Source: Candidatus Korarchaeum sp.
GTDB taxonomy: Archaea > Korarchaeota > Korarchaeia > Korarchaeales > Korarchaeaceae
Assembly (NCBI GenBank): GCA_038888615.1
Contig: JAWAID010000002.1
Coordinates: forward strand, 461,594 to 525,593
DNA length: 64,000 bases
Reading direction: 5' to 3'
The notes below the pieces were generated by a model, which had not been told where the DNA came from, searched no databases, and was given only the letters and a program-made list of their open reading frames with translations. How positions within the stretch are numbered: position 1 is the stretch's first letter; each line of letters begins with the position of its first letter. This document shows positions 1-64,000 of the stretch, one piece after another. A program made the position numbers and the translations under genes.

Positions 1-44
1 TCATTTGCCCGGAAATTGAGGGATTCCTCCAAGCCCCATTGCGT

Positions 45-1202
45 CTATTTCCCCACTATCGGCATCAGTACGTTCATTAACCTCCTAGCAGACTCCTCCA
101 AGGAGAACCTAGACGCTACCTCTCGGCATATCCCTCCATCGTCCCTGAGCTCTGGGATCCTCTCAAGAGATCTCATCAGGGACTCAGCCGTCATCTCCTC
201 CTGGAATATCGCGAGAGGGCACTCGTCCACAACCCATAGGGTACCCGGGAGCGGGCTAGCTATGAAGGGCTTACCCAAGGCCATGAGTTCGAGCACCTTC
301 GTCGGGACCTGATACCTCCACCTAGGCTCGCTCGGTAGCCAGGCGATCCCAGCGAATGCCTTCCTCAGGACACAGGGGACCACTTCCAGGGGGACTCTCC
401 CTAAGTAAACCACTCTAGCATCCTCAAGGCTCCTTATGAGTCCGACAGCTGGGCCCTCCCCCAAGAAAGCCAAGCCATATTCATCAGAGTCCAATTTCCT
501 GAAGCTCTCGATTACCCTCAGGATCCCTCTCCTTTCGTCTATTACACCATGGTAGATCAGCACCCTTCTTCCTGAGTCGAGGAATTCGAGGGACCTCTCA
601 CTCAGATATTTCTTGAGCGCTTCCTCACAGCCCTCGGGCGTGTTGAGGAACTCTGTGGATAGTACTGATGGTACTACCGCAACTTTACGGGCTCCAACGT
701 ACTTACCAATCTCCTCAGCCTCGAAGGGGCTTATTGCTGTGAACCTATCGACGAAAAAGCGTCCTAATATGAGGCAAGCTCTGTAGAACAAGTTCTTAGG
801 GTGGAGAGGGTTATTCACGATCGGGCGACTCAGAACGAGGGAGACTCCCTTGAGATCCCTTCTCAAGATCTTAGCCACTATGAAGGACGGTATGAGCGGA
901 TAATCGAAAATAACAATTCTAGAGGAGCACCTCATGATTTCTACAGCTCTCTTTATCACGTATAAGTAGTAAAATAACTGGCCGCTCTCTAAGCCCCTAG
1001 GAACCTCTATTCCACGGATCTCACAGAGTTCCTTGTCAAGGGATAATCCTTCCTTCGAGAACACCTTGATGCTCAACCGAGCCCCGTAAATCTTAGAGAA
1101 GCTTTCGAACATTCTTATCAAGGATGCCCCGTGCGGTAGATCGAGCCACATATCGGAGCTCACGATGTCGAACCGCATTGTCTCGTCTCCGCAGTGTAGC
1201 AT
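45..1202 (-). CDS. GT4-like glycosyltransferase (group 1)
   Basis: A 385-residue protein with the two-Rossmann-fold layout of retaining GT-B glycosyltransferases. The C-terminal half has YHGVIDERRG, LAFLGEGP and the late LELMALGKPFIAS segment, where the family binds the sugar nucleotide. It should transfer a sugar from a nucleotide donor at the cytoplasmic membrane face; donor and acceptor cannot be read from sequence. GGAGGT lies 8 nt before the ATG at 1202; a second ATG at 1178 is possible. It is transcribed away from the sulfate-activation cluster. A link to sulfated glycans would be speculation. Confidence 0.8.
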   Translation of the reverse strand: MLHCGDETMRFDIVSSDMWLDLPHGASLIRMFESFSKIYGARLSIKVFSKEGLSLDKELCEIRGIEVPRGLESGQLFYYLYVIKRAVEIMRCSSRIVIFDYPLIPSFIVAKILRRDLKGVSLVLSRPIVNNPLHPKNLFYRACLILGRFFVDRFTAISPFEAEEIGKYVGARKVAVVPSVLSTEFLNTPEGCEEALKKYLSERSLEFLDSGRRVLIYHGVIDERRGILRVIESFRKLDSDEYGLAFLGEGPAVGLIRSLEDARVVYLGRVPLEVVPCVLRKAFAGIAWLPSEPRWRYQVPTKVLELMALGKPFIASPLPGTLWVVDECPLAIFQEEMTAESLMRSLERIPELRDDGGICREVASRFSLEESARRLMNVLMPIVGK

Positions 1203-1320
1203 CTTGAGGACCTCCGGTTTCGTGGTTCGCGGGATAAATTAAGCTTTGTAACTGGTCCGGGAGAGATGCCATGGGGCTCCGTTATAACCACGACCCGCAG
1301 GGCATCTGTCTGGAGTCGAC

Positions 1321-1369
1321 TTGAATTTATAAGGGTAACATAACCCTTTAATTACATTTAATTAAGGGT
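1321..1369 (+). promoter_or_regulatory. Promoter and candidate operator of the RHH-sat cluster
   Basis: A TATA-like stretch at 1321-1332 is followed by AAGGGT at 1331-1336, its complement ACCCTT at 1343-1348 and AAGGGT again at 1364-1369. Two TTTAATTA copies start at 1347 and 1357, exactly 10 bp apart. The repeats sit where transcription should begin, so a bound repressor would block initiation. The first gene downstream is a ribbon-helix-helix protein, a natural autoregulator. Binding is inferred. Confidence 0.45.
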
Positions 1370-1374
1370 GATGG

Positions 1375-1623
1375 ATGTATAGGGGGATCGTCATGGAAGA
1401 TGAGGAGAGGAAGTATACCACCGTATCGATACCTAAACCCCTCTACGATAAGATCAAGAAGAGGATAGAAGGCACTGGGTTCACATCGGTCTCCGATTAT
1501 GTGGTCTATGTGCTTAGGGAAGTCCTTGCGAGTTTAGAAGAGGAGGAAAAGAGGGAGGTATTCAGTAAGGAAGAGGAAGAGAAGATAAAGGAGAAACTGA
1601 GGGCATTGGGGTACATCGACTAA
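1375..1623 (+). CDS. Ribbon-helix-helix (CopG/MetJ-type) regulator
   Basis: A small charged protein of 82 residues. The N-terminal TTVSIPKPLYDKIKKRI followed by GFTSVSDYVVYVLREVL is the beta strand and two helices of the RHH DNA-binding fold; a Glu/Lys-rich coiled tail follows. Such proteins bind inverted or tandem operator half-sites as dimers. It is the first gene of the sulfate-activation cluster, 13 nt before sat, and its promoter holds repeated motifs, so it probably senses sulfate-pathway status or simply autoregulates. Two starts are possible: 1375 (GGTG upstream) or ATG 1393 (AGGGGGAT upstream). Confidence 0.75.
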   Translation: MYRGIVMEDEERKYTTVSIPKPLYDKIKKRIEGTGFTSVSDYVVYVLREVLASLEEEEKREVFSKEEEEKIKEKLRALGYID

Positions 1624-1636
1624 TCCGGGTGGTCCG

Positions 1637-2776
1637 TTGGTATCCAAGCCTCACGGTGGAAGACTTGTAAGGAGACTAGTTTCCCCCAGGACCAGGGAGA
1701 GGGTATTAGAGGAGGAGCACGAGTACCCACACTTGGAAATAGACCATGGAGAAGCGTTAGATGCGGAGAACATAGCCCATGGGGTTTACTCCCCGTTAGA
1801 GGGCTTCATGGATAGGAACGATTTCGAGTCCGTTGTAAGAGATATGAGGCTTTCCGATGATACCCCTTGGACGATCCCGATAGTGCTCAGCGTCGATGAA
1901 CGGAACTTCACGGAGGGTGATATCATACTGCTCTACCATGACGGCTTAGCGATCGCTAGAATGCATGTAGAGGATATCTTCACATACGATAAGAGGGTAT
2001 TAGCTGAGAGGGTCTTCAAGACAACGGATCCCGAGCATCCAGGAGTGATGAAAGTTTACTCTATGGGGAGTCACCTGATCGGAGGAAAGATAGAGCTCCT
2101 GAACGAGTTACCGAATCCCTTCGCGAAATACACGCTCAGACCCTATGAGACTAGGATACTATTCAGAGAAAGGGGGTGGAAGACTATAGTAGCTTTTCAG
2201 ACGAGAAACGTCCCCCACAATGGGCATGAGTACATCCAGAAAGCAGCTCTGAACTTCGTTGATGGTCTATTCATAAATCCGGTCATCGGGAGGAAGAAAA
2301 AGGGGGACTTTAAAGACGAGGTGATAATAAGGGCCTATGAAGCGCTCTTTGAACACTACTTCCCAAGGAACTCAACGGTGCTGGCTGCAGTAAGGTATGA
2401 GATGCGATATGCAGGGCCTAGAGAGGCGATACATCACGCGATAATGAGGAAGAACTTCGGAGCTACCCACTTCATAATAGGGAGAGATCACGCTGGAGTG
2501 GGGAATTACTACGATCCATACGAAGCCTGGGAGATATTCAACCTCTTTCCGGACCTCGGCATAATACCTATGTTCATAAAGGAGGCTTTCTATTGTAGGA
2601 AGTGCGGCAGCATGGTTAACGCGAAGATCTGTCCCCACGATGAGGGCTTTCATGCCAGGATAAGCGGGACCCATCTCAGGGAGATGATCGCTAGGGGAGA
2701 AGCTCCGCCGGAGTACATGATGAGACCCGAGATCTATAAGGCGATAAAGGGTTTCGAGAACCCCTTCGTAGAGTGA
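1637..2776 (+). CDS. sat: Sulfate adenylyltransferase (ATP sulfurylase)
   Basis: Makes adenosine 5'-phosphosulfate (APS) and pyrophosphate from ATP and sulfate in the cytoplasm. At 379 residues it has the archaeal length. The ATP-binding QTRNVPHNGHE is at 188-198 and GRDHAGVG at 282-289. C320, C323, C332 and a nearby His (334 or 339) form the structural zinc site seen in archaeal and thermophilic enzymes. The start is TTG with GGTGGT just upstream. It lies in an operon with an RHH regulator, an AP-superfamily hydrolase and APS kinase. No APS or PAPS reductase is nearby, so the APS may go to sulfate transfer rather than assimilation. Confidence 0.95.
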   Translation: MVSKPHGGRLVRRLVSPRTRERVLEEEHEYPHLEIDHGEALDAENIAHGVYSPLEGFMDRNDFESVVRDMRLSDDTPWTIPIVLSVDERNFTEGDIILLYHDGLAIARMHVEDIFTYDKRVLAERVFKTTDPEHPGVMKVYSMGSHLIGGKIELLNELPNPFAKYTLRPYETRILFRERGWKTIVAFQTRNVPHNGHEYIQKAALNFVDGLFINPVIGRKKKGDFKDEVIIRAYEALFEHYFPRNSTVLAAVRYEMRYAGPREAIHHAIMRKNFGATHFIIGRDHAGVGNYYDPYEAWEIFNLFPDLGIIPMFIKEAFYCRKCGSMVNAKICPHDEGFHARISGTHLREMIARGEAPPEYMMRPEIYKAIKGFENPFVE

Positions 2777-2804
2777 TCCTATGGAGTGTTGTCGGGTGAA
2801 CTCA

Positions 2805-4196
2805 ATGGAAGAGCTAGTTGAGAAGGTCTTCGTGATAGGATTGGACTCCGCACCTCCGGAGCTCCTCTTCAATAGGTTCTCGGAGATGCTTCCCAATATC
2901 AGGAGGATCCTCTCGATGTCCACCCACGGGCCCATGAGGAGCACCGTACCAGCTATAACGATACCGGCATGGGCCGTCATGGTCACGGGAAAGACCCCTG
3001 GGGAGCTTGGGCTATACGGCTTCAGGCACAGGAGGGAGGGGACTTACAACGAGATCTGGATACCTCACAGCATGGCGATCAAGGAGCCAACTGTGTGGGA
3101 TTACTTAGCTGAGAGGGAGAGGAGGTCCATACTGGTGGGGATACCCCCGAGCTATCCCCCGAGGAAGGTCAAGGGCATCATGGTGAGCTGCTTCCTCACA
3201 CCCGATCGGAGCTCCGAGTACACCTACCCTCCCGAGCTGAGAGGGGAGATAGAGAGACTGGTTGGGGAGTACATTTTCGATGTCGTCTTCAGGAAGGAGG
3301 ACAGGGATGAAGTGAAGGAGAGGCTCTGGGAGATGACTAGGAGGAGGTTCGAAGTCATAAGGTACTTGATTGAGGAAAAAGATTGGGAATACTTCCAGTT
3401 CGTTGAGATAGGACTCGATAGAGTCCATCATGCCTTCTGGAAGTACTTCGATGAGAACCATCACCTGTACCCCGGCAGAAACGCGTACGAGAGCGTCATC
3501 CCGGATTACTACAAGCTCATTGATGAGGAAATCGGGAAAACATTAAAGTTAATTGACCTAAATAAGACCGCTATTTTAATAGTTTCCGATCATGGAGTAA
3601 AGGCTATGAAGGGAGCTTTTGCTATGAATCAATGGATGATCGAAGAAGGCTTACTGAAGGTGAGGAACCCAGAGCTCCTCAAGGAGGGGAAGCAAGTGAG
3701 GTTCGAAGAGCTCGATGTGGACTGGAGCTCCTCCAAAGCATGGGCCTGGGGAGGTTACTACTCAAGGGTCTTCATAAACCTGAAGGGAAGGGATCCTGAG
3801 GGTATGGTGAATGAGAGGGAGTACGATAAGGTTAGAGATGAGGTCGCTGACCTGATCAGGGGGATAAGAGGACCAAACGGGGAGAAGTGGGAGAACAAGA
3901 TATTTTACCCCGAACTCATATACCCCAAGGCCATCGGGGACAGGCCGGATATGCTAGTATACCTGGATGACCTGAACTGGAGGGCAGCTGGGACCTTAGG
4001 TCATGGGACGAATTATCTAGCTGAGAACGACACAGGCCCGGACGATGCTGTCCACTCAGAGTATGGGGTCTTCTCCCTCTATCTCCCCGGTTCTGAGGGA
4101 GCCAATAATGTTGAACTCACCATATATGACTTCGCCCCCACCGTGCTGAAGCTGTTCGGTATCGAGGTTCCCCTTAGGGGAAGGAGCTTGGTCTGA
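2805..4196 (+). CDS. Alkaline-phosphatase-superfamily phosphodiesterase
   Basis: A protein of about 463 residues in the type I phosphodiesterase/nucleotide pyrophosphatase branch. Seen are VIGLDSAPPELLF (first metal Asp), a Thr nucleophile region in TIPAWAVMVTGKTPGE, GLDRVHHAFW and SDHGVKAM (metal Asp/His pairs), and a late GHG and HSEYG. It sits between sat and the APS kinase gene, an arrangement also known in Thermococcales, so it could hydrolyse PAP, APS or pyrophosphate-type products to pull the pathway forward; that is inference. The ATG at 2805 is preferred because GGTGA stands 5 nt before it; an in-frame ATG at 2781 also exists. Confidence 0.8.
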   Translation: MEELVEKVFVIGLDSAPPELLFNRFSEMLPNIRRILSMSTHGPMRSTVPAITIPAWAVMVTGKTPGELGLYGFRHRREGTYNEIWIPHSMAIKEPTVWDYLAERERRSILVGIPPSYPPRKVKGIMVSCFLTPDRSSEYTYPPELRGEIERLVGEYIFDVVFRKEDRDEVKERLWEMTRRRFEVIRYLIEEKDWEYFQFVEIGLDRVHHAFWKYFDENHHLYPGRNAYESVIPDYYKLIDEEIGKTLKLIDLNKTAILIVSDHGVKAMKGAFAMNQWMIEEGLLKVRNPELLKEGKQVRFEELDVDWSSSKAWAWGGYYSRVFINLKGRDPEGMVNEREYDKVRDEVADLIRGIRGPNGEKWENKIFYPELIYPKAIGDRPDMLVYLDDLNWRAAGTLGHGTNYLAENDTGPDDAVHSEYGVFSLYLPGSEGANNVELTIYDFAPTVLKLFGIEVPLRGRSLV

Positions 4197-4206
4197 GGCG
4201 GTTGGG

Positions 4207-4743
4207 ATGCAGGAGAAGCAGAGGGGATTCGCGATATGGATAACGGGACCTAGTGGGTCCGGGAAGACGACGTTAGCGGAAGCTCTAGCTAGGAGGCTCA
4301 GGGAAATGGGTCTCAAGGTGGAGGTGCTGGACGGTGATGCGATAAGGAACACCCTATACCCTGAGCTGGGGTTCACTAGGGAGGCCAGGGAGATGCACAA
4401 CAGGATCGTCATCTATATGGCTAAACTTCTCTCCAGGAACGGTATTATAGCTATAATCTCACTGATATCCCCGTTCAGAGCGATCAGGGAGTCGGCTAGG
4501 CGTGAGATAGGGGACTTCATCGAGGTTTACGTTTATGCGCCTCTCGAGGTAAGGATCCAGAGGGACCCAAAGGGGCTCTACGGTAAAGCTTTGAGGGGGG
4601 AGGTTAGGGACTTAACCGGTTACGATGGGAGTTACGAGGAGCCCGAAAACCCTGACGTTAGGGTGGACTCCTCCAAAATGGCTATCGAGGATGAGGTGGA
4701 GGCCGTGATCAGGAGGGCAAGGGAGATGGGCCTCCTCCCCTGA
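4207..4743 (+). CDS. cysC: Adenylylsulfate (APS) kinase
   Basis: Phosphorylates APS at the 3' position to give PAPS, the universal sulfate donor. At 178 residues it has normal length. It shows Walker A GPSGSGKTT near residue 15, the substrate-binding DGDAIRNTLYPELGFT, and the lid segment with DPKGLYGKALRGE and LTGYDGSYE. It lies 10 nt after the phosphodiesterase gene, the last of the co-directional sat operon before a new promoter. Together with sat it forms a complete sulfate-to-PAPS route. Confidence 0.95.
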   Translation: MQEKQRGFAIWITGPSGSGKTTLAEALARRLREMGLKVEVLDGDAIRNTLYPELGFTREAREMHNRIVIYMAKLLSRNGIIAIISLISPFRAIRESARREIGDFIEVYVYAPLEVRIQRDPKGLYGKALRGEVRDLTGYDGSYEEPENPDVRVDSSKMAIEDEVEAVIRRAREMGLLP

Positions 4744-4747
4744 TGCG

Positions 4748-4787
4748 AATATTTAAATTTAATTAAAAGTAGTTAAACTTAATTAAA
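4748..4787 (+). promoter_or_regulatory. Promoter of the TSUP gene with TTAATTAA repeats
   Basis: An AT-rich stretch inside a GC-balanced region. A TATA-like element at about 4750-4760 is followed by TTAATTAA copies starting at 4759 and 4779, 20 bp (two helical turns) apart. The same core occurs as tandem copies at 1347 and 1357 before the RHH gene, so both ends of the cluster may share one regulator. Confidence 0.4.
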
Positions 4788-4818
4788 TTACATTAACGCT
4801 CCACGAGGTGCTTGCTGG

Positions 4819-5544
4819 ATGTGGTCTTACGTAATGCTGGCAGGCTTCATCGCCGAACTCATAGATTCCTCACTTGGCATGGCTTACGGGGTGATATCAA
4901 ACTCGATCCTCCTATCCTTAGGTTTCGGAGCTGCCCTAGCCAGCGCAACGGTTCATAGTTCGGAGGTATTCCTCACAATAGCTTCTGGTTTATCTCATAT
5001 TCGGCTCGGGAACATGGATAGAAAGCTCTTCCTTTCCCTTCTAATCCCTGGCAGCACTTCCGCGGTCCTCGGTGCCTATGTCCTCTCATCAGTAGACACA
5101 TCTTTTCTAAAGCCTCTGATACAGAGTTATCTCATTATGATGGGCGTTCTAATAATCCTAAGGTCTAGGGGGGTAGTCGTGAAGGGACTCAGGGTGAGAC
5201 CATCCCTCCTAGGATTCATCGGAGGCTTTCTAGATGCTACTGGAGGTGGGGGATGGGGACCTGTGGTTACAGGGACCCTTATCGCTAATGGATCTGATGT
5301 GAGAAAAACGATAGGCTCTGTCAACGCATCAGAGTTCTTCGTAACCGTTAGCCAGACCATCACCTTTCTCATATTCTCAAAGGTCTCCTGGGACTACACC
5401 CTCTTCCTATTAGTAGGAGGAATACCTTCCGCCTTCCTAGGGGCTTACTTATGTAGCAGGATAAAGAGAGATAAGCTAATGACTATAGTGGGGATGGCGA
5501 TAATCGTTATCAATACTTATGGTATAATGATTAAAATTGTATAA
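4819..5544 (+). CDS. TSUP-family (TauE/SafE) sulfur-compound permease
   Basis: A 241-residue polytopic membrane protein with about eight hydrophobic segments and the family's duplicated glycine-rich loops (SLGMAYGVISNS near the start, GGFLDATGGGGWGP in the middle). TSUP proteins move sulfite, sulfonates, sulfate or thiosulfate-related anions across the membrane. Its position directly after sat and cysC suggests sulfate uptake or export of a sulfur product; direction cannot be read. It has its own promoter. Confidence 0.85.
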   Translation: MWSYVMLAGFIAELIDSSLGMAYGVISNSILLSLGFGAALASATVHSSEVFLTIASGLSHIRLGNMDRKLFLSLLIPGSTSAVLGAYVLSSVDTSFLKPLIQSYLIMMGVLIILRSRGVVVKGLRVRPSLLGFIGGFLDATGGGGWGPVVTGTLIANGSDVRKTIGSVNASEFFVTVSQTITFLIFSKVSWDYTLFLLVGGIPSAFLGAYLCSRIKRDKLMTIVGMAIIVINTYGIMIKIV

Positions 5545-5912
5545 ACTTTCACCCATAGAGTCTTCATGGTCTTCTTATAAATTCATCTAGCCCTGTTCGA
5601 GCACTCAAGCTCTCAGGAGGTGGAGTGTGCAGAGTAGGGAGTGACTTAAGCTAAGTTGGTCACAAGGAACGACGATCGAAGTATCTTGGGGCTAATAAGT
5701 CAACGTTTATCGAGCGTTCATAATACGCTTTCTCACTCAGAGGAGCTTCAGCAGGACCGCTTTGGTTAGGCTCCTCATGACTATCATCACACCTTTCGTA
5801 ACGCCACTCCGAGGAGTTAGCTTCACACTGCCTTAAGCATGCTCACTGTTTTTAGAGGTCCATCTCGGTATCCCTTGAGGATACGGGAGGTGAGGTTCCG
5901 TCTTCCGTTGGA
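5545..5912. other. Non-coding, apparently decayed stretch
   Basis: No open frame with recognisable protein content on either strand, no tRNA-like fold and no repeat. It leads into the broken HEPN gene and is probably old decayed coding DNA. Confidence 0.5.
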
Positions 5913-6268
5913 TTGGGGCTCCTCCGCAAACGCGCTGAGGACTTCCTTCGGAACGCTGAATATCCGATGAGCATCAATGAGTGAGATTTGGCTGTCTTCA
6001 GTTTGGAGCAGTACTGTCAGCTCATACTGAAGTACAAGTTGCTCTCGAGGGGAGTTCCTACGTTGGGTCCCACTCCTTGAGGAGGCTGATAAGGGAGCTG
6101 GCTGAGGTGGAGCCCGGAGCCTCAGCGCTCCTAGAGGACGAGGCAAACCTTCACTACGTAGCCAGACTCGAGGAAGCTCACACAGCGTCAAGGTACATTC
6201 CTTATAACTACGAGGAGAAAGAAGTTAGAAACCTATATGAATTTGTGATTGAAAAGTTAAATCATTGA
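5913..6268 (+). pseudogene. HEPN-domain gene, broken by stop and frameshift
   Basis: Conceptual translation from TTG 5913 gives RAEDFLRNAEYPMSINE, an in-frame TGA at 5982-5984, then DLAVFSLEQYCQLILKYKL, the typical HEPN helix pair. Near 6058-6066 the frame shifts and continues as HSLRRLIRELAEVEPGA and LHYVARLEEAHTASRYIP to a stop at 6268. Intact HEPN proteins of this type (PF05168 class) pair with MNT nucleotidyltransferases, and an MNT remnant follows directly. Two independent lesions make sequencing error less likely than true decay. Confidence 0.75.
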
Positions 6269-6306
6269 TGAAGAAAGGCCTAGATGGGTAAGATGTCTGG
6301 GAGAGC

Positions 6307-6498
6307 TTGATCGCGGCCAGGAAACTCAGGGAGGTAGCGAGGGCCCTCGATCCGGCGGCAGGGGTGTACCTCTTCGGTTCAGCAGTCAGGGGGAAGCTGA
6401 CAGCTCTAAGCGATATCGATATACTCATTTTAACGGAGAGAACCGATCTGAAGTATGAAATAATGATAAAGGTTTATAAGAACGTCGAAGATCCGTAG
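6307..6498 (+). pseudogene. Truncated MNT nucleotidyltransferase
   Basis: A 63-residue reading frame from TTG with VYLFGSAVRGKLTALSDID, the catalytic GSx(n)DxD signature of minimal nucleotidyltransferases. It ends early in KVYKNVEDP, before the third acidic residue and the C-terminal helices found in full-length relatives of 110-170 residues. It follows the broken HEPN gene by 38 nt, so both halves of a toxin-antitoxin-like pair have decayed together. Confidence 0.7.
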
Positions 6499-7108
6499 AA
6501 ACTCACGCGGCCAATGGGAAACAGCTTGAAGGCTAGTACAGGAGTTTCATCCCTCACCTGAGGATATGGTGGAGGTCTAGCTAGCGGTAACGCGAACGGC
6601 AAACGACTTTAGAGCACCGTGGGACTTCAGAGAGGCTCGGTGACCTCAAGGGGTTACCTCACAGGACGTGTCTAGTCGTCCCAGCTAAGTATCACTGCTT
6701 CAACCACTCGTTCCCAGGCATCAGGGTCCCGAAAACACAGCACGGGAGCCCTCGAAGACCCGCCCAGCGATTGAAACCGGCTCCCCTTCTATACCATAGG
6801 GTCTATCCGGACAAGCAAAGGCAGCGGAGATAACGTGCAGTCCCGCTCATATGCGGTTACGCTTCAACGACACGAGTCCCACTCCACGGAGACCAGCTTC
6901 CGAGATCCTAAGAAGGCAGTCATAAATCGCCTTACCGCGGAGCGTGGATGCGATGAGTGAGAGGGCAAGGGATAACTCCCTATCGAGCCTCCAGGTAGTT
7001 CCGTCAGTACCTCCTCAATTGAAGCATTACCTAAGGGATTCGAGGATCCCGGGGATGGAGCTACCTGGCCCCTTCAAGCTCCGCAGCGATGATTCGGACC
7101 TCAGCCCA
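6499..7108. other. Decayed intergenic region
   Basis: About 600 bases without a credible gene on either strand. Short open frames here have no conserved look. Probably the eroded remainder of the MNT gene and a further lost gene; I could not name it. Confidence 0.4.
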
Positions 7109-7537
7109 TCACCTCAAGAACCTAGCTATCGCTTCGGCCATCCTCCTCGAGGGTCCTCTGAAATGCTCAGGGTCCCCCTCTCCTCCCCAATCTATCCCTG
7201 GGCAAGATAGTGAAGCTAGTATGAAGCCATCACCTACTATGAAGGGGTACCTCCTGCAGGTATCGGGCCTAAGCTCGTAAACGGAGCACCTATTATCGTT
7301 CAGAAATACGCAGGAACCGTCCTCCTTCAGCCTCATCCTGTAAGGAGCCCCCGTTAGATAGCGCTCCAGCTCGCTAGCTTCCTCATAGAACTCCGAGAAA
7401 CCTGAGCTCTCTAGCCTCCTCACATCCTCATCGTAAAGCATTATGGCTCTGTTCCTGCAGCAGTCACCGCATAGCTTACAGGAAAATCCGGGCATCCTCT
7501 CCACCTTCACGAAGTCCGAGATCACGGCCTCCATCAT
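7109..7537 (-). CDS. YkgJ-family cysteine-cluster protein
   Basis: A 142-residue protein with the CxxCGxCC signature (CKLCGDCC near residue 21), then NRCSVYELRPDTCRRYPF and a later LSCPG. This spacing is diagnostic of the YkgJ/CxxCxxCC family, thought to bind iron-sulfur or zinc. The molecular function is not established. The gene stands alone and is divergent from the FG-GAP protein gene. Confidence 0.85.
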   Translation of the reverse strand: MMEAVISDFVKVERMPGFSCKLCGDCCRNRAIMLYDEDVRRLESSGFSEFYEEASELERYLTGAPYRMRLKEDGSCVFLNDNRCSVYELRPDTCRRYPFIVGDGFILASLSCPGIDWGGEGDPEHFRGPSRRMAEAIARFLR

Positions 7538-7609
7538 ATCGCCCCACGCTCATAATGTAGGAATACCCCGATATTACAAGCTGAGCATCCCCTTTTTTCC
7601 ACCCCACCC

Positions 7610-10177
7610 ATGGGTGAGGTGATGAGGTACTCATCACTCCTCACCATCCTGCTAGCTCTCCAGGTAGCTCTTCCGTTGAGCGTTGCACTCGGATCACCGA
7701 GTGAAGGATACGCGGGCCTGGGCGCCCTCAGGAATGGAGGGAAGCTCCTGCTCTTCAAGCCGGGCCTACCGGGGGATCCGGTAGCTTTAATACCGCTGAA
7801 CGGTGGGAAAACGCTCCTAGTAGTCTCCTCCGACGGCACCATAACTTACATGGACTCCAACTCCGCCTTAAGGACGCTCAGCGTGTGCGCGGGGAGGCAG
7901 GTCAGGATCGCTCACGCCAGCACGCGGAGCGGGGGAGCTGCCTACGCCATATGCTACAGCAGGGAGAGGGGAGTGGCCTCCTTCGTCACAATAATGGATA
8001 GCGGGGGCTTCAAGTTCTTCGGGCTCGCGGAAGTCTCGAGGAGGGACTCCTCAGGAGGTTTCGTCTACTCGGAGTACAGGACGGACTTCCCGACGGTGAT
8101 GGAACCCCCCACCCCCTTGGTAGCTGATGTGGATGGGGATGGGTACGATGAGGCCCTGGTGTACCTGGATAAGCAGCTTCTCTACGTGGACTCACCCTTC
8201 GGGGAGCCCGAGGCCTACTCCATCTACGAAACTCCCTTAGGCTTCGCTTTCGGCGACTTAGACGGAGACGGTAGGAAGGAAGTGGTGATGGCCTCCCACT
8301 CCGGCATACTCCTCTGGAGGCGCGGGGAGCTCAGGACTTACTCCTCGCAGGCCTGCTCCTCAGCTCCCCTGCTAGCTGACTTCGACGGCGATGGCAAGCT
8401 CGAGGTGGCTTGCTACCGCGGCGACACGCTTCAGGTGATCAAGGGAAACTCGCTGTTACTGAGAGCTGAGGGAGGAGTCACTGAGCCGGTCGCAGCTGAC
8501 CTGAACGGTGATGGTAGGCCGGAGCTGATCTACGTAATGAGGGACGGGACCCTCGTCGCCAGGTCGATTGGCGGTGTGCTCTGGAGGGCCAAGGTGGAGG
8601 CCCCCTACAACAGGGTAGCCGTAGCTGATGTCGATGGGGACCTCAAGCCCGAGGTGGTAGCGGCCTGCGGTCAGTACCTCTACTGCTTCTCTTACGAGGG
8701 CAAGGAGGAGTGGAGGTTGAGCTTGAGGGAGCCCAACGGTTGGGTCTCAGGCGGCTCCTTGACCTTCCAGACTTACGTGAGGTTCGAGGCGAAGACGCCT
8801 CCCGTTCTGCTGGACTTCGATAAGGACGGCTTGCTTGAGGTCATCTTGGGCATAGGGGCCTACTTGGAGCAGGGAAGGGTGGCTCTGGTGGACGAGGTGG
8901 CCGGAGCGGGTGAACCCCCGAGGGTGGAGGTGCTCCAGCCCTCCAACTACACGAAGGTCGGTAGGTACTTCAACTTGAGCTTCAGGGTGATGGATGACCT
9001 CTCGAGCGTGCTCAAGGCCAAGGTGAGCGTTTACTCAAACGGATGGGTTGAGATCTGGAGCAGTGAGGTCAAGTCAGGCGATACCGTGAGGAAAGAATTA
9101 CCCTCATCCGAGAGCGTGATGATAGAGGCTTCGGACGGTCTCCTAACATCCAAAGTGATCCTGAAGCTCAGGGTGGATACTGAACCTCCTAAGATGTTGA
9201 TAGAGCCGAGGAACATGTCCAAGATAGGGCCTGGGACGAACATAACGGTGAGGATAGTGGCGCCGATAGAAGAGTACGCCTTCCTCACGGTGCTTCACGG
9301 AACGGGAGGCCAGTGGTCCAGGATCCTCGAGAGGAGGGTCTGGAAGACCTCCCTGGTGAGCATAGACGTCACCCCGATAGTGAAGCTGGTGAGCGGTTAC
9401 CACTGCTTCAAGTTCGTCCTCAAGGATAGGTACGGCAACACGGAGGAGGTGATGATGCGGTACTCCGTGAGCAAGTCCGCCGAAATTAATCCCTCCAAGG
9501 AGGGAAAGTTATCCTTAAGAGTGCCAAACGGAGCTGTCTCAGGGGTTGCTAAGATCTCCTGGTCTCTGGAGAACGTGGACAGGGCTTCCCTCTACTACGG
9601 AAGCGGTGCTGAGTGGAACCTGATCAGGGAGGTGGAGGGTAACGGGAGCATCGAGTGGGACGTCTCATCTCTCCCCGATGGCGATTACTCACTTAAGCTC
9701 GAGTCAGGGGAGCTAAGGGCCCTGGCGCACCTTAGGGTGGACAACACACCGCCTGAGATAGAGGTGAGGGTGGATAGGGAGGTCCTGAGGGTGGGTGATG
9801 TGGCTACCGTGAGGGTGAGCGGGGAGTTCGAGAGGCTTTACTGGGATCTGGACGGTGACGGTCGCTTCGAGACCCTCGGGCCTCCCGAGGCGAGGATAGA
9901 GGCGAGGGAACCGGGGTTCATCAGGCTAGGCGTGATGGCCGTGGATGAGGCGAACAACACGGTTAAGCGCGAGATCTCGCTCAAGGTCGAGGAGAGGTTA
10001 GAGGTCCAGCGGGAGGCGGAGATCAACGAAGCAGATCCCGGGCCGAGCGGCCCCTTGGACCTCGGAGCCCTGGTTAGACCGGAGCTGGTGCTGCCCGTGA
10101 CGGGCATCTTAGCTGCGGCGATCCTTAAAAGCGGGAGGAGGGGAGGGAGGAAGAGGAGGTCGAACCCTTGGAGGTGA
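7610..10177 (+). CDS. Secreted FG-GAP/VCBS-repeat surface protein with C-terminal anchor
   Basis: An 855-residue exported protein. An N-terminal hydrophobic signal (LLTILLALQVALPLSVALG) is followed by six calcium-binding FG-GAP motifs, for example DVDGDGYDEALVY, DLDGDGRKEVVMA, DFDGDGKLEVACY and DLNGDGRPELIYV, forming an integrin-like beta propeller. The second half looks like Ig/PKD-type beta domains, one with DLDGDGRFETLG. A transmembrane segment near residues 825-842 and a basic tail anchor it to the membrane. It is probably a cell-surface adhesion or sensing protein. The start may be ATG 7622 rather than 7610. It overlaps the next gene by 10 nt. Confidence 0.85.
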   Translation: MGEVMRYSSLLTILLALQVALPLSVALGSPSEGYAGLGALRNGGKLLLFKPGLPGDPVALIPLNGGKTLLVVSSDGTITYMDSNSALRTLSVCAGRQVRIAHASTRSGGAAYAICYSRERGVASFVTIMDSGGFKFFGLAEVSRRDSSGGFVYSEYRTDFPTVMEPPTPLVADVDGDGYDEALVYLDKQLLYVDSPFGEPEAYSIYETPLGFAFGDLDGDGRKEVVMASHSGILLWRRGELRTYSSQACSSAPLLADFDGDGKLEVACYRGDTLQVIKGNSLLLRAEGGVTEPVAADLNGDGRPELIYVMRDGTLVARSIGGVLWRAKVEAPYNRVAVADVDGDLKPEVVAACGQYLYCFSYEGKEEWRLSLREPNGWVSGGSLTFQTYVRFEAKTPPVLLDFDKDGLLEVILGIGAYLEQGRVALVDEVAGAGEPPRVEVLQPSNYTKVGRYFNLSFRVMDDLSSVLKAKVSVYSNGWVEIWSSEVKSGDTVRKELPSSESVMIEASDGLLTSKVILKLRVDTEPPKMLIEPRNMSKIGPGTNITVRIVAPIEEYAFLTVLHGTGGQWSRILERRVWKTSLVSIDVTPIVKLVSGYHCFKFVLKDRYGNTEEVMMRYSVSKSAEINPSKEGKLSLRVPNGAVSGVAKISWSLENVDRASLYYGSGAEWNLIREVEGNGSIEWDVSSLPDGDYSLKLESGELRALAHLRVDNTPPEIEVRVDREVLRVGDVATVRVSGEFERLYWDLDGDGRFETLGPPEARIEAREPGFIRLGVMAVDEANNTVKREISLKVEERLEVQREAEINEADPGPSGPLDLGALVRPELVLPVTGILAAAILKSGRRGGRKRRSNPWR

Positions 10178-10824
10178 GTGATGAGGCTGAGGAGCTGGGG
10201 ATATTCGTGGCTTATGGGATCCTGAGGGAGGTGAGGATCTCAAGGAGCTCAGATGTCTTGGAGAGGTCTGCTGGGGAAGTGAGGAAGCTGTACGACCTCG
10301 AGAAGCTCAAGGACCACCCTGTAGCTAGGGCTTACAGGGACTTCTACTGGAGGATAGGCATAGATCCGACGAAGGTCAGGCCGAGCGGCGAGGCCCTGGT
10401 GAGGAGGATCCTGAGGGGGGAGAGGATACCCTCGATAAACAGCGTGGTCGACTCGGGCAACGCCGCTAGCGCTCTGACGCTCATACCGATAGGGCTCTAC
10501 GATCTGAGTAGGGTAGTCGGGAAGCTGGAGTTGAGGTTAGCGAGGCCTGGGGAAGTATTTTATCCAATAGGAGGAAGCGAGAGGAAACTGAAGGGAGGGG
10601 AACCGGTACTAGCTGATGAGATAGGGCCTATCTTCCTCTACCCACACAGGGATAGCGAGAGGACAAAGGTGAGGGAGGATACCGATGAGGTCCTCGTGGT
10701 GGCAGCCGGGGTTCCGGGTGTGGAGAGGTCCGACGTGAGGAGGGCCCTCAACCTAGCCTTGGAGCTCATAAGGGAGACCTCGGGTGGTGAGCTGATTCAC
10801 TCAGGAACAGCGCCGACCCGATAG
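10168..10824 (+). CDS. B3/4-domain protein (PheRS beta-like)
   Basis: A 218-residue stand-alone B3/4 domain, the module used by phenylalanyl-tRNA synthetase beta for editing (COG3382 class). Family-like segments are HPVARAYRDFYWRIGIDPTK, RPSGEALVRRIL, IPSINSVVDSGN and a C-terminal DEVLVVAAGVPGV. Free-standing members are proposed to clear mis-charged tRNA or bind amino acids, which is unproven here. A TTG start with GGAGGT 8 nt upstream places it overlapping the surface-protein gene, so the two are probably co-transcribed. Confidence 0.85.
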   Translation: MEVSDEAEELGIFVAYGILREVRISRSSDVLERSAGEVRKLYDLEKLKDHPVARAYRDFYWRIGIDPTKVRPSGEALVRRILRGERIPSINSVVDSGNAASALTLIPIGLYDLSRVVGKLELRLARPGEVFYPIGGSERKLKGGEPVLADEIGPIFLYPHRDSERTKVREDTDEVLVVAAGVPGVERSDVRRALNLALELIRETSGGELIHSGTAPTR

Positions 10825-11071
10825 CCTCTAATGAAATACCCATTTATCTAGCTTTATGTAATAACTCTCCTCCTTAAACTACTAAGTGTATCGCTACGCT
10901 TAAGCGTTCGGGAGCGGGAATGCGCATCTTCATCGCTCTCCTGTTAGTCGATGGGGTGCCCTCGGTAACATAGCCCACCCTCCGGCCCTGGAATCTCGGA
11001 GGCCTCCAGCAGCGCCTTCGCGCTAGGGCACCATCTCAGCGATCGTCCTGATGGTTGAAGCCGAAGGACAG
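10825..11071. other. Intergenic space, no gene seen
   Basis: A 247-base gap between convergent genes. A few short open frames have no recognisable content. Confidence 0.4.
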
Positions 11072-11866
11072 CTAGAGGGCGTAGTAGATGGGGAGCGAGA
11101 GGCAAGTAGCTCCACCATCGCATTTCCAGAACTCGCTCAGGTCCACACTCAGCGGCTTGAATCCCTCCCTCCTGAGCTTCTCCTCCGTCCTCTCAAATCC
11201 GCTGGGCATGAGGACCCTCCTATCACCTAAGTAAAGCATATTAGAAGCGTATACTTCCTCATCAGGTACATAAATTATCCTGAAACCTCGGAAGGGTGAT
11301 GGATCAACTAAACTAGGGCTTAAGGCGACTGTCCCGCCTCCTAGGTAACTCACCCCTGAGAGCAGGTGGAAGGTCCTGGTGATCCGGACCCTCACTACCC
11401 TCAAGCCGAACATCGCCTCGAAGCTCTTGGCACCCAGCTCGTTGGTCCTGGACGAGAGCCCTACGAAGGCAACTCCCTCGCTGGTTATCAGGACATCTCC
11501 TCCCTCCAAGCTTCCGGGAGGGTCAACTCTCCCTACGCTAAACCCTCTAGCCTCTAGGAACCTCCCAACCGACTCCTCCTCGCCCCTCCTGCTCCCCTCC
11601 CCGAAGCTGGCTAGGAGGGCCCTCCCCGAGTGGCCCACTAGGGCGGTGTCCTGTATGAAGACACTATCCGGGTAGCTGTGGAGGGGCTCTAACTCTATGA
11701 CCTCAATCCCGCTCTCCCTCAGGGTGCTGACATAGTCCCTCCACTGTTTCCTAGCCAAGCTCAAGTCCAAGCTTTTCTTCAAAGGATTAGTGGAGACGCA
11801 GTGAGCGTAGCTATCGGGGAGTCCTCGGACGATGAGGGCACTGAAGGTAACATCTGACGGCATCAC
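11072..11866 (-). CDS. DDAH/arginine-deiminase-like amidinohydrolase
   Basis: A 264-residue member of the guanidino-group-modifying superfamily, closest in size and motifs to dimethylarginine dimethylaminohydrolase. Seen are PDSVFIQDTALV, LEGGDVLI, TFHLLSGVSYLGGG with the catalytic His, and DGGATCLSLP with the nucleophilic Cys near the C terminus. It would hydrolyse or transfer a guanidino group of arginine or a methylated arginine, giving citrulline-type products. No arginine-pathway gene is adjacent, so the natural substrate is open. Confidence 0.85.
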   Translation of the reverse strand: MMPSDVTFSALIVRGLPDSYAHCVSTNPLKKSLDLSLARKQWRDYVSTLRESGIEVIELEPLHSYPDSVFIQDTALVGHSGRALLASFGEGSRRGEEESVGRFLEARGFSVGRVDPPGSLEGGDVLITSEGVAFVGLSSRTNELGAKSFEAMFGLRVVRVRITRTFHLLSGVSYLGGGTVALSPSLVDPSPFRGFRIIYVPDEEVYASNMLYLGDRRVLMPSGFERTEEKLRREGFKPLSVDLSEFWKCDGGATCLSLPIYYAL

Positions 11867-12055
11867 CTAGACTTCGGGATTTCCTATATAACTCCAACGT
11901 TTCCCTAAAGGATGAAGCGCTCACGGGATTCTGGGCGCGGAACATAGAGCGGGGCATCTAGCTGAGGGTAAGCTATTTTTCCGTATATGCTCTGAAAGGG
12001 TATTATGATGGAAACCTTTTTATTTTAAATCCAAATATTACTGATCCAGCTGAGC

Positions 12056-12982
12056 TTGGTCGCTCTACCGTCGGTTACCATCGCGATCGCATCCCCTACC
12101 TGCGTCGAAGCGGGTTACGCATCTTACAGGGAACAGATGAAACCGGGTGAGTCCGGCTACTTAGCCTACGTTTACGTAAGGAACACGTGTTCTCAACCCA
12201 TCAATCTGATCTTGAAGCTCATCACGGTCGATCGGGAACCCAGTAATGATGTGGAGGTGCCCGTCTACCTGGACCCCGGTAGGGAAAAGACCCAGGGTCT
12301 CAGGATGTTCGTCCCACTTGATTACGAGGATAAAGAACTGGTCTTCTACGTGGAAGTGTATCAGAACCTGGGGAACGCTTACGTGCCCGTGCTGACCCTC
12401 CCGAAGCTCAGGACGATGGTCTTCTCGGACTTCAGTATAGTGGTGTAATCTTACAATACGGCCGCGAGCGCAGGGAGCAAGATCCTAGTAGGCATTAGGG
12501 CATCTACTGAGGCTGCGAACTCGCTATAAGATGCCGTTGCCTCTCTGATCTCGGGTGGGAGGACCAAGATTCAGGTGGTCAAGATGAACCTCTACCCTAA
12601 TAGGGAGACCAAGTTCTACGTAGACGTCCCCAAAGACATGAGACCCGGAGAATACAAGCTCCACTTCGAGATCTACAAGAGGAAGTATAAGCTTGCGGAG
12701 AGCAATCTCTTAGTTGATCCGGTGGTAAAGATACTCCCAGCGGTAACGGTTACCCGAACGGAGGTCTCGACAACGCCAACTACCTCAGTCATAACCACAT
12801 CAGAGGTGGGTCACACGATCGAAGTGACTCGGGAGAGTACCACGAGTCCTCAAGCTACGGTTAGCTCGGAGGCACCTACGCCTGGGGAAAAGATGCTCCT
12901 GATAGCTATAGCCCTCATGATCTTAGCTTTAGCGGTCTTAGCAGTTTCGGTGATACTTCTACTCAGAAGAAGGGCCGCATGA
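12056..12982 (+). pseudogene. Surface protein interrupted by two in-frame TAA codons
   Basis: Two open parts (12056-12448 and 12575-12982) share one frame. The DNA between them translates smoothly apart from TAA at 12446-12448 and TAA at 12527-12529 (SYNTAASAGSKILVG and ASTEAANSL flank them). The whole would be about 308 residues: a beta-rich N-terminal domain starting near a hydrophobic leader, a second beta domain, a Thr/Ser-rich stalk, and a C-terminal transmembrane helix (LLIAIALMILALAVLAV) with RRR. It is an archaeal cell-surface protein in an early stage of decay, since no frame has been lost. A TATA-like run at 12017-12030 precedes the TTG start. Confidence 0.7.
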
Positions 12983-13719
12983 GCCATAGCTGGAGTGTGC
13001 ATCTAGGAGAGCTTACTGGGGTTCAACAGCACTCCTGAGACTCCTCTTTAGGATCTCTAGGATTAGAGAATATAGAGGGATTGTCCTAAGGAGGCCTAAA
13101 AAATAACTCTTTCTCAATACATTTCATAACATATAGAGTGAGCCCCAGATTTCAAGCAGCCGTGAATCGGGATGACCGATGGTATGCTCTTGATTCCCTT
13201 CAGCGTCAGCGCTGCAAAAGAGTAAATAGGATCTCAATCAGATGAGTTATGACATAGAGGTAAAGTACCACAGCCCAAACGGAGCCCACTATCAGGACTT
13301 ACAGGTTGAGTGGCCCCTAAACACTCCTCACCCATAGCTAGGAGCGAGCTATGATGAGGGCGACGGGTTATATATAAACGTTGATCAGTGGGAGCCTGGT
13401 CCCCGTGATCAGGCTATCGTTACACCATGGGATCCAGGAAGCCATCTATGTCGGCTAGATTCAAAAGAGAAGCCATCAGGACCATCGCTCAGCAAAGCTA
13501 TGATACTAGCGGCAATAGCGATAATGGCGGGTAGCCGTAGCCCTCCTCGCCATCTCGATAATGCCCCTGCGCAGGAGAGTATATCCCTCCTGAGTCCTGA
13601 GCTCCGGTCGTACTCAGCTCCTCTCTAACCGTTCATCAGGATCACGTAGCCAGATCCCCTTCTGACCTAGCGTTAACTTCCAACGATAGGTCTTCCCTCC
13701 TCCTATCATGGGAGGGCTT
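12983..13719. other. Decayed region with surface-protein scraps
   Basis: No intact gene. Around 13244-13325 a frame reads MSYDIEVKYHSPNGAHYQD and stops; near 13500-13560 there is a hydrophobic stretch followed by Arg codons, like the membrane anchor of a small surface protein with frameshifts. This is weak evidence, given only as a reading. Confidence 0.3.
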
Positions 13720-14735
13720 TCAGGGCGAACGGATGAAGCCCCCACATCTCTCTTTGAGGAGGTTTTTAACGGCCATTACATCCCTATCCTCCGATCCACA
13801 TCTAGGACACCTCATAATCCTATGCCCATTCGGACTTAACCTAGCCCACATATCGGGCAAATCGAGGTGCTTCGAGCATTAACATAAACCACATTCGAGC
13901 CCGCAGTTCAGCCTTATACTCGATTATGAATTGAATTTTCCTAAAACTACACCTATTCAGCCTTCCATTGATCTCCTTAGACCTTCTGTTTTTATCTAAT
14001 GTTCCTTAGGTCTTCCAGAATTATCGTTGAGCAACTTTGTTCCTTAGCCTCTTTTATGATCTCATTGGCGAGGTTGTGGTACATTACCTCGATTCTCCTC
14101 TGCTCTATGCCCTTACATTCTGTATCAGTGGCTTTTCATACGATCTGGGTTTAGATCGAAGCCGTCTCCGTTTGAGAAATAGGCTGTCCTAATGGGCCTC
14201 TCCATGGTTGTTTTCTTAACCATTCTTTCCTTTGAGCCGAAGGTAAGATTGTTCTCATCGATGTCTGTTGCCATGGTTTTACCATTCGGCTCAGCTGTAC
14301 GGACAGCTTTACCGAGACCATTCAAATAATAATCATTGCCCCTCTTAACCAACCATGCCCTCCAACCTTCATCAATTTGAACTTCTCAGGGCATGTTCCA
14401 CGCGATAGCTTGAACTTCATTCTCCATTGCCATCGAAGCTTCCTACTTCTCCAGATCCATGCTGATAGATGATCATCGGGCATTATCGCATCCTTTTTGA
14501 AGAACGGTTTGTCCGCCCTTGTTTACCCTCTCTTCTTGAGTTTTCTAAAGCTTCTGTAAACTGCACATGCCATTTGACATGCGGTATAAACGTAATGAGG
14601 TCAGGTTCTTAAATCATGATACTTCTCAGACTTCAACCGATAGAAGCTGGTTACTCCCCTAGCATGAGCGCAATCCAAGAGCTCTTGTAAGATCCGCCTG
14701 TAGACCTGGAATAGAGAGTCCGGTATCGAACCGTC
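13720..14735 (-). pseudogene. tnpB: TnpB (IS200/IS605 OrfB) transposon nuclease, multiply broken
   Basis: Pieces in different frames on the minus strand together spell a TnpB. N-terminal scraps read LFQVYRRILQELLDCAHARG and FYRLKSEKYHDLR. The RuvC-I part reads ATDIDENNLTFGS, the RuvC-II part YHNLANEIIKEAKEQ and IILEDLRN, and the zinc-finger/RuvC-III end reads MRCPRCGSEDRDVMAVKNLL with a stop at 13720-13722. Several stops and shifts separate them, so it is dead. It is a different TnpB lineage from the element at 21.6-22.9 kb. Confidence 0.8.
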
Positions 14736-14780
14736 AAGCTTGAAGCTTCAGTGTAGAGGGTAGGATGCGGGAAACGTAAT

Positions 14781-14815
14781 AAAATTTATCTCTATTCCGA
14801 GGTCACTGTTGGAGG
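14781..14815 (+). repeat. Upstream motif shared with 19698-19733
   Basis: An AT-rich TATA-like part followed by CTATTCCGAGGTCACTGTT. Nearly the same series (CTATTCCGAAGGCGCTGTT) lies before the broken PaREP1 gene at 19.8 kb. It is either a shared promoter/operator or a footprint of cassette duplication. Confidence 0.4.
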
Positions 14816-14830
14816 CTAAGCGTTAATGGG

Positions 14831-15265
14831 GTGAACGAAGTGAGCGGTGAATTCACCAATAAGCTCAGAAGGAGGGCGAGTGTTTTCATGAAGGTAGCTG
14901 AGAGGCTTCTTGAGGAAAGGGAGTACGATTTGGCCTGCTTTAATGCTGACCAAGCAGCACAGCTCTACGCGAAGTCCTCTATCCTCAGGCTCTTCGGGGA
15001 GTTTCCAAGGATACATGGGGTTAGAGAGCTCCTAGGATATCTCGCTACAAGGCTTCATGAGGCTGGTTATACCGAAAAAGCGTCCTTACTAAGGGAGTTC
15101 ATTCACGAAAACCGCTATGCCCTCTCAGTCCTGGAGGATGCTTACATTGGAGCCAGATACGGGCCGAGGTCCTTCGGCGAGGATGATGCCAAGATCTCCA
15201 TAGGGACGGTATCCAAGCTCGTCAAGTTGCTGGAGGGGATAGAGAGTGATGCCTGGATGGTCTAA
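14831..15265 (+). CDS. HEPN-domain protein
   Basis: A 144-residue all-helical protein of the PF05168 type. The YDLACFNADQAAQLYAK helix and HGVRELLGYL are the usual core, and the C-terminal LEDAYIGARYGPRSFGEDDA matches the family tail. No Rx4-6H RNase motif is present, so RNase activity should not be assumed. It starts at GTG and overlaps the downstream MNT gene by about 17 nt, forming a translationally coupled HEPN-MNT pair, a layout linked to toxin-antitoxin or abortive defence modules. Confidence 0.85.
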   Translation: MNEVSGEFTNKLRRRASVFMKVAERLLEEREYDLACFNADQAAQLYAKSSILRLFGEFPRIHGVRELLGYLATRLHEAGYTEKASLLREFIHENRYALSVLEDAYIGARYGPRSFGEDDAKISIGTVSKLVKLLEGIESDAWMV

Positions 15266-15590
15266 ATATGCTGGGCGAAGAATAGATCACTTGAAGAGGT
15301 GGAAGCAATACGTTAAGCTCCTCTACGAGGTAGCGAGAGGTTTAAGCTCAGAGGTATACGTCATCGGAGGAGCTGCGGAGGATAGGCTCACTGTTCTCAG
15401 CGATATAGATTTGGTCATCGTGGTGGAGGAAGCCCTTCCAGATAGCGAGCGCAGGCGCATCAAGGCGGACATCCTGTGGGCGGCTGTGGAACGCGGCCTC
15501 CCTCTCGACTATCCGGTCGAGATCCATATCTTGAGCAGAGAGGAGTTTGAGACATACCTCAGGCATGGGACCGCTATCAGGGTAGTATAG
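15249..15590 (+). CDS. MNT-type minimal nucleotidyltransferase
   Basis: A 113-residue protein with VIGGAAEDRLTVLSDIDLVI, the GG/GS...DxD catalytic signature, and PVEIHIL carrying the third acidic residue. The active site appears complete. MNT partners of HEPN proteins transfer nucleotides to their partner and neutralise it in the studied MntA-HepT case; whether that holds for this HEPN class is unknown. It overlaps the HEPN gene. Confidence 0.85.
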   Translation: MPGWSKYAGRRIDHLKRWKQYVKLLYEVARGLSSEVYVIGGAAEDRLTVLSDIDLVIVVEEALPDSERRRIKADILWAAVERGLPLDYPVEIHILSREEFETYLRHGTAIRVV

Positions 15591-15752
15591 CCCTCCATCC
15601 CCATGATGTTCTTCGAAAGGAGCTTTGCCTTCCGATCTGCTTGAGAGCTTACGATGAAGCATGCTAAAGGCAGTTCACATGACGCGCTCAGAGCAAGCGG
15701 GCTCGGGGAAAGGTAACTCTTTTTACCTCATTCAAAAAGGCTTAAGAACAAG

Positions 15753-15873
15753 CTAAAGTTCCCTCAAGCTATTCTTCACGTGGAAGTCATCCCTTAGAAA
15801 AATTCCTACGCTCAGCGCCTCCACAGCCAGCGGGTTCCTCTTGCTTACTAATCTGAGGAGCTCATCGGATGTG
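15753..15873 (-). pseudogene. C-terminal scrap of an MNT protein
   Basis: Minus-strand reading gives LLRLVSKRNPLAVEALSVG and IFLRDDFHVKNSLREL followed by TAG at 15753-15755. This matches the end of long MNT proteins, where the tail sits next to an induced-helix region. It joins the HEPN frame above in another frame near 15870, as if the middle (HEPN end plus MNT start) had been deleted. Confidence 0.5.
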
Positions 15874-16234
15874 ACCATGCGCTAGGATACCCTGTTGGCA
15901 CGTAGTACTTATCCAGGGTCTTGGCGTACTGCATGAGCTCGCTGGGAGCTGGGATCTCATCCTCAACGCTCGTCAGCAGTTTCGTTACATCATGACCGTA
16001 TGCTGGTAGGCCCATGTCGTGCCATATCGCCTTAACGGCTAGCTCAGCCGCCTGCTGGGCCTTAAAGCAGGTCCAGTTGTAGTCTCCTCTACTCAAATCA
16101 CCGCGAGCAGATTCTAAGGACCTCTTGGCGGAGCCCAACCACCTCAAGTACTCGTTCTCATCGAGCATCCCCCAACCATCGGGAACCGAATATACCTTCG
16201 ACCTAGCCTGTAAGGGAAGTGGGTCGCTTATCAC
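15848..16234 (-). CDS. HEPN-domain protein, C-terminally damaged
   Basis: A 128-residue HEPN protein of the MNT-associated class: LGSAKRSLESARGDLSRGDY, NWTCFKAQQAAELAVKAI, GHDVTKLL and LDKYYVPTGYPSAW are typical. After PSAW the usual final helix is missing and the frame runs into SHPMSSSD and a stop. It may still fold, or may be a remnant of a HEPN-MNT pair reduced by deletion. A more likely start is Met-23 (16168), since residues before it look unlike the family. Confidence 0.65.
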   Translation of the reverse strand: MISDPLPLQARSKVYSVPDGWGMLDENEYLRWLGSAKRSLESARGDLSRGDYNWTCFKAQQAAELAVKAIWHDMGLPAYGHDVTKLLTSVEDEIPAPSELMQYAKTLDKYYVPTGYPSAWSHPMSSSD

Positions 16235-16322
16235 CGTGATTCCTGAGAAGGCTCCTCCTGGAGGACTTAGATAAATCGTCCTCAGATAACAGCGGAAGCT
16301 CTAAGGGGTTAAATAAGAGCTC

Positions 16323-17198
16323 TTAGGAGGCTCTTCGGGACGATCTCCTGAGCAACGCCGTTACAACGATCGCTGAAATGGTGAGGGAGGATATCCCCAG
16401 AAGGCCCATACCACCGTACAACTCGTTCTCAACACCCCTCATCTTAGTGGAGTACACCGTGAGCCCCCAGAGAGCGTTCAAGCAGCCGTGCAGCGAGACA
16501 GCTGGCAGTATGCTCTCGGATTCCCTAACCAGCTTCAGCATAGGGGCTGAGAGTGTTATGCAGAAGAGCATGAAGAGAGGTACTCCCGAGGTCCTCAGCA
16601 CGGGATAGTTGTGGCCCATCAGTGCTATGGCGGTGGAGTGCCATAGGCCCCAGATGGAGCCTATCGTCAGGACGTTCCTCAGGTTGAACTCCCAACCTAG
16701 GAGCCTGAAAAGGTAGCCCCTCCACCCTATCTCCTCTCCTAGAGCGAAGAGAGAGTTTATAGTAAGGGCTATCGGATAAGAGGATAGGATGTTCAAAATA
16801 AGGAGGGTTCTAGCGAATTCCTTCGTTATGACTCCCCCACTGCTCTTCACAATCAGGTCTAAAAAGCTGTCCAAATCAACCAAGCTCAGGAAGAAAGCTA
16901 GCAGAAAGAAGAATCCGACCGCTGAGTAAACCACGAGGGGCGAAAGGGAGAAGTACTTCATCGACTTCCTTCCCAAGTTCAGGTAGCTGATCATGGATTG
17001 CTTAACACTCTCTCCAGCTAGGAGTAATGAGATCACCGCTCCTAGGGCTGGGGTGTACATCCTAGCTAGTCCCCAGAGAATGGCGTATAGCTGAGCCTCT
17101 ATCTGACTCATCCGCTGGTAATGAAGGTAGAAGATGAGGTCCAAAAGGGAGGCGAGTCCGAAGGATGTGACGAGGAATGAGATTAGCTCTCTTTTCAT
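16323..17198 (-). CDS. CPBP-family intramembrane metalloprotease (CAAX/Abi)
   Basis: A 291-residue integral membrane protein with about seven hydrophobic segments. The catalytic motifs are visible: GEEIGWRGYLF (EExxxR), SIWGLWHSTA (second-motif His) and SLHGCLNALWG (third-motif His/Asn). This family cleaves prenylated proteins or other membrane substrates and in bacteria often protects against self-made peptides. The gene stands alone in the HEPN-rich graveyard. The open frame is intact. Confidence 0.85.
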   Translation of the reverse strand: MKRELISFLVTSFGLASLLDLIFYLHYQRMSQIEAQLYAILWGLARMYTPALGAVISLLLAGESVKQSMISYLNLGRKSMKYFSLSPLVVYSAVGFFFLLAFFLSLVDLDSFLDLIVKSSGGVITKEFARTLLILNILSSYPIALTINSLFALGEEIGWRGYLFRLLGWEFNLRNVLTIGSIWGLWHSTAIALMGHNYPVLRTSGVPLFMLFCITLSAPMLKLVRESESILPAVSLHGCLNALWGLTVYSTKMRGVENELYGGMGLLGISSLTISAIVVTALLRRSSRRAS

Positions 17199-17587
17199 AC
17201 GAGATTAGGCAGCTGCTCATTTAAATATATGCTGTGAGTGAGCTCCATTCAAACGGAACTCCTTGAAGATGGGAGAGTCTACCTTTTTTAAAAGAGGGCC
17301 GTTGGATGAGAAGGGTATGAGGCTCTATGAGGTGTCAAAACGGAGGTCTTGGGTTGAGCGTCTCCCTGATGGCTTAGGACAAGCTTTATGATCCTCTCAT
17401 TGTGAGATCAGAATCTACACTATGTAAATCGCAGTCTATGAGATGCGTCATGTCCGTAACACTTGAACTACCCACCACTGAATAAGCTTAGGGACATTTC
17501 GGAGTCCGGGGAGCAGCTTTGGAGGGGCCATACCGGAGGTCGTCCATGAGTACGTTAGTCTATCGGATCCCGGGGCGAGGGACGAAA
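17199..17587. other. Intergenic region without a clear gene
   Basis: A TATA-like AT-rich stretch lies at 17218-17230, just outside the CPBP gene on its promoter side. The rest has no recognisable coding content. Confidence 0.4.
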
Positions 17588-17915
17588 TTGAACCTTAAGC
17601 TTTGCGAGAAGTATCTGCACGACGCTTACAATCTGTTGAGAGAGGGGTTACGTACAGGCCAGTGAGAAATTTTGGGGAGCAGCATCTCGAATAGTTAAGG
17701 CCGCAAAAGGAGGAATGATGTTTGATACTCATGCGAAGCTCTGGGATTTCGTAGCGAAGCTTATGGTTGAATCGGAGGATCCTGAGATTGGGAGGCTCCG
17801 GGCCCCCGCAAACTCATTTAAAAACTTCTATGAAGCTCAAGTAGGCCCTGAACTGGTTGAAGATTACGCTCAAGATGTAAAGAGACTCATAGAAAAACTC
17901 AAAAAGCTCATTTGA
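17588..17915 (+). pseudogene. PaREP1-family (HEPN-like) gene with one frameshift
   Basis: The N-terminal part reads LNLKLCEKYLHDAYNLLREG. At about 17645 the frame moves and continues as GYVQASEKFWGAASRIVKAA, then THAKLWDFVAKLMVE, NSFKNFYEAQVGPELVEDY and a Lys-rich end at 17915. This is the PaREP1 family, abundant in hyperthermophilic crenarchaea and related to HEPN. Only one lesion separates the two parts, so decay is recent, or it could be a sequence error. Part 2 alone also starts at ATG 17715. Confidence 0.7.
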
Positions 17916-18084
17916 AGCCGAAGGACTGCATGGGAAGCGGCCATCCGTTAGCAGGGGACCTCAACTTATGATGTTCAGGGACCATTGACGTAACTGGAAT
18001 GTTTAAGCCTCCTAAGAAAGGATCTTTGAGAAGAACGGTGCCCCACTATGCGAGCTTCTTCAACATAATGAGGGGTTGATGTAA

Positions 18085-18250
18085 TTTTTAAGGGTTTTGG
18101 GCTACATAGTCTTTCGCAGATACGTAGCCCTTGAGGTTCATCAGCCTTAGGCTTGGAGAAAGCCTCTCCATCCGAAGCTCGTGAAGCGCTCCCTTCGGGG
18201 CATTCATCATCCGGAGCACCTATGCTGTTGCCGGTATTCATGAATTTAAG
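18085..18250 (-). mobile_element. Relic right end of a TnpB element
   Basis: The minus strand reads like the last part of the tnpB gene at 22.7-22.9 kb (ATGCCCCGAAGGGAGC, then GGATGGAGAGGCTTTCTCC), followed by a 10-bp stem, GGGCTACGTA pairing TATGTAGCCC (18121-18130 with 18098-18107), with one G-U pair, and AAACCCTT. It is a heavily deleted copy of the same element family. Confidence 0.6.
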
Positions 18251-18462
18251 TCTTTTTATCATTGAACCGCTGCAGAAGGCAACTTCGATACAGCTTCCGG
18301 CACCTGAGCTAGCGCTTACCTCGCTTCACAGGGTTCCCGTTTTTCACTGCCCTCTTAGATGTCCGCACTACCCTTCGGTGCTGATGAATAGCCTCGAAGC
18401 ATGATCGAATGTGCGTCGGAGGTAAGGTTTATGCGTTTAAGCGTGGAGCGTATCATGGTTAC

Positions 18463-18918
18463 ATGGAGTGCGTTACCTTGCTGAGGGATAGGCTTAAGCG
18501 CATCAGGGAGCCCTGCGTGAAAGCCGTGTTGCTATTCGGCTCTAGGGCTAGGGGTGAGTCCCGGGATAGGAGCGATATCGACCTGCTCGTACTTCATGAG
18601 GGTTGCGGTATTGAGGAAGCGGTCATCAGGAGGAGGTACCTTTACGACCTCCTAAGGGATGCCTTAGGGGAGGGATTTGAGGATATCACGCTCATCGATA
18701 TGGAGCTAAACGCCTTCCTCAAGCCTTCGGAGATCAGCTCTTTACTTCTGAATGTGTATTGGGATGCCATTGTGGTTTACGATGAGACAGGTGCTCTTGA
18801 GGGTTTTCTGAGGTATGTTAGGGAGAAGATAGTGGAGAGTGGCCTGAAGAGGGTCAGGGATGGAAGGAGCTACTACTGGATTCTTCCGGAGCCTTTGAAG
18901 GAGGTTAAAATTCTATGA
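18463..18918 (+). CDS. MNT-type nucleotidyltransferase
   Basis: A protein of about 151 residues with VLLFGSRARGESRDRSDIDL, the complete GSx(10)DxD signature, and a later DITLIDM. The extended C-terminal half (VREKIVESGLKRVRDG, then a WILPEP tail) is the kind often found with a HEPN partner. ATG 18463 is favoured because a TATA-like GGTTTATGCG lies about 38 nt before it; an in-frame ATG at 18409 would add 18 residues. It overlaps the HEPN gene by 4 nt (ATGA). Confidence 0.85.
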   Translation: MECVTLLRDRLKRIREPCVKAVLLFGSRARGESRDRSDIDLLVLHEGCGIEEAVIRRRYLYDLLRDALGEGFEDITLIDMELNAFLKPSEISSLLLNVYWDAIVVYDETGALEGFLRYVREKIVESGLKRVRDGRSYYWILPEPLKEVKIL

Positions 18919-19340
18919 CCTTCAATCCGCTGACTGAAGTCAGGTATGGATATAAGCTCGCAGTTGAACATTTAGAGAGGGCTGAGAGACTTTTCTCACT
19001 GAAAGATTGGGCCGGGACCGTGTCAACATCTCAGTTAGCTATTGAGAATTTCGCTAAGGCAATCATAGCTGTATTTGAAGTCCCCACATGGAGTCATGAC
19101 CCTTCGAACCAGTTGATCGGTAGGTTGCCCGCTGAGGTGACCGATGATATCAGGGAACTCGCAGCTTTAGCTAGGGAAATGGCCCCGGAACACGGTAGAT
19201 CGAGCTACGGTGAACCCACTGTCGGGCTTCTGCCGAGCGAGATATATGGGGAAGACCACGCCTCAAATGCGCTTAGGAGGGGGAAGGAAGCTAGGGCGAT
19301 CACAGAGAGGGTCCTCGATACGCTTAATGTCGAACTTTGA
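18915..19340 (+). CDS. HEPN-domain protein
   Basis: A 141-residue helical protein: YKLAVEHLERAERLFSLKDW, VSTSQLAIENFAKAIIAVF, and a C-terminal GRSSYGEPTVGLLPSEIYG resemble MNT-associated HEPN proteins. It is coupled to the MNT gene through an ATGA overlap, so the pair is expressed as a unit. No Rx4-6H motif is visible. The pair is intact, unlike many of its neighbours. Confidence 0.85.
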   Translation: MTFNPLTEVRYGYKLAVEHLERAERLFSLKDWAGTVSTSQLAIENFAKAIIAVFEVPTWSHDPSNQLIGRLPAEVTDDIRELAALAREMAPEHGRSSYGEPTVGLLPSEIYGEDHASNALRRGKEARAITERVLDTLNVEL

Positions 19341-19697
19341 AGACATAACTAAGGTCGGAACCGAGCTTTATGAGGGAAAGATGCTTACGGCGTGCTAGCA
19401 AGTCACCTATTATCTCACTCACGAGGACAGTTGTGACTGAGAGGATGCATCCCCCTTCCGATGCCCGTCTCAACAGGGATTGAGGCTGATGATCGTGCAT
19501 TATTAGGCGTCGTTACGTTGGAGATCCTCGGATTGGTCTTCAACCCATTAAAGAGAACTCTGCAGTCAATGCGCATGTTCCTCGTTTAGACATTGAAGGG
19601 ACTCAATCTCCTCAGCTCGGATAGCTTCGTTAATGGTCTAGGCTTCCCTTTAACGTGTCTTCACTCTCTCCCATTATCGCATTCTGAAAATCACCTC
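19341..19697. other. Non-coding spacer
   Basis: No convincing gene in either direction; a likely graveyard remainder between the HEPN pair and the PaREP1 relic. Confidence 0.4.
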
Positions 19698-19733
19698 TTT
19701 AAATATATCTATTCCGAAGGCGCTGTTCAGAGG
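19698..19733 (+). repeat. Upstream motif shared with 14781-14815
   Basis: TTTAAATATATCTATTCCGA followed by AGGCGCTGTTCAGAGG; see the copy at 14.8 kb. It includes a strong TATA box for the broken PaREP1 gene. Confidence 0.4.
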
Positions 19734-19799
19734 ACGTAGGTGTTCTGATCTACCGCACAGCAGAATATTTGAGTGAACTTTGATAGAGGGAAAATGGAT

Positions 19800-20285
19800 A
19801 TCGGCGGTGGGAAAGTTGGCTACAATCACGATAACTTTCCCCCAAGGTCCTAGAGGATCTTGAGAAAGGAGCTGCTTCTGAGGGTAAGTCCTTGGAGGAA
19901 CTCGTCAGCGAAGCTCTGTGAGGGGACTCAACATGGAAGATCCTCAAACGAAGGCTGAGCTCCGCATGAGGATATGCGTGAAGCAGAGGAGCTTCTAGCT
20001 AGGGGAGACTATATCCAAGCATCGGAAAGAGCTTGGGGGTCTTCCCAGATCGTTAAAGCGTTGACGGCGAAGGAGGGTAAGGAGCTTAGGGTCATGTCGA
20101 CCTGTGGAAATATGTGGATGAGTTAGCTGAAGGGCTTGGGGGCAGCGAGCTGAGGCGTCTGTGGAGGACAGCTGATGTCCTCCATCAGAACTTCTATGGA
20201 AGCTGGATGCCTCCAAGGGAATGAGCTATCAATAAGGGACATCAAGATGCTCATAGAGAGGCTGAGGACCATATCTTAGCTGTGC
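19800..20285 (+). pseudogene. PaREP1-family gene, multiply frameshifted
   Basis: Pieces in three frames give the family order: ATITITF at the N terminus, KVLEDLEKGAASEGKSLEEL, then MEDPQTKAELR, EAEELLARGDYIQASERAWG, DLWKYVDELAEGLGG and RRLWRTADVLHQNFYGSW. Shifts occur near 19840, 19915, 19975 and 20097, and a TGA follows MPPRE near 20222. It is clearly dead. With the copy at 17.6 kb it makes two PaREP1 relics within 3 kb. Confidence 0.7.
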
Positions 20286-20398
20286 GATCGGAGGCGTGAT
20301 AGCACTGGGATTTCCGAGCTTTCAGGCTCGAGTGAAACAGTCCCATAAAGCCTCATCCTTATGCGGGTAGCATGAGCATCATCAGCCGAGTGCGATTT

Positions 20399-20438
20399 AA
20401 ATAGTAGGGGGTGTAAGTAAATAGTAGGGGGTGTAAGT
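20399..20438 (+). repeat. Perfect 20-bp tandem duplication spanning the ATPase RBS
   Basis: AAATAGTAGGGGGTGTAAGT occurs twice in a row (20399-20418 and 20419-20438), ending on the first base of the TTG start codon. Each unit holds a GGGGGTG ribosome-binding site, so the site is duplicated. A TATA-like GATTTAAATA at 20394-20403 lies in front. Confidence 0.9.
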
Positions 20439-21505
20439 TGTACTTCTCGCCCATCGTGAAGACGAGAAGGGATGACTTCTTCAACATGGAGAGGGAGCTC
20501 GAGTCCCTGAAGAAGGAGCTGCTAGATCCAAACACCAGGATGATAGTTGTAAAGGGGATAAGGAGAATAGGTAAGTCCTCCTTAATGAGAGTAGCTCTCA
20601 ACGAGATCGAGCTGCCTCACCTGTTCATAGACCTGAGGTCAGCCGGTCCTCTAACTCCTGAGGCCATCTACGATTACTTTTCAGCCGAGATAAGTAGGTT
20701 CCTAGCGGATAAGGGCTTCAGGAGGATCCTCTCCCGAATAAGAGGGGTGGAGATATCCGGCCTGAAGCTGGAGTTCAGCGAGAGGAGGATAGGCGTGATA
20801 GGGAGGGCCCTTCAGGAGCTATCCAGGGCTTCCGGAAGGCAGGTCATACTAGCTCTTGATGAGGCTCAAGAGCTGAGGAACGTCAGGGGATTCGATGAAA
20901 TGCTAGCTTATGTGTACGATCACGTGAGGGGATTGAAGCTTCTTTTAGCTGGCTCCGAGGTTGGTCTTCTGGATAGGTTCCTCGGGGTCGGGAACCCTAG
21001 GGCACCTCTCTTCGGTAGGGCCTTCTCTGAGATAACGCTGGGGAGACTACCGGAAGAGAAGTCGCTTGAGTTCCTGAGGACGGGGTTCGATCAGCTTGGC
21101 CTTAGAGTCCCTGAGGATGAGATCTCTCAAGCCGTATCTAAGCTTGATGGCATCATTGGCTGGCTTACCTTCTACGGTCACCTGAGGAGCAGGGGTGATC
21201 CGGATGCCCTAGGGAGGGCTGTGGATGAGGGAGCTAAGATGATAGCGAGCGAGTTCCAACACTTCCTGAGCAACAGGCAGTTAGCCAGGAGGAGGTACAT
21301 CGAGGTCCTGAGGACGCTAACCAGGCCTTCCACTTGGAGCGAGGTAAAGAGAGGGCTGAGGCTCATAGCTAACGTTAGCGATAAGCAGGTATCGAACTAT
21401 CTGAGGGAACTCGTCCACTACGGTTTCGTTGAGAAAAGAGGAGACCTTTACTCCATAGCGGACCCCCTGCTGGTGGAAGCCGTTAGGAGAGGGTACGTGC
21501 ATTGA
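20438..21505 (+). CDS. Archaeal AAA ATPase (PF01637 type) with winged helix
   Basis: A 355-residue ATPase of the archaeal STAND-like class. Walker A is KGIRRIGKSSL near residues 38-48 and Walker B VILALDEAQEL near 133-143. The C-terminal 80 residues form a winged helix (SDKQVSNYLRELVHYGFVEK). Such ATPases are numerous in hyperthermophiles and often act with linked nucleases or in genome defence; no role is established. A TTG start follows a duplicated GGGGTG site. Part of its C-terminal coding sequence is copied exactly at 23876-23929. Confidence 0.85.
   Translation: MYFSPIVKTRRDDFFNMERELESLKKELLDPNTRMIVVKGIRRIGKSSLMRVALNEIELPHLFIDLRSAGPLTPEAIYDYFSAEISRFLADKGFRRILSRIRGVEISGLKLEFSERRIGVIGRALQELSRASGRQVILALDEAQELRNVRGFDEMLAYVYDHVRGLKLLLAGSEVGLLDRFLGVGNPRAPLFGRAFSEITLGRLPEEKSLEFLRTGFDQLGLRVPEDEISQAVSKLDGIIGWLTFYGHLRSRGDPDALGRAVDEGAKMIASEFQHFLSNRQLARRRYIEVLRTLTRPSTWSEVKRGLRLIANVSDKQVSNYLRELVHYGFVEKRGDLYSIADPLLVEAVRRGYVH
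21298..21351 (+). repeat. 54-bp exact repeat, copy inside the ATPase gene
   Basis: Codes for IEVLRTLTRPSTWSEVK at the start of the winged helix. The same 54 bases recur without a mismatch at 23876-23929. Confidence 0.9.
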
Positions 21506-21624
21506 GTGGGGCTAAATGAAGATCCGATCACTGCGCAAGCTGAGGAGCGTTTTTAGAGTTGGGTCGCTAACGTCAGTAGTCTCGCGATGGATTTCATGCA
21601 TCCCGTTACCGAAGCAGCTCTCGG
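21506..21624. other. Short spacer before the TnpB element
   Basis: No coding content recognised; includes a GAGCGTTTTTAGAG stretch that is partly matched at 24005-24020 in the truncated ATPase copy. Confidence 0.4.
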
Positions 21625-21727
21625 TATCGCCGTCATCAGCGGTTTCAAAATAGATAGGTAAGTACGAAAATGCGGAGTAGATGGGAATATTTTTAAATAA
21701 GATGAGCTAATAGGAAGCTGAATATCA

Positions 21728-22929
21728 GTGAGCTACAGAGCTTACAGCATCAAGCATAACTATAATATTTCAGAGTTCCTAGAAGCGTACAGACTACTGC
21801 TTCAGAGGGCTTTGGATGAGATATGGGCTGCGATTGTATGGAAGCAAGATGGACGCAACCCAGCAGTAAATCCAATAATACCCAAAAGTAATGAGTTCAA
21901 GAAGCAGTTAAGGGATAAGTTAATGGAGGATTGGGGTTATTCGAAGCACTACGTTGACTCGGCCATAAGGGAGGCTTACAGCCTCCTGAAATCCTGGAGG
22001 AGGAACTATAGAAGGGGGAGAAGAAAGGAGAAGCCCATTATAAAGAAAAGGTTCGTTAGGGTAAAGGGAACGCTTTACAGCTACAGAGGAGGATAAAGAT
22101 AAGCGTAAGGCCCTTCAAGGAATATTTGGTTTTCGATATCTCGAGGGCCTGGTTCTCGAGGAGGGTAAAGGGTGGGGAGCTGGGAGAGCTCATATTAAAA
22201 GAGAAATATCTAACGATAACATTCAGGTTCGAAGAAAGTGAGGGGCAAGCGATTGGGAGGATAGCATGGGACTGCAATTTGAAGAGCTTGGATGGCTTCA
22301 ATCCAGAGCTGGGATGGATCAGGATCGATTTAGGAAAGCTCTTTCATATCCACAGGGTCTATGAATTAAAGAGGGGGAGGCTGCAGTCTAAGGTATCCAA
22401 GAAGCCCTCCCTCAAGAGGATTTTAGCTAAATACTCGAGGAGGGAGAGGGACAGAGCTAAAGACTTCGTTCACAAGCTGACCACTTCCCTCTCTAGGGAG
22501 TATAAAGGTTACATACATGGCTTCGAGGATTTGAGGAAGGAGGGGATGTTCAAAAAAGGGAAGAGAGCTAAAAAGCATAATAGAGAAATTGCGAAGAGCG
22601 ATTGGAAGATCATACAATCTCTTATGTCATATAAATCGAGGGTTGTGTTCCTCAACCCGAAGGATTCGAGTAGGAGGTGCTCCAGATGTGGGAAGATCAA
22701 TGCCCCGAAAGGAGCGATTTACAAATGCAGATGCGGGTTGAGGATAGATAGGCAGCTTAACGCTGCCGTAAATTTGTACCTTCAGATGGAGGGACTTTCT
22801 CCGAGCCCAAAGCTCTTTGAGGAGCTGATGAGGGCTTGGAGCGGGTTCACCCTGACGGGGGAGGAGGCCGATGATCGGGAGGCTGATGAGTCCCAAGGGC
22901 TAAGTACGAATATACTTATCCGTACTTAG
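21728..22929 (+). pseudogene. tnpB: TnpB RNA-guided nuclease homologue, one frameshift
   Basis: The N-terminal frame (21728-22096) has the helical wedge/REC region (YRLLLQRALDEIWAAIVWKQ, LKSWRRNYRRGRRKEKPIIK) and stops after YSYRGG; the next frame resumes at once as KISVRPFKEYLVFDISRA. A single -1 shift at GGAGGA near 22088-22094 breaks it. In the second part all three RuvC acids appear kept: WDCNLKSLDG, FEDLRKEG, and RIDRQLNAAVN after a CSRCG...CRCG zinc ribbon. It was therefore active recently, or the shift is an error or is bypassed. Confidence 0.85.
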
Positions 22930-22940
22930 CTCAGAACCCT
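22730..22940 (+). ncRNA. Candidate omega-RNA (reRNA) at the tnpB 3' end
   Basis: TnpB guide RNAs in studied elements derive from the 3' end of tnpB through the right end. Here a 9-bp stem (CTAAGTACG with CGTACTTAG, 12-nt loop) ends 10 nt before the element boundary. The related copy at 57.7 kb has CTAAGTATG with CATACTTAG: a C-G pair became U-A on both sides, a compensatory change. The guide would be the host sequence right after 22940. Transcription is not shown by sequence. Confidence 0.5.
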
Positions 22941-23267
22941 ACAGGGTGGACGACGAACCCGCTCTAGAGGACCTCAGGGTACCGAACTTCCGCATCGATT
23001 AAGTCGAATGCATACGGGCATCCGTGAACCCCACAGCGGAGAGGCCCATGGGCTGACGACTTAGCCCGTTCTTACAGCTAAGGATTTCGGGAGAGCGGGT
23101 CCGGGAGCTCAATGCTGTAACCCAGCGGGAATCGGTGAGGCTCGATTCAGCCTAACAACAGTAGCGAGGTTCTCGGAAGCCGGGAGCTACTGAAACTTAC
23201 TCAATAACGAAAATGGGGATCATGGATCCGCACCCTCAGGATAGGAAGTGGGGGGATTCCTGGCCGG
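22941..23267. other. Spacer without a recognised gene
   Basis: About 330 bases with no convincing frame or fold after the TnpB right end. Confidence 0.4.
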
Positions 23268-23282
23268 TAGGTTTATATCTAT
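23268..23282 (+). promoter_or_regulatory. TATA box of the small membrane protein gene
   Basis: TAGGTTTATATCTATCC about 38 nt before ATG 23311 is a good archaeal TATA element. Confidence 0.5.
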
Positions 23283-23310
23283 CCTACATAAGTACTAGCT
23301 CGAGACCTCC

Positions 23311-23712
23311 ATGTCAGGAGCTAGGATTTCCAGAAGAAAGGACTTCACAGGTCTTCTATTCGCCGCCTTCATGTTCCTAGGTATGGGTATAGGGATCCTC
23401 TTCGATAGAGTAGCTCCCGGCCTATTCGTGGGAATGGGTCTTGGCTTTCTAGCCATGGCGATCGCCGATGTACTGATAAAAGAACCTATGGGCGAGGAGA
23501 GCCGACCTTCAAAGATCGAATCCCATTTTGAAGGGGTTGGGATCATCGGGACCTTTCTTTTAATCCTTCTCGGGATTGGATTCATCTTTGGAGGATTATC
23601 CCTCATCCTGGGAATAGATATCCCTTGGAGGGTGCTCGGTGGGGCGTTCATCATCCTGCTCGGTCTGTGGTTTTTACTGATGGCCCTCGGGAAGGTCAAA
23701 TTGATGAAATGA
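23311..23712 (+). CDS. Small four-helix membrane protein, unknown
   Basis: 133 residues with four hydrophobic segments in two hairpins (LLFAAFMFLGMGIGILF, LFVGMGLGFLAMAIADVLI, a 20-residue soluble loop, then IIGTFLLILLGIGFIFGG and the final LLGLWFLLMALG). No family is recognised. It has its own promoter and a T-rich terminator, so it is a real single-gene unit. Confidence 0.7.
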   Translation: MSGARISRRKDFTGLLFAAFMFLGMGIGILFDRVAPGLFVGMGLGFLAMAIADVLIKEPMGEESRPSKIESHFEGVGIIGTFLLILLGIGFIFGGLSLILGIDIPWRVLGGAFIILLGLWFLLMALGKVKLMK

Positions 23713-23725
23713 TTTATCCTAAATG

Positions 23726-23735
23726 ACTTTTTTGG
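23726..23735 (+). terminator. T-run terminator
   Basis: GACTTTTTTGG directly after the small membrane protein gene fits an archaeal oligo-T termination site. Confidence 0.4.
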
Positions 23736-23875
23736 ATTAAACCTTATATGGGAAGTTCAGCTGATTATCTCGCTTCCATCCCTCCAGTGTATCAGATGAA
23801 CCTCCCGTTCGTCGATCACCGCTCCTAATCCCCACCTCCTGGAGGGATAACCGCCACAGCGTAGCCGGAGAAGCG

Positions 23876-24022
23876 CATCGAGGTCCTGAGGACGCTAACC
23901 AGGCCTTCCACTTGGAGCGAGGTAAAGAGGAGCCTCCGCTCTTGTAAGCCATCGGGAGGGGGCTGCGTGCCTGGGCATCTCAACGCTTGGTCCTCTTAAG
24001 ATTGAGGAAGCATTTTTAGGCA
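23876..24022 (+). pseudogene. Truncated copy of the AAA ATPase C-terminus
   Basis: Starts with 54 bases identical to 21298-21351, then jumps to a diverged version of the last codons of that gene (PLLVEAVRRGYVH becomes PPLL-stop-AIGRGLRA) and of its 3' flank (GAGGAAGCATTTTTAGG against GAGGAGCGTTTTTAGAG). About 110 bases are missing between the two parts. Exact identity beside heavy divergence suggests gene conversion or mixed ages. Confidence 0.75.
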
Positions 24023-24044
24023 GCACTGGGTCAATGGGGGGAGG

Positions 24045-25463
24045 ATGAGGCTAATAGGGAGAGTGGCTGATGATTCAACCGAGGTATCGGCCTCGGTCAT
24101 ACTGCTCAAGGACCTCGAGAGGGAGGTCAAGTCCGAGAGCCTGGTGTTGATAGAGAACGGTAGCTCAGCGAACAAAGTGATGGGGATACTCAGGAGGGGG
24201 CGGGGGAGGAACGAGTTCCTGAGGAGATCCGGCTATAGGCCGGAGGTAGCCTACTTGAGGCACGGAGGGGAGCCATCGAGCGCTAGGGAGATCTACTCCT
24301 TCGACCTGATAGTGCTGGGATGCCTGGAGGACGGGAGGCTGAGGACCAATAGGACGATAATAGCTCCCGGCTCTCCCGTCTACGCCTTCGATCAGGAGAA
24401 CCCCCTTGAGCTGATAGCGGGATCAGCTAAGAAGTTAGCTTGGATGAGGGCTCACTTAGACGGAAGGAGGGAGTGGAGAGTACCCGCTGACGCCCAGTAC
24501 ATCCCCTATCACGTCGGCGTCTTCGGTTCAACCGGTACGGGTAAGTCCTGGTTCACCAGACACGTCCTCATACCCCTCTACTTGGATAGCGGCTACAAGG
24601 TTATAGTGCTTGACTGGAGCGGTGAGGACTACGCCCCCTACTTCAGGAGCATGAGGCTGTCCGAGGTGGCGCTCGATGAGCTCTCGATACTCGAGTACCT
24701 CTCCAACCTGACAGAGGGCTTCGCTAGGAACGAAGCGGTTAAGCAGGCCTTCGACGAGTACGTCTTCGGTTGGGTGGAGAGGGTGAGGGGTAAGAGCGAA
24801 GCCGAGCTCTACGATGAGCTTAGAACCTTCGTTCAGAGGGCCGTTAGGGGGATAAAGAGGGATGACTGGAGGGAGTCGGCGGAGAGGGCTTTCAACAGGG
24901 TCTTCAGGAGGTTGTCCCCGAGCGACTTAGCTCCCCTCATGGGCACCGAGCCCGTCAGCGGCATAGTCGACTCACCTGAGAGCATAGTTGTGGTGGACAT
25001 GTCGGGCTTCTCGAACGAGATGAAGCTCAGCTTCTTCCTCACTCTGGCCAATGAGCTTAAGAGGAGGATGATAGGGGGACAGGACCTGAGGATAGCGTTA
25101 GTTATAGATGAAGCCCCTCAGTATTGCCCCTACAGGCCGGAAGGGGTTCAGCAGCAGGTCACCGAGGAGATAAAGAACTTAGCGGCTCTGGGGAGGAAGC
25201 ACGACCTCAACCTCACCTTAGTGGCCCAGGGGGTGGCTGGGGAGATAGGGGTGAACGCAGCCATAAGGAGGAACCTGAATACGAACTTCTACGGCAGGCT
25301 TCACCCGCTCGATGCCGCTGGGGAGGGAGGGGCTAAGGACTGGCTCGGCCCCTATGGGATAACCCCCGAGTACCTCCTCACGCTAGAGGACGGTAGGTTC
25401 TACTTCACCGGGGCGATGAACCCCTCCCCGGTTCCCCTGCTGGTCACGTTCGAGGTGGGTTAG
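24045..25463 (+). CDS. herA: HerA-type DNA translocase ATPase (pair 1)
   Basis: A 472-residue FtsK/HerA-superfamily hexameric ATPase that pumps double-stranded DNA for end resection with NurA. An N-terminal HAS-barrel (IGRVADDSTEVSASVILL) leads to Walker A GSTGTGKSWF near residues 167-176, followed by VIVLDWSGEDY, then Walker B LRIALVIDEAPQYCP and the FYGRLHPLDAAGEGG region. It is followed after one base by nurA. A second, less similar HerA-NurA pair lies at 44.8-48.4 kb; this one is adjacent to defence-like genes. Confidence 0.9.
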   Translation: MRLIGRVADDSTEVSASVILLKDLEREVKSESLVLIENGSSANKVMGILRRGRGRNEFLRRSGYRPEVAYLRHGGEPSSAREIYSFDLIVLGCLEDGRLRTNRTIIAPGSPVYAFDQENPLELIAGSAKKLAWMRAHLDGRREWRVPADAQYIPYHVGVFGSTGTGKSWFTRHVLIPLYLDSGYKVIVLDWSGEDYAPYFRSMRLSEVALDELSILEYLSNLTEGFARNEAVKQAFDEYVFGWVERVRGKSEAELYDELRTFVQRAVRGIKRDDWRESAERAFNRVFRRLSPSDLAPLMGTEPVSGIVDSPESIVVVDMSGFSNEMKLSFFLTLANELKRRMIGGQDLRIALVIDEAPQYCPYRPEGVQQQVTEEIKNLAALGRKHDLNLTLVAQGVAGEIGVNAAIRRNLNTNFYGRLHPLDAAGEGGAKDWLGPYGITPEYLLTLEDGRFYFTGAMNPSPVPLLVTFEVG

Positions 25464-25464
25464 C

Positions 25465-26634
25465 TTGGAGGAGGAGCTCGAGTGGGCCAAGCTACCGCAT
25501 GCCCTTCAATCCCTCTTCTTCGAGAGGGTAGAGGAGGAAGCTTCTTCCCTAATGGAAGTCATGGAGAGGCTTGATGAGTGCTTAAGTTCAGCTAAGGATT
25601 TCCTCTCGAGCTTCTTCGAGACCTACGATGAGCGAAACGCTAGCCTTAGGGTGGGGGCCGTGGACGGCTCCAGATCCCCTGAGCTCAGCGAGAGGCTCGG
25701 GGTGAGGTACGGCGTCTTCACGGCCGGTGCCGTCATCCTGGAGGGAGCGAGGAGGGTCGATGAGAGGTACTACGCCGGCCAGTTCAAGAGGAAGCAGGCC
25801 CTATCTAAGGAGGCCAGTAAGTACCTTCTGGAGCTCCTATCTGAGTACGCGGAGAGGAAGTTAGCTTTGGAGATCCTGGAAGAGGTGGACTTCCTCTTCA
25901 TAGACGGTAGCTTCTACAGCTTCATTTACCCGGTCCTCAGGATGAGGAAGAGGAAGCTTTTCGGGGAGAGGGAGGAGGAGCTTTTCTGGGAGATATACGA
26001 CATGACCAGGAGGTTGATCAACAGCGGGAAGGTGGCCGGGGTGATAAAGAGAAGTCACAGCAGGGCTATAGGAGGGTACATAGTTGCTAAATCGGATCCC
26101 GAACTTAGGAAACTGAGGGAACTCTCTACGGTGATAGATAAGCTGATACTATCCGCTTTAATGCCCCCAAAGTCCATATTCAGGTATGAGAACCTCATAG
26201 GTGAGGAGAACGTCATCGTTTACACCGAAGCGGCTCGTACATTCGATAAGTACGGTGAATCGCAGGATCTAGTTGAAATAGCGAGGAGGAAAGCTTACGA
26301 GCCATTTGAGAAGCTGGGACTGGACTTAGAGGAATTCAGGAGGATGAGGAGGGCCCAAGTGAGAGCCTATCCAGGGGTTCCGGTCTGCGAGATAGAGCAC
26401 CCATCAATCCTCGGGAGGCTCATGGATGCGGTGAGCTCCAGGGGAATGTTCAGCGAGGCCACGGGTCTCCCGCTAGCCATCGATATGGTGGATTCGCTCG
26501 TCAGCATAGGTGCTAAGTTCACCGAGGAGTACGTGAGCGAGGTAGAGGCGAGGCTCCTCGAGAGGATGAGGGGCAGGAACTCGGAGGTAGCGAAATGGTT
26601 CTTCCAGCTCCTAAACCCTCAGAAGGCCTTCTGA
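25465..26634 (+). CDS. nurA: NurA-domain nuclease (pair 1)
   Basis: A 389-residue NurA nuclease, the RNase-H-fold partner of HerA in 5'-end resection. The first catalytic Asp is in RVGAVDGSRSPE near residue 68, the second region in DFLFIDGSFYSF, and VIKRSHSRAIGG and PLAIDMVDSLVS follow as in the family. It starts at TTG one base after the herA stop, so the two are co-translated. Confidence 0.9.
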   Translation: MEEELEWAKLPHALQSLFFERVEEEASSLMEVMERLDECLSSAKDFLSSFFETYDERNASLRVGAVDGSRSPELSERLGVRYGVFTAGAVILEGARRVDERYYAGQFKRKQALSKEASKYLLELLSEYAERKLALEILEEVDFLFIDGSFYSFIYPVLRMRKRKLFGEREEELFWEIYDMTRRLINSGKVAGVIKRSHSRAIGGYIVAKSDPELRKLRELSTVIDKLILSALMPPKSIFRYENLIGEENVIVYTEAARTFDKYGESQDLVEIARRKAYEPFEKLGLDLEEFRRMRRAQVRAYPGVPVCEIEHPSILGRLMDAVSSRGMFSEATGLPLAIDMVDSLVSIGAKFTEEYVSEVEARLLERMRGRNSEVAKWFFQLLNPQKAF

Positions 26635-26720
26635 GTATCTGAGAACCGGTGAGCTCATGCACGCAGCGATCCACTTGGAGAGATGTTACCGTGGGGAGAG
26701 GTCGAATGGACGCGATGTAA

Positions 26721-26732
26721 GGTTTATAAACC
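26721..26732 (+). promoter_or_regulatory. Palindromic TATA box of the MNT/HEPN pair
   Basis: GGTTTATAAACC is a perfect 12-bp palindrome, centred 27 nt before ATG 26754. It is a TATA box for a near-leaderless transcript and could also be a symmetric repressor site. Confidence 0.5.
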
Positions 26733-26753
26733 GGTCACCTCAGCGAGGGTCGA

Positions 26754-27251
26754 ATGGTGAGGAGATCCGAGGAGCTTCGTGTGGATGAACGCTTCAGAGG
26801 GGTCATAGAATACGTGCTATCCGAGCTGGAGAGGCTCCTCGGTGATGACCTGATATCGGTCGTTCTCTTCGGAAGCGTCGCTAGAGGGGACTTCAGGGAG
26901 GGAAGCGATATAGATATACTTGTGGTCGCGAGGAGCTTTCCGAAGAGCTACTCAAGGAGGATAAGCCTTCTGGTACCGATAGCTGAGGGAGCCAGGCGGA
27001 GGGCCCCCGAGCACCCCATCCAGTTCTACCCGCTGAGGGTCGATGAGGCATCCAAGACCAGGCCGATATACCTGGACCTTCTGACGGACTCGATAATACT
27101 CTACGATAGGGATGGCTTCATGCAGGGTGTGCTGAGGGACCTCTCCGAGAGGCTCGCGAAGCTGGGGGCGAAGAAGGTGAGGCTCGAGGACGGGAGCTGG
27201 ATGTGGGTCCTGAAGCCGGGGTTGAGGGTAGGGGAGGTGATAGACATCTGA
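26754..27251 (+). CDS. MNT-type nucleotidyltransferase
   Basis: 165 residues. SVVLFGSVARGDFREGSDID carries the catalytic signature, and the C-terminal tail (RLAKLGAKKVRLEDGSWMWV) resembles that of the MNT at 18.5 kb. It has a short leader after a strong TATA box. The next gene is a HEPN protein that begins 11 nt after its stop but is broken by a frameshift. Confidence 0.85.
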   Translation: MVRRSEELRVDERFRGVIEYVLSELERLLGDDLISVVLFGSVARGDFREGSDIDILVVARSFPKSYSRRISLLVPIAEGARRRAPEHPIQFYPLRVDEASKTRPIYLDLLTDSIILYDRDGFMQGVLRDLSERLAKLGAKKVRLEDGSWMWVLKPGLRVGEVIDI

Positions 27252-27262
27252 ACACCTACGCC

Positions 27263-27680
27263 ATGGCGAAAGCCTACATAGAGGATGCTGAGCGTTCTTA
27301 CAGGGAGGCAGAGCTAAGTTTAAATGAAAGAGCCTTATCATAGATGTATAAGAAGGGCTCAGGAATGCGTAGAACTTTCCCTTAAGGGAATGCTCCGCCT
27401 CCTCGGGGTCGAGTACCCTAAGTCGCATGATGTCTCCTTGGCCCTCGAGAGAGCCAGGGAGGAGGTCGGCATGCCCGATTGGCTGAGGGATGAGGTGGAG
27501 GATCTGAAGAGGATAAGCATGGATCTCGCGATGAAGAGAGGACCAGCTTTTTATGGCGATGAGAGAGCTTTTATACCACCCGAGAGTCTCTATTCAGAGG
27601 AAGATGCTATTGAAGCCTTAGAAATGGCTCTAAGAACTTTAAAGGCAGCAAAGAGACTTCTTGAAGCCTATGAGAGGTGA
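27263..27680 (+). pseudogene. HEPN-domain gene with one frameshift
   Basis: From ATG 27263 the frame reads MAKAYIEDAERSYREAELS and stops at TAG just past 27340; shifted by one base it continues YHRCIRRAQECVELSLKGML, SHDVSLALERAREEV and FYGDERAFIPPESLYSEED to 27680. Together these give a complete 139-residue HEPN protein. The lesion is near 27337. A downstream start at ATG 27324 (118 residues) would lack the first helix. Confidence 0.7.
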
Positions 27681-27826
27681 CCCATCTCGGGCCGCGGTCC
27701 CTCGGGTACGGCTGTGGATCTCTCGGAGTCACCTTTCAAGCTCTGGGGATCCATGTGGGGGTTTTAGGGTGCTCAAAGTGATGCAATAATGATAGGAACG
27801 TTTTTCAGTTATAACTGCTGAGACAG

Positions 27827-28555
27827 GTGATGCGTAAGGTCGACTTCCATCCCCTCCCGCTCAGGAACCTCTTCAGGCTGATCACCAACCTCAGGGGCAG
27901 CGTGGACCCTGAGGGCGTGAGATCGGTCCTAAAGCTGAGGAGTAAGAGGAGCGTTGATCAATACGTTAGGACAGCGAACTGGATCCTGAGCAAGGTCAAT
28001 GGCTTTAATTCCATCGATGACTTCGCGGAATCCCTGGTGAGGGTCTTAGTAGTGGAGTACGAGCTGAAGGAAGTCCTCGATGAGTTCAAGAGAAGGGCCA
28101 TCCCCCTGACTCCCTCCTCCCTCTCGGCCGCGCTCAAGGTTAGGGGTCGTGACCTGAGTGAGAGCGAGGCGAAAGCGATAATATCGTGGCTCAGGGAAGC
28201 CGGAGCCCTGAAGGAGAGGAGGATTCCCGTGTTAACGCTCTCACTCGAGGAGAGGATATTGGAGGACGTGAGGAGCAGGGGCTCCATCACTTACGCCAGC
28301 TTAAGGAGGAACTACGGTGATAACGCTAAGCTCGTAGTGTTCTCCCTCTGGAAGAAAGGTTTTTTGAGTGTTCCTTCCTTGGAGAAGTACAGGGATCTTC
28401 TCGAGGGCGTAGAAGATCCCGATAAGATACCCGGGGAGCTCAAGGGCAAGGTCTTCGCGAGATGGCAGGACAGGACGAGCGGTGAGATCTACAGCGAGCT
28501 GGTGATCCCCCAGAGGGAGAGGATATCCGCAAGGTGGCAGGATGAGCGAGCGTGA
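27827..28555 (+). CDS. Unknown helical (winged-helix-like) protein, partner of ATPase-nuclease
   Basis: 242 residues, no family recognised. The pattern suggests two or three winged-helix-like units: SVDQYVRTANWILSKV, ESEAKAIISWLREAGALKER with an RRIPVLTLSL strand, and ILEDVRSRGSITYASLRRNY with LVVFSLWKKGFLSV. It has no catalytic motif. It overlaps the following ATPase gene by 14 nt, so the two are almost certainly one functional unit, with this protein perhaps giving DNA recognition. The first ATG pair at 27827/27830 is preceded by GACAGGTG. Confidence 0.6.
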   Translation: MMRKVDFHPLPLRNLFRLITNLRGSVDPEGVRSVLKLRSKRSVDQYVRTANWILSKVNGFNSIDDFAESLVRVLVVEYELKEVLDEFKRRAIPLTPSSLSAALKVRGRDLSESEAKAIISWLREAGALKERRIPVLTLSLEERILEDVRSRGSITYASLRRNYGDNAKLVVFSLWKKGFLSVPSLEKYRDLLEGVEDPDKIPGELKGKVFARWQDRTSGEIYSELVIPQRERISARWQDERA

Positions 28556-30365
28556 TCACCTTCAGCAGTGGGACGAGGTCAGGCAGCTCTACAACTCGTA
28601 CAGGAACCTCCGAATCTCGACCCTGAGGTCCGTGCTGGAGTGCTGGGCCGATAGGAGACCGGTCGAGGAGAGCGTGGAGGTGATGGAGAGGGTCTTTCCG
28701 GGCTTCTGGAAACTCAGATCCACCGCTGAGGGCGTGATCAGCCACCTGGAGTACAGGGATTGGAGAGGATGCATAGTGAACATAGTGGGGGATTACGGCT
28801 CTGGGAAGACGCAGATGGGGTTCATCCTACTCAGGATGATCAGGGATAGGGGGGAGGCTCATGCTAAGATGATCGCGGTGGATCCCTTCACCGACCTGAG
28901 GCGGGAAGTCCTCGAGGAACTTGAGGCGGAAGAGAAGCCCCTCGTTTTGATAGTGGATGAGGTGGATCAGCTCATCTCGGACCTCGAGAGGGGCAAGAGG
29001 GAAAAGGTGGAGGAGGTAGCTGACCTAGCCAGGATGCTGACCGAGGGGAGCTTCAGCAATCCTGCGAGGGGATCGGTCATACTCCTCCTCTCGAAGAAAG
29101 CTAGAAACGCCCTTAGAAGCGATAGATCTCTGAGCAATAGGCTCATGGATAGAGCTAGGGAGTTCTCACTCTCCATGAGTGAGACTGAGAGGGAAAAGGT
29201 AAGCTTGGAGGCTGTTAAGAGGATATTAGCGCTCTGGATGGCGTGTAGGGAGGAGGAACCCTGGCGTGTGCAGCAGTACTTCCACGTGCTGTACCCTTTC
29301 ATGGAGAGGCTCGCCCTGGAACTGAGCGATACGCATGAGATAGGGGGCGTGGTGAAGAACCTGACCATAGCGTTGGAGGAGGTCATGCTGAACCTCAGGT
29401 ACGCCCCTCCCATCGGGCGGGTTGAGGAGGGGAGGTTCTTCGAGGACCTCCTCAAGCGGTTCCTCAAGGAGATGATCGGGAAGGTCCCCTTCAAGGTCAG
29501 GATAGGGGAGGAAGCGAGGGAATATCTCGCTGTTTTCTCCGATGAGCCTTTGAGCGTCCCCGGAGCTAGGACCGATGCCCACTACGATATCTGGACCTCC
29601 ACAAGGGGTCTCAGGGGCAACCTCCTGGTGAATCGGGTGGGCGTCGAGATCAAGTACGGTGAGTACTGGAGGGAGAACAGGGACCAGCTCCTCAGGGTGA
29701 TGGAGAGGCACCCCCTGCTCCTCCTATGCGTGGCCGATATGGACCCCGATGAGGTGATGGCCCTGAAGGTCGAGATGAGGGCTGGCGGAAGGGCCTTCGA
29801 CATGATAAACGCGGATCCGAAGGTGCTGAGGGTGGCCTACGTGATGACGGAGGAGGGCGCCCTGAGGTTCCTGAGGGACTGGGGGAAGTTCGATAGGGAC
29901 GTTGAGGAGGCTATGAGCACGATATCAATCCAGTCATTGAGGGTAGAGGATAAGGAGGTCAGTGAGCGTGACTTAGTAGCTCAGGCATCTTCCAGCATAC
30001 TGGCTTCAGTTATAAGAGACCTGAGAAAGGCTAAGAAGTCCGTTAGGACTTCTACTCTATCCGGGATCATAGGCAGGAGCGTGCAGGGGGTTTACGCTAA
30101 GTACGGCAAGGCCCCTCCCGAGGTACCTGAGCATCTGATCTTCAGGGTGCTGAGGGTGCTCGAGCGGGAGGGACTGGGGAGGCTGAGTGACACGGGTAAG
30201 ACGTTCAGCCTGGATAGGGAGTCGAAGCAGAATATAGAGGAAGTTTCATCGAACGATGAGAGGAGGAAGATGATCGAGGCCGTGATCTCGGAGATACTCC
30301 TGCGGGTTCACGAGCATCCACTCAAGCTCGATGCCACTCAGCCCTTGGAGAGTGATCATACTTGA
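28542..30365 (+). CDS. P-loop ATPase with probable PD-(D/E)XK nuclease domain
   Basis: A 607-residue protein. Walker A IVGDYGSGKT is at 81-90, Walker B LVLIVDEVD at 134-142, and RGSVILLLSKKARNAL behind it looks like a sensor strand, so the first 290 residues form an AAA-like ATPase. At 300-385 the order Glu301...HYDIW (Asp349)...GVEIKYG (Glu369-x-Lys371)...Gln382 fits a PD-(D/E)XK nuclease core. The last 150 residues look like a winged helix (SVQGVYAKYGK, FRVLRVLEREGLGRL). I know no named system with this layout; the GDYGSGKT loop recalls ATPases of BREX-type loci. It is coupled to the upstream unknown gene and overlaps the MFS gene by 4 nt. Confidence 0.65.
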   Translation: MSERDHLQQWDEVRQLYNSYRNLRISTLRSVLECWADRRPVEESVEVMERVFPGFWKLRSTAEGVISHLEYRDWRGCIVNIVGDYGSGKTQMGFILLRMIRDRGEAHAKMIAVDPFTDLRREVLEELEAEEKPLVLIVDEVDQLISDLERGKREKVEEVADLARMLTEGSFSNPARGSVILLLSKKARNALRSDRSLSNRLMDRAREFSLSMSETEREKVSLEAVKRILALWMACREEEPWRVQQYFHVLYPFMERLALELSDTHEIGGVVKNLTIALEEVMLNLRYAPPIGRVEEGRFFEDLLKRFLKEMIGKVPFKVRIGEEAREYLAVFSDEPLSVPGARTDAHYDIWTSTRGLRGNLLVNRVGVEIKYGEYWRENRDQLLRVMERHPLLLLCVADMDPDEVMALKVEMRAGGRAFDMINADPKVLRVAYVMTEEGALRFLRDWGKFDRDVEEAMSTISIQSLRVEDKEVSERDLVAQASSSILASVIRDLRKAKKSVRTSTLSGIIGRSVQGVYAKYGKAPPEVPEHLIFRVLRVLEREGLGRLSDTGKTFSLDRESKQNIEEVSSNDERRKMIEAVISEILLRVHEHPLKLDATQPLESDHT

Positions 30366-31681
30366 AAGAGGGGAAGCAAAAGGCCGAAGTGCTGCTCGCT
30401 TGCACCACAGCTTCCTTCTTAATCCCCTTCTCATCGTCCTCGATAGCCATCCTGATCCCCCAGATATCCTCCCACTACGGTGTCAGCTTAGCTACCTCTA
30501 ACTGGTCAGCTGGCGCTTATCTCATAGCCCTGGCTGCTTTCATAGTCCCTTTCGGAAGAATAGCTGACTGGAAAGGTAGAGGTTTGGTTTTCTCATTAGG
30601 ATTAGCTCTATTCTCAGTATTCTCGCTTTTAATTTCCCTTTCCCCTGACTTCACCTCCTTCCTAGCTCTCAGGTTCGCCCAGGGCGTCAGTTCCTCGATG
30701 ATATCGGCCACAGCGGTGGCCCTGGTGTCCGAGACCTTTCCGAGGGGGGAAAGGGGAAGGGTTCTGGGGATCAACACCGCCTCCGTTTACGCGGGCCTGA
30801 GCTTAGGACCCCTGCTGGGGGGATTGATAGCCGACCTCTGGTCCTGGGTCGGGGTCTTCACCCTGAGCTCTCTCCTCTCCCTCTCATCCCTCGTCGCATC
30901 CAGATCGCTCGTGAAGCTGAAGGGGAGCGGATCCCCACCTAACTTCACATCGATCTCCCTCTACATCGCCTCAATGATCTCACTCACGTACGGGGTCTCC
31001 TCCCTGAGCACGGGCCTAGGGTTACCCCTGTCGGTGATGGGGGCAGTTGTCTTCCTAACGTGGCTACTGAGCGAGCTCTCAAGAGGAGGGCTCTTGGGAG
31101 AGGAGCTCCTCAGGAACAGGGCTTACCTAGCCTCATCCACAGCAGCCCTGCTCAACTACAGCGCCAGCTACGCGATCTCGATAGTGCTCGGCTTGTACCT
31201 ACAGAGGATAGAGGGTCTCTCGGCGAGCGAGGCAGGGGTCTTACTGACCTTACAGCCCGCAATACAAGCTTCCCTATCTCCCTTAGCCGGTTACCTCGCG
31301 GACAGGGGTTCGCCTCAGAGGATAGCGTCGCTCGGAATGGGGGTCATAGCCCTAGGCACGACGATGCTCCTACCTCTAACCCCCTCAAAGCCCCTGGCCT
31401 CATTGCTCCTCTCCCTATCCGCTTTGGGTATTGGCTTCGCCCTCTTCGCATCCCCCAACACGTTAGCAGCCTTGAGCGCATCACCTCCAAAGCTTTACGG
31501 CTCTGCAAACGCCTTCCTCGGTTCTATGAGGTTCCTGGGCCAGTTCCTAAGCACAGCCATCCTGATGACGATCATGTCCCGCGAGGAGCTCCTAAGAGCT
31601 ATGAACTCATCACTGCTTATCTACGTAGCTATAAGCATATTAGGAGCGGTTATGTCAGCTTTAGCTGGGTTAAAGAAATAG
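30362..31681 (+). CDS. MFS drug-efflux-type transporter (DHA2-like)
   Basis: A 439-residue permease with 12-14 hydrophobic segments. The family's motif A is RIADWKGRG after the second helix, and TAVALVSETFPRGERGRVLG and GLSLGPLLGGLIADLWSW follow as in proton-driven multidrug exporters. It starts at TTG inside the stop of the ATPase-nuclease gene, so it may be read through from that operon without sharing function. Confidence 0.85.
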   Translation: MKEGKQKAEVLLACTTASFLIPFSSSSIAILIPQISSHYGVSLATSNWSAGAYLIALAAFIVPFGRIADWKGRGLVFSLGLALFSVFSLLISLSPDFTSFLALRFAQGVSSSMISATAVALVSETFPRGERGRVLGINTASVYAGLSLGPLLGGLIADLWSWVGVFTLSSLLSLSSLVASRSLVKLKGSGSPPNFTSISLYIASMISLTYGVSSLSTGLGLPLSVMGAVVFLTWLLSELSRGGLLGEELLRNRAYLASSTAALLNYSASYAISIVLGLYLQRIEGLSASEAGVLLTLQPAIQASLSPLAGYLADRGSPQRIASLGMGVIALGTTMLLPLTPSKPLASLLLSLSALGIGFALFASPNTLAALSASPPKLYGSANAFLGSMRFLGQFLSTAILMTIMSREELLRAMNSSLLIYVAISILGAVMSALAGLKK

Positions 31682-31684
31682 AAG

Positions 31685-32722
31685 TTATTGTTTGAGGAGG
31701 GATATCCCACTGGGGCACCTTATCCTGACCGCCACCTTCTCCCAGAGCCTGAACAGGTGCAAGCCATCCTCAGGACCTATGTAATCCAGCTCGGTGTCGG
31801 CCCCCACCACGAGGTCCAGCACCTGGGGATTGGAGGATATTAGTAGGGCCTCGTCGTCCTTCAGAGCAGGCAGGGCCACTACATCGCTCACCAAGGCCTT
31901 CAACCTCTGGAGCTCCATTACGCCGGTGCGCTCGTGCACCGAGATGAGCTTAGCGTACCTAGAGGGGCTGACGAGGAGCAAATAAGGCTGGGGTAGTCCG
32001 TCAGCTATCATCCTGCTTAAGGCAGTTGCTACCTCAGATACGGCGGATCCCGGCTCGTCCCAGGACGAGATCCTCTCCGTCCTCCCTGCCTTCTCCTTTA
32101 TCTCTCTCAGAAGAACCCTTTCCTCCTCCATCGAGAGCTCCGTTGCCGCAGCCAAGGCTGGGGATACGTCCAGAGCGCCTGAGACCTTAGCGTGATCTAT
32201 AGAAGCTTGGCTTATGGCGAAGACCCGGCTCAGTTCCTCTAGCTGAATAACGTATCTCCTCACCGGCTTCAGATCGCTGGAGACCTCCTCAACGGGCACG
32301 GCATCGATGCCCCTGCCGACTCGGACAGTAGGGAGGTAGTTCCTCAGCTTCCTCAAGCCCTCGGCGTACCTCCTGACCTCGCCCCTCAGGTAGGACCACT
32401 CATCCACCTGCCCCGAGGGCGGGTCCTCTAAAGCGATCCCAGTGAGCTTAGAGACCTCCTCAGCTCCAGCAGCTAGTTCCTCGACCTGTTCCTGATCCAG
32501 GGACTTTAACAGGGATAGGAACTCCCCTATGTGGGTCTTCTCCTCCTTAGCTATATCCTCGAAGACCTTCTTAGCGGCTTGGTCATCCGTGCAGCTCGCT
32601 AACTGGAGGTAGAGATTTACAGCATCGAGCTCCGCTATTATACTCAATCTGAGGGCTTGCGCAAGCTCCTCCCTGGTTAACTTCCTCCCCGAAGGGAGCT
32701 CAATGGGGTTCTTGCTCAGCAT
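31685..32722 (-). CDS. Encapsulin with fused N-terminal ferritin-like domain
   Basis: 345 residues, the same length and order as the P. furiosus virus-like-particle protein. Residues about 15-80 are a ferritin-like domain with Glu31 (AELDAVNLY) and a DIAKEEKTH segment (Glu60/61, His64) as metal ligands. From about 105 the HK97-type shell follows, with SSWDEPGSAVSEVATAL, LLLVSPSRYAKLISVHERTG and LDLVVGADTELDYIG as landmarks. It should self-assemble into a protein shell with iron-storing activity inside. No separate cargo is adjacent. It is convergent with the MFS gene. Confidence 0.93.
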   Translation of the reverse strand: MLSKNPIELPSGRKLTREELAQALRLSIIAELDAVNLYLQLASCTDDQAAKKVFEDIAKEEKTHIGEFLSLLKSLDQEQVEELAAGAEEVSKLTGIALEDPPSGQVDEWSYLRGEVRRYAEGLRKLRNYLPTVRVGRGIDAVPVEEVSSDLKPVRRYVIQLEELSRVFAISQASIDHAKVSGALDVSPALAAATELSMEEERVLLREIKEKAGRTERISSWDEPGSAVSEVATALSRMIADGLPQPYLLLVSPSRYAKLISVHERTGVMELQRLKALVSDVVALPALKDDEALLISSNPQVLDLVVGADTELDYIGPEDGLHLFRLWEKVAVRIRCPSGISLLKQ

Positions 32723-32875
32723 ATGCCATACCGCGGACGGAACAATATAAAGCTTCTTCGTAGAAACGATCTCGCTCGAAAAGTAAAAATCGTTTAATGC
32801 TCAATCGGATCGAGGGAAAGGCCTCGGAGGGGAATAGGTGGGGCTTCGGGGTCTTTCTCCGACAGGGGAGTGAAA

Positions 32876-32888
32876 CTTTTTTATCTAT
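32876..32888 (+). promoter_or_regulatory. TATA box of the SDR-gcv operon
   Basis: ACTTTTTTATCTATCC lies about 27 nt before ATG 32911, giving a leaderless or near-leaderless transcript. Confidence 0.5.
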
Positions 32889-32910
32889 CCTGTATCAATA
32901 GCGGATCGCT

Positions 32911-33687
32911 ATGCCCGGGCTTAACGGAGCTGCTTGCATCTCCCTCGAGGGTAAGGTGGCCCTAGTTACGGGTGGTTCCTCGGGCATAGGGAGAGCCGTA
33001 GCCCTGAGGCTAGCCGAAGCTGGGGCCAAGGTAGCTATACTCGACATAAAAGCTGAGGGAGAGAGGGTAGTCGAGGAGATAGGGAGGGAGAGGGCCAGGT
33101 TCTACAAGTGCGATGTCACCTCCTCTTCCGAGGTGAGTGAGACCATTAAGAGGGTTTACGAGGACTTCGGTGGGATAGATATCGTGGTTAACGCCGCTGG
33201 AGTGATAGTGAGGAAGGATGCCGTTGAGCTAACTGAGGAGGAGTGGGATAAGGTGCTGAACGTCAACCTGAAGGGGCCCTTCCTCGTCTCAAAGTACTCG
33301 ATACCCTACATGATCGGGAGAGGAGGGGGGAGCATAGTGAACGTTGCCTCGGGTTGGGGTCTGAAGGGAGGCCCGAGGGCCGTGGCTTACTGCGCCTCCA
33401 AGGGGGGTCTGGTGAACATGACCAGGGCCATGGCCATAGACCACGGGAAGGACGGGATAAGGGTTAACTGCGTCGCTCCGGGTGACGTCGACACCCCTAT
33501 GCTGAGGGAGGAGGCGAGGCAGCTCGGGATCAGCTGGGAGGAGTTCCTCAAGGAGGCCGCTAACAGACCTCTAGCTAGGATAGGGAAGCCGGAGGATGTG
33601 GCTGATGCCGTGCTCTTCCTAGCTAGCGACCTGGCTAGCTGGGTGACCGGCGCCACCCTGGTCGTCGATGGTGGTGGGACAGCTTGA
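32911..33687 (+). CDS. Short-chain dehydrogenase/reductase
   Basis: A 258-residue SDR. The NAD(P)-binding VTGGSSGIGRAVAL is near residue 20, VVNAAGVIV lies in the middle, the catalytic VNVASG and AYCASKGG give the Ser and Tyr-x3-Lys, and VDGGGTA closes the protein. AILDIKAEG after beta 2 ends in Asp, favouring NAD. It is the first gene of an operon with gcvPA-like and gcvPB-like genes 9 nt later. The alcohol or keto substrate is unknown. Confidence 0.85.
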   Translation: MPGLNGAACISLEGKVALVTGGSSGIGRAVALRLAEAGAKVAILDIKAEGERVVEEIGRERARFYKCDVTSSSEVSETIKRVYEDFGGIDIVVNAAGVIVRKDAVELTEEEWDKVLNVNLKGPFLVSKYSIPYMIGRGGGSIVNVASGWGLKGGPRAVAYCASKGGLVNMTRAMAIDHGKDGIRVNCVAPGDVDTPMLREEARQLGISWEEFLKEAANRPLARIGKPEDVADAVLFLASDLASWVTGATLVVDGGGTA

Positions 33688-33696
33688 GGTGGGAGA

Positions 33697-35076
33697 ATGG
33701 AGCACCCTTACATCCCTAACTCGGTTGAGAGAGTGAAGAGGGAGATGCTGAGCTACATAGGTGTCTCCAGCGTAGATGAGCTTTACGCTAGCGTGCCCGA
33801 GGAGCTGAGGTTCAAGGGTAGGATGAACCTCCCGGAGCCACTCAAGTCGGAGTACGAGCTAGTGAGGCATATGAGGAGCCTGCTATCGAGGAACGCTAGC
33901 TGCGACGAGTACCTCTGCTTCAAGGGAGGGGGTACTTGGCCCCATTACGTGCCGGCGATATGCGATGAGATAGCGAGGAGAGCTGAATTCCTAACGGCTT
34001 ACGCTGGCGATCCATATGAGGATCACGGGAGGTGGCAAGCTCTCTTCGAGTTCGAGAGCCTTATGGCTGAGCTCCTGGATATGGACGTCGTCACCGTGCC
34101 CATCTACTCCTGGGGACACGCTGCGGGCACAGCCATGAGGATGGCACATAGGATAAACGGCAGGAGGGAGGTTTTGATACCCAGAACCATCTCACCTGAG
34201 AGGTTCTTAGTTGTTCAGAACTACACAGATCCGGCCTTGAGATTGGTGAAGGTCGATTACGACCCCGAAACGGGCATGATGGATCTCGATGATCTCGACA
34301 GGAAGATCTCGAAGGAGACAGCTGCGGTTTACTTCGAGAACCCATCTTACCTCGGGTTCGTGGAGACGGGTGGGAGGGAGATATGCGAGAGGGCCCACGA
34401 TGAGGGAGCCATATGCGTGGTGGGCGTGGACCCCAGCTCCCTGGGGGTGCTGGAACCCCCCAGTCATTACGGCGCTGATATAACGGTAGGCGATCTGCAG
34501 CCGCTGGGCATACACATGAGCTTCGGGGGCGGTTTGGGGGGCTTCCTGGCCACGAGGGACGATGAGGTCTTCGTCAGGGAGATACCCTACAGGATATTCG
34601 GCCTAGCTAAAACCGTTCAAAACGGCGAGTACGGGTTTGGGGATGTCCTCTTCGAGAGAACTTCGTTCGAGAAGAGGGAGAAAGCTAAGGAGTTCGTTGG
34701 GACTGCGGCAGCTTCTCATGGGATAATAGCAGCTGTCTACCTCTCCCTAATGGGCCCCAGGGGGATGTACGAGCTCGGGAAGACCATACTCCAGAGGTCT
34801 CAGTACGCTATGAGGAGGCTATCCAGCTTACCCGGGGTCAAGGCGCCTAGGTTCAAGGCACCTCACTTCAAGGAGTTCGTCGTCGAATTCAACTCCAATA
34901 AGAGCGTGAATGAGATAAACAAGGGGCTCCTAAAGGAGAAGATATTCGGTGGAATAGACCTCAGGAAGCACTTCCCTGAGCTAGGTAACTCAGCTCTCTT
35001 CTGCTTCACGGAGGTGCACATGAAGGAGGATATAGACAGGCTCGTTGACGCTCTGGCGAGGGTACTAGGGGGGTGA
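33697..35076 (+). CDS. gcvPA: Glycine dehydrogenase subunit 1 homologue (divergent GcvPA)
   Basis: 459 residues with the split-P-protein layout: YIPNSVERVKREMLSYIG at the start, GGGTWPHYVPAICDEI, FLTAYAGDPYEDHGRWQALF and DITVGDLQPLGIHMSFGG. In usual GcvPA the middle element reads TAYTPYQxEISQG; here that loop is GDPYEDHGR, so the substrate side is altered. It may decarboxylate glycine with GcvPB and a lipoyl protein, or act on another amine. GcvT and GcvH are not in the window. Confidence 0.75.
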   Translation: MEHPYIPNSVERVKREMLSYIGVSSVDELYASVPEELRFKGRMNLPEPLKSEYELVRHMRSLLSRNASCDEYLCFKGGGTWPHYVPAICDEIARRAEFLTAYAGDPYEDHGRWQALFEFESLMAELLDMDVVTVPIYSWGHAAGTAMRMAHRINGRREVLIPRTISPERFLVVQNYTDPALRLVKVDYDPETGMMDLDDLDRKISKETAAVYFENPSYLGFVETGGREICERAHDEGAICVVGVDPSSLGVLEPPSHYGADITVGDLQPLGIHMSFGGGLGGFLATRDDEVFVREIPYRIFGLAKTVQNGEYGFGDVLFERTSFEKREKAKEFVGTAAASHGIIAAVYLSLMGPRGMYELGKTILQRSQYAMRRLSSLPGVKAPRFKAPHFKEFVVEFNSNKSVNEINKGLLKEKIFGGIDLRKHFPELGNSALFCFTEVHMKEDIDRLVDALARVLGG

Positions 35077-35080
35077 TCGC

Positions 35081-36640
35081 GTGGGTCTGGTGAAGCTGAG
35101 GAGGGGATTCCACGAGGCCAGATGGGAGGAGCCCGTGATATTCGAGCTGAGCAACGAGGGGGAGCGTGGTATACTCGTCCCCCTGGATGAGAGGCTCGAG
35201 AGAGAGGTAGGTGATGGAGTATCGGCCATTCCGGAGCACATGAGGAGGAAGGAGCCGCCAAAGCTCCCGGAGGTGGCGCAGATGAGGGTGCTGAGGCACT
35301 TCCTCAGACTCTCGCAGGAGACCCTGGGAGCCGACCTGAACGTGGATGTGGGGCAGGGAACTTGCACGATGAAGTACAGCCCAAAGGTGAACGAGACCTT
35401 CGTCTCATCGCCGAAGGTAGCTGAGCTTCACCCATACCAGGATGAGGAAACTGTCCAAGGAGCTCTGGAGATAATGTACAAACTGGATCTGTTCCTCAGG
35501 GAGATATCAGGGCTCGATAGGTTCGTCTTCCAGCCCGGAGGTGGTTCTCAGGCTATACTCGCTATGGCCTCCATCATAAGGGCTTACTTCAGGAAAAGGG
35601 GGGAGGATAGGGATGAGATAATAACTACGATATTCTCCCATCCTTCAGATGCAGCAGCCCCTGCCGTGAAGGGCTTCAAGGTGATAACGATATACCCTGA
35701 CCCCGAGACGGGGATACCTGATGTCGAGGCGCTCAAGGCCGCGGTATCCAGGAGGACAGCCGGCATGATAGTGGCTAACCCCGAGGACACCGGTATATTC
35801 AACCCTAGGATAAGGGAGTTCTGCGATGTGGTGCACGAGGCAGGTGGCCTCTGCGGTTACGACCAGGCCAACGCTAACGGGATAATAGGTATAGTCAGGG
35901 CTAAGGAGTGCGGGTTCGATATGGGGTTCTTCAACCTCCACAAGACGTTCTCCTCACCTCATGGGTGTGGGGGACCTGCCGTAGGAGCTTTAGGTGTTAA
36001 GAAGGAACTGGAAACCTTCCTCCCTGTTCCCGTAGTCGATCGGGATGGAGACGGGATGTACCGCTTGAACTACGATCTACCTGACACGATAGGGAAGGTT
36101 AGGGAGTTCTACGGCGTATTCCCAGTTGTAGTAAGGGCTTACGCGTGGATAATGGCCCTAGGTGAGGAGGGACTGAAGGAGGTAGCGAGGGTGGCTGTGC
36201 TGAACAACAACTACGTGATGCACAGGATACTGAGGGAGGTGAGGGGAGCCGACATATCCTACCCCGCCAACAGGCACAGGATAGAGCAGGTGAGGTACAC
36301 TTGGATGAAGCTGAAGGAGGAGACGGGAGTGGGTACTGAGGACGTGATAAGGAGGATGGCTGACTTCGGCTTCCACCTCTGGACGAGCCATCATCCTTGG
36401 ATAATACCCGAGCCCTTCACCATAGAGCCGACCGAGTCCTACTCCAAGGAGGAGCTGGATGAGTACGTTGAGGCCCTGAAGGAGATATCCAGGGAGGCTT
36501 ACGAGGACCCTGAGGTAGTGAGGAACGCCCCTCACAGGAGCGTGATACACAGGATAGAGGACAACAGCTGGTTCGAGGACCCGTCTAAGTGGTCCATAAC
36601 ATGGAGGTTGTTCCTCAGGAAGCACGGTGGCAAGCTATGA
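35081..36640 (+). CDS. gcvPB: Glycine dehydrogenase subunit 2 homologue (GcvPB, PLP-bearing)
   Basis: 519 residues with the pyridoxal-phosphate lysine in FFNLHKTFSSPHGCGGP, preceded by NPEDTGIFNPRIREF and GYDQANANGIIG. LHPYQDEETVQGALEIMY and FQPGGGSQAILA match the family. The start is GTG, 4 nt after gcvPA. PLP contacts look intact, although usual segments such as the ELSRPGR near the N terminus read ELSNEGER. It works as a heterodimer with GcvPA. Confidence 0.8.
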   Translation: MGLVKLRRGFHEARWEEPVIFELSNEGERGILVPLDERLEREVGDGVSAIPEHMRRKEPPKLPEVAQMRVLRHFLRLSQETLGADLNVDVGQGTCTMKYSPKVNETFVSSPKVAELHPYQDEETVQGALEIMYKLDLFLREISGLDRFVFQPGGGSQAILAMASIIRAYFRKRGEDRDEIITTIFSHPSDAAAPAVKGFKVITIYPDPETGIPDVEALKAAVSRRTAGMIVANPEDTGIFNPRIREFCDVVHEAGGLCGYDQANANGIIGIVRAKECGFDMGFFNLHKTFSSPHGCGGPAVGALGVKKELETFLPVPVVDRDGDGMYRLNYDLPDTIGKVREFYGVFPVVVRAYAWIMALGEEGLKEVARVAVLNNNYVMHRILREVRGADISYPANRHRIEQVRYTWMKLKEETGVGTEDVIRRMADFGFHLWTSHHPWIIPEPFTIEPTESYSKEELDEYVEALKEISREAYEDPEVVRNAPHRSVIHRIEDNSWFEDPSKWSITWRLFLRKHGGKL

Positions 36641-37770
36641 GGAAGCTCGGTCTCATAGTGAACCCGATAGCGGGGATGGGGGGTAGGGTAGGGCTCAAGG
36701 GCACAGATGGTCCCGAGATGCTCAGGAGGGCTATGGAGTTAGGAGCTAAGCCCTGGGCCGAGGAGAGGGCTTCCGAAGCCTTAAAGGTTTTAACCCCTCT
36801 TAAGGGCTCCTTCGAGCTTTACACATACCCCGGCCGCATGGGCGAGGGCTCCTGCAGGAGGGTCGGCTTAGATCCGATCGTGATAGGGAGCATCGGTGAG
36901 GAGACCAGCGCTGAGGATACCGTGAGAGCAGCTAGGGAGATGAGAGAGGTAGGGGTGGACCTCCTGCTCTTCGTAGGTGGGGATGGGACAGCTAGAGATG
37001 TTTGCAGAGCAGTAGGAACGAGCCTGGTATCACTGGGTATTCCAGCGGGTGTCAAGGTGTACTCCTCGGTCTTCTCGGCCAGCCCCAAGGCGGGCGGTGA
37101 GCTGGCCCTCAGGTTCCTCAGGGGGGACGCGAGCGAGGTCATCGAGGCCGAGGTGCTTGACATAGATGAGGATGCCTTCAGGGACGGCAGGCTATCGGTT
37201 AAACTGTACGGGTATCTCAGGATCCCCTACGATTCGGGCTGCATCCCGGGAGGGAAGGTCCCGTCCTCTCACTCGGAGAGCTACGATAGGGAGGCCATAG
37301 CAGCGGAGCTCTTGGAAACTATGGAGGAGGGCGTCATATACCTCATAGGTCCCGGGAGCACGACCAAGGAGGTCATGAGGGAATTGGGCTTGGAGTTCAG
37401 CCCTTTAGGGGTGGATGCGATTCTCAATAGGAGGCTAGTGGGCAAGGACCTGAACGAGAGGCAGATAGTGGAGCTCATCTCGGGTAAGAGGGCGAAGGTC
37501 GTGGTCACACCGATAGGAGGTCAGGGCTACGTCTTCGGGAGAGGGAATCAGCAGATAAGCCCCGAGGTCCTTAGGAGGGTAGGAAGGGAGAACGTAATCA
37601 TAGTAGCGACTAGAGGGAAGCTGGAATCCCTGAGGGGAAGACCTATGCTCGTTGATACTGGGGATGAGCTCTTAGATAGGGAGCTAGCCGGCTACTACAG
37701 GGTGGTATCGGGCTACAGGGAGTACACAGTTTACAAGGTGGTCCCCGCAGTTCCTCAGGAGCTCGAGTGA
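36637..37770 (+). CDS. ATP-NAD kinase-like protein (COG3199)
   Basis: A protein of 377 residues. GLIVNPIAGMGGRVGLKGTD and LLFVGGDGTARDV are the NAD-kinase/diacylglycerol-kinase-fold signatures, followed by GIPAGVKVYSSVFS. Members of COG3199 resemble AcoX and have no settled substrate. The ATG at 36637 overlaps the gcvPB stop (ATGA) and has GGTGG upstream, so it is translated with the Gcv pair. A role with the SDR and Gcv proteins is inferred from order only. Confidence 0.8.
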   Translation: MRKLGLIVNPIAGMGGRVGLKGTDGPEMLRRAMELGAKPWAEERASEALKVLTPLKGSFELYTYPGRMGEGSCRRVGLDPIVIGSIGEETSAEDTVRAAREMREVGVDLLLFVGGDGTARDVCRAVGTSLVSLGIPAGVKVYSSVFSASPKAGGELALRFLRGDASEVIEAEVLDIDEDAFRDGRLSVKLYGYLRIPYDSGCIPGGKVPSSHSESYDREAIAAELLETMEEGVIYLIGPGSTTKEVMRELGLEFSPLGVDAILNRRLVGKDLNERQIVELISGKRAKVVVTPIGGQGYVFGRGNQQISPEVLRRVGRENVIIVATRGKLESLRGRPMLVDTGDELLDRELAGYYRVVSGYREYTVYKVVPAVPQELE

Positions 37771-37775
37771 GCTCA

Positions 37776-38516
37776 TCATCTGGCGGTCTCGCCACCGTCT
37801 ATGAGGACGCAGGTCCCAGTTATGTAAGAGGACTCCTTCGACGCCAGGAAGGCGAAGAGGGCAGCTATCTCCTCAGGGGAGGCGTGTCTACCGATGGGTA
37901 TCGTCCTGTTGACCTCCTCCATCATCTCGGGCGTGTACTCAGCTAGTTGCATGGGCGTTAGGACGTAGCCAGGGCAAACGGCGACTACCCTGAGCCAGGG
38001 GGCGAACTCAAGCGCCAGTGTCTTCGCCAGGAGTATCAGCCCCGCCTTCGAGGCGTTGTAGTGAGCGTAGTAAGGGTGGCCCCTCATACCGTTGGTTGAG
38101 GCCGTGAAGAGTATCACGCCCTCCCTCCGCTTCACCATCATCCTCAGGGCCTCCTTAGCGCAGAGAAAGGCTCCGGTCAGGTTAACGTCTATGACCCTCC
38201 TCCACTCCTCATAGCTTATGTCCAGGAAGGGAGTCCTATAGCTTATCCCCGCGTTGGCTATTAGGACATCGACACCGCCTAGCCTCCCCTCTATCTCCCT
38301 GAAGGCCCTGGATACCTGTTCAGGCGAGGAGACATCAGCGATAACTCCTCCCTCTATCCCCGGGTTTTCCTTCAACGCTCTACTCAGTCCCTCCTCGTTG
38401 ATATCTATTATGAATACCCTAGATCCCTCCTCAACGAATCTCCTAGCTGTGGCGAGCCCGATACCACTAGCGGCCCCTGTTATAACGACCCTCTTACCCA
38501 CCAGATCCGGGTACAT
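37776..38516 (-). CDS. Short-chain dehydrogenase/reductase
   Basis: About 246 residues: VITGAASGIGLATARRF, FIIDINEEG (Asp, NAD preference), VLIANAGISY, and the catalytic LFTASTNG and YNASKAG. The start ATG 38516 has GGTGTTCCC directly before it; an upstream ATG at 38552 is possible. It is convergent with the gcv operon, and it and the first SDR could act in one route, though unlike in sequence. Confidence 0.8.
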   Translation of the reverse strand: MYPDLVGKRVVITGAASGIGLATARRFVEEGSRVFIIDINEEGLSRALKENPGIEGGVIADVSSPEQVSRAFREIEGRLGGVDVLIANAGISYRTPFLDISYEEWRRVIDVNLTGAFLCAKEALRMMVKRREGVILFTASTNGMRGHPYYAHYNASKAGLILLAKTLALEFAPWLRVVAVCPGYVLTPMQLAEYTPEMMEEVNRTIPIGRHASPEEIAALFAFLASKESSYITGTCVLIDGGETAR

Positions 38517-38702
38517 GGGAACACCGGCCCCCGCCTTGAGCGAAAGGTACAACGATAACCTTTAACCTTACTCCCGGGTTTCAGAGGGATGGAGATGCGA
38601 GACCCGGATCTAACCCCTATTAAGCGAAGATTTTAACATCTTGATCTCCCATGGAAGCACACTTAAATGGGGGAGTGGTTTTAATAAATAAGAAGCACGT
38701 TA

Positions 38703-40163
38703 ATGCTCCGGAGCAGTATGCCGAAGTTGACCCTCCTCAGGAAGGTGGCCTCGAACCCCAGGGTGAGTCCGGAGCTCCTCTCAGTCTTATCTAACTTGGA
38801 GGAGAGGAGCTTGCTTAAGCTGATCTCCCGGAACCCGAACACCCCTCCGGAGGTCCTGGAAAGGCTCTCCTCCTCAGACGACGAGGGGATAAGGATATAC
38901 GTGGCCTCTCACGCTAACTGTCCCGAGGAGGCTCTGAGGAGGCTAGCGAGGGATCCCTCCCCTGCGGTCAGGAAATCGGTCTTAGAAAATCCTAAGAGGT
39001 CTAGGGAGATCCTAGAGATCCTTTCTCAAGACCCTGACCCTGAGGTAAGAGCTAAGGTAGCTGAACACGCTCATCCCGAGCTGCTAACGAAATTAGCTTC
39101 TGATGAGAGCGTTAAAGTGAGGAAAGCCGTAGCATCTAACTCCAACACACCCCTGGACTCCCTGATCTCGCTGAGCAGGGACCCCTCCGTGGAGGTGAGG
39201 GCCGCGGTGGCGGGGAACCCATCAGCCGAAGCGCTGCTCGGCATGCTGGCTGGTGATGAGGAGATCGTCAGGATAGCTGTAGCTAGCAACGGGAGGATAC
39301 CCGGGGAAGTCCAGGATAAGCTGTTGAATGACCCCTCAGGCTACGTCCTCGAAGCCCTCTCGAGGAACCCCTCCGTCAAACCCGAGGTACTGAGGGTCCT
39401 CGCTAGGCACTCGAGCGAGTGGGTCAGGAGGGGAGTGGCCTCAAACAGATCAGCCCCAAAGGAGCTTTTAAGGGAACTGGCTAGAGATAGCAGTGAGAAC
39501 GTGAGGCTAGCTGTCGCTTTAAACACATCAACCCCTCCGGACGTCCTCATGAGCCTAGCCGAGTCAGGAGGGGAGAGGATCAAGGTGGCCGTAGCTTCAA
39601 ACGCGAACACTCCTCAGGAGGTCCTGAGGAGGCTCTCAGGGGAGGGCAGTAAGGATTTGGTCCTGATGTTAGCGGAGAACCCCAACTGCCCCAAAGACCT
39701 GCTACTCAAATTAGCTAGATCAGGTGACCCGGAGGTTAAAGCAGCTGTTGCTAGGAACCCAAGCGCCCCTCAGGAGGTATTCGATGAGCTGGCTAAGTCC
39801 AACAACGTCTACCTGATGATGATCGCTGCGATGGATCCTAGGACCAGGGAGGAGACGTTGAAGCTAATAGCGACGAGCGAAAATCTTGAGGTCAAGGATA
39901 GCCTTCTCTTAAACCCTAAACTGAGTCCGGACGTCATCAGGGAACTCATCGAGGAACCGACACCTACGCTAAAGTTGAGGATGGCCCTAGACCCTAAGAC
40001 GAGTCCTGAAACTTTAAAAAGACTCTCTGAGGAGGAAGACGAGGACATAAGGGTTGCTGTAGCGCTTAATCCCTCGACACCGCTCGATGTGATCGTGGAG
40101 CTCTCTAAGGACCGTAGTGAGTTGGTGCGTAAGGTAGCGGTGGAGAGGCTCTTCGGGAGGTAG
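38703..40163 (+). CDS. Leucine-rich-repeat-variant (LRV) solenoid protein
   Basis: 486 residues made almost fully of about 18 tandem units of 24 residues with the pattern VRxAVAxNPxTPxEVLxxLAxD, for example [20 protein letters not shown] and [20 protein letters not shown]. This LRV/HEAT-like superhelix is a protein-binding scaffold. Bacterial LRV proteins carry a 4Fe-4S cluster module, which is absent here (no cysteine cluster). The partner is unknown. A TATA-like TTTTAATAAATAAG lies 15-25 nt upstream. Confidence 0.85.
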
Positions 40164-40201
40164 CTTTAAAAATTCACGATCGTTATCTCAGCGGTGGGGG
40201 C

Positions 40202-40384
40202 ATGATCAGGTACAGGTGCGGCGTCTGCGGTTACATATACGACCCCTTGAAGGGGGACGAGAGGAGGGGAATCAAGCCGGGGACGCCCTTCGAGGAGCTC
40301 CCCGATGACTGGAGATGCCCGGTTTGCGGTGCGCCTAAGAGCGCTTTCCAACCCGTAGACGATGAGGAGAGCATGGAGTGGTGA
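40202..40384 (+). CDS. Rubredoxin
   Basis: A 60-residue mononuclear iron protein with [11 protein letters not shown] and [13 protein letters not shown], the two CxxCG knuckles. It passes single electrons, in anaerobic archaea usually to superoxide reductase or rubrerythrin-like proteins. TATA-like GCTTTAAAAATTC lies 30-40 nt upstream, so it has its own promoter. Confidence 0.95.
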
Positions 40385-40438
40385 TACAGCCCAATCTTGG
40401 AATCCACTCCCGCTTTTAACCCAAGTTTCACCGTGGTT

Positions 40439-41020
40439 ATGATGCCCGTAATATGGGTCGTGCCGAACGAACTAGCTATATCCAGGATCCCCACCAGGAG
40501 GGAGGACATCAGAATGCTCAGATCGATGGGGTGCAAAGCCCTGGTCTGCCTAGCTACGGAGAGGGAGATAGCTCCCTTCTGGGGAGGGATCCTGAGCTAC
40601 GAGAACGCTGTGATATCCGAGGGCATGGACTTCTACTTCCTCCCTACGGAGCCCGGAGGGGCCCCGGATATGAGGGAGATGATGGACCTACTCAATTGGA
40701 TCTCCTCGAGAACGTCTAGAGGGAGTCCGGTAGCTGTTCACTGCTTCGCAGGCATAGGGAGAGCTGGAACCGTGGCTGCGGCTTACCTCATATTCACCAG
40801 GAACATGACTCCCCAGGCCGCTCTGGACTACGTTAGAAGGATAAGGCCGAATGCCGTAGAGTCTCAGAAGCAAGAGGAAGCGATCATCCAACTTAGCTCA
40901 GTAGTTAACCTCTTATTAACGGGGAGAATTCCTCTCCAATCCATATTGGAGCCCATAGAGACCAAGAAACTGGGACTCATGAGGAGGACCTGGCTGAGGT
41001 TATCAAAGCTCCTGGGGTAG
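40439..41020 (+). CDS. Dual-specificity/Cys-based protein phosphatase
   Basis: About 193 residues with VHCFAGIGRAGTVAA, the Cys-x5-Arg active-site loop of archaeal tyrosine/dual-specificity phosphatases, and the general-acid region before it. It dephosphorylates phosphoproteins or phosphorylated small molecules. A TATA-like CTTTTAACCC lies about 25 nt before ATG 40439/40442, giving a leaderless message; an earlier TTG at 40397 is less likely. Confidence 0.85.
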   Translation: MMPVIWVVPNELAISRIPTRREDIRMLRSMGCKALVCLATEREIAPFWGGILSYENAVISEGMDFYFLPTEPGGAPDMREMMDLLNWISSRTSRGSPVAVHCFAGIGRAGTVAAAYLIFTRNMTPQAALDYVRRIRPNAVESQKQEEAIIQLSSVVNLLLTGRIPLQSILEPIETKKLGLMRRTWLRLSKLLG

Positions 41021-41107
41021 TGCTATCCCACCGCTCCTCCCCTTGGTCGCTCGGGATCCCTCGGCTGTGTGAGGATCGCTCCAGGCAAGGCTTTATAACT
41101 TCAGCCG

Positions 41108-42229
41108 GTGGGCCTCCCTATGCTGAGGTACGATAAATCCCCACCTCACCCCCCGCAGGACTTCGTGAGGGTTAGGTACGAGGAGCTCGTGGAGTTCGTG
41201 AAGTCCGTTTTCCTGAAGCTAGGGGTCCCGGGGGATGACGCTAGGGTGGTGGCTGAGAACCTGGTAACGGCTGACCTCAGGGGCATAGAGTCGCACGGGG
41301 TCGCTAGGCTGAGGAGGTACGTCGATGGTATAAGGAAGGGAGCCGTCAAGGTGAGGCCCAACGTGAGGATAATTAGCGAGGGCCCGTCTTTCGCTCTCGT
41401 GGACGGGGACTCCGGTTTAGGGCAAGTCGTAGGCAGCTTCTCAATGAGGCTAGCCATAAGGAAGGCTAAGGAGAGCGGTATAGGCTTCGTGACGGTGAGG
41501 ATGAGCAACCACTACGGCATAGCTGGCTATTACGCGATGATGGCCTTAGAGCAAGATATGGTGGGGGTCTCCATGACGAACTCCAGACCCCTAGTAGCTC
41601 ATACGGGGGCTTTGGGCAAGTGGCTTGGGACCAACCCCATAGCCGTAGCAGCTCCCACGGTTAATCCACCGCCTTTCGTCCTCGATATGGCGACCAGCGT
41701 GGCCCCGATAGGGAAGATGGAGGAGTACTCCAGGCTGGGGAGGAGGGTACCGATGGGCTGGGGTATAGATGCCGAGGGCAAGCCCTGCGATGACCCAAAC
41801 GTCATAATGAGGGAGGGGGCTCTCTTACCCCTAGGCGGACTAGGTGAGGTCTTCGGAGGTCATAAGGGTTATGGATTGGCTGTCATGGTTGAAATATTCA
41901 CCAGCGTGCTGAGCGGGGCCGCTATGCTCAGGGAGGTAGGTCAGACGGAGGCCCCCGAGCCAGCCAACGTGGGCCACTTCTTCATGGCGATCGACGTGGC
42001 TAGGTTCATGCCAGTGGAGGAGTTCAAGAGGAGGATGGAGAAACTCAGGGAGACCCTGAAGAAGGCACCACTTCATCCGGAGTTCGAAAGAATCTGGATG
42101 CATGGGGAGAAGAGTTACCTAACATCCCTGAGGAGGATGGAGGAGGGGATACCCATCCACAAGAGGGTGATGGAGGAGATGAGAACGATAGCTTCTGAGG
42201 TAGGTGTCGAGTTCCCCTGGGGACCATGA
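41108..42229 (+). CDS. LDH2/MDH2-family dehydrogenase
   Basis: 373 residues of the malate/L-lactate/ureidoglycolate dehydrogenase type. LVTADLRGIESHGVARL, MSNHYGIAGYYAMMAL, GTNPIAVAAP and GHKGYGLAVMVEIF are diagnostic. It uses NAD(P) to oxidise a 2-hydroxy acid; which one is not readable. A likely alternative start is Met-5 (ATG 41120). It is single-gene. Confidence 0.9.
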   Translation: MGLPMLRYDKSPPHPPQDFVRVRYEELVEFVKSVFLKLGVPGDDARVVAENLVTADLRGIESHGVARLRRYVDGIRKGAVKVRPNVRIISEGPSFALVDGDSGLGQVVGSFSMRLAIRKAKESGIGFVTVRMSNHYGIAGYYAMMALEQDMVGVSMTNSRPLVAHTGALGKWLGTNPIAVAAPTVNPPPFVLDMATSVAPIGKMEEYSRLGRRVPMGWGIDAEGKPCDDPNVIMREGALLPLGGLGEVFGGHKGYGLAVMVEIFTSVLSGAAMLREVGQTEAPEPANVGHFFMAIDVARFMPVEEFKRRMEKLRETLKKAPLHPEFERIWMHGEKSYLTSLRRMEEGIPIHKRVMEEMRTIASEVGVEFPWGP

Positions 42230-42687
42230 TCCCCCTCTCGCCGACCGAATATCCCCCTTTACGTTAGCGTTACGCTCCTCCTGAAACTTTCCTCAATGCA
42301 GCTCCTTAGATCTCAACTGAGCCCCATCTCCCGCATCATCCCGTTTGTGATATACCGCTTCCTGAGCGTTCCCATTCCAGCGTCAACTTTTCAGTAACTG
42401 TAAAACTCATATGACACAACTGGTTACTTGAAAGACCCTGGATCCGCTCACGAAAGCTTACTCTGCTCCCCGAATGGCCCTTACAACTCCCTCAGCTCTC
42501 CGGCTCATCCAAAGGACCGCTTTAACGTGATCACAGACGTCAATCGCTTGAAAACTCACTGGTCCGTGGACCTAAGCGAGTCGATGGGAACAGCCCAAGC
42601 CCCGAACCCAGCCGCTCTCTTCCCTCACCTCGTAGGGTAATTCCTCAAATTTTTCCCTAGCAGCTTCGATTAGTGAGCATAACATAG
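42230..42687. other. Intergenic region, nothing recognised
   Basis: About 460 bases between convergent genes. Open frames here look like chance; no repeat or RNA fold noticed. Confidence 0.4.
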
Positions 42688-44211
42688 CTAATGGGATCGA
42701 CGGACCTCACCGATGGCGCCCTTCTCGAAGATCCTATTCAAGGCCTCTTCGAGGGCCTTCACGGATGCCTCCAGGATGTCCCTACTTGTTCCAGTGGCTT
42801 GAACCTCACCCGATGGTCCTAGGACCCCTATAGTGAGCTCCCCTATGGCTTCGGATCCCGTTGAGACAGCTCTAAGCCTGAACTTCCTCAAGGTTATACG
42901 CGGGACCCCTTGGATCGATATCAGAGCCTTGGTCAACGCGTCAACGGGGCCGACTCCGCTGGAGGAGGAGACGACCTCTCTGCCCCCCACTGAGGCTCTA
43001 ACGGTGGCCGTTGGGGTCACTCCGCTGCCGGTGACTACCACCCAATCCCTCACCCTGAACCACTTCGACTCGATGCCGAGTACCTCCTCCACCACGGACC
43101 TCATCAACGCCTCGGTTATCCTAACTCCCTCCTCCGAGAGACCCTTCACCCTCTCGAGTATGCTATCCAGCTGCTCCTCGGATGCCGCGTAACCCATCTC
43201 CCTCAGCACCTCCTGAACGGCCGTCCTTCCGGAGAGACCACCTACCCAGAACTTCCTCCTCCTCCCTACCTCCTCAGGGCTTATGAGCTCGTAGCTAGAT
43301 GGCTCCATCGATATGGCTCTCACGTGAACTCCGGCTTCGTAGGTGAACGTGAGATTCCCAACCACGGGAGAGATCTCGTGCAGAGGGATCCCGCTCACCC
43401 TCTCGACTACCTCGCTTAGGCTAGCCAGAAGATCCATCTTGACGCTCGTATCGATTCCCGCTAACTTCCTCAAAGCCACCACCACCTGCTCGAGAGGAGC
43501 TATACCAGCCTTAGGCCCTAGGCCGTTAACGGCCACGTGCACCTGATCAGCTCCCTCCAGCGCAGCGGTGACGGAGTTGGCCGTAGCCATGCCGAAGTCG
43601 TTGAAGAAGGTGACGCTAAGGGGGGCCCTGAACCTCCCCTTAGCTTCCCTAACTACCTCCCTCACCCCATCGGGGAGGAGAGCCCCCACGGGATCGCTCA
43701 GGTTTATCCTGTCAGCACCGCTCTGAAGAGCTACCTCACAGGCCCTCCACAGGAAATCCCTGCTCGCCCTCCCGAAGTCCTCAGCTGTGAACTCCACGAT
43801 CAAACCCGATGACTTGGCGAAGCTCACTGATTCCTCTATCCTCCTCAAAGCCTCCTCCCCGCTTATGCCTATGGCCCTGAGGAGTTTCTCGCTCACTGGG
43901 ATGAATATGTTGACGCTATCGACCTCCGTCTCAGCGGCAGCCTCAACGTCCTCCTTGAGGGCCCTAGCCAGGGCGCAGAGCTCTGGTGAGAAACCGGATC
44001 TTGAGACCCTCCTAACAGCTCTAACAACCTCTTTCGTGATCTTCTTTTCGCTATCCGAGTAGGAAGGGAAACCAGCTTCTATCACGTCAACGCCCGCAGT
44101 ATCCAGGTGAGTTGCCACCTCAACCCTTCCCTCGAGACCGAAGGAGACGCCTGGGACCATCTCACCCAAGGTGAGCGTGGAGTCGAAGATCCTCACCCTC
44201 CTAGGGGACAT
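42688..44211 (-). CDS. 2-isopropylmalate synthase homologue with lost active site
   Basis: 507 residues with the LeuA/citramalate/homocitrate synthase layout and a C-terminal LeuA regulatory domain (SGVGPVDALTKALISI). Compared with M. jannaschii LeuA, DTTLRDGEQ is DSTLTLGEM (catalytic Arg gone), the metal ligands in VHCHND are VTFFND, and FAHEAGIHV is FTYEAGVHV; GERAGN is GPKAGI. So it cannot bind the metal or condense in the usual way. The fold is well kept, so it is a pseudoenzyme or a new activity, perhaps sensing an amino acid. ATG 44211 is chosen since TTATAA lies 25 nt upstream; 44259 would add 16 residues. Confidence 0.8.
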   Translation of the reverse strand: MSPRRVRIFDSTLTLGEMVPGVSFGLEGRVEVATHLDTAGVDVIEAGFPSYSDSEKKITKEVVRAVRRVSRSGFSPELCALARALKEDVEAAAETEVDSVNIFIPVSEKLLRAIGISGEEALRRIEESVSFAKSSGLIVEFTAEDFGRASRDFLWRACEVALQSGADRINLSDPVGALLPDGVREVVREAKGRFRAPLSVTFFNDFGMATANSVTAALEGADQVHVAVNGLGPKAGIAPLEQVVVALRKLAGIDTSVKMDLLASLSEVVERVSGIPLHEISPVVGNLTFTYEAGVHVRAISMEPSSYELISPEEVGRRRKFWVGGLSGRTAVQEVLREMGYAASEEQLDSILERVKGLSEEGVRITEALMRSVVEEVLGIESKWFRVRDWVVVTGSGVTPTATVRASVGGREVVSSSSGVGPVDALTKALISIQGVPRITLRKFRLRAVSTGSEAIGELTIGVLGPSGEVQATGTSRDILEASVKALEEALNRIFEKGAIGEVRRSH

Positions 44212-44259
44212 GTGGGTTCTGAGCCGCGTGCTCTTATAATCGCATAGCCCTCGGGTCAC

Positions 44260-44817
44260 GAGCCCCCATCATGCCGAACCCCCATCGACCCTCGGAGCCC
44301 CCTGCTTGGAGGAGGCACTGAGATAACTTATCGCGGCTTTCAGCTTCCTGGTGCTCCTCCCTTACCCTCAATCGCCCTCATCATTACCCCCTGCAGCCTG
44401 CTTCGAGGAAGTCGAAGATATCTTCAAGTCGTTTTCACGCTCTAAACTTTAGAGAACTCCGCATCTTCCCCTATATCCGCGGCCTCCTGTTTCATAGAGC
44501 TTCCCGATGGAAGCCGTTGCGATCGGTCTTAAGGAGCTCCTAGCGCGTCCTCCCTTCACGGTAGATCCCCCTACCCAACACTGAAATGCATCCTAAATCG
44601 AGCTTTGACGCGTTCCCTTTGATCTCAGTCCGGCAGCAGGGATCCGAATCTCCCGTAAACTTCCTGAGCGTAAGGGCATGAGCCCAACCCTCCCATAGAT
44701 ACCTTTTGCTCCGCTTTCAGGAGTTTTTTCTTACGCCCACTGAGGATCGATAAGATGTTCTCCACACCTGAAGGCGACGCTAAGGACCCGAAACCGCTGA
44801 TGCTCAAGAGCTTAAGG
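44260..44817. other. Intergenic region, nothing recognised
   Basis: About 560 bases between two minus-strand genes. The TATA box of the LeuA-like gene (44229-44241) lies just downstream. No coding frame with a family signature seen. Confidence 0.4.
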
Positions 44818-47328
44818 CTACATCCTCTCCCAGGCCCTCTCAGGAGGGCTCACCGATTTGGACGGGAGGGCCACTACCTCCACCTCCACCTGCACCGGGA
44901 ACGGGACGCTGCTTCCCATCCCCCAGATGAGGGCCTCGTGATCGGATAACATGGGTAGGTAGTATTGAATGTCCTCGACCTCCGTGTACTTAGCTATGGC
45001 TTCCTGATCGTTCCCGTTCCTCAACCTGAAAGCTACAACCGTATTAGCCTGACTTATGATGCTCTTGCTCACGTAAGCGGGTCTCTGCGTAACCACTATG
45101 AACCCCAGGTTGTAACCACCGGCCTGGCTTATCGCCTCTATCAATGACTGAGCGGTCCCTACCTCGTAGGGGTCCCCTACTATCGAGAACCCCCTCTCGG
45201 GGATGAGGTACTGAGCTTCCTCTATCACCACTATCAGCGCGAAGTCCCCTTCCCTCTTCCTAGAGATAGCGTAGCTCGCTAACTCCTCAACAACGCTCTT
45301 AACCGTGAGGAACTGCTCCTCATACCTCCTATCGGATGAGAAATCGAGTATCACTAAGGGGTTCCTCCTGACCTCCTCGACCACGCTAAGCCCCCCTCCT
45401 GAGTCGAGTTTCTGAGCTTCCCTCCTCAGCCTGGACTCCATCTCGGCAGCCATGGAGGGCTTGACCCTCATCTCCCTAGCGATCCTCCTGAGGGACCTCA
45501 GGGCCTGCTCTAAATCGCCCTCAGCCTCCCTCAGGGCGGAGGTGAGGATCCTGTAGGAGAGCGTCCCCGCTTTGTAACCTAGCCTCCTGGCTATGGAGTG
45601 GGGACTCATCGATCTCACGTTCGGTAGGAAGGAGGAATAATCGTAAACGACCCCTCCCTTAGCTGTTAGCCTCTCGTACTCCCCCCTCCTATCGAGCACG
45701 AGGAACCGAGGCCTCGGCTTGAGCTCGGAGGCCTTCGCTATCAAGCTGGCTACGAAGCTGCTATTATGGACGAAAGCACCGTTAGCCAGGAAGCTCTGGG
45801 TCTCGGGGACATCTAGGTCGTAAACGTACTTGGTGTTCGTGTAAACCTTCCTCACGCTCACTACCCTCTCCAAGTTAACGGAAGCCTTGTAGATCAATCC
45901 CTCCCTCTTCGGCAGAGCCCTCACCTGGAGCGATCCCCCATCCATGCCCAGGCTCCTCTCCCCCCAGCTCTCAATACGGTCCATGAGGACCCTCAGGGAG
46001 AGGGGGTCCACCGAGAGGCCCCCGGGGCAGAACCTCAGGGTGGTGACGCCCAGCAGGGAGAGGACCGTTGAGAGAGCGGTGGACCTGCTCTCCCCACAGA
46101 GGATGAGCGAGCTCCCCCTGGTATCGTGGATCGAGCACCTGACTAAGAGCTCCCTGAGCGCTCTGGCCAAGGGGTAGTACCTTCCCCCGATCCCCTCCGT
46201 CTCGGAGGGGAGACTCAAGAGGGATGAGAGACCGTGCGAGACCATCCTAGAGAGCTCCCGCGATCTAACGAATACCCCCTTGTTATCCAGTACCCTGTGC
46301 TCAAGGCCCGCCTCGAGGCAGGCTAGCCTGACATCAGCTATATCGGAATCCATCACGAGGACCCCGTCCTTCATAGCTACTCCCGATGCCAAGGAGAGGC
46401 CCAACAGCCTATCGAAGTAGTGGGGCAATGAGCCCGGCCTCAGCTGAACCCCCCTCGGCACCACTAAGTACTTCTCCCTCATGCCCGCTAGCTTCCTGGG
46501 GTTTACCGCGAACAGGTTGCTCCCATCAGTCACGAGCAAGCTGTGGTCCTCGGTGACCCTGATCCTCCTCCCAACCGAGGTCTCGACTTCGTAGACGTCC
46601 TTATCGAGTGTGTGTCTATAAACTCCAGCTAGCTCGCACCACTTAGGCAGGAAGTCGCTCCCCAAGGAGAGGGTCTCGTAACCCAATCCCCTAAGGTCCA
46701 GTAGGACGTCGTCCTTGACCTCCTTAGGGACCTTGCTCTCGAAGAACTTCTCCACGGGGCCTATGAAGTACTCCCTCCTCTTAGAGTCGTAAATCACTAC
46801 TACGCTATCCCCAGTGACGCTCTTCCCACTTCTAGTCATCCCGGTGACGAACATGTGACCCTTGGCCACCGCAGCGAGGTCTATCGCGAAGGGCACCCTG
46901 GTTCCCCTTATCCTGCCCACCCTCAGGGGGAGCCCCTGGGAGAAGGGGGGTGTGAGGAAGCCGGAGAGCTCCCCGGGCTCGGGTCTCATGACCCTCGAGA
47001 GCGTCGAAGGTGGGGCCTCCAGGGGCCTTATCCTCCCAGACTCGGGATCCCTGTACCCTAGGACCTCACAGTCAGCTATCAGATACTCAAGCTCACTGCT
47101 GTAGTTCGAGATCAACCCTGAACTACTCGCTATCAAACCCGTTTTTCCTAGTTCCACTTCCTCGTTTATCGTCTGTATCTCCTTAACCCTGAGGAATACC
47201 GGAGCTCCTTCCCAGGGATGGTCGATCACGTAGAAATCCCCCAAGGATACCTTCACACCCTTAAGAGCGACGAACATTATTCTTCTGGGTGTGGAGCGGG
47301 AGATCACGTGACCGACGACTTCCCTCAA
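44818..47328 (-). CDS. herA: HerA-type DNA translocase with intein (pair 2)
   Basis: 836 codons, of which residues 170-522 are an intein; the mature HerA is about 483 residues. Extein parts show the HAS-barrel, Walker A TGMTRSGK (162-169) joined after splicing to SSFVASLIAKA, VLDRRGEYERL, LIVVIEEAQYLIP (Walker B) and VVTQRPAYVSKSI. It pumps DNA for NurA and Mre11-Rad50 end resection, and splicing is needed to restore the ATP-binding loop. It overlaps nurA (4 nt). Confidence 0.93.
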   Translation of the reverse strand: MREVVGHVISRSTPRRIMFVALKGVKVSLGDFYVIDHPWEGAPVFLRVKEIQTINEEVELGKTGLIASSSGLISNYSSELEYLIADCEVLGYRDPESGRIRPLEAPPSTLSRVMRPEPGELSGFLTPPFSQGLPLRVGRIRGTRVPFAIDLAAVAKGHMFVTGMTRSGKSVTGDSVVVIYDSKRREYFIGPVEKFFESKVPKEVKDDVLLDLRGLGYETLSLGSDFLPKWCELAGVYRHTLDKDVYEVETSVGRRIRVTEDHSLLVTDGSNLFAVNPRKLAGMREKYLVVPRGVQLRPGSLPHYFDRLLGLSLASGVAMKDGVLVMDSDIADVRLACLEAGLEHRVLDNKGVFVRSRELSRMVSHGLSSLLSLPSETEGIGGRYYPLARALRELLVRCSIHDTRGSSLILCGESRSTALSTVLSLLGVTTLRFCPGGLSVDPLSLRVLMDRIESWGERSLGMDGGSLQVRALPKREGLIYKASVNLERVVSVRKVYTNTKYVYDLDVPETQSFLANGAFVHNSSFVASLIAKASELKPRPRFLVLDRRGEYERLTAKGGVVYDYSSFLPNVRSMSPHSIARRLGYKAGTLSYRILTSALREAEGDLEQALRSLRRIAREMRVKPSMAAEMESRLRREAQKLDSGGGLSVVEEVRRNPLVILDFSSDRRYEEQFLTVKSVVEELASYAISRKREGDFALIVVIEEAQYLIPERGFSIVGDPYEVGTAQSLIEAISQAGGYNLGFIVVTQRPAYVSKSIISQANTVVAFRLRNGNDQEAIAKYTEVEDIQYYLPMLSDHEALIWGMGSSVPFPVQVEVEVVALPSKSVSPPERAWERM
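45763..46821 (-). other. Intein in HerA, inserted in the P-loop
   Basis: A 353-residue intein of Ser-1 type, SVTGDSVVVIYDS at the start (block A), VTEDHSLLV (block B, TxxH), and VYDLDVPETQSFLANGAFVHN-like block F/G ending in His-Asn, followed by Ser of the C-extein. A central 180-residue part would be the homing-endonuclease zone; only LLGLSLASG resembles a LAGLIDADG helix and the second copy is not evident, so homing is probably dead. Confidence 0.92.
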
Positions 47329-48386
47329 TCGCTTTCACCCCTCTGCAGCGAGAATAAGGCGAACCTCTCCGAATCGATCCCCCTGGCCCTAGCCCCGCTT
47401 AAGAGCATCCTATACACCAGGGAAGCCTGTTTGTTAGTGAGCTTAGACAACCTGTCCACGGCTACTATAGGAAGGGGAAGTCCCGTGCTCGGTTCTGAGA
47501 AGGAGTATATCTGGGAGGCTATGGCATGAGCTACTTCCAGCGAGTACTCAGCCAGGTCTATCCTGATCGGGACCCTGCCTCTCCTCAAGAACATGGCCCA
47601 GGGCCTGAAGGAGCTGGCATCCCCCAGGAAGGGAGCCACCTCCTCCCATCCCCCGCTGGCTGGTAGGGGTCCCAGCGCCTCACCCTCCCTCAGCAGGAGG
47701 GAGGAGAGGAGGGAGTCCGGTAGGCTATCCGCGCCGAGCCAGCTGGATATGTAGTGGCTCCTCACCCTCTTGACCACGCCGATCACGTGCTTCCCGGAAG
47801 CCTTGGCCTCCCTGAGCAAGCCGGATAGGGAGCGCAGCGCGGCCTCGTACACCTCCAGGTAACTGGGGGAGTAGATCCTACCCCTGGGGGCGTAGTAGCT
47901 CCTGGGTAAGTAGAGGGGGCCGTCTATGAGCACAAGCTCGCTCTTCCTGAGGAGGATGGAAGCCAAGTTGTACATCAGGTAGTAGCCCATGAGCGACGAT
48001 ACCTTCACGCCCTCCTCCTCATCCAGGCTCGATTGAGGGGGCCTCAGGGTAGCTAGGAGGGGCTCGGATATCCTCAGGCCCCCTATGAACACCGCCCCTA
48101 CGGCCAGGCTCATCGGCTGATAACCTATCAGCAGGTCCTTACCGCTCGAGCCCGAATCGACGGCGGCTACGCGGGAGCTCGTGGCCTCAGCTTTCAGCGA
48201 TGTCAGGGGTAAAAGGTCCCTGAGCTTAGGAGCGATGGCCTCAGCCCTATCTATGAGCTCGATTATGTTTGAGAGGAGGTCCCTTGAGATCTCGCTCAGC
48301 ACCTCGTTGTACTTGCTGTAGGGCCTCACCTCGGGCGCTAGCCTCGATAGGCCAGCCTCACTGAGATCCTCATCTCCTCTTTTCAT
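47325..48386 (-). CDS. nurA: NurA-domain nuclease (pair 2)
   Basis: 353 residues with RVAAVDSGSSGKDLL (catalytic Asp, residues about 72-86), ELVLIDGPLYLP, HVIGVVKRVRSHY and LPIVAVDRLSKL in NurA order. It stands first in a two-gene unit with herA. The N-terminal helical part is about as long as that of pair 1, but the sequences are dissimilar, so the pairs are ancient paralogues. Confidence 0.88.
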   Translation of the reverse strand: MKRGDEDLSEAGLSRLAPEVRPYSKYNEVLSEISRDLLSNIIELIDRAEAIAPKLRDLLPLTSLKAEATSSRVAAVDSGSSGKDLLIGYQPMSLAVGAVFIGGLRISEPLLATLRPPQSSLDEEEGVKVSSLMGYYLMYNLASILLRKSELVLIDGPLYLPRSYYAPRGRIYSPSYLEVYEAALRSLSGLLREAKASGKHVIGVVKRVRSHYISSWLGADSLPDSLLSSLLLREGEALGPLPASGGWEEVAPFLGDASSFRPWAMFLRRGRVPIRIDLAEYSLEVAHAIASQIYSFSEPSTGLPLPIVAVDRLSKLTNKQASLVYRMLLSGARARGIDSERFALFSLQRGESD

Positions 48387-48529
48387 AAGTTTCCTATTAC
48401 CTTCGAAAGTTTCTCCTAATAAAAGATTCTACCGTAACATTCAAGTCGAGTAATTACGCATTTTGATAATAAAAATTTCTTGAAGATTGAAAAAGGAAAG
48501 CCTAGGATCAAACACAGATACCAACATCA

Positions 48530-48562
48530 AAAAGATTATAAGCTAGTCAAAATCTATTTTGA
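48530..48562 (+). promoter_or_regulatory. Promoter and inverted repeat of the winged-helix gene
   Basis: A TATA-like GATTATAAGC near 48533-48542 is followed by TCAAAAT at 48547-48553 and its perfect complement ATTTTGA at 48556-48562, ending 3 nt before ATG 48566. It covers the expected transcription start, the place for an autorepressor. Confidence 0.5.
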
Positions 48563-48565
48563 TCG

Positions 48566-49414
48566 ATGTCGGTCAGGGAGGTGGGGGCTGGGCAAACACT
48601 GAGGAGAATAGGGAGTGTCTTAAAACCAAAATATGAGAAACTAATAGATCTTTCTGACTCTTGGTACATTTTAATTGCCCCTACCTCCGCTAACTTCTCT
48701 CTCCTCTCTGATATCATTTCGAACGATCTGAGGATGATAGTTTCAGCTATCCTCGTGAACGACGGGTCCGCCGGTGAGGGGATCGAGGAGTTCAAGGGGA
48801 AGCTGATAGCCCTAAACGGTAGGGAGAAGGTGATAGAGGAGATACTGGGTAAGGTAGATCAGGTGAAGATGATATCCCACTTCTCAGAGCTATCGGAGTT
48901 AATGAGGGGTTATGAGAGAGGACTGGGGCTCAGGGCTCTCGTTATATGCTCAGGGCCCTATAAGATAGACCTCTTCCACCTCTCACTCTACCTGAACGCG
49001 AGGGCGATAGAACTGGGGGAGGAGGGTTACAGGGAACTGGTAGCGTACCCTACCTGGAAGCTGAGCGAGGTATCCCTATCCATACTCTACGTAGCCATGC
49101 TCCTGGAGGAGGTCGGGGAGAGGGTAACTCCTCACAACTTGGCTAAGTACGTCAAGCTGAGGGAGAAGGGAGGGGACACGAGATCGAAGGTGGTGAGCTT
49201 GGACTACCACGTCAGGAAGTACTTGGAGGTAGATGGGCTCCTCCAGAAGGAGAGGGACACCGAGAGCAGGAGGGGTATAGCTTACAAGCTCACTCCCAAG
49301 GGCCTGAGTGTAGCTAAGCTAGTAGAAGCCCACTTCAAGAGCTTAGGAATGAGGATGGAGGATCACGTTGATGTGGAAGCGTTGAGGCAGTTCATCAAAG
49401 TCGAGGTGGAGTGA
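48566..49414 (+). CDS. Winged-helix regulator with possible CARF-like N-domain
   Basis: 282 residues. The C-terminal half (residues about 170-262) is a winged helix: EVSLSILYVAMLLEEVG, SLDYHVRKYLEVDGLLQKER and AYKLTPKGLSVAKLVEAHF. The N-terminal part alternates strands and helices like a Rossmann fold, and ALVICSGPYKIDLFHLSLYL resembles the sugar-nucleotide loop of CARF domains. It would sense a nucleotide signal and bind DNA. No cas gene is in the window, so a CRISPR link is not claimed. It is divergent from the nurA-herA unit. Confidence 0.5.
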   Translation: MSVREVGAGQTLRRIGSVLKPKYEKLIDLSDSWYILIAPTSANFSLLSDIISNDLRMIVSAILVNDGSAGEGIEEFKGKLIALNGREKVIEEILGKVDQVKMISHFSELSELMRGYERGLGLRALVICSGPYKIDLFHLSLYLNARAIELGEEGYRELVAYPTWKLSEVSLSILYVAMLLEEVGERVTPHNLAKYVKLREKGGDTRSKVVSLDYHVRKYLEVDGLLQKERDTESRRGIAYKLTPKGLSVAKLVEAHFKSLGMRMEDHVDVEALRQFIKVEVE

Positions 49415-49421
49415 GGAACTG

Positions 49422-49889
49422 TTACATACAGCTCTCCTTCACTCTCTGAGTTATCATAGCGGGGCAGACCCTGGTGACCCCCCTCATCTCCCTTATCTCC
49501 TTGAGTATGCGATCCATCTCGCCCTCATCGCGTGCCCAGAGCTCCACCATTATCGCGTGATCCCCAGCTGTTATCGACACGGACTTAGCGTAATCCCTCT
49601 CGGCCAGCTCCCTGGCCACCCTCACTATCTCCCCCGGCTCGACGTCCACACCGGTCAGAGAAACTATTGAGTAGCCTAGCAAAGCCGGGTTCAGCCTGAC
49701 AGTGAATCCCTCTATTACCCCCAGCCTCTCCAACCTCCTTATCCTCTTCCTGACAGCTACATCGCTTATCCCGAGCTTCTCAGCGATCCTCCTGAAGGAG
49801 ACCCTTCCGTCCCTGGCTATCATACCTATTATCTGCTTGTCCCTCTCGTCAAGCCTCAACTTCCTCGCATTCCCCCCTTTCATGCGCAT
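49422..49889 (-). CDS. Lrp/AsnC-family regulator
   Basis: 155 residues. The helix-turn-helix part is DKQIIGMIARDGRVSFRRIA with KLGISDVAVRKRIRRL; the C-terminal RAM domain runs from GYSIVSLTGVDVEPG to the end. Such proteins bind amino acids and act as feast/famine regulators. It has Met-1 and Met-3 as possible starts. A lone gene convergent with the winged-helix gene. Confidence 0.9.
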   Translation of the reverse strand: MRMKGGNARKLRLDERDKQIIGMIARDGRVSFRRIAEKLGISDVAVRKRIRRLERLGVIEGFTVRLNPALLGYSIVSLTGVDVEPGEIVRVARELAERDYAKSVSITAGDHAIMVELWARDEGEMDRILKEIREMRGVTRVCPAMITQRVKESCM

Positions 49890-49960
49890 ACCCTCACATG
49901 CTCACTAAAAAATGTTTTCATCACATCAGGGTTATCGAACGCATTAGGAACCCTCAAGGA

Positions 49961-50395
49961 TCACAAACCCTCGAGCACTGTGGTGAAAAAGTCGTGATGA
50001 TCCTCCTCATCCCTCAATATCTTTTTGAATAACTCCGCTGTAGTAACATCCCCCTCCTCCTGAGCTGTCTCTATTATCTGCTTGTACAGGGTTATGGCGT
50101 TCTCCTCATCCCTCACGTCCTGCTCCACCATCTCCCTCAAGTTGTTCCCAACCCTTATGGGATCGGGAGTAACTGTAGGAGTGCCTCCTAAGTACCAGAG
50201 CCTCTCAGCTATGGCCTCAGCGTGTTTCATCTCCTCCACAGCTATCTCCTTGAACTTACTCGATAGCAACGCGTGAATGGGTCCTACCGTCTGGATGTGC
50301 TGCCACATGTACTGTATCGATACCTGCAACTCCCTAGCTATGGCCCTATTTAGCATGGACTTCAACTTATCGCTCGCTTTCCCAGCGACCACCAT
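49961..50395 (-). CDS. Bacterioferritin/ferritin-like protein
   Basis: 144-residue four-helix di-iron protein. ELQVSIQYMWQHIQ, VEEMKHAEAIAERL, RDEENAITLYKQI and LRDEEDHHDFF supply the E...ExxH...E...ExxH ligand set. It stores or oxidises iron, or scavenges peroxide. It lacks the clear haem Met. Together with the encapsulin, the window has two iron-storage-like systems. Confidence 0.88.
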   Translation of the reverse strand: MVVAGKASDKLKSMLNRAIARELQVSIQYMWQHIQTVGPIHALLSSKFKEIAVEEMKHAEAIAERLWYLGGTPTVTPDPIRVGNNLREMVEQDVRDEENAITLYKQIIETAQEEGDVTTAELFKKILRDEEDHHDFFTTVLEGL

Positions 50396-50475
50396 TGGAT
50401 CACCTTCGAAACGATGAAGTACGAAAATATAAAGACATATGGTAGGAAAGTAAACCTAATCTCTCGAGCCCCCGG

Positions 50476-51273
50476 GTGAAGTTTATTTGCGTCCCTGCAG
50501 TTAACCTAGGAGGTCGGACCATCCAAGAGAGCCTTATAATACTGAGCTCCCTGCAACCCGAGGCTCAGAGGGAAGGGGAGAGGAGGAGGTTAGATCCCCT
50601 AGTGCTGGGCTCTGTGACGCTCTTAGGTCTGAATCAGGAGGAGTTAGTAGCTAGCGACAGGAGGCTCAAGAGAGCGGGGCTCTTTGAAGTACCTAGGGGT
50701 TCGATACTGGCTTTACTAGCTCCTACCAGGGGAGGCTTAGCGAAACTGGTATCGATAGGCCGAGTTTTGGTCACAGTGAGTAGGCTGAGCGATGCCTACT
50801 CCTCATACAGCCCAGCAGGTTACGATGAGCTCAAGGAGCTGGACGAGGAGATAAAGGGAATAATAGGCAGTAGGGGCGTGGTGACGCCCGTGGAGAGGGT
50901 GAAGGACGGGTACCTCATACTGGCTGAGAACGTCCTGAGGGAGGGGATATACTACTCCGGGATGGGTGAGTTCCCCGACGACGGCTACCTTCTCTCCGGG
51001 AGGTGGCTTGACTTGGCGGGTCTGAAGGGCGGGATAGCGGGTCTCTGGGGCAGGGTTTGGGGTAGGCTTTTCGTATTAGAGCCTGGAGAAGCCGTGATGC
51101 TCATGCTGGGTTTGATGGCCTCCTCGCCGACGATAGAGGAACTGGTGACGGATGGGGATGTGGACGCCCTCAAGGGGATGAGCCAGCACGAGGTCTTCGT
51201 GAGGCTGCTCGAGGGGGAGGTTAGGAGGATAAAGTACATGGGCTGGCACCTGATGAGGAGGGGTCAGGGTTGA
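50476..51273 (+). CDS. Unknown protein, first gene of the lipoate-ligase operon
   Basis: 265 residues, no recognised family and no transmembrane segment or signal. It starts at GTG (with CCCGGGTGAAG) and overlaps lplA by 4 nt (TTGA), so it is co-translated with it. Middle segments such as RGVVTPVERVKDGYLILAEN look like a folded alpha/beta protein. A link to lipoylation is inferred from position only. Confidence 0.65.
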   Translation: MKFICVPAVNLGGRTIQESLIILSSLQPEAQREGERRRLDPLVLGSVTLLGLNQEELVASDRRLKRAGLFEVPRGSILALLAPTRGGLAKLVSIGRVLVTVSRLSDAYSSYSPAGYDELKELDEEIKGIIGSRGVVTPVERVKDGYLILAENVLREGIYYSGMGEFPDDGYLLSGRWLDLAGLKGGIAGLWGRVWGRLFVLEPGEAVMLMLGLMASSPTIEELVTDGDVDALKGMSQHEVFVRLLEGEVRRIKYMGWHLMRRGQG

Positions 51274-52001
51274 GGTGGAGGCTCCTGCTGGAATCGGGAG
51301 ACGCTGCCACTAACATGGCCATAGATGAGGCTTTGATGAGGTTCGGGATCCCCACAATAAGGTTCTACAGGTTCTCGCCTAGCAGCGTAACTATAGGTTA
51401 CTTCCAGAGGGTCAGCTCAGCTGTCAACCTGGAGGAGGCGATGAAGGGCGGTGTCAGAGTGGTCAGGAGGATAACTGGTGGCGGCTCAGTTTATCACGAT
51501 GAGAGAGGGGAGCTAACTTACTCGATAGTGGCTCCTGTGGAGCTCTTCCCCAAGGGGTTTGCTGAGAGCATGCGTTACGTGTGCGAGGGCGTGGTCAGAA
51601 CGGTGAGGGCCTTCGGCCTGGATGCGGAGTTCTCAGGTGTGAACGATGTCGTTGTAGCTGGAAGGAAGCTATCGGGAAGCGCTCAAGCTAGGGAGCAGGG
51701 TATCCTGCTCCAGCATGGGACCATAATGTACGCTACCGACCTGGAGAAGCTGGCCTCACTCCTGATAGCCCCTAAGGAGAAGCTCTCGGACAAGGGGATT
51801 AGCTCGATACTGGAGAGGGTGACCACGGTCTCCAGGGAGCTTGGGAGGAGCGTTAGCTTTGATGAGGTCCTTGAGGCAGCTCTAGAAGGTTTTTCATTCT
51901 TAGGAGAATTTCAGGAGGGTGAGCTGAGCGAGGAGGAGTGGAGGTTAGTTGATATGCTTGTGGAGAAGTATTCCAGCGACTCTTGGAACTTCAGGAGGTG
52001 A
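51270..52001 (+). CDS. lplA: Lipoate-protein ligase A (catalytic domain)
   Basis: 243 residues of the BPL/LplA fold. VVRRITGGGSVYHDERGELTYS and GRKLSGSAQAREQG with LLQHGTIMYATDLEKL are the lipoyl-AMP-binding motifs. It attaches lipoate to lysine of GcvH or 2-oxoacid dehydrogenase E2. As in other archaea, the accessory C-terminal domain is a separate gene, lplB, directly behind. Starts at TTG. Confidence 0.92.
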   Translation: MRWRLLLESGDAATNMAIDEALMRFGIPTIRFYRFSPSSVTIGYFQRVSSAVNLEEAMKGGVRVVRRITGGGSVYHDERGELTYSIVAPVELFPKGFAESMRYVCEGVVRTVRAFGLDAEFSGVNDVVVAGRKLSGSAQAREQGILLQHGTIMYATDLEKLASLLIAPKEKLSDKGISSILERVTTVSRELGRSVSFDEVLEAALEGFSFLGEFQEGELSEEEWRLVDMLVEKYSSDSWNFRR

Positions 52002-52005
52002 TCCC

Positions 52006-52263
52006 ATGAGGGTGATAAGGTCCAAAGCTGGGAAGACGCTGGAGCTGATCGTCGAGCTCGAGGGTGATGTTATAAGGCGCATCGAGATATCGGGAGATTT
52101 CATGGCTCACCCTACCGAGGCCATAGAGGGTCTGGAGAGGAGGCTCAGGGGTGTTAGATTGGGAGAGCATGCGGAAGTGATCAGGGAAGCGCTGAAGGAT
52201 GTTGAGCTGATCGGGATAACCGTGGAGGACATATTGAACGCGTTAGGGGAAAAGTTCGAGTAG
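52006..52263 (+). CDS. lplB: Lipoate-protein ligase accessory subunit
   Basis: 85 residues, ATG 52006 with a very strong GGAGGTGATC 3-4 nt upstream. IEISGDFMAHPTEAIEGLE and LIGITVEDILNALG match the C-terminal domain that archaeal LplA needs for lipoate activation. It completes the split ligase; GcvH, the likely target, is not in the window. Confidence 0.88.
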   Translation: MRVIRSKAGKTLELIVELEGDVIRRIEISGDFMAHPTEAIEGLERRLRGVRLGEHAEVIREALKDVELIGITVEDILNALGEKFE

Positions 52264-52282
52264 ATTTAGTCAATTTCCGGGC

Positions 52283-52296
52283 TTCAATTTTTTTCC
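52283..52296 (+). terminator. T-run terminator after lplB
   Basis: TTCAATTTTTTTCC at 52283-52296 fits an archaeal oligo-T terminator for the lipoate operon. Confidence 0.45.
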
Positions 52297-52497
52297 ATTA
52301 GCTCCTCTCGAAGACTCATTGGAATACACGACTCTCTCAGGAGTCCTTAGACATGAATTTACGTAGTTATCTGGATCTGATGGATATTCGAGCTTCTAGG
52401 ATTACATCACACCCCCAATATCGAATTTCACATTCATTGGAGCGGAGGCCCCACATTAAGCTGATTTCAGACGCTAAACCATCGTCTTAGAACAAAC
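52297..52497. other. Spacer, no gene recognised
   Basis: About 200 bases, AT-richer than average, marking the edge of the degraded tract. Confidence 0.3.
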
Positions 52498-52715
52498 ATG
52501 GGAGGATGGCACTACTGGCTCCCTCAGCACTGTAGGCATAAGATTGAGTTGGCTGCTAGGCGTATTGAGGGCCAGATCCGGTATCTGAATGGTGCTATAA
52601 GCCTCTTAACGGGAGGAATGAGGTGCTTTTCCAGAAGGTTGATGCCTACTCTAAACACGACATGAAGAGGGCTAATGTTTACGCTAATGAGCTCGCTGAG
52701 ATTAGGACGATGGCT
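52498..52715 (+). pseudogene. ESCRT-III/CdvB (Snf7) N-terminal fragment
   Basis: Two frames give HKIELAARRIEGQIRYLNGA then VLFQKVDAYSKHDMKRANVY and ANELAEIRTMAS, the start of the archaeal Snf7/CdvB helical hairpin. A frameshift lies near 52615-52620. Right after TMAS the protein sequence changes to an ABC-type permease, so the fragment ends by recombination, not by a stop. Confidence 0.6.
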
Positions 52716-53253
52716 TCAGGGGTTAGAGCGATCTTTCAGGCGCTAATAGTTATACCAGTAGCATCACTCATAGGTGTGAGATTTACACCCAATATTTTAT
52801 GCTTCATCTTGGCTCTGCTGATAATCTTCGTTTCCTCCGGGCTTCGCGGCAACATCAATCCTTATAGCTTCATTCATGAAGATCAGGGAGAGGTTTATGA
52901 GTATAGGGCAGGCGCTAATGATGCCGCTATTCTTCACAAGCAACGCATTATACTCCATCGCGATAATGCCCTGGGTAATGCAGTGCATAGTGCGCTTCAA
53001 CCCAATGAGCTATATCGTGGACGCCGTTAGATCACTGATGATAACAGGGGATTTAATGAGCCTCCCAATAGACCTGCAGGCTTATTATCTCGGCGTTCAC
53101 CCTTCTCATGATACTTTTCCGCGGGGAATGGAGTTAAACTTTTCCGAGGTCTTATCAGAGGGCCTTAGGGCTATTCTTCAGGTAATCGCCTACTTCACAG
53201 TTGGAATGGTTGGAGCAGCGCTTTTCCTCCATTTTATTATGGGATGGGGCTGA
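52716..53253 (+). pseudogene. ABC-2-type permease, C-terminal part
   Basis: FQALIVIPVASLIGVRFTPN and a following hydrophobic run, then after a frameshift near 52855 MKIRERFMSIGQALMMPLFF, NALYSIAIMPWVMQCI and FNPMSYIVDAVRSLM, typical of drug-exporting ABC-2 permeases. The N-terminal half and the ATPase are missing. It is fused in frame to the CdvB fragment. Confidence 0.7.
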
Positions 53254-53264
53254 TTGACAGCTTC

Positions 53265-54084
53265 ATGCTTGAATCCATAATCAGCCAAACAGGAGCCGTA
53301 GTTATTGTGCCCTTGGCTAAAAGGATTGGGTTCAAGCGGAGACAGTGGCCATACTTTCTATCGAGGCAACTGTAATTAGCATATTCAACATAGTTTTCTT
53401 TTCAGCTTTCCTAGGAGCACGACTTAGCGGAGTTTTAAACCTTGCTGAAGCCATAACTCCAATAATAGTGAAATTCTCTGTTGAGAATAGTAGTAGGGGT
53501 TATTGTAGGGTACTTTGCCTACAAATCTTATTCCTTACTTCAGAGAGAAGAGTTCACGTATATGGCCACGCTGGGGATACTGCTGTTTGGCTATACCATT
53601 TCAGAAATACTGAAGGGAGCGGTGCTCTCACAGTCCTCACTATCGGCATCATCTTAGGGAACGACAGAGAGATCCTTAGGATGCTTGGGAAAAATCCTCC
53701 ACCTGCGAACGCCTTCTCCGAACTAAAAAGTATTTAGAGCGCTTTAAAGCAGAGGCTTCTTTTATTCTCAGAACATTCTTCTTCATGGTGTTGGGCTCAT
53801 TGTTCGAGGTATCATCACTAAGCCTATTCATAGCACTAGCTTATGATCTACCAATCATCGGCATCCTCTTAGCTACGCGCTACTTGGTTACTTCAATGTC
53901 GACGTGAAGGAGTCCCATGTTTTCTGAGAGGAAGATAATTACGGGTATGTGTGCGCTTGGATTAACACCAGCCCTCCTAAGCCTAATACCCCTACAGTAT
54001 GACCTGCCCAACTCTAACCTTTACACACTCATCACCACAAACCTGATAGTACTAACCAATATCCTAACCCAATATCGACTATAA
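53265..54084 (+). pseudogene. CPA-type Na+/H+ antiporter, multiply frameshifted
   Basis: Pieces read SFMLESIISQTGAVVIV, TVAILSIEATVISIFNIVFF, ISEILKGSGALTVLTIGI, AFSELKKYLERFKAEASF-like and a last part MFSERKIITGMCALGLTPAL ending at 54084. This order is that of CPA1/KefB-type antiporters. At least four frame changes make it nonfunctional. Confidence 0.65.
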
Positions 54085-54182
54085 AAATGCGGAAGAAAAA
54101 CAGAAACAAAGATTACATCAAGATATCTCAAACCTCTTTGTTCTAAATCATTTGTCAGTAAGTGATGTAAATTAAGAAAGTT

Positions 54183-56516
54183 TTATACGTGGCCAAAAAT
54201 TTTGTATACCGCGATTTTAGCGGCATCTGTAGCCAGCAATGTCACCATAATAATGTAGATCAGCGCTAACGCTATGGCATGTGGGGGCAGTGATGGTATT
54301 ATTATGCCTATCCATACGAGCATTGTCGCAGCCACGCTGTCAACTATTATGGTTAGCAGCATGTACCTGCTTGGTTTCGAGCCCCAAAATGCTCTAGTCT
54401 CCCTGAAGTTCACTATATTTAAAAGCCCCGAGAGGAGGAGTATATAGAACATGAAGCTCTGTAGCTGCGGATACGATAGATTGATGAGCTTTGCTATATG
54501 TAGCGCTATAAATAGTTCCGCGAGTTTCACGATGCCGAGCATAGTTGATATTAATGCGAGCTTCCTCACATTCCATTTCTCCGGCCTTCTACCCGGCTTT
54601 AATACGTCGATACTTATGGATAGCGTTACAAAATCGTAGAGGAAAAGCATTAATATCATGTGCGTGGGCGTTAATGTTGGGAGCCCAAGGAGCAGCGTTG
54701 ATATAGCCACAAAATATACTATGCTGAAGGTCTTAACGATCTTGTTTATGGTCCAGACAACTATCTTCCTATAGGTCATTCTCCCAAGTCTTATAATGTC
54801 GGCGATCTCCCTTAACCCCGGAGATGTGAGCACTGCAGAGGCAACTGATTTCGCCACGTCCGTGGCCCCGCTCACGGCTATGCCTAGGTCCGCCTTCTTA
54901 AGCGCCGGCGCATCATTCACTCCGTCACCCGTCATGCCGACCACATGTCCCTTCTTCTGTAGAGTTTCTACGATATTGTACTTGTCCTCAGGTACGACTT
55001 CCGCGAATATCTCAATATCCTCGACGCCTTCAGTTAGCTGCTCTTTTGAAATCTCCCTCAGGCTAATAGCCTTCTCGCCTATGCCAACTTTACTCGCTAT
55101 GGCTTTAGCTATGTGTATATTATCCCCTGTAACCATTTTTGGTGTTACACCAAGGCTCTTTATGACACCTATAAATTGCTTAGAATCTTCGCGGGGCCTG
55201 TCATAGAGCCCTAACAGCCCAATGATCTCAATGACGTTCTGCTGGGCCTCCATTGCCACGGCCAGCGGCCTAAGCCCCTCTCTACTGAGCCCCGTAATGA
55301 TCTCCCCAATATCCTCCTCGTTGCTATAGGCGGCTAGCTGGAGAAGCGCCTGTGGCGCACCCTTAATAACTCTCAGCTTTCTTCCCTGAATCTGAACTAG
55401 TGCTTCGCTCCTCTTCGTCTCCGGCGTGAATGGCTTAAATTCTAGGATGCTTGCCACGTTTATGTTAATGTTCATCTCTTTAGCTTTCTGTCTAATGGCG
55501 TTATCTATGGGATCTTTCGTTATCTCCTCTGATGCCAGAGCAGCATATAGCAAAACGTCTTCCTCGCAATATCCGCTACCTAACGAGATCACCCTGTCAA
55601 CCACTATCCTGTTCTCAGTTATTGTCCCCGTTTTATCTAGGCATATAACGTCCATCATGGAGGCAGCCTCTATGGCCTCAAGCCTTCTGACAACTATACC
55701 GCTCTTCGCGAGCTCAACGCTTCCCAAGGCCAGAGTTATAGTGGTCATGGCTGGCAGGGCTATGGGTATTGAGGCTAGGAGCAGCGTTAAGGTGAAGGGT
55801 AGGAGATCTAAAATGTTAAGCCCCGCCAGAATAAGCTTAGCTACAACCAAGATTATGAAGAGGGAGTCTACTAGAAGAAGCCACTTAGTTATGCTGTTGG
55901 TTATCTCCTCTATTAGGAGCCTAGGCTTCGCTATTTGGACAAGTTCGATGGTTCTACCGAAGCGCGTCCTTACACCTGTCGCAACTATCCTGATGATTGC
56001 CTCTCCCCTAACAACGGTGGTTCCAGCGTAAACGTTATCTTTAACGCTTTTCTCAGCGGGTATAGATTCGCCGGTCAGCGCGGATTCGTCAACAGTTATA
56101 GAACCCTCCACGATAACGCCGTCAGCTGGCGCAATGTCGCCCATAGAGATCTTCACAATATCATCTGGCACAATGCGTTCAGCTGCAACATCAACCCACT
56201 TACCATCCCTCAGAGCTTTCACGGTCACTTTTAGCTTCGATTTAAGCACCTCAATGGCCCTACCAGCCCTATATCCATGAACAACACCTATAGCTGCATT
56301 TACGAGGAGCAGCGAAACCATTATAGCGAAGTCAACGTATTTCCCTAAAACAAAAGAGATCGCGGCGGCCACTTCTATAGTATAGGGCGTTAGCCCTGTG
56401 AGCTTCTTTAGGAAAGACACCGCGATATTCTCCCCCTTTTCAGGCACCTTATTGGGGCCGTAGATTTTGAGTCTCTCAACGACTTCCTCGCTAGTTAGAC
56501 CTTTATGCCCGCTCAT
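54183..56516 (-). CDS. Proton-type P-type ATPase
   Basis: 777 residues, intact. DESALTGES (143-151), membrane PIALPAM near 251, the phosphorylation site CLDKTGTITEN (Asp294), KGAPQALL, MVTGDNIHIAKAIASK and GMTGDGVNDAPALKKADLG are all present. The lack of long N-terminal metal domains and the PIALP motif fit the plasma-membrane proton-ATPase (type IIIA) class known from plants, fungi and some thermoacidophilic archaea. It uses more AT-rich codons than the flanking housekeeping genes and sits between ruined transporters, so it is probably acquired. Confidence 0.9.
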   Translation of the reverse strand: MSGHKGLTSEEVVERLKIYGPNKVPEKGENIAVSFLKKLTGLTPYTIEVAAAISFVLGKYVDFAIMVSLLLVNAAIGVVHGYRAGRAIEVLKSKLKVTVKALRDGKWVDVAAERIVPDDIVKISMGDIAPADGVIVEGSITVDESALTGESIPAEKSVKDNVYAGTTVVRGEAIIRIVATGVRTRFGRTIELVQIAKPRLLIEEITNSITKWLLLVDSLFIILVVAKLILAGLNILDLLPFTLTLLLASIPIALPAMTTITLALGSVELAKSGIVVRRLEAIEAASMMDVICLDKTGTITENRIVVDRVISLGSGYCEEDVLLYAALASEEITKDPIDNAIRQKAKEMNININVASILEFKPFTPETKRSEALVQIQGRKLRVIKGAPQALLQLAAYSNEEDIGEIITGLSREGLRPLAVAMEAQQNVIEIIGLLGLYDRPREDSKQFIGVIKSLGVTPKMVTGDNIHIAKAIASKVGIGEKAISLREISKEQLTEGVEDIEIFAEVVPEDKYNIVETLQKKGHVVGMTGDGVNDAPALKKADLGIAVSGATDVAKSVASAVLTSPGLREIADIIRLGRMTYRKIVVWTINKIVKTFSIVYFVAISTLLLGLPTLTPTHMILMLFLYDFVTLSISIDVLKPGRRPEKWNVRKLALISTMLGIVKLAELFIALHIAKLINLSYPQLQSFMFYILLLSGLLNIVNFRETRAFWGSKPSRYMLLTIIVDSVAATMLVWIGIIIPSLPPHAIALALIYIIMVTLLATDAAKIAVYKIFGHV

Positions 56517-56604
56517 CTCGTATACCTACGCATCTACACCGTTTTTAACAAGAATTCTTAAGTATTTCTTCTTATTGTCAGTTTCAACATAATGGCGATT
56601 AGGG

Positions 56605-58180
56605 ATGGATAGAAGAATCTTAGTGGTGTTTGTGCTACTTGGGCTTATCTCTTTAGCTGCCGATATGGTTTATGAGGGGGCTAGGTCTTCTATTGGAGCC
56701 TATCTAGAGCATTTAGGGGCTCCGCCTATCGCTTCATCCATTACTAGCTAGGTGAATTTATCGGATATGTCCTCAGGTTTGTAAGCGGTGTTTTAGCCTA
56801 CCACCTTGGGTCTTCGGCTGCTTTCTGGGGCTTTGTAGCGTTGGGCTACGCCATGAATGTTATGGTTTTACCCTTCCTTGCCTTCGCGGGCTTCTGGTGG
56901 ATCACAACATCACTATATCTCTTAGAGAGGGTTGGAAAGGGCTTAAGGACTCCCCTGAGGGATGTGATTTTAGCTGAGGTTACGGAAGGGATTGGTAGGG
57001 GGAAGGCTTCGGCCTCCACGAGTTTATGGATCAAGCAGGCGTCCTAGCAGGCCCACTACTCTTCACAATGATTACTCTAAAGCATTTCTAACACTTCTAA
57101 TTCCGGGCATATTGATTATGATTCGTGTTCACAGCGTGGTCTCTTTACCCAAAGATTAGGGGAGTTGAGGTTTCACCGAAGAAGATTTCGTTTAGGGGTT
57201 TAGATGGAAGGTTCTGGCTATACGTGCTCTCAATGACCTCGCAGTCCATAGGCATTGTGCACTGGGCTATAGCATCCCTAACTTCCTGAAATACTGGGGG
57301 ATCTTAGGGGACGCTGATATAGCGATACTATACGCGATCGCGATGGGCGTGGATGCCCTCATAGCCGTCGCCAGCAGTTCCAAGATAGGTCTAAGTATAG
57401 AAATACGGAGGTATGGGATAGTTTCTTAAATGAGATGAGGGATAGTTTTTAAATGAGATGAGTGGTAAGAGGGTGGGTACAGGTGACTCAACCCTACCTC
57501 CGGATGTGGGATGGGTAATGCCCCGAAAGGAGCTATGCGGGTTGGGGATAGGCAGCTAAATGCTGCCGTGCCTTCGGATGGAGGGTCTTTCTCCAAGCCT
57601 AAAGCTCTTCAGAGCTGATGAGGGCTCGGAGCGGGTTCGACCTGACGGGGGCCGATGATCGGGAGGCTGATGAGCCCCAAGGGCTAAGTATGGTTACTCA
57701 TCCATACTTAGCTCAGAACCCTTCCCAATGGGTTACTTATATGACGCGATAAAGTTAGAGCCTCTATATGGCGCCAATAGGAACGCTAATGAAACGCTAT
57801 TATTGACTACGAGAATTGCAGCGCTAGCGTATGTAATGGCGGTTCTCTGGGGCGTCACAATGGCGTCTCGGAGACGATCACGAGGGCGTCCATAGAGGAT
57901 ATAGCCGATAGAGATGGGCTGGCGGTAGCCTATGGCACCTTCGGAATGCCTTACGGAGTCTCATGGAGCATCGGGGGCTTCGTAATAACCCTCCTACTAC
58001 AATTATCAGCACCAATAGCGAAGGCTACGCAACCCTAACACAAGCATCATCGTTCTCAGTGTTAGCAGTACTGAATAGGCAAATTAGCTCCGAAAGCCCA
58101 TCATTAGCCGTTGTTTTAAGGCCGCGTCCCCTCATTATGGGATCTAGGCATAGCATTCAATTCACCAAAAATAAGAGTTT
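56605..58180 (+). pseudogene. MFS transporter, frameshifted, with a mini-element inside
   Basis: Starts MDRRILVVFVLLGLISLAAD, stops at TAG 56749-56751, resumes as SAAFWGFVALGYAMNVMV and LERVGKGLRTPLRDVIL (the motif-A loop), and goes on as AMGVDALIAV up to about 57370. After the element it resumes as MGYLYDAIKLEPL, then AALAYVMAVLWGVTM and YGVSWSIGGFVITLL. Both a mini TnpB element and many shifts break it. Confidence 0.65.
57361..57728 (+). mobile_element. Internally deleted TnpB-family mini-element
   Basis: About 365 bases. The left end (57385-57450) aligns with 21650-21720 and itself holds a tandem near-repeat (GGGATAGTTTCTTAAATGAG and GGGATAGTTTTTAAATGAG). The rest matches the last 250 bases of the element at 21.6-22.9 kb, with ATGCCCCGAAAGGAGC, GGCAGCTAAATGCTGCCGT and the CTAAGTATGG/CCATACTTAG hairpin (57684-57693 with 57702-57711), TCAGAACC. 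It is a MITE-like non-autonomous copy. Confidence 0.75.
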
Positions 58181-58299
58181 ACTGTGAGCATCATGCTTAG
58201 GAAGGCTTCATCGACAGCATTCTTATAGAGCAATATATCGCTCACTTTAACGGTTTTCCCAAACTTCTCTCTAGTGCGCTTTAGAGCTTGCTCAGAGAA

Positions 58300-59310
58300 A
58301 AGGTTTTTGTCTCATTATGACGGATTCGAGTGGAAAAGTCACTGTAACAGTAACCTATGGAAGCCACACGGTTGAGGTCGTAGCACCATACTACTCGAGC
58401 TCAGATACACGGTACGCGTTCACGCAGTGGAGCGACGGGTCAACCGCTAACCCGAGAACCATAAGCATCTCCTCAGACACGACCCCAACAGCATACATGA
58501 GAAGGGAATACAGGCTTACGGTTAACATCAATCCATCCGGAGGCGGATCAATTTCTGCAACCCATCCTCAAGCAGCTAGTTCTATCAGGAAGGAACGACT
58601 GTGACCTTAACGGCATCAGCGTCCTTCAGCTACGCCTTTGACGCCTGGACTGGAGACGCCTCAGGAACAAGCACATCAATATCCGTGACCACGAACTCGC
58701 CTAAGACAGTTACAGCAAACTTCTTCACATTCACAATAAGCATATCGCCGACAATCGGATCCGTGAATGCAGGTAGAAGCGTCACAGCTACGGTAACCGT
58801 CACCTATCCGGACGGGGTTAACTCTAAAATTATCAGCCCCTCCGCTCCAGGTTTACCCTCAGGGGCATCTGTAAGCCTCAGCCCTCAAGCGTTACAATAG
58901 GCCCAAGCTCACCCTCAGCCACATCGACAATGACTATAATGACTTCGTTCACGTTTGGCTTCGGTATCGACTTCAGCTACTACTCACCATCGGTATGTAG
59001 GGGCGCAAGCAAATGTATTACGGTATATGTTTACGACGGTTCTTCTGGCACGCCTACCGGAACCTATGGCATAACTGTGTCTGGAAGCGGTGGAGGCCCG
59101 TCTAAGTCGTCCTCATATAGCCTCACGGTTAACAGCGCGAGCAGACCATCTGTTTCGTCGAGCGCCAGCGGCAGAAGCGGGCTGAGTTTCTCCTTCAGCC
59201 CGTCGAGTGGAACCCCTACTTCACAAGCACCTTAACGAGATCCGAATCCTCATCCGCATCTCTAGGTGCTCAAGCAGTCACAGTTCGGGTTCAGGCGGAG
59301 GAATATCTAG
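58300..59310 (+). pseudogene. Surface adhesin with beta-repeat domains, fragmented
   Basis: Three frames code for repeated beta domains: YAFTQWSDGSTANPRTISIS, TVTLTASASFSYAFDAWTGD with SVTTNSPKTVTANF, and later Ser/Gly-rich units (TYGITVSGSGGGPSKSSS). They resemble the InlB-type/bacterial-repeat domains of secreted archaeal and bacterial proteins. Breaks lie near 58585 and 58895. No signal or anchor remains visible. Confidence 0.55.
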
Positions 59311-59587
59311 GTCGAACAGCCTAGTCGTCTATATAAGAGACTTCTCAAGTATCCGTGAGCCCCTCAAGCGGGGAAGCTAGTGTAGCAGCAAATTATCACA
59401 TAATTTTCTGTTTATAACCCCCAACCATCATTAACTTGCTATTGCAAACTTCTTCAGTTTATTAACAGACTCGAGGATCCCCCATAGAAGCGATAAGGTA
59501 AGCGGGAAAACTTTTAATGAAACCCATGGTGTCAACGGGCTCGAGGAAAACATATTAAGCGTGGATTTCAGATCACTAGGGTGAGCC

Positions 59588-60484
59588 ATGAGAGTCCTCC
59601 CCCTAAGCTCGGACTCGATGGGTGCTAGGAGCATGGCCACTTTCGTCGAGACCAAGGACCTGAGGATAACGATAGATCCCGGAGTAGCCCTAGGACCGAG
59701 TAGGTACGGCCTCCCTCCCCATCCCAAGGAGTGGGAGAGGATGGAGGAGCACTGGAGGGAGATAGTCAGGTACGCTGATAAATCGGACCTCATAGTGATA
59801 ACCCATTACCACTACGACCACCATAACCCCTGGGAGGGGCTCGAAGTATACGAGGGCAAGAGGGTCCTCATCAAGGACCCCAAGAACAGGATAAACTACA
59901 GCCAGAGGGGGAGGGCTCACTTCTTCCTCAAGCAGATAGAGGGCAAGGCTAGGGTCGAGGTGGCCGATGGGAGGAGGTTCGCTGAGGGGAGCACTAGGGT
60001 GGAGTTCTCCGGACCCGTCTTCCACGGTACCAGTAGCAAGCTAGGCTACGTGATCGAGCTGCTGATCGAGGAGGGGGAGGAGAGCTTCCTCTTCACCAGC
60101 GACGTAGAGGGCCCCTCCCTGGAGGACCAAGTTAGGTTCTTGCTCGATAAGAGGCCCAAGGTCGCGATGGTAGACGGTCCTATGACCTACATGCTAGGTT
60201 ACAGGTACTCTAGGGCAAGCTTAGAGGCTTCCCTGAGGAACCTATCGGCCGTGCTCGATTCGGTCGAGACCCTGGTCTTGGACCACCACCTCCTGAGGGA
60301 CCTGGGGTGGAGGGAGAAGCTTGAGGGCTTGTTGAGCAGGGGAAGGGAGTTGGGGAAGAGGGTGCTGACTTCTAACGAATTAGCTGGTAAACCTCTGGAC
60401 ATGCTCGAAGCTAGAAGGAAGGAGCTTTACGAGATCTACCCGGTCAGCAAGTCCGAGATGAGAGAGTGGGAGCTCGGAGACTGA
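59588..60484 (+). CDS. UPF0282-family metallo-beta-lactamase-fold protein
   Basis: 298 residues of COG2248. VITHYHYDHHNPW is the metal-binding HxHxDHH motif, TSDVEGPSLEDQV gives the bridging Asp, and VLDHHLLRDLGWREKL closes the site. Family members are archaeal and bacterial hydrolases without a known substrate. It has its own start, ATG 59588, after a TGA/GTGA-rich leader. Confidence 0.9.
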   Translation: MRVLPLSSDSMGARSMATFVETKDLRITIDPGVALGPSRYGLPPHPKEWERMEEHWREIVRYADKSDLIVITHYHYDHHNPWEGLEVYEGKRVLIKDPKNRINYSQRGRAHFFLKQIEGKARVEVADGRRFAEGSTRVEFSGPVFHGTSSKLGYVIELLIEEGEESFLFTSDVEGPSLEDQVRFLLDKRPKVAMVDGPMTYMLGYRYSRASLEASLRNLSAVLDSVETLVLDHHLLRDLGWREKLEGLLSRGRELGKRVLTSNELAGKPLDMLEARRKELYEIYPVSKSEMREWELGD

Positions 60485-61076
60485 TCTTGTGACGTAACTG
60501 AGATCCCCTAGTCGAGCGCAGGAGGGGCTGATCAAGAAGGGAGCTCCTAGGTCAGCAGCAGTGGTGCTGCCCTAAAACCTCACCCCATCCGTAGGCATTA
60601 AATACTGAAGCTCATGGGCTCCTCGGGATCCGAGATAACACTAGCGGTGCGAGGGATCTCGATACCATCGCCCTGAGCTCGGACTCTCGATGAAAGGGAC
60701 TCCCTGCGAAAGCCCTCATCCACGCTCAAGAGCCTAGTCAACCTTCCGGGTCCCTATCGATCTATCAGCCAGTATGGATCTTATCAGGAGCTCCTTCCTC
60801 GTGAACGACACGTTCAGGAGCCACTATCCATGAACACAGTGGATGAGGATATCAGACTTCACCACGCATCACCCCAGCTATTCCCTCCTTTCCTAGTCCT
60901 GAATCCGTATCATCACTTCAGCTCTCGTCTCAACTACGTAGTCTAGCCTCTTCCCTAGCCTCCAAATCAGTCCTGGAAGCTCCTAGGATCATCAGGTGTC
61001 CCAGCTTTCCCACTTGCTGAAACCGTAACTGGGGAGTAAGCTTCTCGGGGATAAATGTTTTATCGTAACCCAGGTC
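60485..61076. other. Decayed intergenic region
   Basis: About 590 bases. On the minus strand between about 60605 and 60760 a frame reads PGRLTRLLSVDEGFRRESL and IPRTASVISDPEEPMSFSI before a stop, which could be the tail of a 3-methyladenine-DNA-glycosylase-like gene, but this is weak. Nothing else seen. Confidence 0.25.
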
Positions 61077-61511
61077 ATGAGATCGATGGTCGATCTGAGC
61101 GGCCTTCGGATGATCTTCAGGGATCACAGTGAGATGCTCAGAGCCGCTTTCCTCTTCGGCTCTCAAGTGGAGGGGAAGGCCGGTCCTCTGAGCGATTACG
61201 ACTTCGCTATCCTCCCTAGGGAGGGTTATGAGAGGGGCGAGGGTTGGCTTAAGCTGGTATCGGAGCTCCTCCCGATCTTGGCCGAGGAGTTGGGGGTGAG
61301 CGAGGGGAGGATAGACCTCGTAGCTCTGGTGGACCCCCTCCCGGATGAGCTCTGGTACAGAGCGATCCTGAGGGGCATCCCCCTGTACGTTGAGGAGGGG
61401 CTCCTAGCGGAACTCAGGCTCAGGGCCCTGAGGTTCCTCGACTTCAAGGTGATGGTTGAGAAACTCAAGCTGAAGGAAGTGACTTTGAGGAGCTTAAGGG
61501 TGAGGGGTTGA
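61077..61511 (+). CDS. mntA: MntA-type nucleotidyltransferase antitoxin
   Basis: 144 residues. AAFLFGSQVEGKAGPLSDYDF is the GSx(10)DxD site. MntA proteins inactivate HepT by adding AMPs to the tyrosine of its RNase motif. The next gene overlaps it by 4 nt (TTGA) and is HepT, so this is a canonical pair. The start is ATG 61077, though GTG/ATG near 61086 could also serve. Confidence 0.9.
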   Translation: MRSMVDLSGLRMIFRDHSEMLRAAFLFGSQVEGKAGPLSDYDFAILPREGYERGEGWLKLVSELLPILAEELGVSEGRIDLVALVDPLPDELWYRAILRGIPLYVEEGLLAELRLRALRFLDFKVMVEKLKLKEVTLRSLRVRG

Positions 61512-61909
61512 GGCTCTTCCGTTTTCTCGACTCGATAAGGTCTCACTTGAGGTTGATCGAGGGAGTAGACCTTGATGACGATATAAGTTACTACGCAACC
61601 CTCCACATACTTCAGGTAGCCTGCCAGTCCCTCATAGACATGGTAAGCCTTATAGCAGCCTCCCTTGGGCACCTCCCATCGACCTACTACGAGGCCGGTA
61701 AGTTCTTAGTTGAGGAGGGTGCGTTCAGTGAGGAGGACCTGAGGAGGTACAGGGGGATAGTCGGTTTCAGGAACATCGTGGTGCATGGCTACCTGAGAGT
61801 GGACAGGGAGCTTGTGAGGGGGATCGTGAGATCGGGCAAGTACAGGGATCTGGAGAGACTGGCCGAGAAGGCGTTGAGGTTCGCTGAGGATAGGGGAATA
61901 GATCCCTAG
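61508..61909 (+). CDS. hepT: HepT-type HEPN ribonuclease toxin (DUF86)
   Basis: 133 residues, TTG start inside the mntA stop. Near residue 90 FRNIVVHGY gives the complete Rx4HxY motif, whose Arg/His cut RNA and whose Tyr is the AMP-acceptor. All other HEPN proteins in this window are of another class without the motif, so this is the only HEPN here that should be an active RNase. Confidence 0.92.
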   Translation: MRLFRFLDSIRSHLRLIEGVDLDDDISYYATLHILQVACQSLIDMVSLIAASLGHLPSTYYEAGKFLVEEGAFSEEDLRRYRGIVGFRNIVVHGYLRVDRELVRGIVRSGKYRDLERLAEKALRFAEDRGIDP

Positions 61910-62305
61910 GCTCCTCTTAACGGCATAAGATCCTCAGAGAACCTAGAGCAGCGCATCTCTTCGTGCTAACGGTCTCATCACGCCAACATACCCCAAATCG
62001 ATAGTGAGACTGCCTCCGTCCTCTTCTGTAGTCGATCTGGCTTCAAGAGAAGATCTATTGCCCCTTAGGGCTTTCCAGTGTGACATACGTGATCATGGAG
62101 TTTCCATTCTCCTCAAGAGGGGAGAGGCTTTCCCAATGACCGAAAAGAGCGCCTCCATGAAAAGCTTCCGGACCTAATGTTCGAGAGATGTTCCGGAGTC
62201 TAGGCGACTCCTGCATAAGTCTAGCGTATACTCTTTCCCAATGGATCCAGCTCCCACGCTTCATGGAACAGCACTGATTATAAAATATGCTCCCCGTCAA
62301 CTGTA
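61910..62305. other. Intergenic, no recognised feature
   Basis: About 400 bases with short frames lacking conserved content. Confidence 0.35.
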
Positions 62306-62761
62306 ATGCCCACCAGGACCTCAGCTCTGTTAATACTCCTGTTGGCTCTGATACTAGGGGCTTACTACGTCAACGACGTGATCTCCTCAGCTAGGAGGAT
62401 AGAGGTAAGGCTAGCGGGAGCCGAGCTCAGGGGAGCTAGTCTCGAGAAAGCCACAATAGACTTCATGCTCAACGTTACCAACCCAACGGGCTACGGATAT
62501 GAGGCTGAGCTCGTTAAGTACGATATCTACCTGCAGGACATCAGGATAGGGAACGGCAGCATAGAGGGGGTTAAGCTACCGCCCAAGTCCTCCGTTATGG
62601 AGCACGCTATAACCGAGATCCGTTACTCGGAGCTCAGTGGTGCCCTGTTATCAGCCCTAATGAGCGGGAGGTTCGAGGTCAACGTGACAGGTTACGTCAG
62701 GGTTAAAGCCCTCATCTTTTCAGTGGACCTGAGGTTCTCGGAGGTGAGGAGCTTCCCATGA
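62306..62761 (+). CDS. LEA14-like (WHy-domain) membrane-anchored protein
   Basis: 151 residues: an N-terminal transmembrane helix (SALLILLLALILGAYYV) then one beta-sandwich domain of the LEA14/WHy type, with DFMLNVTNPTGYGYEAELVK (NPxxY-like), LPPKSSVMEHAITEIRY and a regular strand end. Archaeal members are exposed on the outer face; the role is unknown. ATG 62306 follows a short TATA-like region. Confidence 0.75.
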   Translation: MPTRTSALLILLLALILGAYYVNDVISSARRIEVRLAGAELRGASLEKATIDFMLNVTNPTGYGYEAELVKYDIYLQDIRIGNGSIEGVKLPPKSSVMEHAITEIRYSELSGALLSALMSGRFEVNVTGYVRVKALIFSVDLRFSEVRSFP

Positions 62762-62766
62762 TCCCA

Positions 62767-62900
62767 TTACACTAGTTTCGCTATTCTAATCCTAAGATCG
62801 GCGCCTTTCAGCGTACCCACTACCTCCTTGAATCTCTCGATAGCTACCCCCGCATCCTCCTTCGTATTCTGCGTCGGTAAGGCCCACTGGTCCTTGCTGA
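62767..62900 (-). pseudogene. C-terminal gene relic
   Basis: Minus strand reads DQWALPTQNTKEDAGVAIER then FKEVVGTLKGADLRIRIA and a stop at 62767-62769. It has the look of a conserved protein tail, but the upstream part is gone. Family not recognised. Confidence 0.35.
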
Positions 62901-63300
62901 GTTATGACATTTCCTATCCAACAAGTAAGGGATGACTAGTCCTTCATCGGAATTCGCGAGAACAGCGTAACTGAGCCCGAGGGTCAGCCCCCGCATCAGT
63001 CCTCACGTTATCCCCTTGGGTTGGGGTGATCCCTCACCCTGAGGAAACGCCGTTATCCCCAGTGAGAGCATCTTAAGTATCCCGAGTTACCTGGGGATAC
63101 TATAAGCTCCCCAGGTGAGGCAACACCTATCTAGCTAATGTAATTCCGATGAAGCGGTCCTTCCCCACCCTCCGTATACAGGTTCGCTTGCCCGCGTTCT
63201 TGGACCTCTCACCCTACGTTATGCCCAACACGGTTAACCTGACTCAAGTCAGAACAGTAACGTTCTTCACCGGCTGAGGCGTAACGCCGGCCCACTAGGT
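62901..63300. other. Intergenic, no recognised gene
   Basis: About 400 bases with no convincing content; a TATA-like GGTTTTAAAGG lies at its right edge (63298-63308) in front of the methyltransferase gene. Confidence 0.35.
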
Positions 63301-63327
63301 TTTAAAGGATTAGGGGTAGGCTGATAG

Positions 63328-64000
63328 GTGGACCCCGTAGGAATCTTTGATGTATCCTTAGCGAGGTACATGCCTGAGGGGATCCCATATCCCCTCACGA
63401 GGGCCTACAGCTCGTTCGCGAGAAGCAGGATAATGAGGGACTTCTACAGGAAGGTAGCGGAGGAGGTAGCTTTCGAGTTAAGCTGTAGGAGGATACTGGA
63501 CATCGGCACGGGCCCTGGGTACCTTCCGCTTGAGGTAGCGAAGCTCGTAGAGGGGGCTGAAGTAGTCGGAATCGATATATCCGGGGACATGATAAGGATC
63601 GCCAGGAGGAATGCTGAGAGGGAGATGCTATCTGAAAGGGTTGAGTTCCTCGTGATGGACGCTAACAACATGTCCTTCAGGAACTCCTCATTCGATCTAA
63701 TCCTCAGCACGGGTTCGCTCCATCACTGGAAGAGGCCCCTCCAAGTCCTAAGCGAGATAAGGAGGGTGCTGAAGGAGGGAGGGCAGGCTTGGATATACGA
63801 CCTGAGGAGAGATGCTCCGAGGGAGCTGATCGCAGCGAAACTGAGGGAGTACGGTTACGGAGGGGCGATGAGCTCAATCCTCTCCAGTTTAGTGAGGCTC
63901 CACTCCGGGATATCCCTTGGGGAGCTGATGAGCATCGTAGATGAGACGAGACTCCTATTCAGAGGGTACAGTATCGAGGAGGACTGGTGTTCCTTCCCGG
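63328..64000 (+). CDS. SAM-dependent methyltransferase (class I), 3' end outside window
   Basis: At least 224 residues, open to the window end. ILDIGTGPGYLPLEVA is motif I, VVGIDISGDMIRIARRN follows, and VMDANNMSFRNSSFDLIL and GSLHHWKRP continue the UbiE/SAM-methyltransferase fold. It methylates a small molecule; the substrate is not readable. The GTG at 63328 is chosen for its TATA box 20-30 nt upstream. Confidence 0.85.
   Translation, partial: MDPVGIFDVSLARYMPEGIPYPLTRAYSSFARSRIMRDFYRKVAEEVAFELSCRRILDIGTGPGYLPLEVAKLVEGAEVVGIDISGDMIRIARRNAEREMLSERVEFLVMDANNMSFRNSSFDLILSTGSLHHWKRPLQVLSEIRRVLKEGGQAWIYDLRRDAPRELIAAKLREYGYGGAMSSILSSLVRLHSGISLGELMSIVDETRLLFRGYSIEEDWCSFP

What the first reader, a model, noticed from the sequence alone, without database searches (positions are those of the whole stretch)
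27827..30365. Two-gene module: winged-helix-like protein plus ATPase fused to a probable PD-(D/E)XK nuclease
The 14-nt overlap shows the two genes are one unit. The ATPase has Walker A and B at residues 81-90 and 134-142, then an E-D-ExK-Q series at 301-382 that fits a PD-(D/E)XK core, then a winged helix. No named system I know has this order. The pair lies directly behind a HerA-NurA operon and an MNT/HEPN pair, the company kept by defence and repair loci. ATPase plus nuclease plus DNA-binding partner suggests a DNA-targeting defence or repair machine.
Basis: partly seen in the sequence, partly recalled or inferred. Interest (0 to 1): 0.72.

Follow-up and report, generated by a model that had tools for sequence, protein, structure and literature searches.

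The report
ORC-type ATPase-nuclease with wHTH partner
Two overlapping genes confined to Korarchaeum and close relatives encode a DNA-loader-type ATPase carrying a built-in, intact-looking restriction-type nuclease and a dedicated DNA-binding partner, probably a small DNA-cutting surveillance machine of a design so far seen in predicted anti-invader systems.

Summary
Two overlapping genes (A, 242 aa; B, 607 aa) lie at the stated coordinates in a Korarchaeum genome. B is an ORC/Cdc6-like AAA+ ATPase, then a PD-(D/E)XK-type domain, then a C-terminal winged helix (AF2 pLDDT 87). A is a chain of helix-turn-helix domains (pLDDT 89). The conserved nuclease residues are E301, D345, E369-x-K371 and Q382. 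A lies directly before B, overlapping it, at all 13 loci where both can be seen. The family was found only in Korarchaeum and its family: 13 of 16 genus genomes, 2 of 8 others, no full-length match in about 660 other archaea, none in phages, plasmids or viral contigs. The 'company' argument fails: HerA-NurA adjoins the pair in only 2 genomes and MNT/HEPN in one. Divergence tracks the core resolvase Hjc (r = 0.93), so inheritance is mostly vertical. Gene A carries its own conserved promoter-like element. The closest published design is the Orc/CDC6-REase-wHTH ATPase plus multi-wHTH protein of 'HerA/FtsK capture' systems, but there the inserted nuclease is dead and here it looks intact. New variant of a known kind; role (defence or genome maintenance) unproven.

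The parts
27797..27812 (+). module-specific promoter-like element (AACGTTTTTCAGTTAT; consensus AAACnTTTTTCAGYT); TTTTTCA core at 27801-27807, 29 nt before the ATG of gene A
   Evidence: exact TTTTTCA 26-30 nt before gene A in 10 of 13 loci (TTTTTCC in one more, none in one, weak AT-run in one); found within 50 nt upstream of 5 of 151 sampled ORFs, all five gene A
27827..28555 (+). gene A: 242 aa (241 aa if it starts at ATG 27830), tandem helix-turn-helix / winged-helix protein, presumed DNA-binding partner
   Evidence: AF2 pLDDT 88.8; weak Foldseek matches mostly to tandem winged-helix proteins: SelB WH2-4, UFL1-DDRGK1, Pol III subunit O, FokI at rank 19; no significant Pfam, NCBIfam or PADLOC family
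28542..30365 (+). gene B: 607 aa AAA+ ATPase - PD-(D/E)XK-like nuclease - winged helix
   Evidence: AF2 pLDDT 87.3, pTM 0.85; alignment A1 of 16 homologous sequences
28758..29396 (+). B residues 73-285: AAA+ core and helical lid, ORC/Cdc6-like
   Evidence: Foldseek best matches ORC4, TRIP13, archaeal ORC2/Cdc6, RuvB; hhalign 95.8% probability to BrxC/D-type set over 109 columns
28788..28811 (+). B residues 83-90: Walker A GDYGSGKT
   Evidence: K89 in all homologues that cover it
29412..29816 (+). B residues 291-425: PD-(D/E)XK-like nuclease domain with E301, D345, E369-x-K371, Q382
   Evidence: invariant or nearly invariant residues in the family and in a 26%-identical second copy; secondary-structure order from AF2; not confirmed by a direct fold match
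29952..30317 (+). B residues 471-592: C-terminal winged helix and end helices
   Evidence: AF2 secondary structure H475-496, E500-502, H503-520, H530-542, E554-556

Best explanation
A and B form one machine acting on DNA. A (tandem winged helices) recognises a DNA feature. B is an ORC/Cdc6-type AAA+ ATPase that loads on or assembles around DNA in an ATP-dependent way, using its own C-terminal winged helix, and brings its built-in PD-(D/E)XK nuclease to bear on that DNA. The most likely task is surveillance of foreign or aberrant DNA (restriction-like innate defence), in the manner predicted for the Orc/CDC6-REase-wHTH ATPases of 'HerA/FtsK capture' systems. Here nuclease and ATPase are in one chain with an intact catalytic series, so no separate nuclease, methylase or HerA is required in the unit. 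Shown: gene order, overlap, co-inheritance, residue conservation, own promoter-like element, phyletic range. Inferred: the nuclease fold and activity, DNA binding by A, complex formation, defence role.
For: Always paired and overlapping, and A and B pairwise identities correlate at r = 0.90. B's ATPase matches BrxC/D-type ATPases by hhalign (95.8%, 109 columns; MFS, encapsulin and GcvP controls under 1%; an ABC control matched only 21 P-loop columns). Weak PADLOC matches to mad8, PifA, BrxD and SspC recur across the family. E301/D345/E369-x-K371/Q382 conserved, also in the divergent second copy. AF2 domain order. Published precedent for this domain order plus a multi-wHTH gene in predicted counter-invader systems (PMC10853773). 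Purifying selection, w about 0.07-0.28. A roughly 400-nt mosaic block inside the nuclease half between two close relatives, as in genes under diversifying exchange. In G020 a type IIG restriction enzyme lies about 3 kb away.
Against: Divergence of B tracks the core resolvase Hjc (r = 0.93) and the pair is present in 11 of 12 genus genomes that are at least 90% complete, which looks like a resident lineage function rather than a shuffled defence gene. No defence gene is a constant neighbour. No modification partner is seen. No homologue in plasmids, phages or IMG/VR. The nuclease domain matched no Pfam or PDB profile, and hhalign to Hjc was 0.1% and to DUF234 14%.
Confidence: 0.45

Rival explanations
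1. Chromosome-maintenance machine: the same ATPase-nuclease-wHTH complex processes the cell's own DNA (recombination, end processing, stalled forks or replication control) in Korarchaeum, and is not primarily defence.
For: Vertical co-inheritance with Hjc (r = 0.93); 11 of 12 near-complete genus genomes carry it; base composition follows the host genome; no viral or plasmid homologues; adjacent to HerA-NurA in two genomes.
Against: Absent from near-complete G008 and from most other genera of the family; HerA-NurA link not conserved; evolves much faster than neighbouring metabolic genes (49% against 87-88% identity for GcvPA between window and G010); ATPase nearest to BrxC/D-type proteins.
Confidence: 0.32
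2. Domesticated transposition apparatus: B corresponds to a TnsC-type ATPase fused to a TnsA-type nuclease (PD-(D/E)XK then wHTH), A to a target selector, with the transposase lost.
For: Weak Pfam match to TniB (E = 0.0056); domain order nuclease-then-wHTH as in TnsA (own knowledge); ORC/Cdc6-clade ATPases include Tn7 and Mu ATPases (PMC10853773).
Against: No transposase, integrase or conserved ends recognised at the annotated loci; no tRNA target; long vertical inheritance of the pair.
Confidence: 0.08
3. Nuclease-dead scaffold: the 291-425 domain binds DNA or protein but does not cut, as in published iREase members, and the complex is a regulator or loader.
For: Published relatives carry an inactive REase at exactly this position (PMC10853773); no fold match was obtained for the domain here.
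Against: All catalytic-type residues (E301, D345, E369, K371, Q382) are conserved across the family, including a 26% identical copy, which a dead domain would not need.
Confidence: 0.1

Closest known systems
Orc/CDC6 - iREase - wHTH ATPases with 2-4x wHTH partner in 'HerA/FtsK capture' systems (PMC10853773, NAR 2024)
   Same: ORC/Cdc6-type AAA+ core, REase placed between AAA+ and C-terminal wHTH, neighbouring fast-evolving multi-wHTH gene; in two genomes also a HerA next door
   Different: inserted REase is inactive there but has an intact catalytic series here; no separate active REase; HerA not a constant partner; range confined to Korarchaeum and close relatives
BREX BrxC / BrxD and SspC ATPases (with SspB as triple-wHTH partner)
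   Same: ATPase clade (hhalign 95.8% to a BrxC/D-type set) and, for SspC-SspB, an ATPase plus multi-wHTH pair (PMC10853773)
   Different: no PglZ, methylase or phosphorothioate genes recognised nearby; BrxC and BrxD carry no built-in REase in the published accounts read here
arCOG03166: AAA+ ATPase fused to HTH and RecB nuclease (PMC4158269) and the common archaeal ATPase_2 - wHTH - DUF234 proteins
   Same: archaeal one-chain ATPase + HTH + PD-(D/E)XK-type domain
   Different: the DUF234 proteins read here run ATPase-wHTH-nuclease-like, B runs ATPase-nuclease-wHTH; B's ATPase matches them only weakly (hhalign 5.5%); no obligate wHTH partner was noted for them
TnsA / TnsC of Tn7-like transposons
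   Same: AAA+ ATPase plus nuclease-then-wHTH order (own knowledge)
   Different: no transposase or ends; one fused chain; not tested by profile

Membership tests
Orc/CDC6-REase-wHTH ATPase of HerA/FtsK capture systems | ORC/Cdc6-clade AAA+ ATPase | tested here: met
   Foldseek top matches ORC4, archaeal ORC2, Cdc6 (also TRIP13, RuvB); hhalign to BrxC/D-type set 95.8%. Caveat: the helix-extension-helix insert typical of the clade was not seen; only one helix lies between strands 2 and 3
Orc/CDC6-REase-wHTH ATPase of HerA/FtsK capture systems | REase domain inserted between AAA+ core/lid and C-terminal wHTH | tested here: met
   AF2 secondary structure: lid to 283, nuclease-like 293-424, wHTH 475-556; conserved E-D-ExK-Q. 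Fold not confirmed by a structure match
Orc/CDC6-REase-wHTH ATPase of HerA/FtsK capture systems | inserted REase is inactive | tested here: not met
   catalytic-type residues conserved in all homologues that cover them
Orc/CDC6-REase-wHTH ATPase of HerA/FtsK capture systems | HerA/FtsK in the same neighbourhood | tested here: not met
   immediately upstream in G000 and G011 only; not adjacent in G010, G012 and the rest
Orc/CDC6-REase-wHTH ATPase of HerA/FtsK capture systems | separate active REase gene | tested here: not met
   none recognised at the loci examined; NurA in two loci and a type IIG enzyme in G020 are not constant
[quoted passage not shown]
   A is tandem HTH/wHTH by AF2; FokI appears only at Foldseek rank 19, E = 0.84
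PD-(D/E)XK nuclease superfamily | alpha-beta-beta-beta-alpha-beta core with acidic D/ExK active site | tested here: inconclusive
PD-(D/E)XK nuclease superfamily | metal-dependent DNA cleavage | not testable with these tools
   needs purified protein
BREX (BrxC/BrxD) | BREX partner genes (PglZ, BrxX methylase) | tested here: not met
   absent from the annotated neighbourhoods
Tn7-like TnsA/TnsC | TnsB-type transposase nearby | tested here: not met
   none in the annotated loci

The most novel reading that the evidence does not exclude
A-B is a minimal self-sufficient two-protein immune or surveillance system in which one chain combines an ORC-type DNA-loading ATPase with an active PD-(D/E)XK nuclease, guided by a tandem-winged-helix reader that also controls the module's own promoter element; it would be the catalytically active form of the published Orc/CDC6-iREase design and particular to Korarchaeum and its near relatives.
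Probability: 0.25. Interest if true: 0.65.

Novelty: new variant of a known kind. Interest (0 to 1): 0.42.

Why it matters
If the nuclease is active, this is a compact thermophilic example of an ORC-family ATPase that cuts the DNA it loads on. It would link replication-initiator ATPases to BREX/Ssp-type immunity and give a two-gene system small enough to reconstitute. It also supplies a lineage marker module for Korarchaeum, whose DNA defence and repair are almost unstudied.

Tried and rejected
Family look-ups of A gave nothing significant in Pfam, NCBIfam, PADLOC or PDB. Single-sequence scan of GTDB contigs with B found nothing; the alignment scan found only members already known from the Korarchaeal genomes. 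Viral, plasmid and phage scans were empty. Profile A1 over 390 further archaeal genomes gave only P-loop-sized hits, profile A2 one 44-residue hit. Nuclease-domain profile against PDB and Pfam gave chance hits only. hhalign nuclease vs Hjc failed. Structure library searches with the whole B model were dominated by the AAA+ part, so they do not test the nuclease. Idea that the pair is a mobile island: no tRNA target, no integrase recognised, GC follows the host and divergence follows Hjc, so relocation is put down to ordinary genome rearrangement. Palindrome CAGTTATAACTG (27806-27817) upstream of A looked like an operator but occurs only in the window. Fishing for MADS papers found nothing useful.

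Full report
OBSERVATION. The window lies in a 1.67-Mb genome; a same-genus genome of 1,590,757 bp in one contig has the size of Korarchaeum cryptofilum OPF8 (own knowledge).

FAMILY AND RANGE. B homologues occur in 13 of 16 Korarchaeum-genus genomes (11 of 12 of those at least 90% complete) and in 2 of 8 genomes of other genera of the family. Profile searches of about 270 other archaeal genomes and 390 more gave no full-length match, only short P-loop hits; GTDB contigs gave only Korarchaeal members; IMG/VR, plasmids and phages gave none. Every locus in which the DNA before B is held (13 of 13) has A directly upstream and overlapping. G003 also carries a divergent second ATPase-nuclease copy, split into two ORFs and without an A gene.

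ANATOMY OF B. AF2 on 16 sequences gave pLDDT 87.3. Order: helical N-terminal part with a conserved W-x-DRR motif; AAA+ core and lid (73-285); a domain with element order alpha 293-310, beta 314-321, beta 324-333, beta 346-354, beta 357-372, alpha 381-387, beta 392-397, alpha 402-412, beta 419-424; helices; winged helix 475-556. E301 sits in the first helix, D345 just before a strand, E369-x-K371 near the end of the next strand, Q382 in the following helix: the arrangement expected of PD-(D/E)XK enzymes with the E/Q additions (own knowledge of the superfamily). These residues are among the most conserved of the protein and survive in the 26%-identical second copy. The fold itself is not proven: sequence profiles found no known nuclease, hhalign gave 0.1% with Hjc and 14% over 25 columns with DUF234, and whole-chain Foldseek was dominated by the AAA+ part.

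ATPASE KINSHIP. Foldseek ranks ORC4, TRIP13, archaeal ORC2/Cdc6 and RuvB high. hhalign against a set of archaeal BrxC/D-type ATPases fetched here gives 95.8% over 109 columns; ATPase_2/DUF234 proteins 5.5%; an ABC set only its 21-column P-loop; unrelated controls under 1%. PADLOC models mad8, PifA, BrxD and SspC match weakly but repeatedly across members.

ANATOMY OF A. AF2 pLDDT 88.8: successive helix-turn-helix units (12-56, 80-131, 140-181) and a beta-rich tail. Best but weak structural matches are mostly proteins with tandem winged helices, FokI among them.

EVOLUTION. A and B pairwise identities correlate at 0.90; B with the resolvase Hjc at 0.93 over 11 genomes, so inheritance is mainly vertical. 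dN/dS is about 0.07-0.28 for B and about 0.18-0.22 for A. Between G010 and G012 (about 95% identical DNA) a block of about 400 nt covering B residues about 353-480 falls to roughly 60-87% identity in 30-nt steps, the deepest drop inside a coding region near the module, which suggests exchange with a divergent allele.

NEIGHBOURHOODS. At least eight different settings were seen: HerA-NurA upstream (G000, G011); MFS gene downstream (G000, G005, G010, G011, G012); a PEPCK-like gene upstream (G001, G007, G015); ABC exporter downstream (G001, G006, G009, G015); glycosyltransferase and cell-surface-type genes (G014); UbiD/UbiA (G003); radical-SAM and type IIG restriction enzyme (G020); dehydrogenases (G002); flavodiiron-like gene (G022). 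The window's own HerA-NurA has its orthologue more than 100 kb from A-B in G010. The genome has further NurA/HerA loci, so this one is not the only copy.

OWN PROMOTER ELEMENT. Ten of 13 A genes have TTTTTCA 26-30 nt before the start codon, mostly inside AAACnTTTTTCAGYT, although the surrounding flanks differ; of 151 sampled ORFs only five, all gene A, have it within 50 nt upstream (Fisher p about 1e-13, ignoring the relatedness of some loci). The position suits an archaeal promoter or an operator over it; A itself may bind it (inference).

CLOSEST KNOWN. [quoted passage not shown] A-B shares the layout of B and very likely the kind of A, but its inserted nuclease looks intact, no second REase is present, and HerA is not constant. 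So it is not filed as a member; it works like one, as a new variant. The same paper notes that CDC6/ORC-clade NTPases with C-terminal REases are a broad effector class.

ROLE. Most likely: ATP-driven loading and cleavage or processing of DNA selected by A. Defence is favoured slightly over genome maintenance because of the ATPase kinship, the published analogues and fast evolution; vertical inheritance and near-universality in the genus argue the other way. The steps shown are gene pairing, conservation, range and promoter element; nuclease activity, DNA binding and role are inferred.

Noticed in passing
window 31685-32722 (-): Ferritin-like domain fused to an encapsulin shell protein (Linocin_M18 plus rubrerythrin/EncFtn-like); it also lies near the A-B pair in G005, G010, G011 and G012.
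   Followed up: partly
window 44818-48386 (-): A second HerA-NurA operon in the same window, whose HerA carries an intein (PF14890); a protein of similar length sits at the matching place in G010 (830 aa).
   Followed up: partly
window 21728-22929 (+): TnpB / OrfB_IS605-like gene apparently in two adjacent pieces (122 and 267 aa), upstream of the first HerA-NurA.
   Followed up: no
window 26754-27680 (+): MNT nucleotidyltransferase and HEPN gene pair between NurA and gene A; absent from the same place in the nearest relative G011, so a recent arrival or loss.
   Followed up: partly
window 27806-27817: Perfect 12-nt palindrome CAGTTATAACTG overlapping the promoter-like element of gene A; not found in other genomes.
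   Followed up: yes
L025 812-2500 (-): A divergent second ATPase-nuclease copy in G003, about 26% identical in the nuclease part, split into two ORFs and lacking an A gene.
   Followed up: partly
L020 about 10150-10570: Mosaic block of strongly lowered identity (about 72-85% in 150-nt steps) inside otherwise about 95% identical DNA between G010 and G012, within the nuclease half of B.
   Followed up: partly
L100-L103: Separate 459-474 aa BrxC/D-like ATPases in G001, G003, G014 and G020; on other contigs than the A-B pair.
   Followed up: no

What the first reader, a model, noticed from the sequence alone, without database searches (positions are those of the whole stretch)
42688..44211. Isopropylmalate-synthase fold that has lost catalytic and metal-binding residues
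Position by position against M. jannaschii LeuA: R in TLRDGEQ is T, both His of VHCHND are T and F, His of FAHEAGIHV is Y, and GERAGN is GPKAGI. Yet the fold and the LeuA regulatory domain are well kept and the frame is open for 507 codons. Selection keeps something other than the usual reaction.
Basis: partly seen in the sequence, partly recalled or inferred. Interest (0 to 1): 0.62.

Follow-up and report, generated by a model that had tools for sequence, protein, structure and literature searches.

The report
Catalytically dead LeuA paralogue in Korarchaeum
A gene that looks like the first enzyme of leucine synthesis has lost every residue that holds its metal and keto-acid substrate, yet an entire genus of archaea has kept it intact, with its amino-acid-sensing domain little changed, so it probably senses or regulates rather than catalyses.

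Summary
The protein is a full-length isopropylmalate synthase (LeuA) paralogue. All three metal ligands (D, H, H), the superfamily-invariant Arg, and the Gln and Thr that position the two substrates are gone. It is not a decaying copy. Orthologues occur in 15 of 16 genomes of the genus (probably Ca. Korarchaeum). They share the losses, and dN/dS among closer pairs is about 0.04-0.13, the same as for the genuine LeuA. No orthologue was seen outside the genus. The same genome has a canonical leuA operon elsewhere. The regulatory domain groups with Korarchaeum LeuA and has not evolved faster, whereas the barrel has. One genome with no leuA, leucine operon, ilvC or ilvD still keeps the paralogue, so it is not simply a LeuA subunit. 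It usually sits directly behind nurA-herA. Best reading: a non-condensing pseudoenzyme kept as a leucine (or similar) sensing regulatory protein. Ligand and partner are inferred, not shown.

The parts
42688..44211 (-). CDS of the pseudo-LeuA, 507 aa, starting at the ATG (an upstream in-frame GTG at 44259 is probably not used)
   Evidence: the orthologues start at the equivalent Met; open frame, orthologue identity 56-84%
43405..44199 (-). HMGL-like TIM barrel (former catalytic domain)
   Evidence: PF00682, residues 21-285; AlphaFold2 model pLDDT 88.8, VIA Z 48.2 to 6E1J, rmsd 2.5 over 376 residues
44158..44178 (-). TLTLGEM: the TLRDGEQ motif with R, D (metal ligand) and Q lost
43780..43782 (-). 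E160, retained partner of the general base (Glu227 of the 6E1J enzyme)
43597..43614 (-). VTFFND: the VHCHND motif with both metal-binding His lost
43501..43518 (-). GPKAGI: the GERAGN motif; the Pro-Lys is invariant in the new family
43324..43341 (-). YEAGVH: first His changed to an invariant Tyr; second His (H312, general base) retained and invariant
43129..43365 (-). post-barrel linker domain (HCS_D2), including retained Y323
   Evidence: residue mapping with PMC11532901
42730..43119 (-). LeuA_dimer allosteric (leucine-binding) domain; GVGPVDA loop intact
   Evidence: 94.5 bits; 18 of 22 LeuA-conserved positions kept; not accelerated
44212..44817 (-). 606-nt non-coding spacer between herA and pseudo-leuA, peculiar to this genome (about 24-49 nt in the other linked genomes)
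44818..47328 (-). herA with an intein; upstream neighbour, same strand
   Evidence: DUF87/HerA + Intein_splicing; synteny
47325..48386 (-). nurA; upstream neighbour, overlaps herA
   Evidence: PF09376; synteny

Best explanation
It is a LeuA paralogue that arose by duplication in the Korarchaeum lineage and became a pseudoenzyme. The barrel can no longer bind the divalent metal and 2-oxo acid or stabilise the enolate, so it cannot make isopropylmalate. The dimer/allosteric domain has been kept under about the same constraint as in the true LeuA. The likely mechanism is that the protein still binds leucine or a similar small ligand in the LeuA_dimer domain. The ligand changes the conformation of the linker and barrel, and the remodelled barrel passes this on to a partner, as a stand-alone sensor and not as a catalyst. 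Shown: the residue losses, genus-wide conservation, purifying selection, domain-specific rates, and persistence without LeuA. Inferred: loss of activity, ligand, dimerisation and output. The partner is unknown.
For: Loss of every metal ligand plus R, Q and T. In the 6E1J-family enzyme R89A/K/Q, Q93A/N and T257A each abolish activity (PMC11532901), and R80A/K are listed as destroying it in M. tuberculosis LeuA (PMC10464499). Orthologues in 15/16 genomes of the genus with dN/dS 0.035-0.13 among closer pairs, equal to true LeuA. New residues are fixed in the old pocket motifs (V35, F218, P249, K250, E295, L303, Y307), while the former ligand positions drift among mostly non-ligating residues. Regulatory domain: 18/22 LeuA-conserved positions kept; grouped with the genus's LeuA at 100/99 support; distance to other archaeal LeuA 3.04 against 3.13 for true LeuA, so not accelerated, whereas the barrel is (1.40 against 0.92). 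G002, which lacks LeuA, the leucine operon's LeuC and LeuB, IlvC and IlvD, keeps the paralogue on a short branch. A canonical leu operon is present in the same genome.
Against: The general-base group E160/H312/Y323 is invariant, which is more than a pure sensor needs and could mean that CoA-thioester binding or some chemistry remains. The newly fixed pocket residues could serve a new active site. No ligand, partner or output is shown. The best-conserved neighbours are nurA-herA (DNA end processing), with no obvious link to leucine. G002 is a single MAG (99% complete, 3% contaminated).
Confidence: 0.5

Rival explanations
1. Regulatory (non-catalytic) subunit of LeuA: it forms heterodimers with the true LeuA and tunes its leucine feedback. 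If, as I recall for structures of this family, the general base reaches into the partner's active site, the pseudo-subunit would lend H312/Y323 to LeuA's intact metal site, giving one working site per heterodimer.
For: It explains why the general-base group is kept while the metal half-site is lost, and why the regulatory domain stays LeuA-like. 14 of the 15 genomes with the paralogue also have LeuA. Paralogous yeast IPMSs (Leu4/Leu9) form heterodimers with altered leucine sensitivity (PMC7418496).
Against: G002 keeps the paralogue, with H312/E160/Y323 intact and on a short branch (0.30 from its fork, against about 0.46 and 0.86 for G006 and G000), without LeuA, the leucine operon, IlvC or IlvD. 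The gene is not in or near the leu operon in any genome examined. That the general base acts across the dimer was recalled, not tested here.
Confidence: 0.2
2. Neofunctionalised enzyme: a metal-independent reaction on a CoA thioester or other substrate that uses the retained E160/H312/Y323 group in a remodelled pocket.
For: The acid/base group is invariant; so are the new residues P249-K250, Y307, F218, V35 and L303 in the former pocket motifs. Neighbouring genes are often oxidoreductases (Ldh_2 in most genomes, AOR in G002, G003 and G014), which may act on oxo/hydroxy acids or aldehydes.
Against: The Arg that stabilises the enolate is described as invariant and essential across DRE-TIM metallolyases (PMC11532901) and is Thr/Ser here. 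The pocket changes are mostly to hydrophobic residues. The neighbouring oxidoreductases differ between genomes and face the other way.
Confidence: 0.18
3. Accessory protein of the HerA-NurA DNA end-processing machinery, coupling it to metabolic state.
For: Pseudo-leuA follows herA on the same strand in 13 of 14 genomes examined, with spacers of about 24-49 nt in 12 of them and 606 nt here; nurA precedes herA wherever the contig reaches that far.
Against: G002 has the gene unlinked from nurA, and family members outside the genus have NurA without the paralogue. A LeuA fold has no known link to DNA.
Confidence: 0.07
4. Decaying duplicate under relaxed selection.
For: Loss of catalytic residues; long stem branch (0.87).
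Against: dN/dS 0.035-0.13 among the closer orthologues, equal to true LeuA; retained genus-wide with open frames over the aligned domains.
Confidence: 0.02

Closest known systems
2-isopropylmalate synthase LeuA (DRE-TIM metallolyase, PF00682 + PF22617 + PF08502)
   Same: Same three-domain architecture, 43% identity over full length to the true LeuA of the genus; regulatory domain kept; E/H/Y general-base group kept
   Different: All metal ligands, catalytic Arg, Gln and Thr lost; below every NCBIfam cut-off for IPMS, citramalate or homocitrate synthase
Methylthioalkylmalate synthase MAMS (6E1J; best VIA match)
   Same: Also a LeuA paralogue born by duplication; barrel and linker superpose (Z 48.2, rmsd 2.5 over 376 residues)
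   Different: MAMS kept the active site and lost the regulatory domain (PMC11532901); here it is the reverse
Yeast Leu4/Leu9 paralogous IPMS pair
   Same: Duplicated LeuA paralogues in one cell, with a regulatory consequence (PMC7418496)
   Different: Both yeast copies are active enzymes
HisZ, the regulatory subunit of short-form ATP phosphoribosyltransferase (HisG-S)
   Same: Non-catalytic regulatory protein that mediates amino-acid feedback (PMC9734150 abstract); a paralogue of a synthetase, by general knowledge
   Different: Unrelated fold; HisZ has a demonstrated partner, none is shown here

Membership tests
2-isopropylmalate synthase (LeuA) | HMGL barrel + linker + LeuA_dimer domain | tested here: met
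   all three above the Pfam cut-offs
2-isopropylmalate synthase (LeuA) | Metal ligands Asp, His, His (D90/H288/H290 in 6E1J) | tested here: not met
   L31, T217, F219; non-ligands in all orthologues apart from one His at the third position in three sequences
2-isopropylmalate synthase (LeuA) | Enolate-stabilising Arg (R89 in 6E1J) | tested here: not met
   T30 (T or S in all orthologues)
2-isopropylmalate synthase (LeuA) | Substrate-positioning Gln93 and Thr257 | tested here: not met
   M34 and P190 in this protein; Q kept only in the G002 orthologue; T or S at 190 in others
2-isopropylmalate synthase (LeuA) | General base His388 with Tyr399 and Glu227 | tested here: met
   H312, Y323, E160, invariant
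2-isopropylmalate synthase (LeuA) | NCBIfam score cut-offs for IPMS | tested here: not met
   best 456 against cut-off 517; the equivalogs far below
2-isopropylmalate synthase (LeuA) | Gene in a leucine operon (supporting, not strictly defining) | tested here: not met
   the true leuA lies with leuC and leuB; this gene lies behind nurA-herA
2-isopropylmalate synthase (LeuA) | Condensation activity | not testable with these tools
   needs purified protein
Pseudoenzyme | Conserved loss of catalytic residues under purifying selection | tested here: met
Leucine-binding sensor | Conserved allosteric domain under LeuA-like constraint | tested here: met
Leucine-binding sensor | Binding of leucine | not testable with these tools
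   needs calorimetry or thermal-shift assay
LeuA hetero-oligomer subunit | Occurs only together with LeuA | tested here: not met
   G002 lacks LeuA
LeuA hetero-oligomer subunit | Physical complex with LeuA | not testable with these tools
   no complex prediction or pull-down available

The most novel reading that the evidence does not exclude
A whole leucine-pathway enzyme has been converted into a stand-alone leucine (or acyl-CoA) receptor that controls something outside leucine synthesis, possibly DNA end processing by the probably co-transcribed HerA-NurA or the adjacent oxidoreductases. It is kept even by a lineage that lost leucine synthesis altogether. No LeuA-derived receptor was found in the papers searched.
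Probability: 0.3. Interest if true: 0.75.

Novelty: new variant of a known kind. Interest (0 to 1): 0.52.

Why it matters
Enzymes that give up catalysis to become sensors are a recognised evolutionary route, but no LeuA/DRE-TIM case was found in the papers searched here. This one is clean: the catalytic half-site was erased, the allosteric domain was held at the enzyme's own pace, and the gene outlives the pathway in one lineage. It also warns that automatic annotation would probably credit these archaea with a second isopropylmalate synthase that they do not have.

Tried and rejected
Decay under relaxed selection: rejected by dN/dS.

An alternative register that would restore ligands: rejected. 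The profile alignment is almost gap-free through all motifs, and H312 is the only invariant His.

A wider family: none above the gap in 394 genomes (full-length orthologues score 880-969 bits, everything else 573 or less, apart from one orthologue fragment at the end of a G004 contig). The genome-contig scan found only one close orthologue.

The third HMGL gene of the genome (C1:759 kb) is not a second pseudoenzyme: it keeps TLRDGQQ, HGHND and GERAGN and lies with leuC/D/B-like genes.

The first structure model, from 13 orthologues only, was poor (pLDDT 67.7) and was replaced by one from 47 sequences (88.8).

The 606-nt spacer has no second copy in the genome, no match in the fetched loci and no long open frame.

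Literature: nothing on this protein in the library. Leucine-pocket residues could not be taken from the M. tuberculosis structure paper, which is not held. The yeast hetero-oligomer paper itself is not held either; a later paper that summarises it was used.

Full report
What is there. The minus-strand frame 42688-44211 encodes 507 residues with the complete LeuA architecture: HMGL barrel, post-barrel linker and LeuA_dimer allosteric domain. The AlphaFold2 model from 47 relatives has pLDDT 88.8 and matches 6E1J (Z 48.2, rmsd 2.5 over 376 residues), 6KTQ and the M. tuberculosis LeuA structures. Residue numbers below are those of P0001, which starts 16 residues earlier at a GTG.

The active site. 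In the 6E1J enzyme the metal is held by D90, H288 and H290. R89 stabilises the enolate, Q93 and T257 place the substrates, and H388 is the general base with Y399 and E227 (PMC11532901). The phmmer alignment maps these to L31, T217, F219 (metal ligands), T30, M34, P190, and H312, Y323, E160. So the whole metal/2-oxo-acid half-site and the Arg are gone, and the general-base half is kept. Mutating R89, Q93 or T257 to Ala in that enzyme abolishes activity; R80A/K is listed as destroying it in M. tuberculosis LeuA (PMC10464499). Inactivity of this protein is therefore a strong inference, not a measurement.

It is a family. Fifteen of sixteen genomes of the genus carry an orthologue, at 56-84% identity; the missing one is a 70%-complete MAG with no HMGL gene at all. 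The G004 copy is cut by a contig end. G014 has two copies but 7% contamination, so one of them may be foreign. All orthologues that cover the motifs share the losses. The former ligand positions vary (T/S, L/Q, T/A, F/S/Y/H), while V35, F218, P249, K250, E295, L303 and Y307 are newly fixed. Scores fall from 880 or more to 573 or less outside the family (the cut G004 copy aside), in 394 genomes. The rest of the taxonomic family has neither this protein nor LeuA in the genomes searched. That the genus is Ca. Korarchaeum is my inference from the single-contig genome G010, whose length (1,590,757) I recall as that of K. cryptofilum.

Selection. Pairwise dN/dS among the closer orthologues is 0.035-0.13, and 0.034-0.14 for the true LeuA of the same genomes. 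More distant pairs have near-saturated dS and were not relied on. By domain, the regulatory domain groups with the genus's LeuA (100/99) and is no further from other archaeal LeuA than the true enzyme is (3.04 against 3.13). The barrel is further (1.40 against 0.92). The barrel tree alone places the group elsewhere, but one clade with the genus's LeuA is not rejected (p-AU 0.061), as expected for an accelerated barrel. The regulatory-domain tree carries a warning about long branches meeting, but raw identities tell the same story: 47.6% to the genus's LeuA against 36.7% to others. In plain terms, the duplicate changed its catalytic part and kept its allosteric part: 18 of 22 LeuA-conserved positions are kept in the regulatory domain against 49 of 74 in the barrel.

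Context. The genome's canonical LeuA lies with leuC and leuB elsewhere (C2:88-92 kb; the leuD frame was seen in G010). The pseudo-leuA follows herA on the same strand in 13 of 14 genomes examined, with spacers of about 24-49 nt in all but this one, where it is 606 nt; nurA precedes herA wherever the contig reaches that far. G004 could not be judged. In G002 the gene is instead beside an aldehyde:ferredoxin oxidoreductase. G002 has no LeuA and no leucine-operon LeuC or LeuB; its remaining aconitase-type hits are the third-synthase operon and a canonical aconitase at a contig end. It has no IlvD and no IlvC either. Yet its pseudo-LeuA keeps the family features and sits on a short branch.

Interpretation. 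The losses, the selection and the domain-specific rates are shown. That the protein is inactive follows from mutational work on relatives. That it binds leucine or a similar ligand is inferred from the constraint on the allosteric domain. G002 argues against an obligatory LeuA-partner role. The HerA-NurA link is synteny only and is absent in G002. Best reading: a LeuA-derived sensing or regulatory protein with an unknown partner (0.5). Main rivals: LeuA hetero-subunit (0.2) and a new metal-free enzyme using E160/H312/Y323 (0.18).

Novelty. No paper found in the library describes an inactive LeuA paralogue; the library omits most subscription journals. It is filed as a new variant of a known kind, a pseudoenzyme derived from a biosynthetic enzyme, and not as a member of the IPMS enzyme family, whose catalytic features were tested and not met.

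Noticed in passing
window 44818-47328 (-): HerA is interrupted by an intein (Intein_splicing, best stretch residues 236-522) that by eye is inserted in the P-loop GK|S; the complete HerA genes of the genus are equally long (830-854 aa).
   Followed up: partly
window 44212-44817: A 606-nt spacer between herA and the pseudo-leuA, against about 24-49 nt in the other linked genomes; single-copy in the genome and apparently non-coding.
   Followed up: partly
L069:8996-13065 (G000:C1:759-763 kb): A third, intact HMGL-family synthase in an operon with LeuC-, LeuD- and LeuB-like genes, possibly a Re-citrate-synthase or similar 2-oxoacid elongation set; kept in G002, which lost the leucine operon.
   Followed up: partly
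L066 (G002): G002 lacks LeuA, the leucine-operon LeuC and LeuB, IlvC and IlvD: an apparent branched-chain amino acid auxotroph in a genus where most genomes have these genes (G011 also lacks IlvC and IlvD hits).
   Followed up: partly
window 38703-40163 (+): A protein made almost wholly of LRV/HEAT-like repeats (486 aa), next to a DSP-type phosphatase.
   Followed up: no
window 48566-49414 (+): A conserved 282-aa protein divergent from nurA without any Pfam match; by eye its C-terminal part looks like a winged helix and the N-terminal part like a Rossmann-type (CARF-like) sensor.
   Followed up: no
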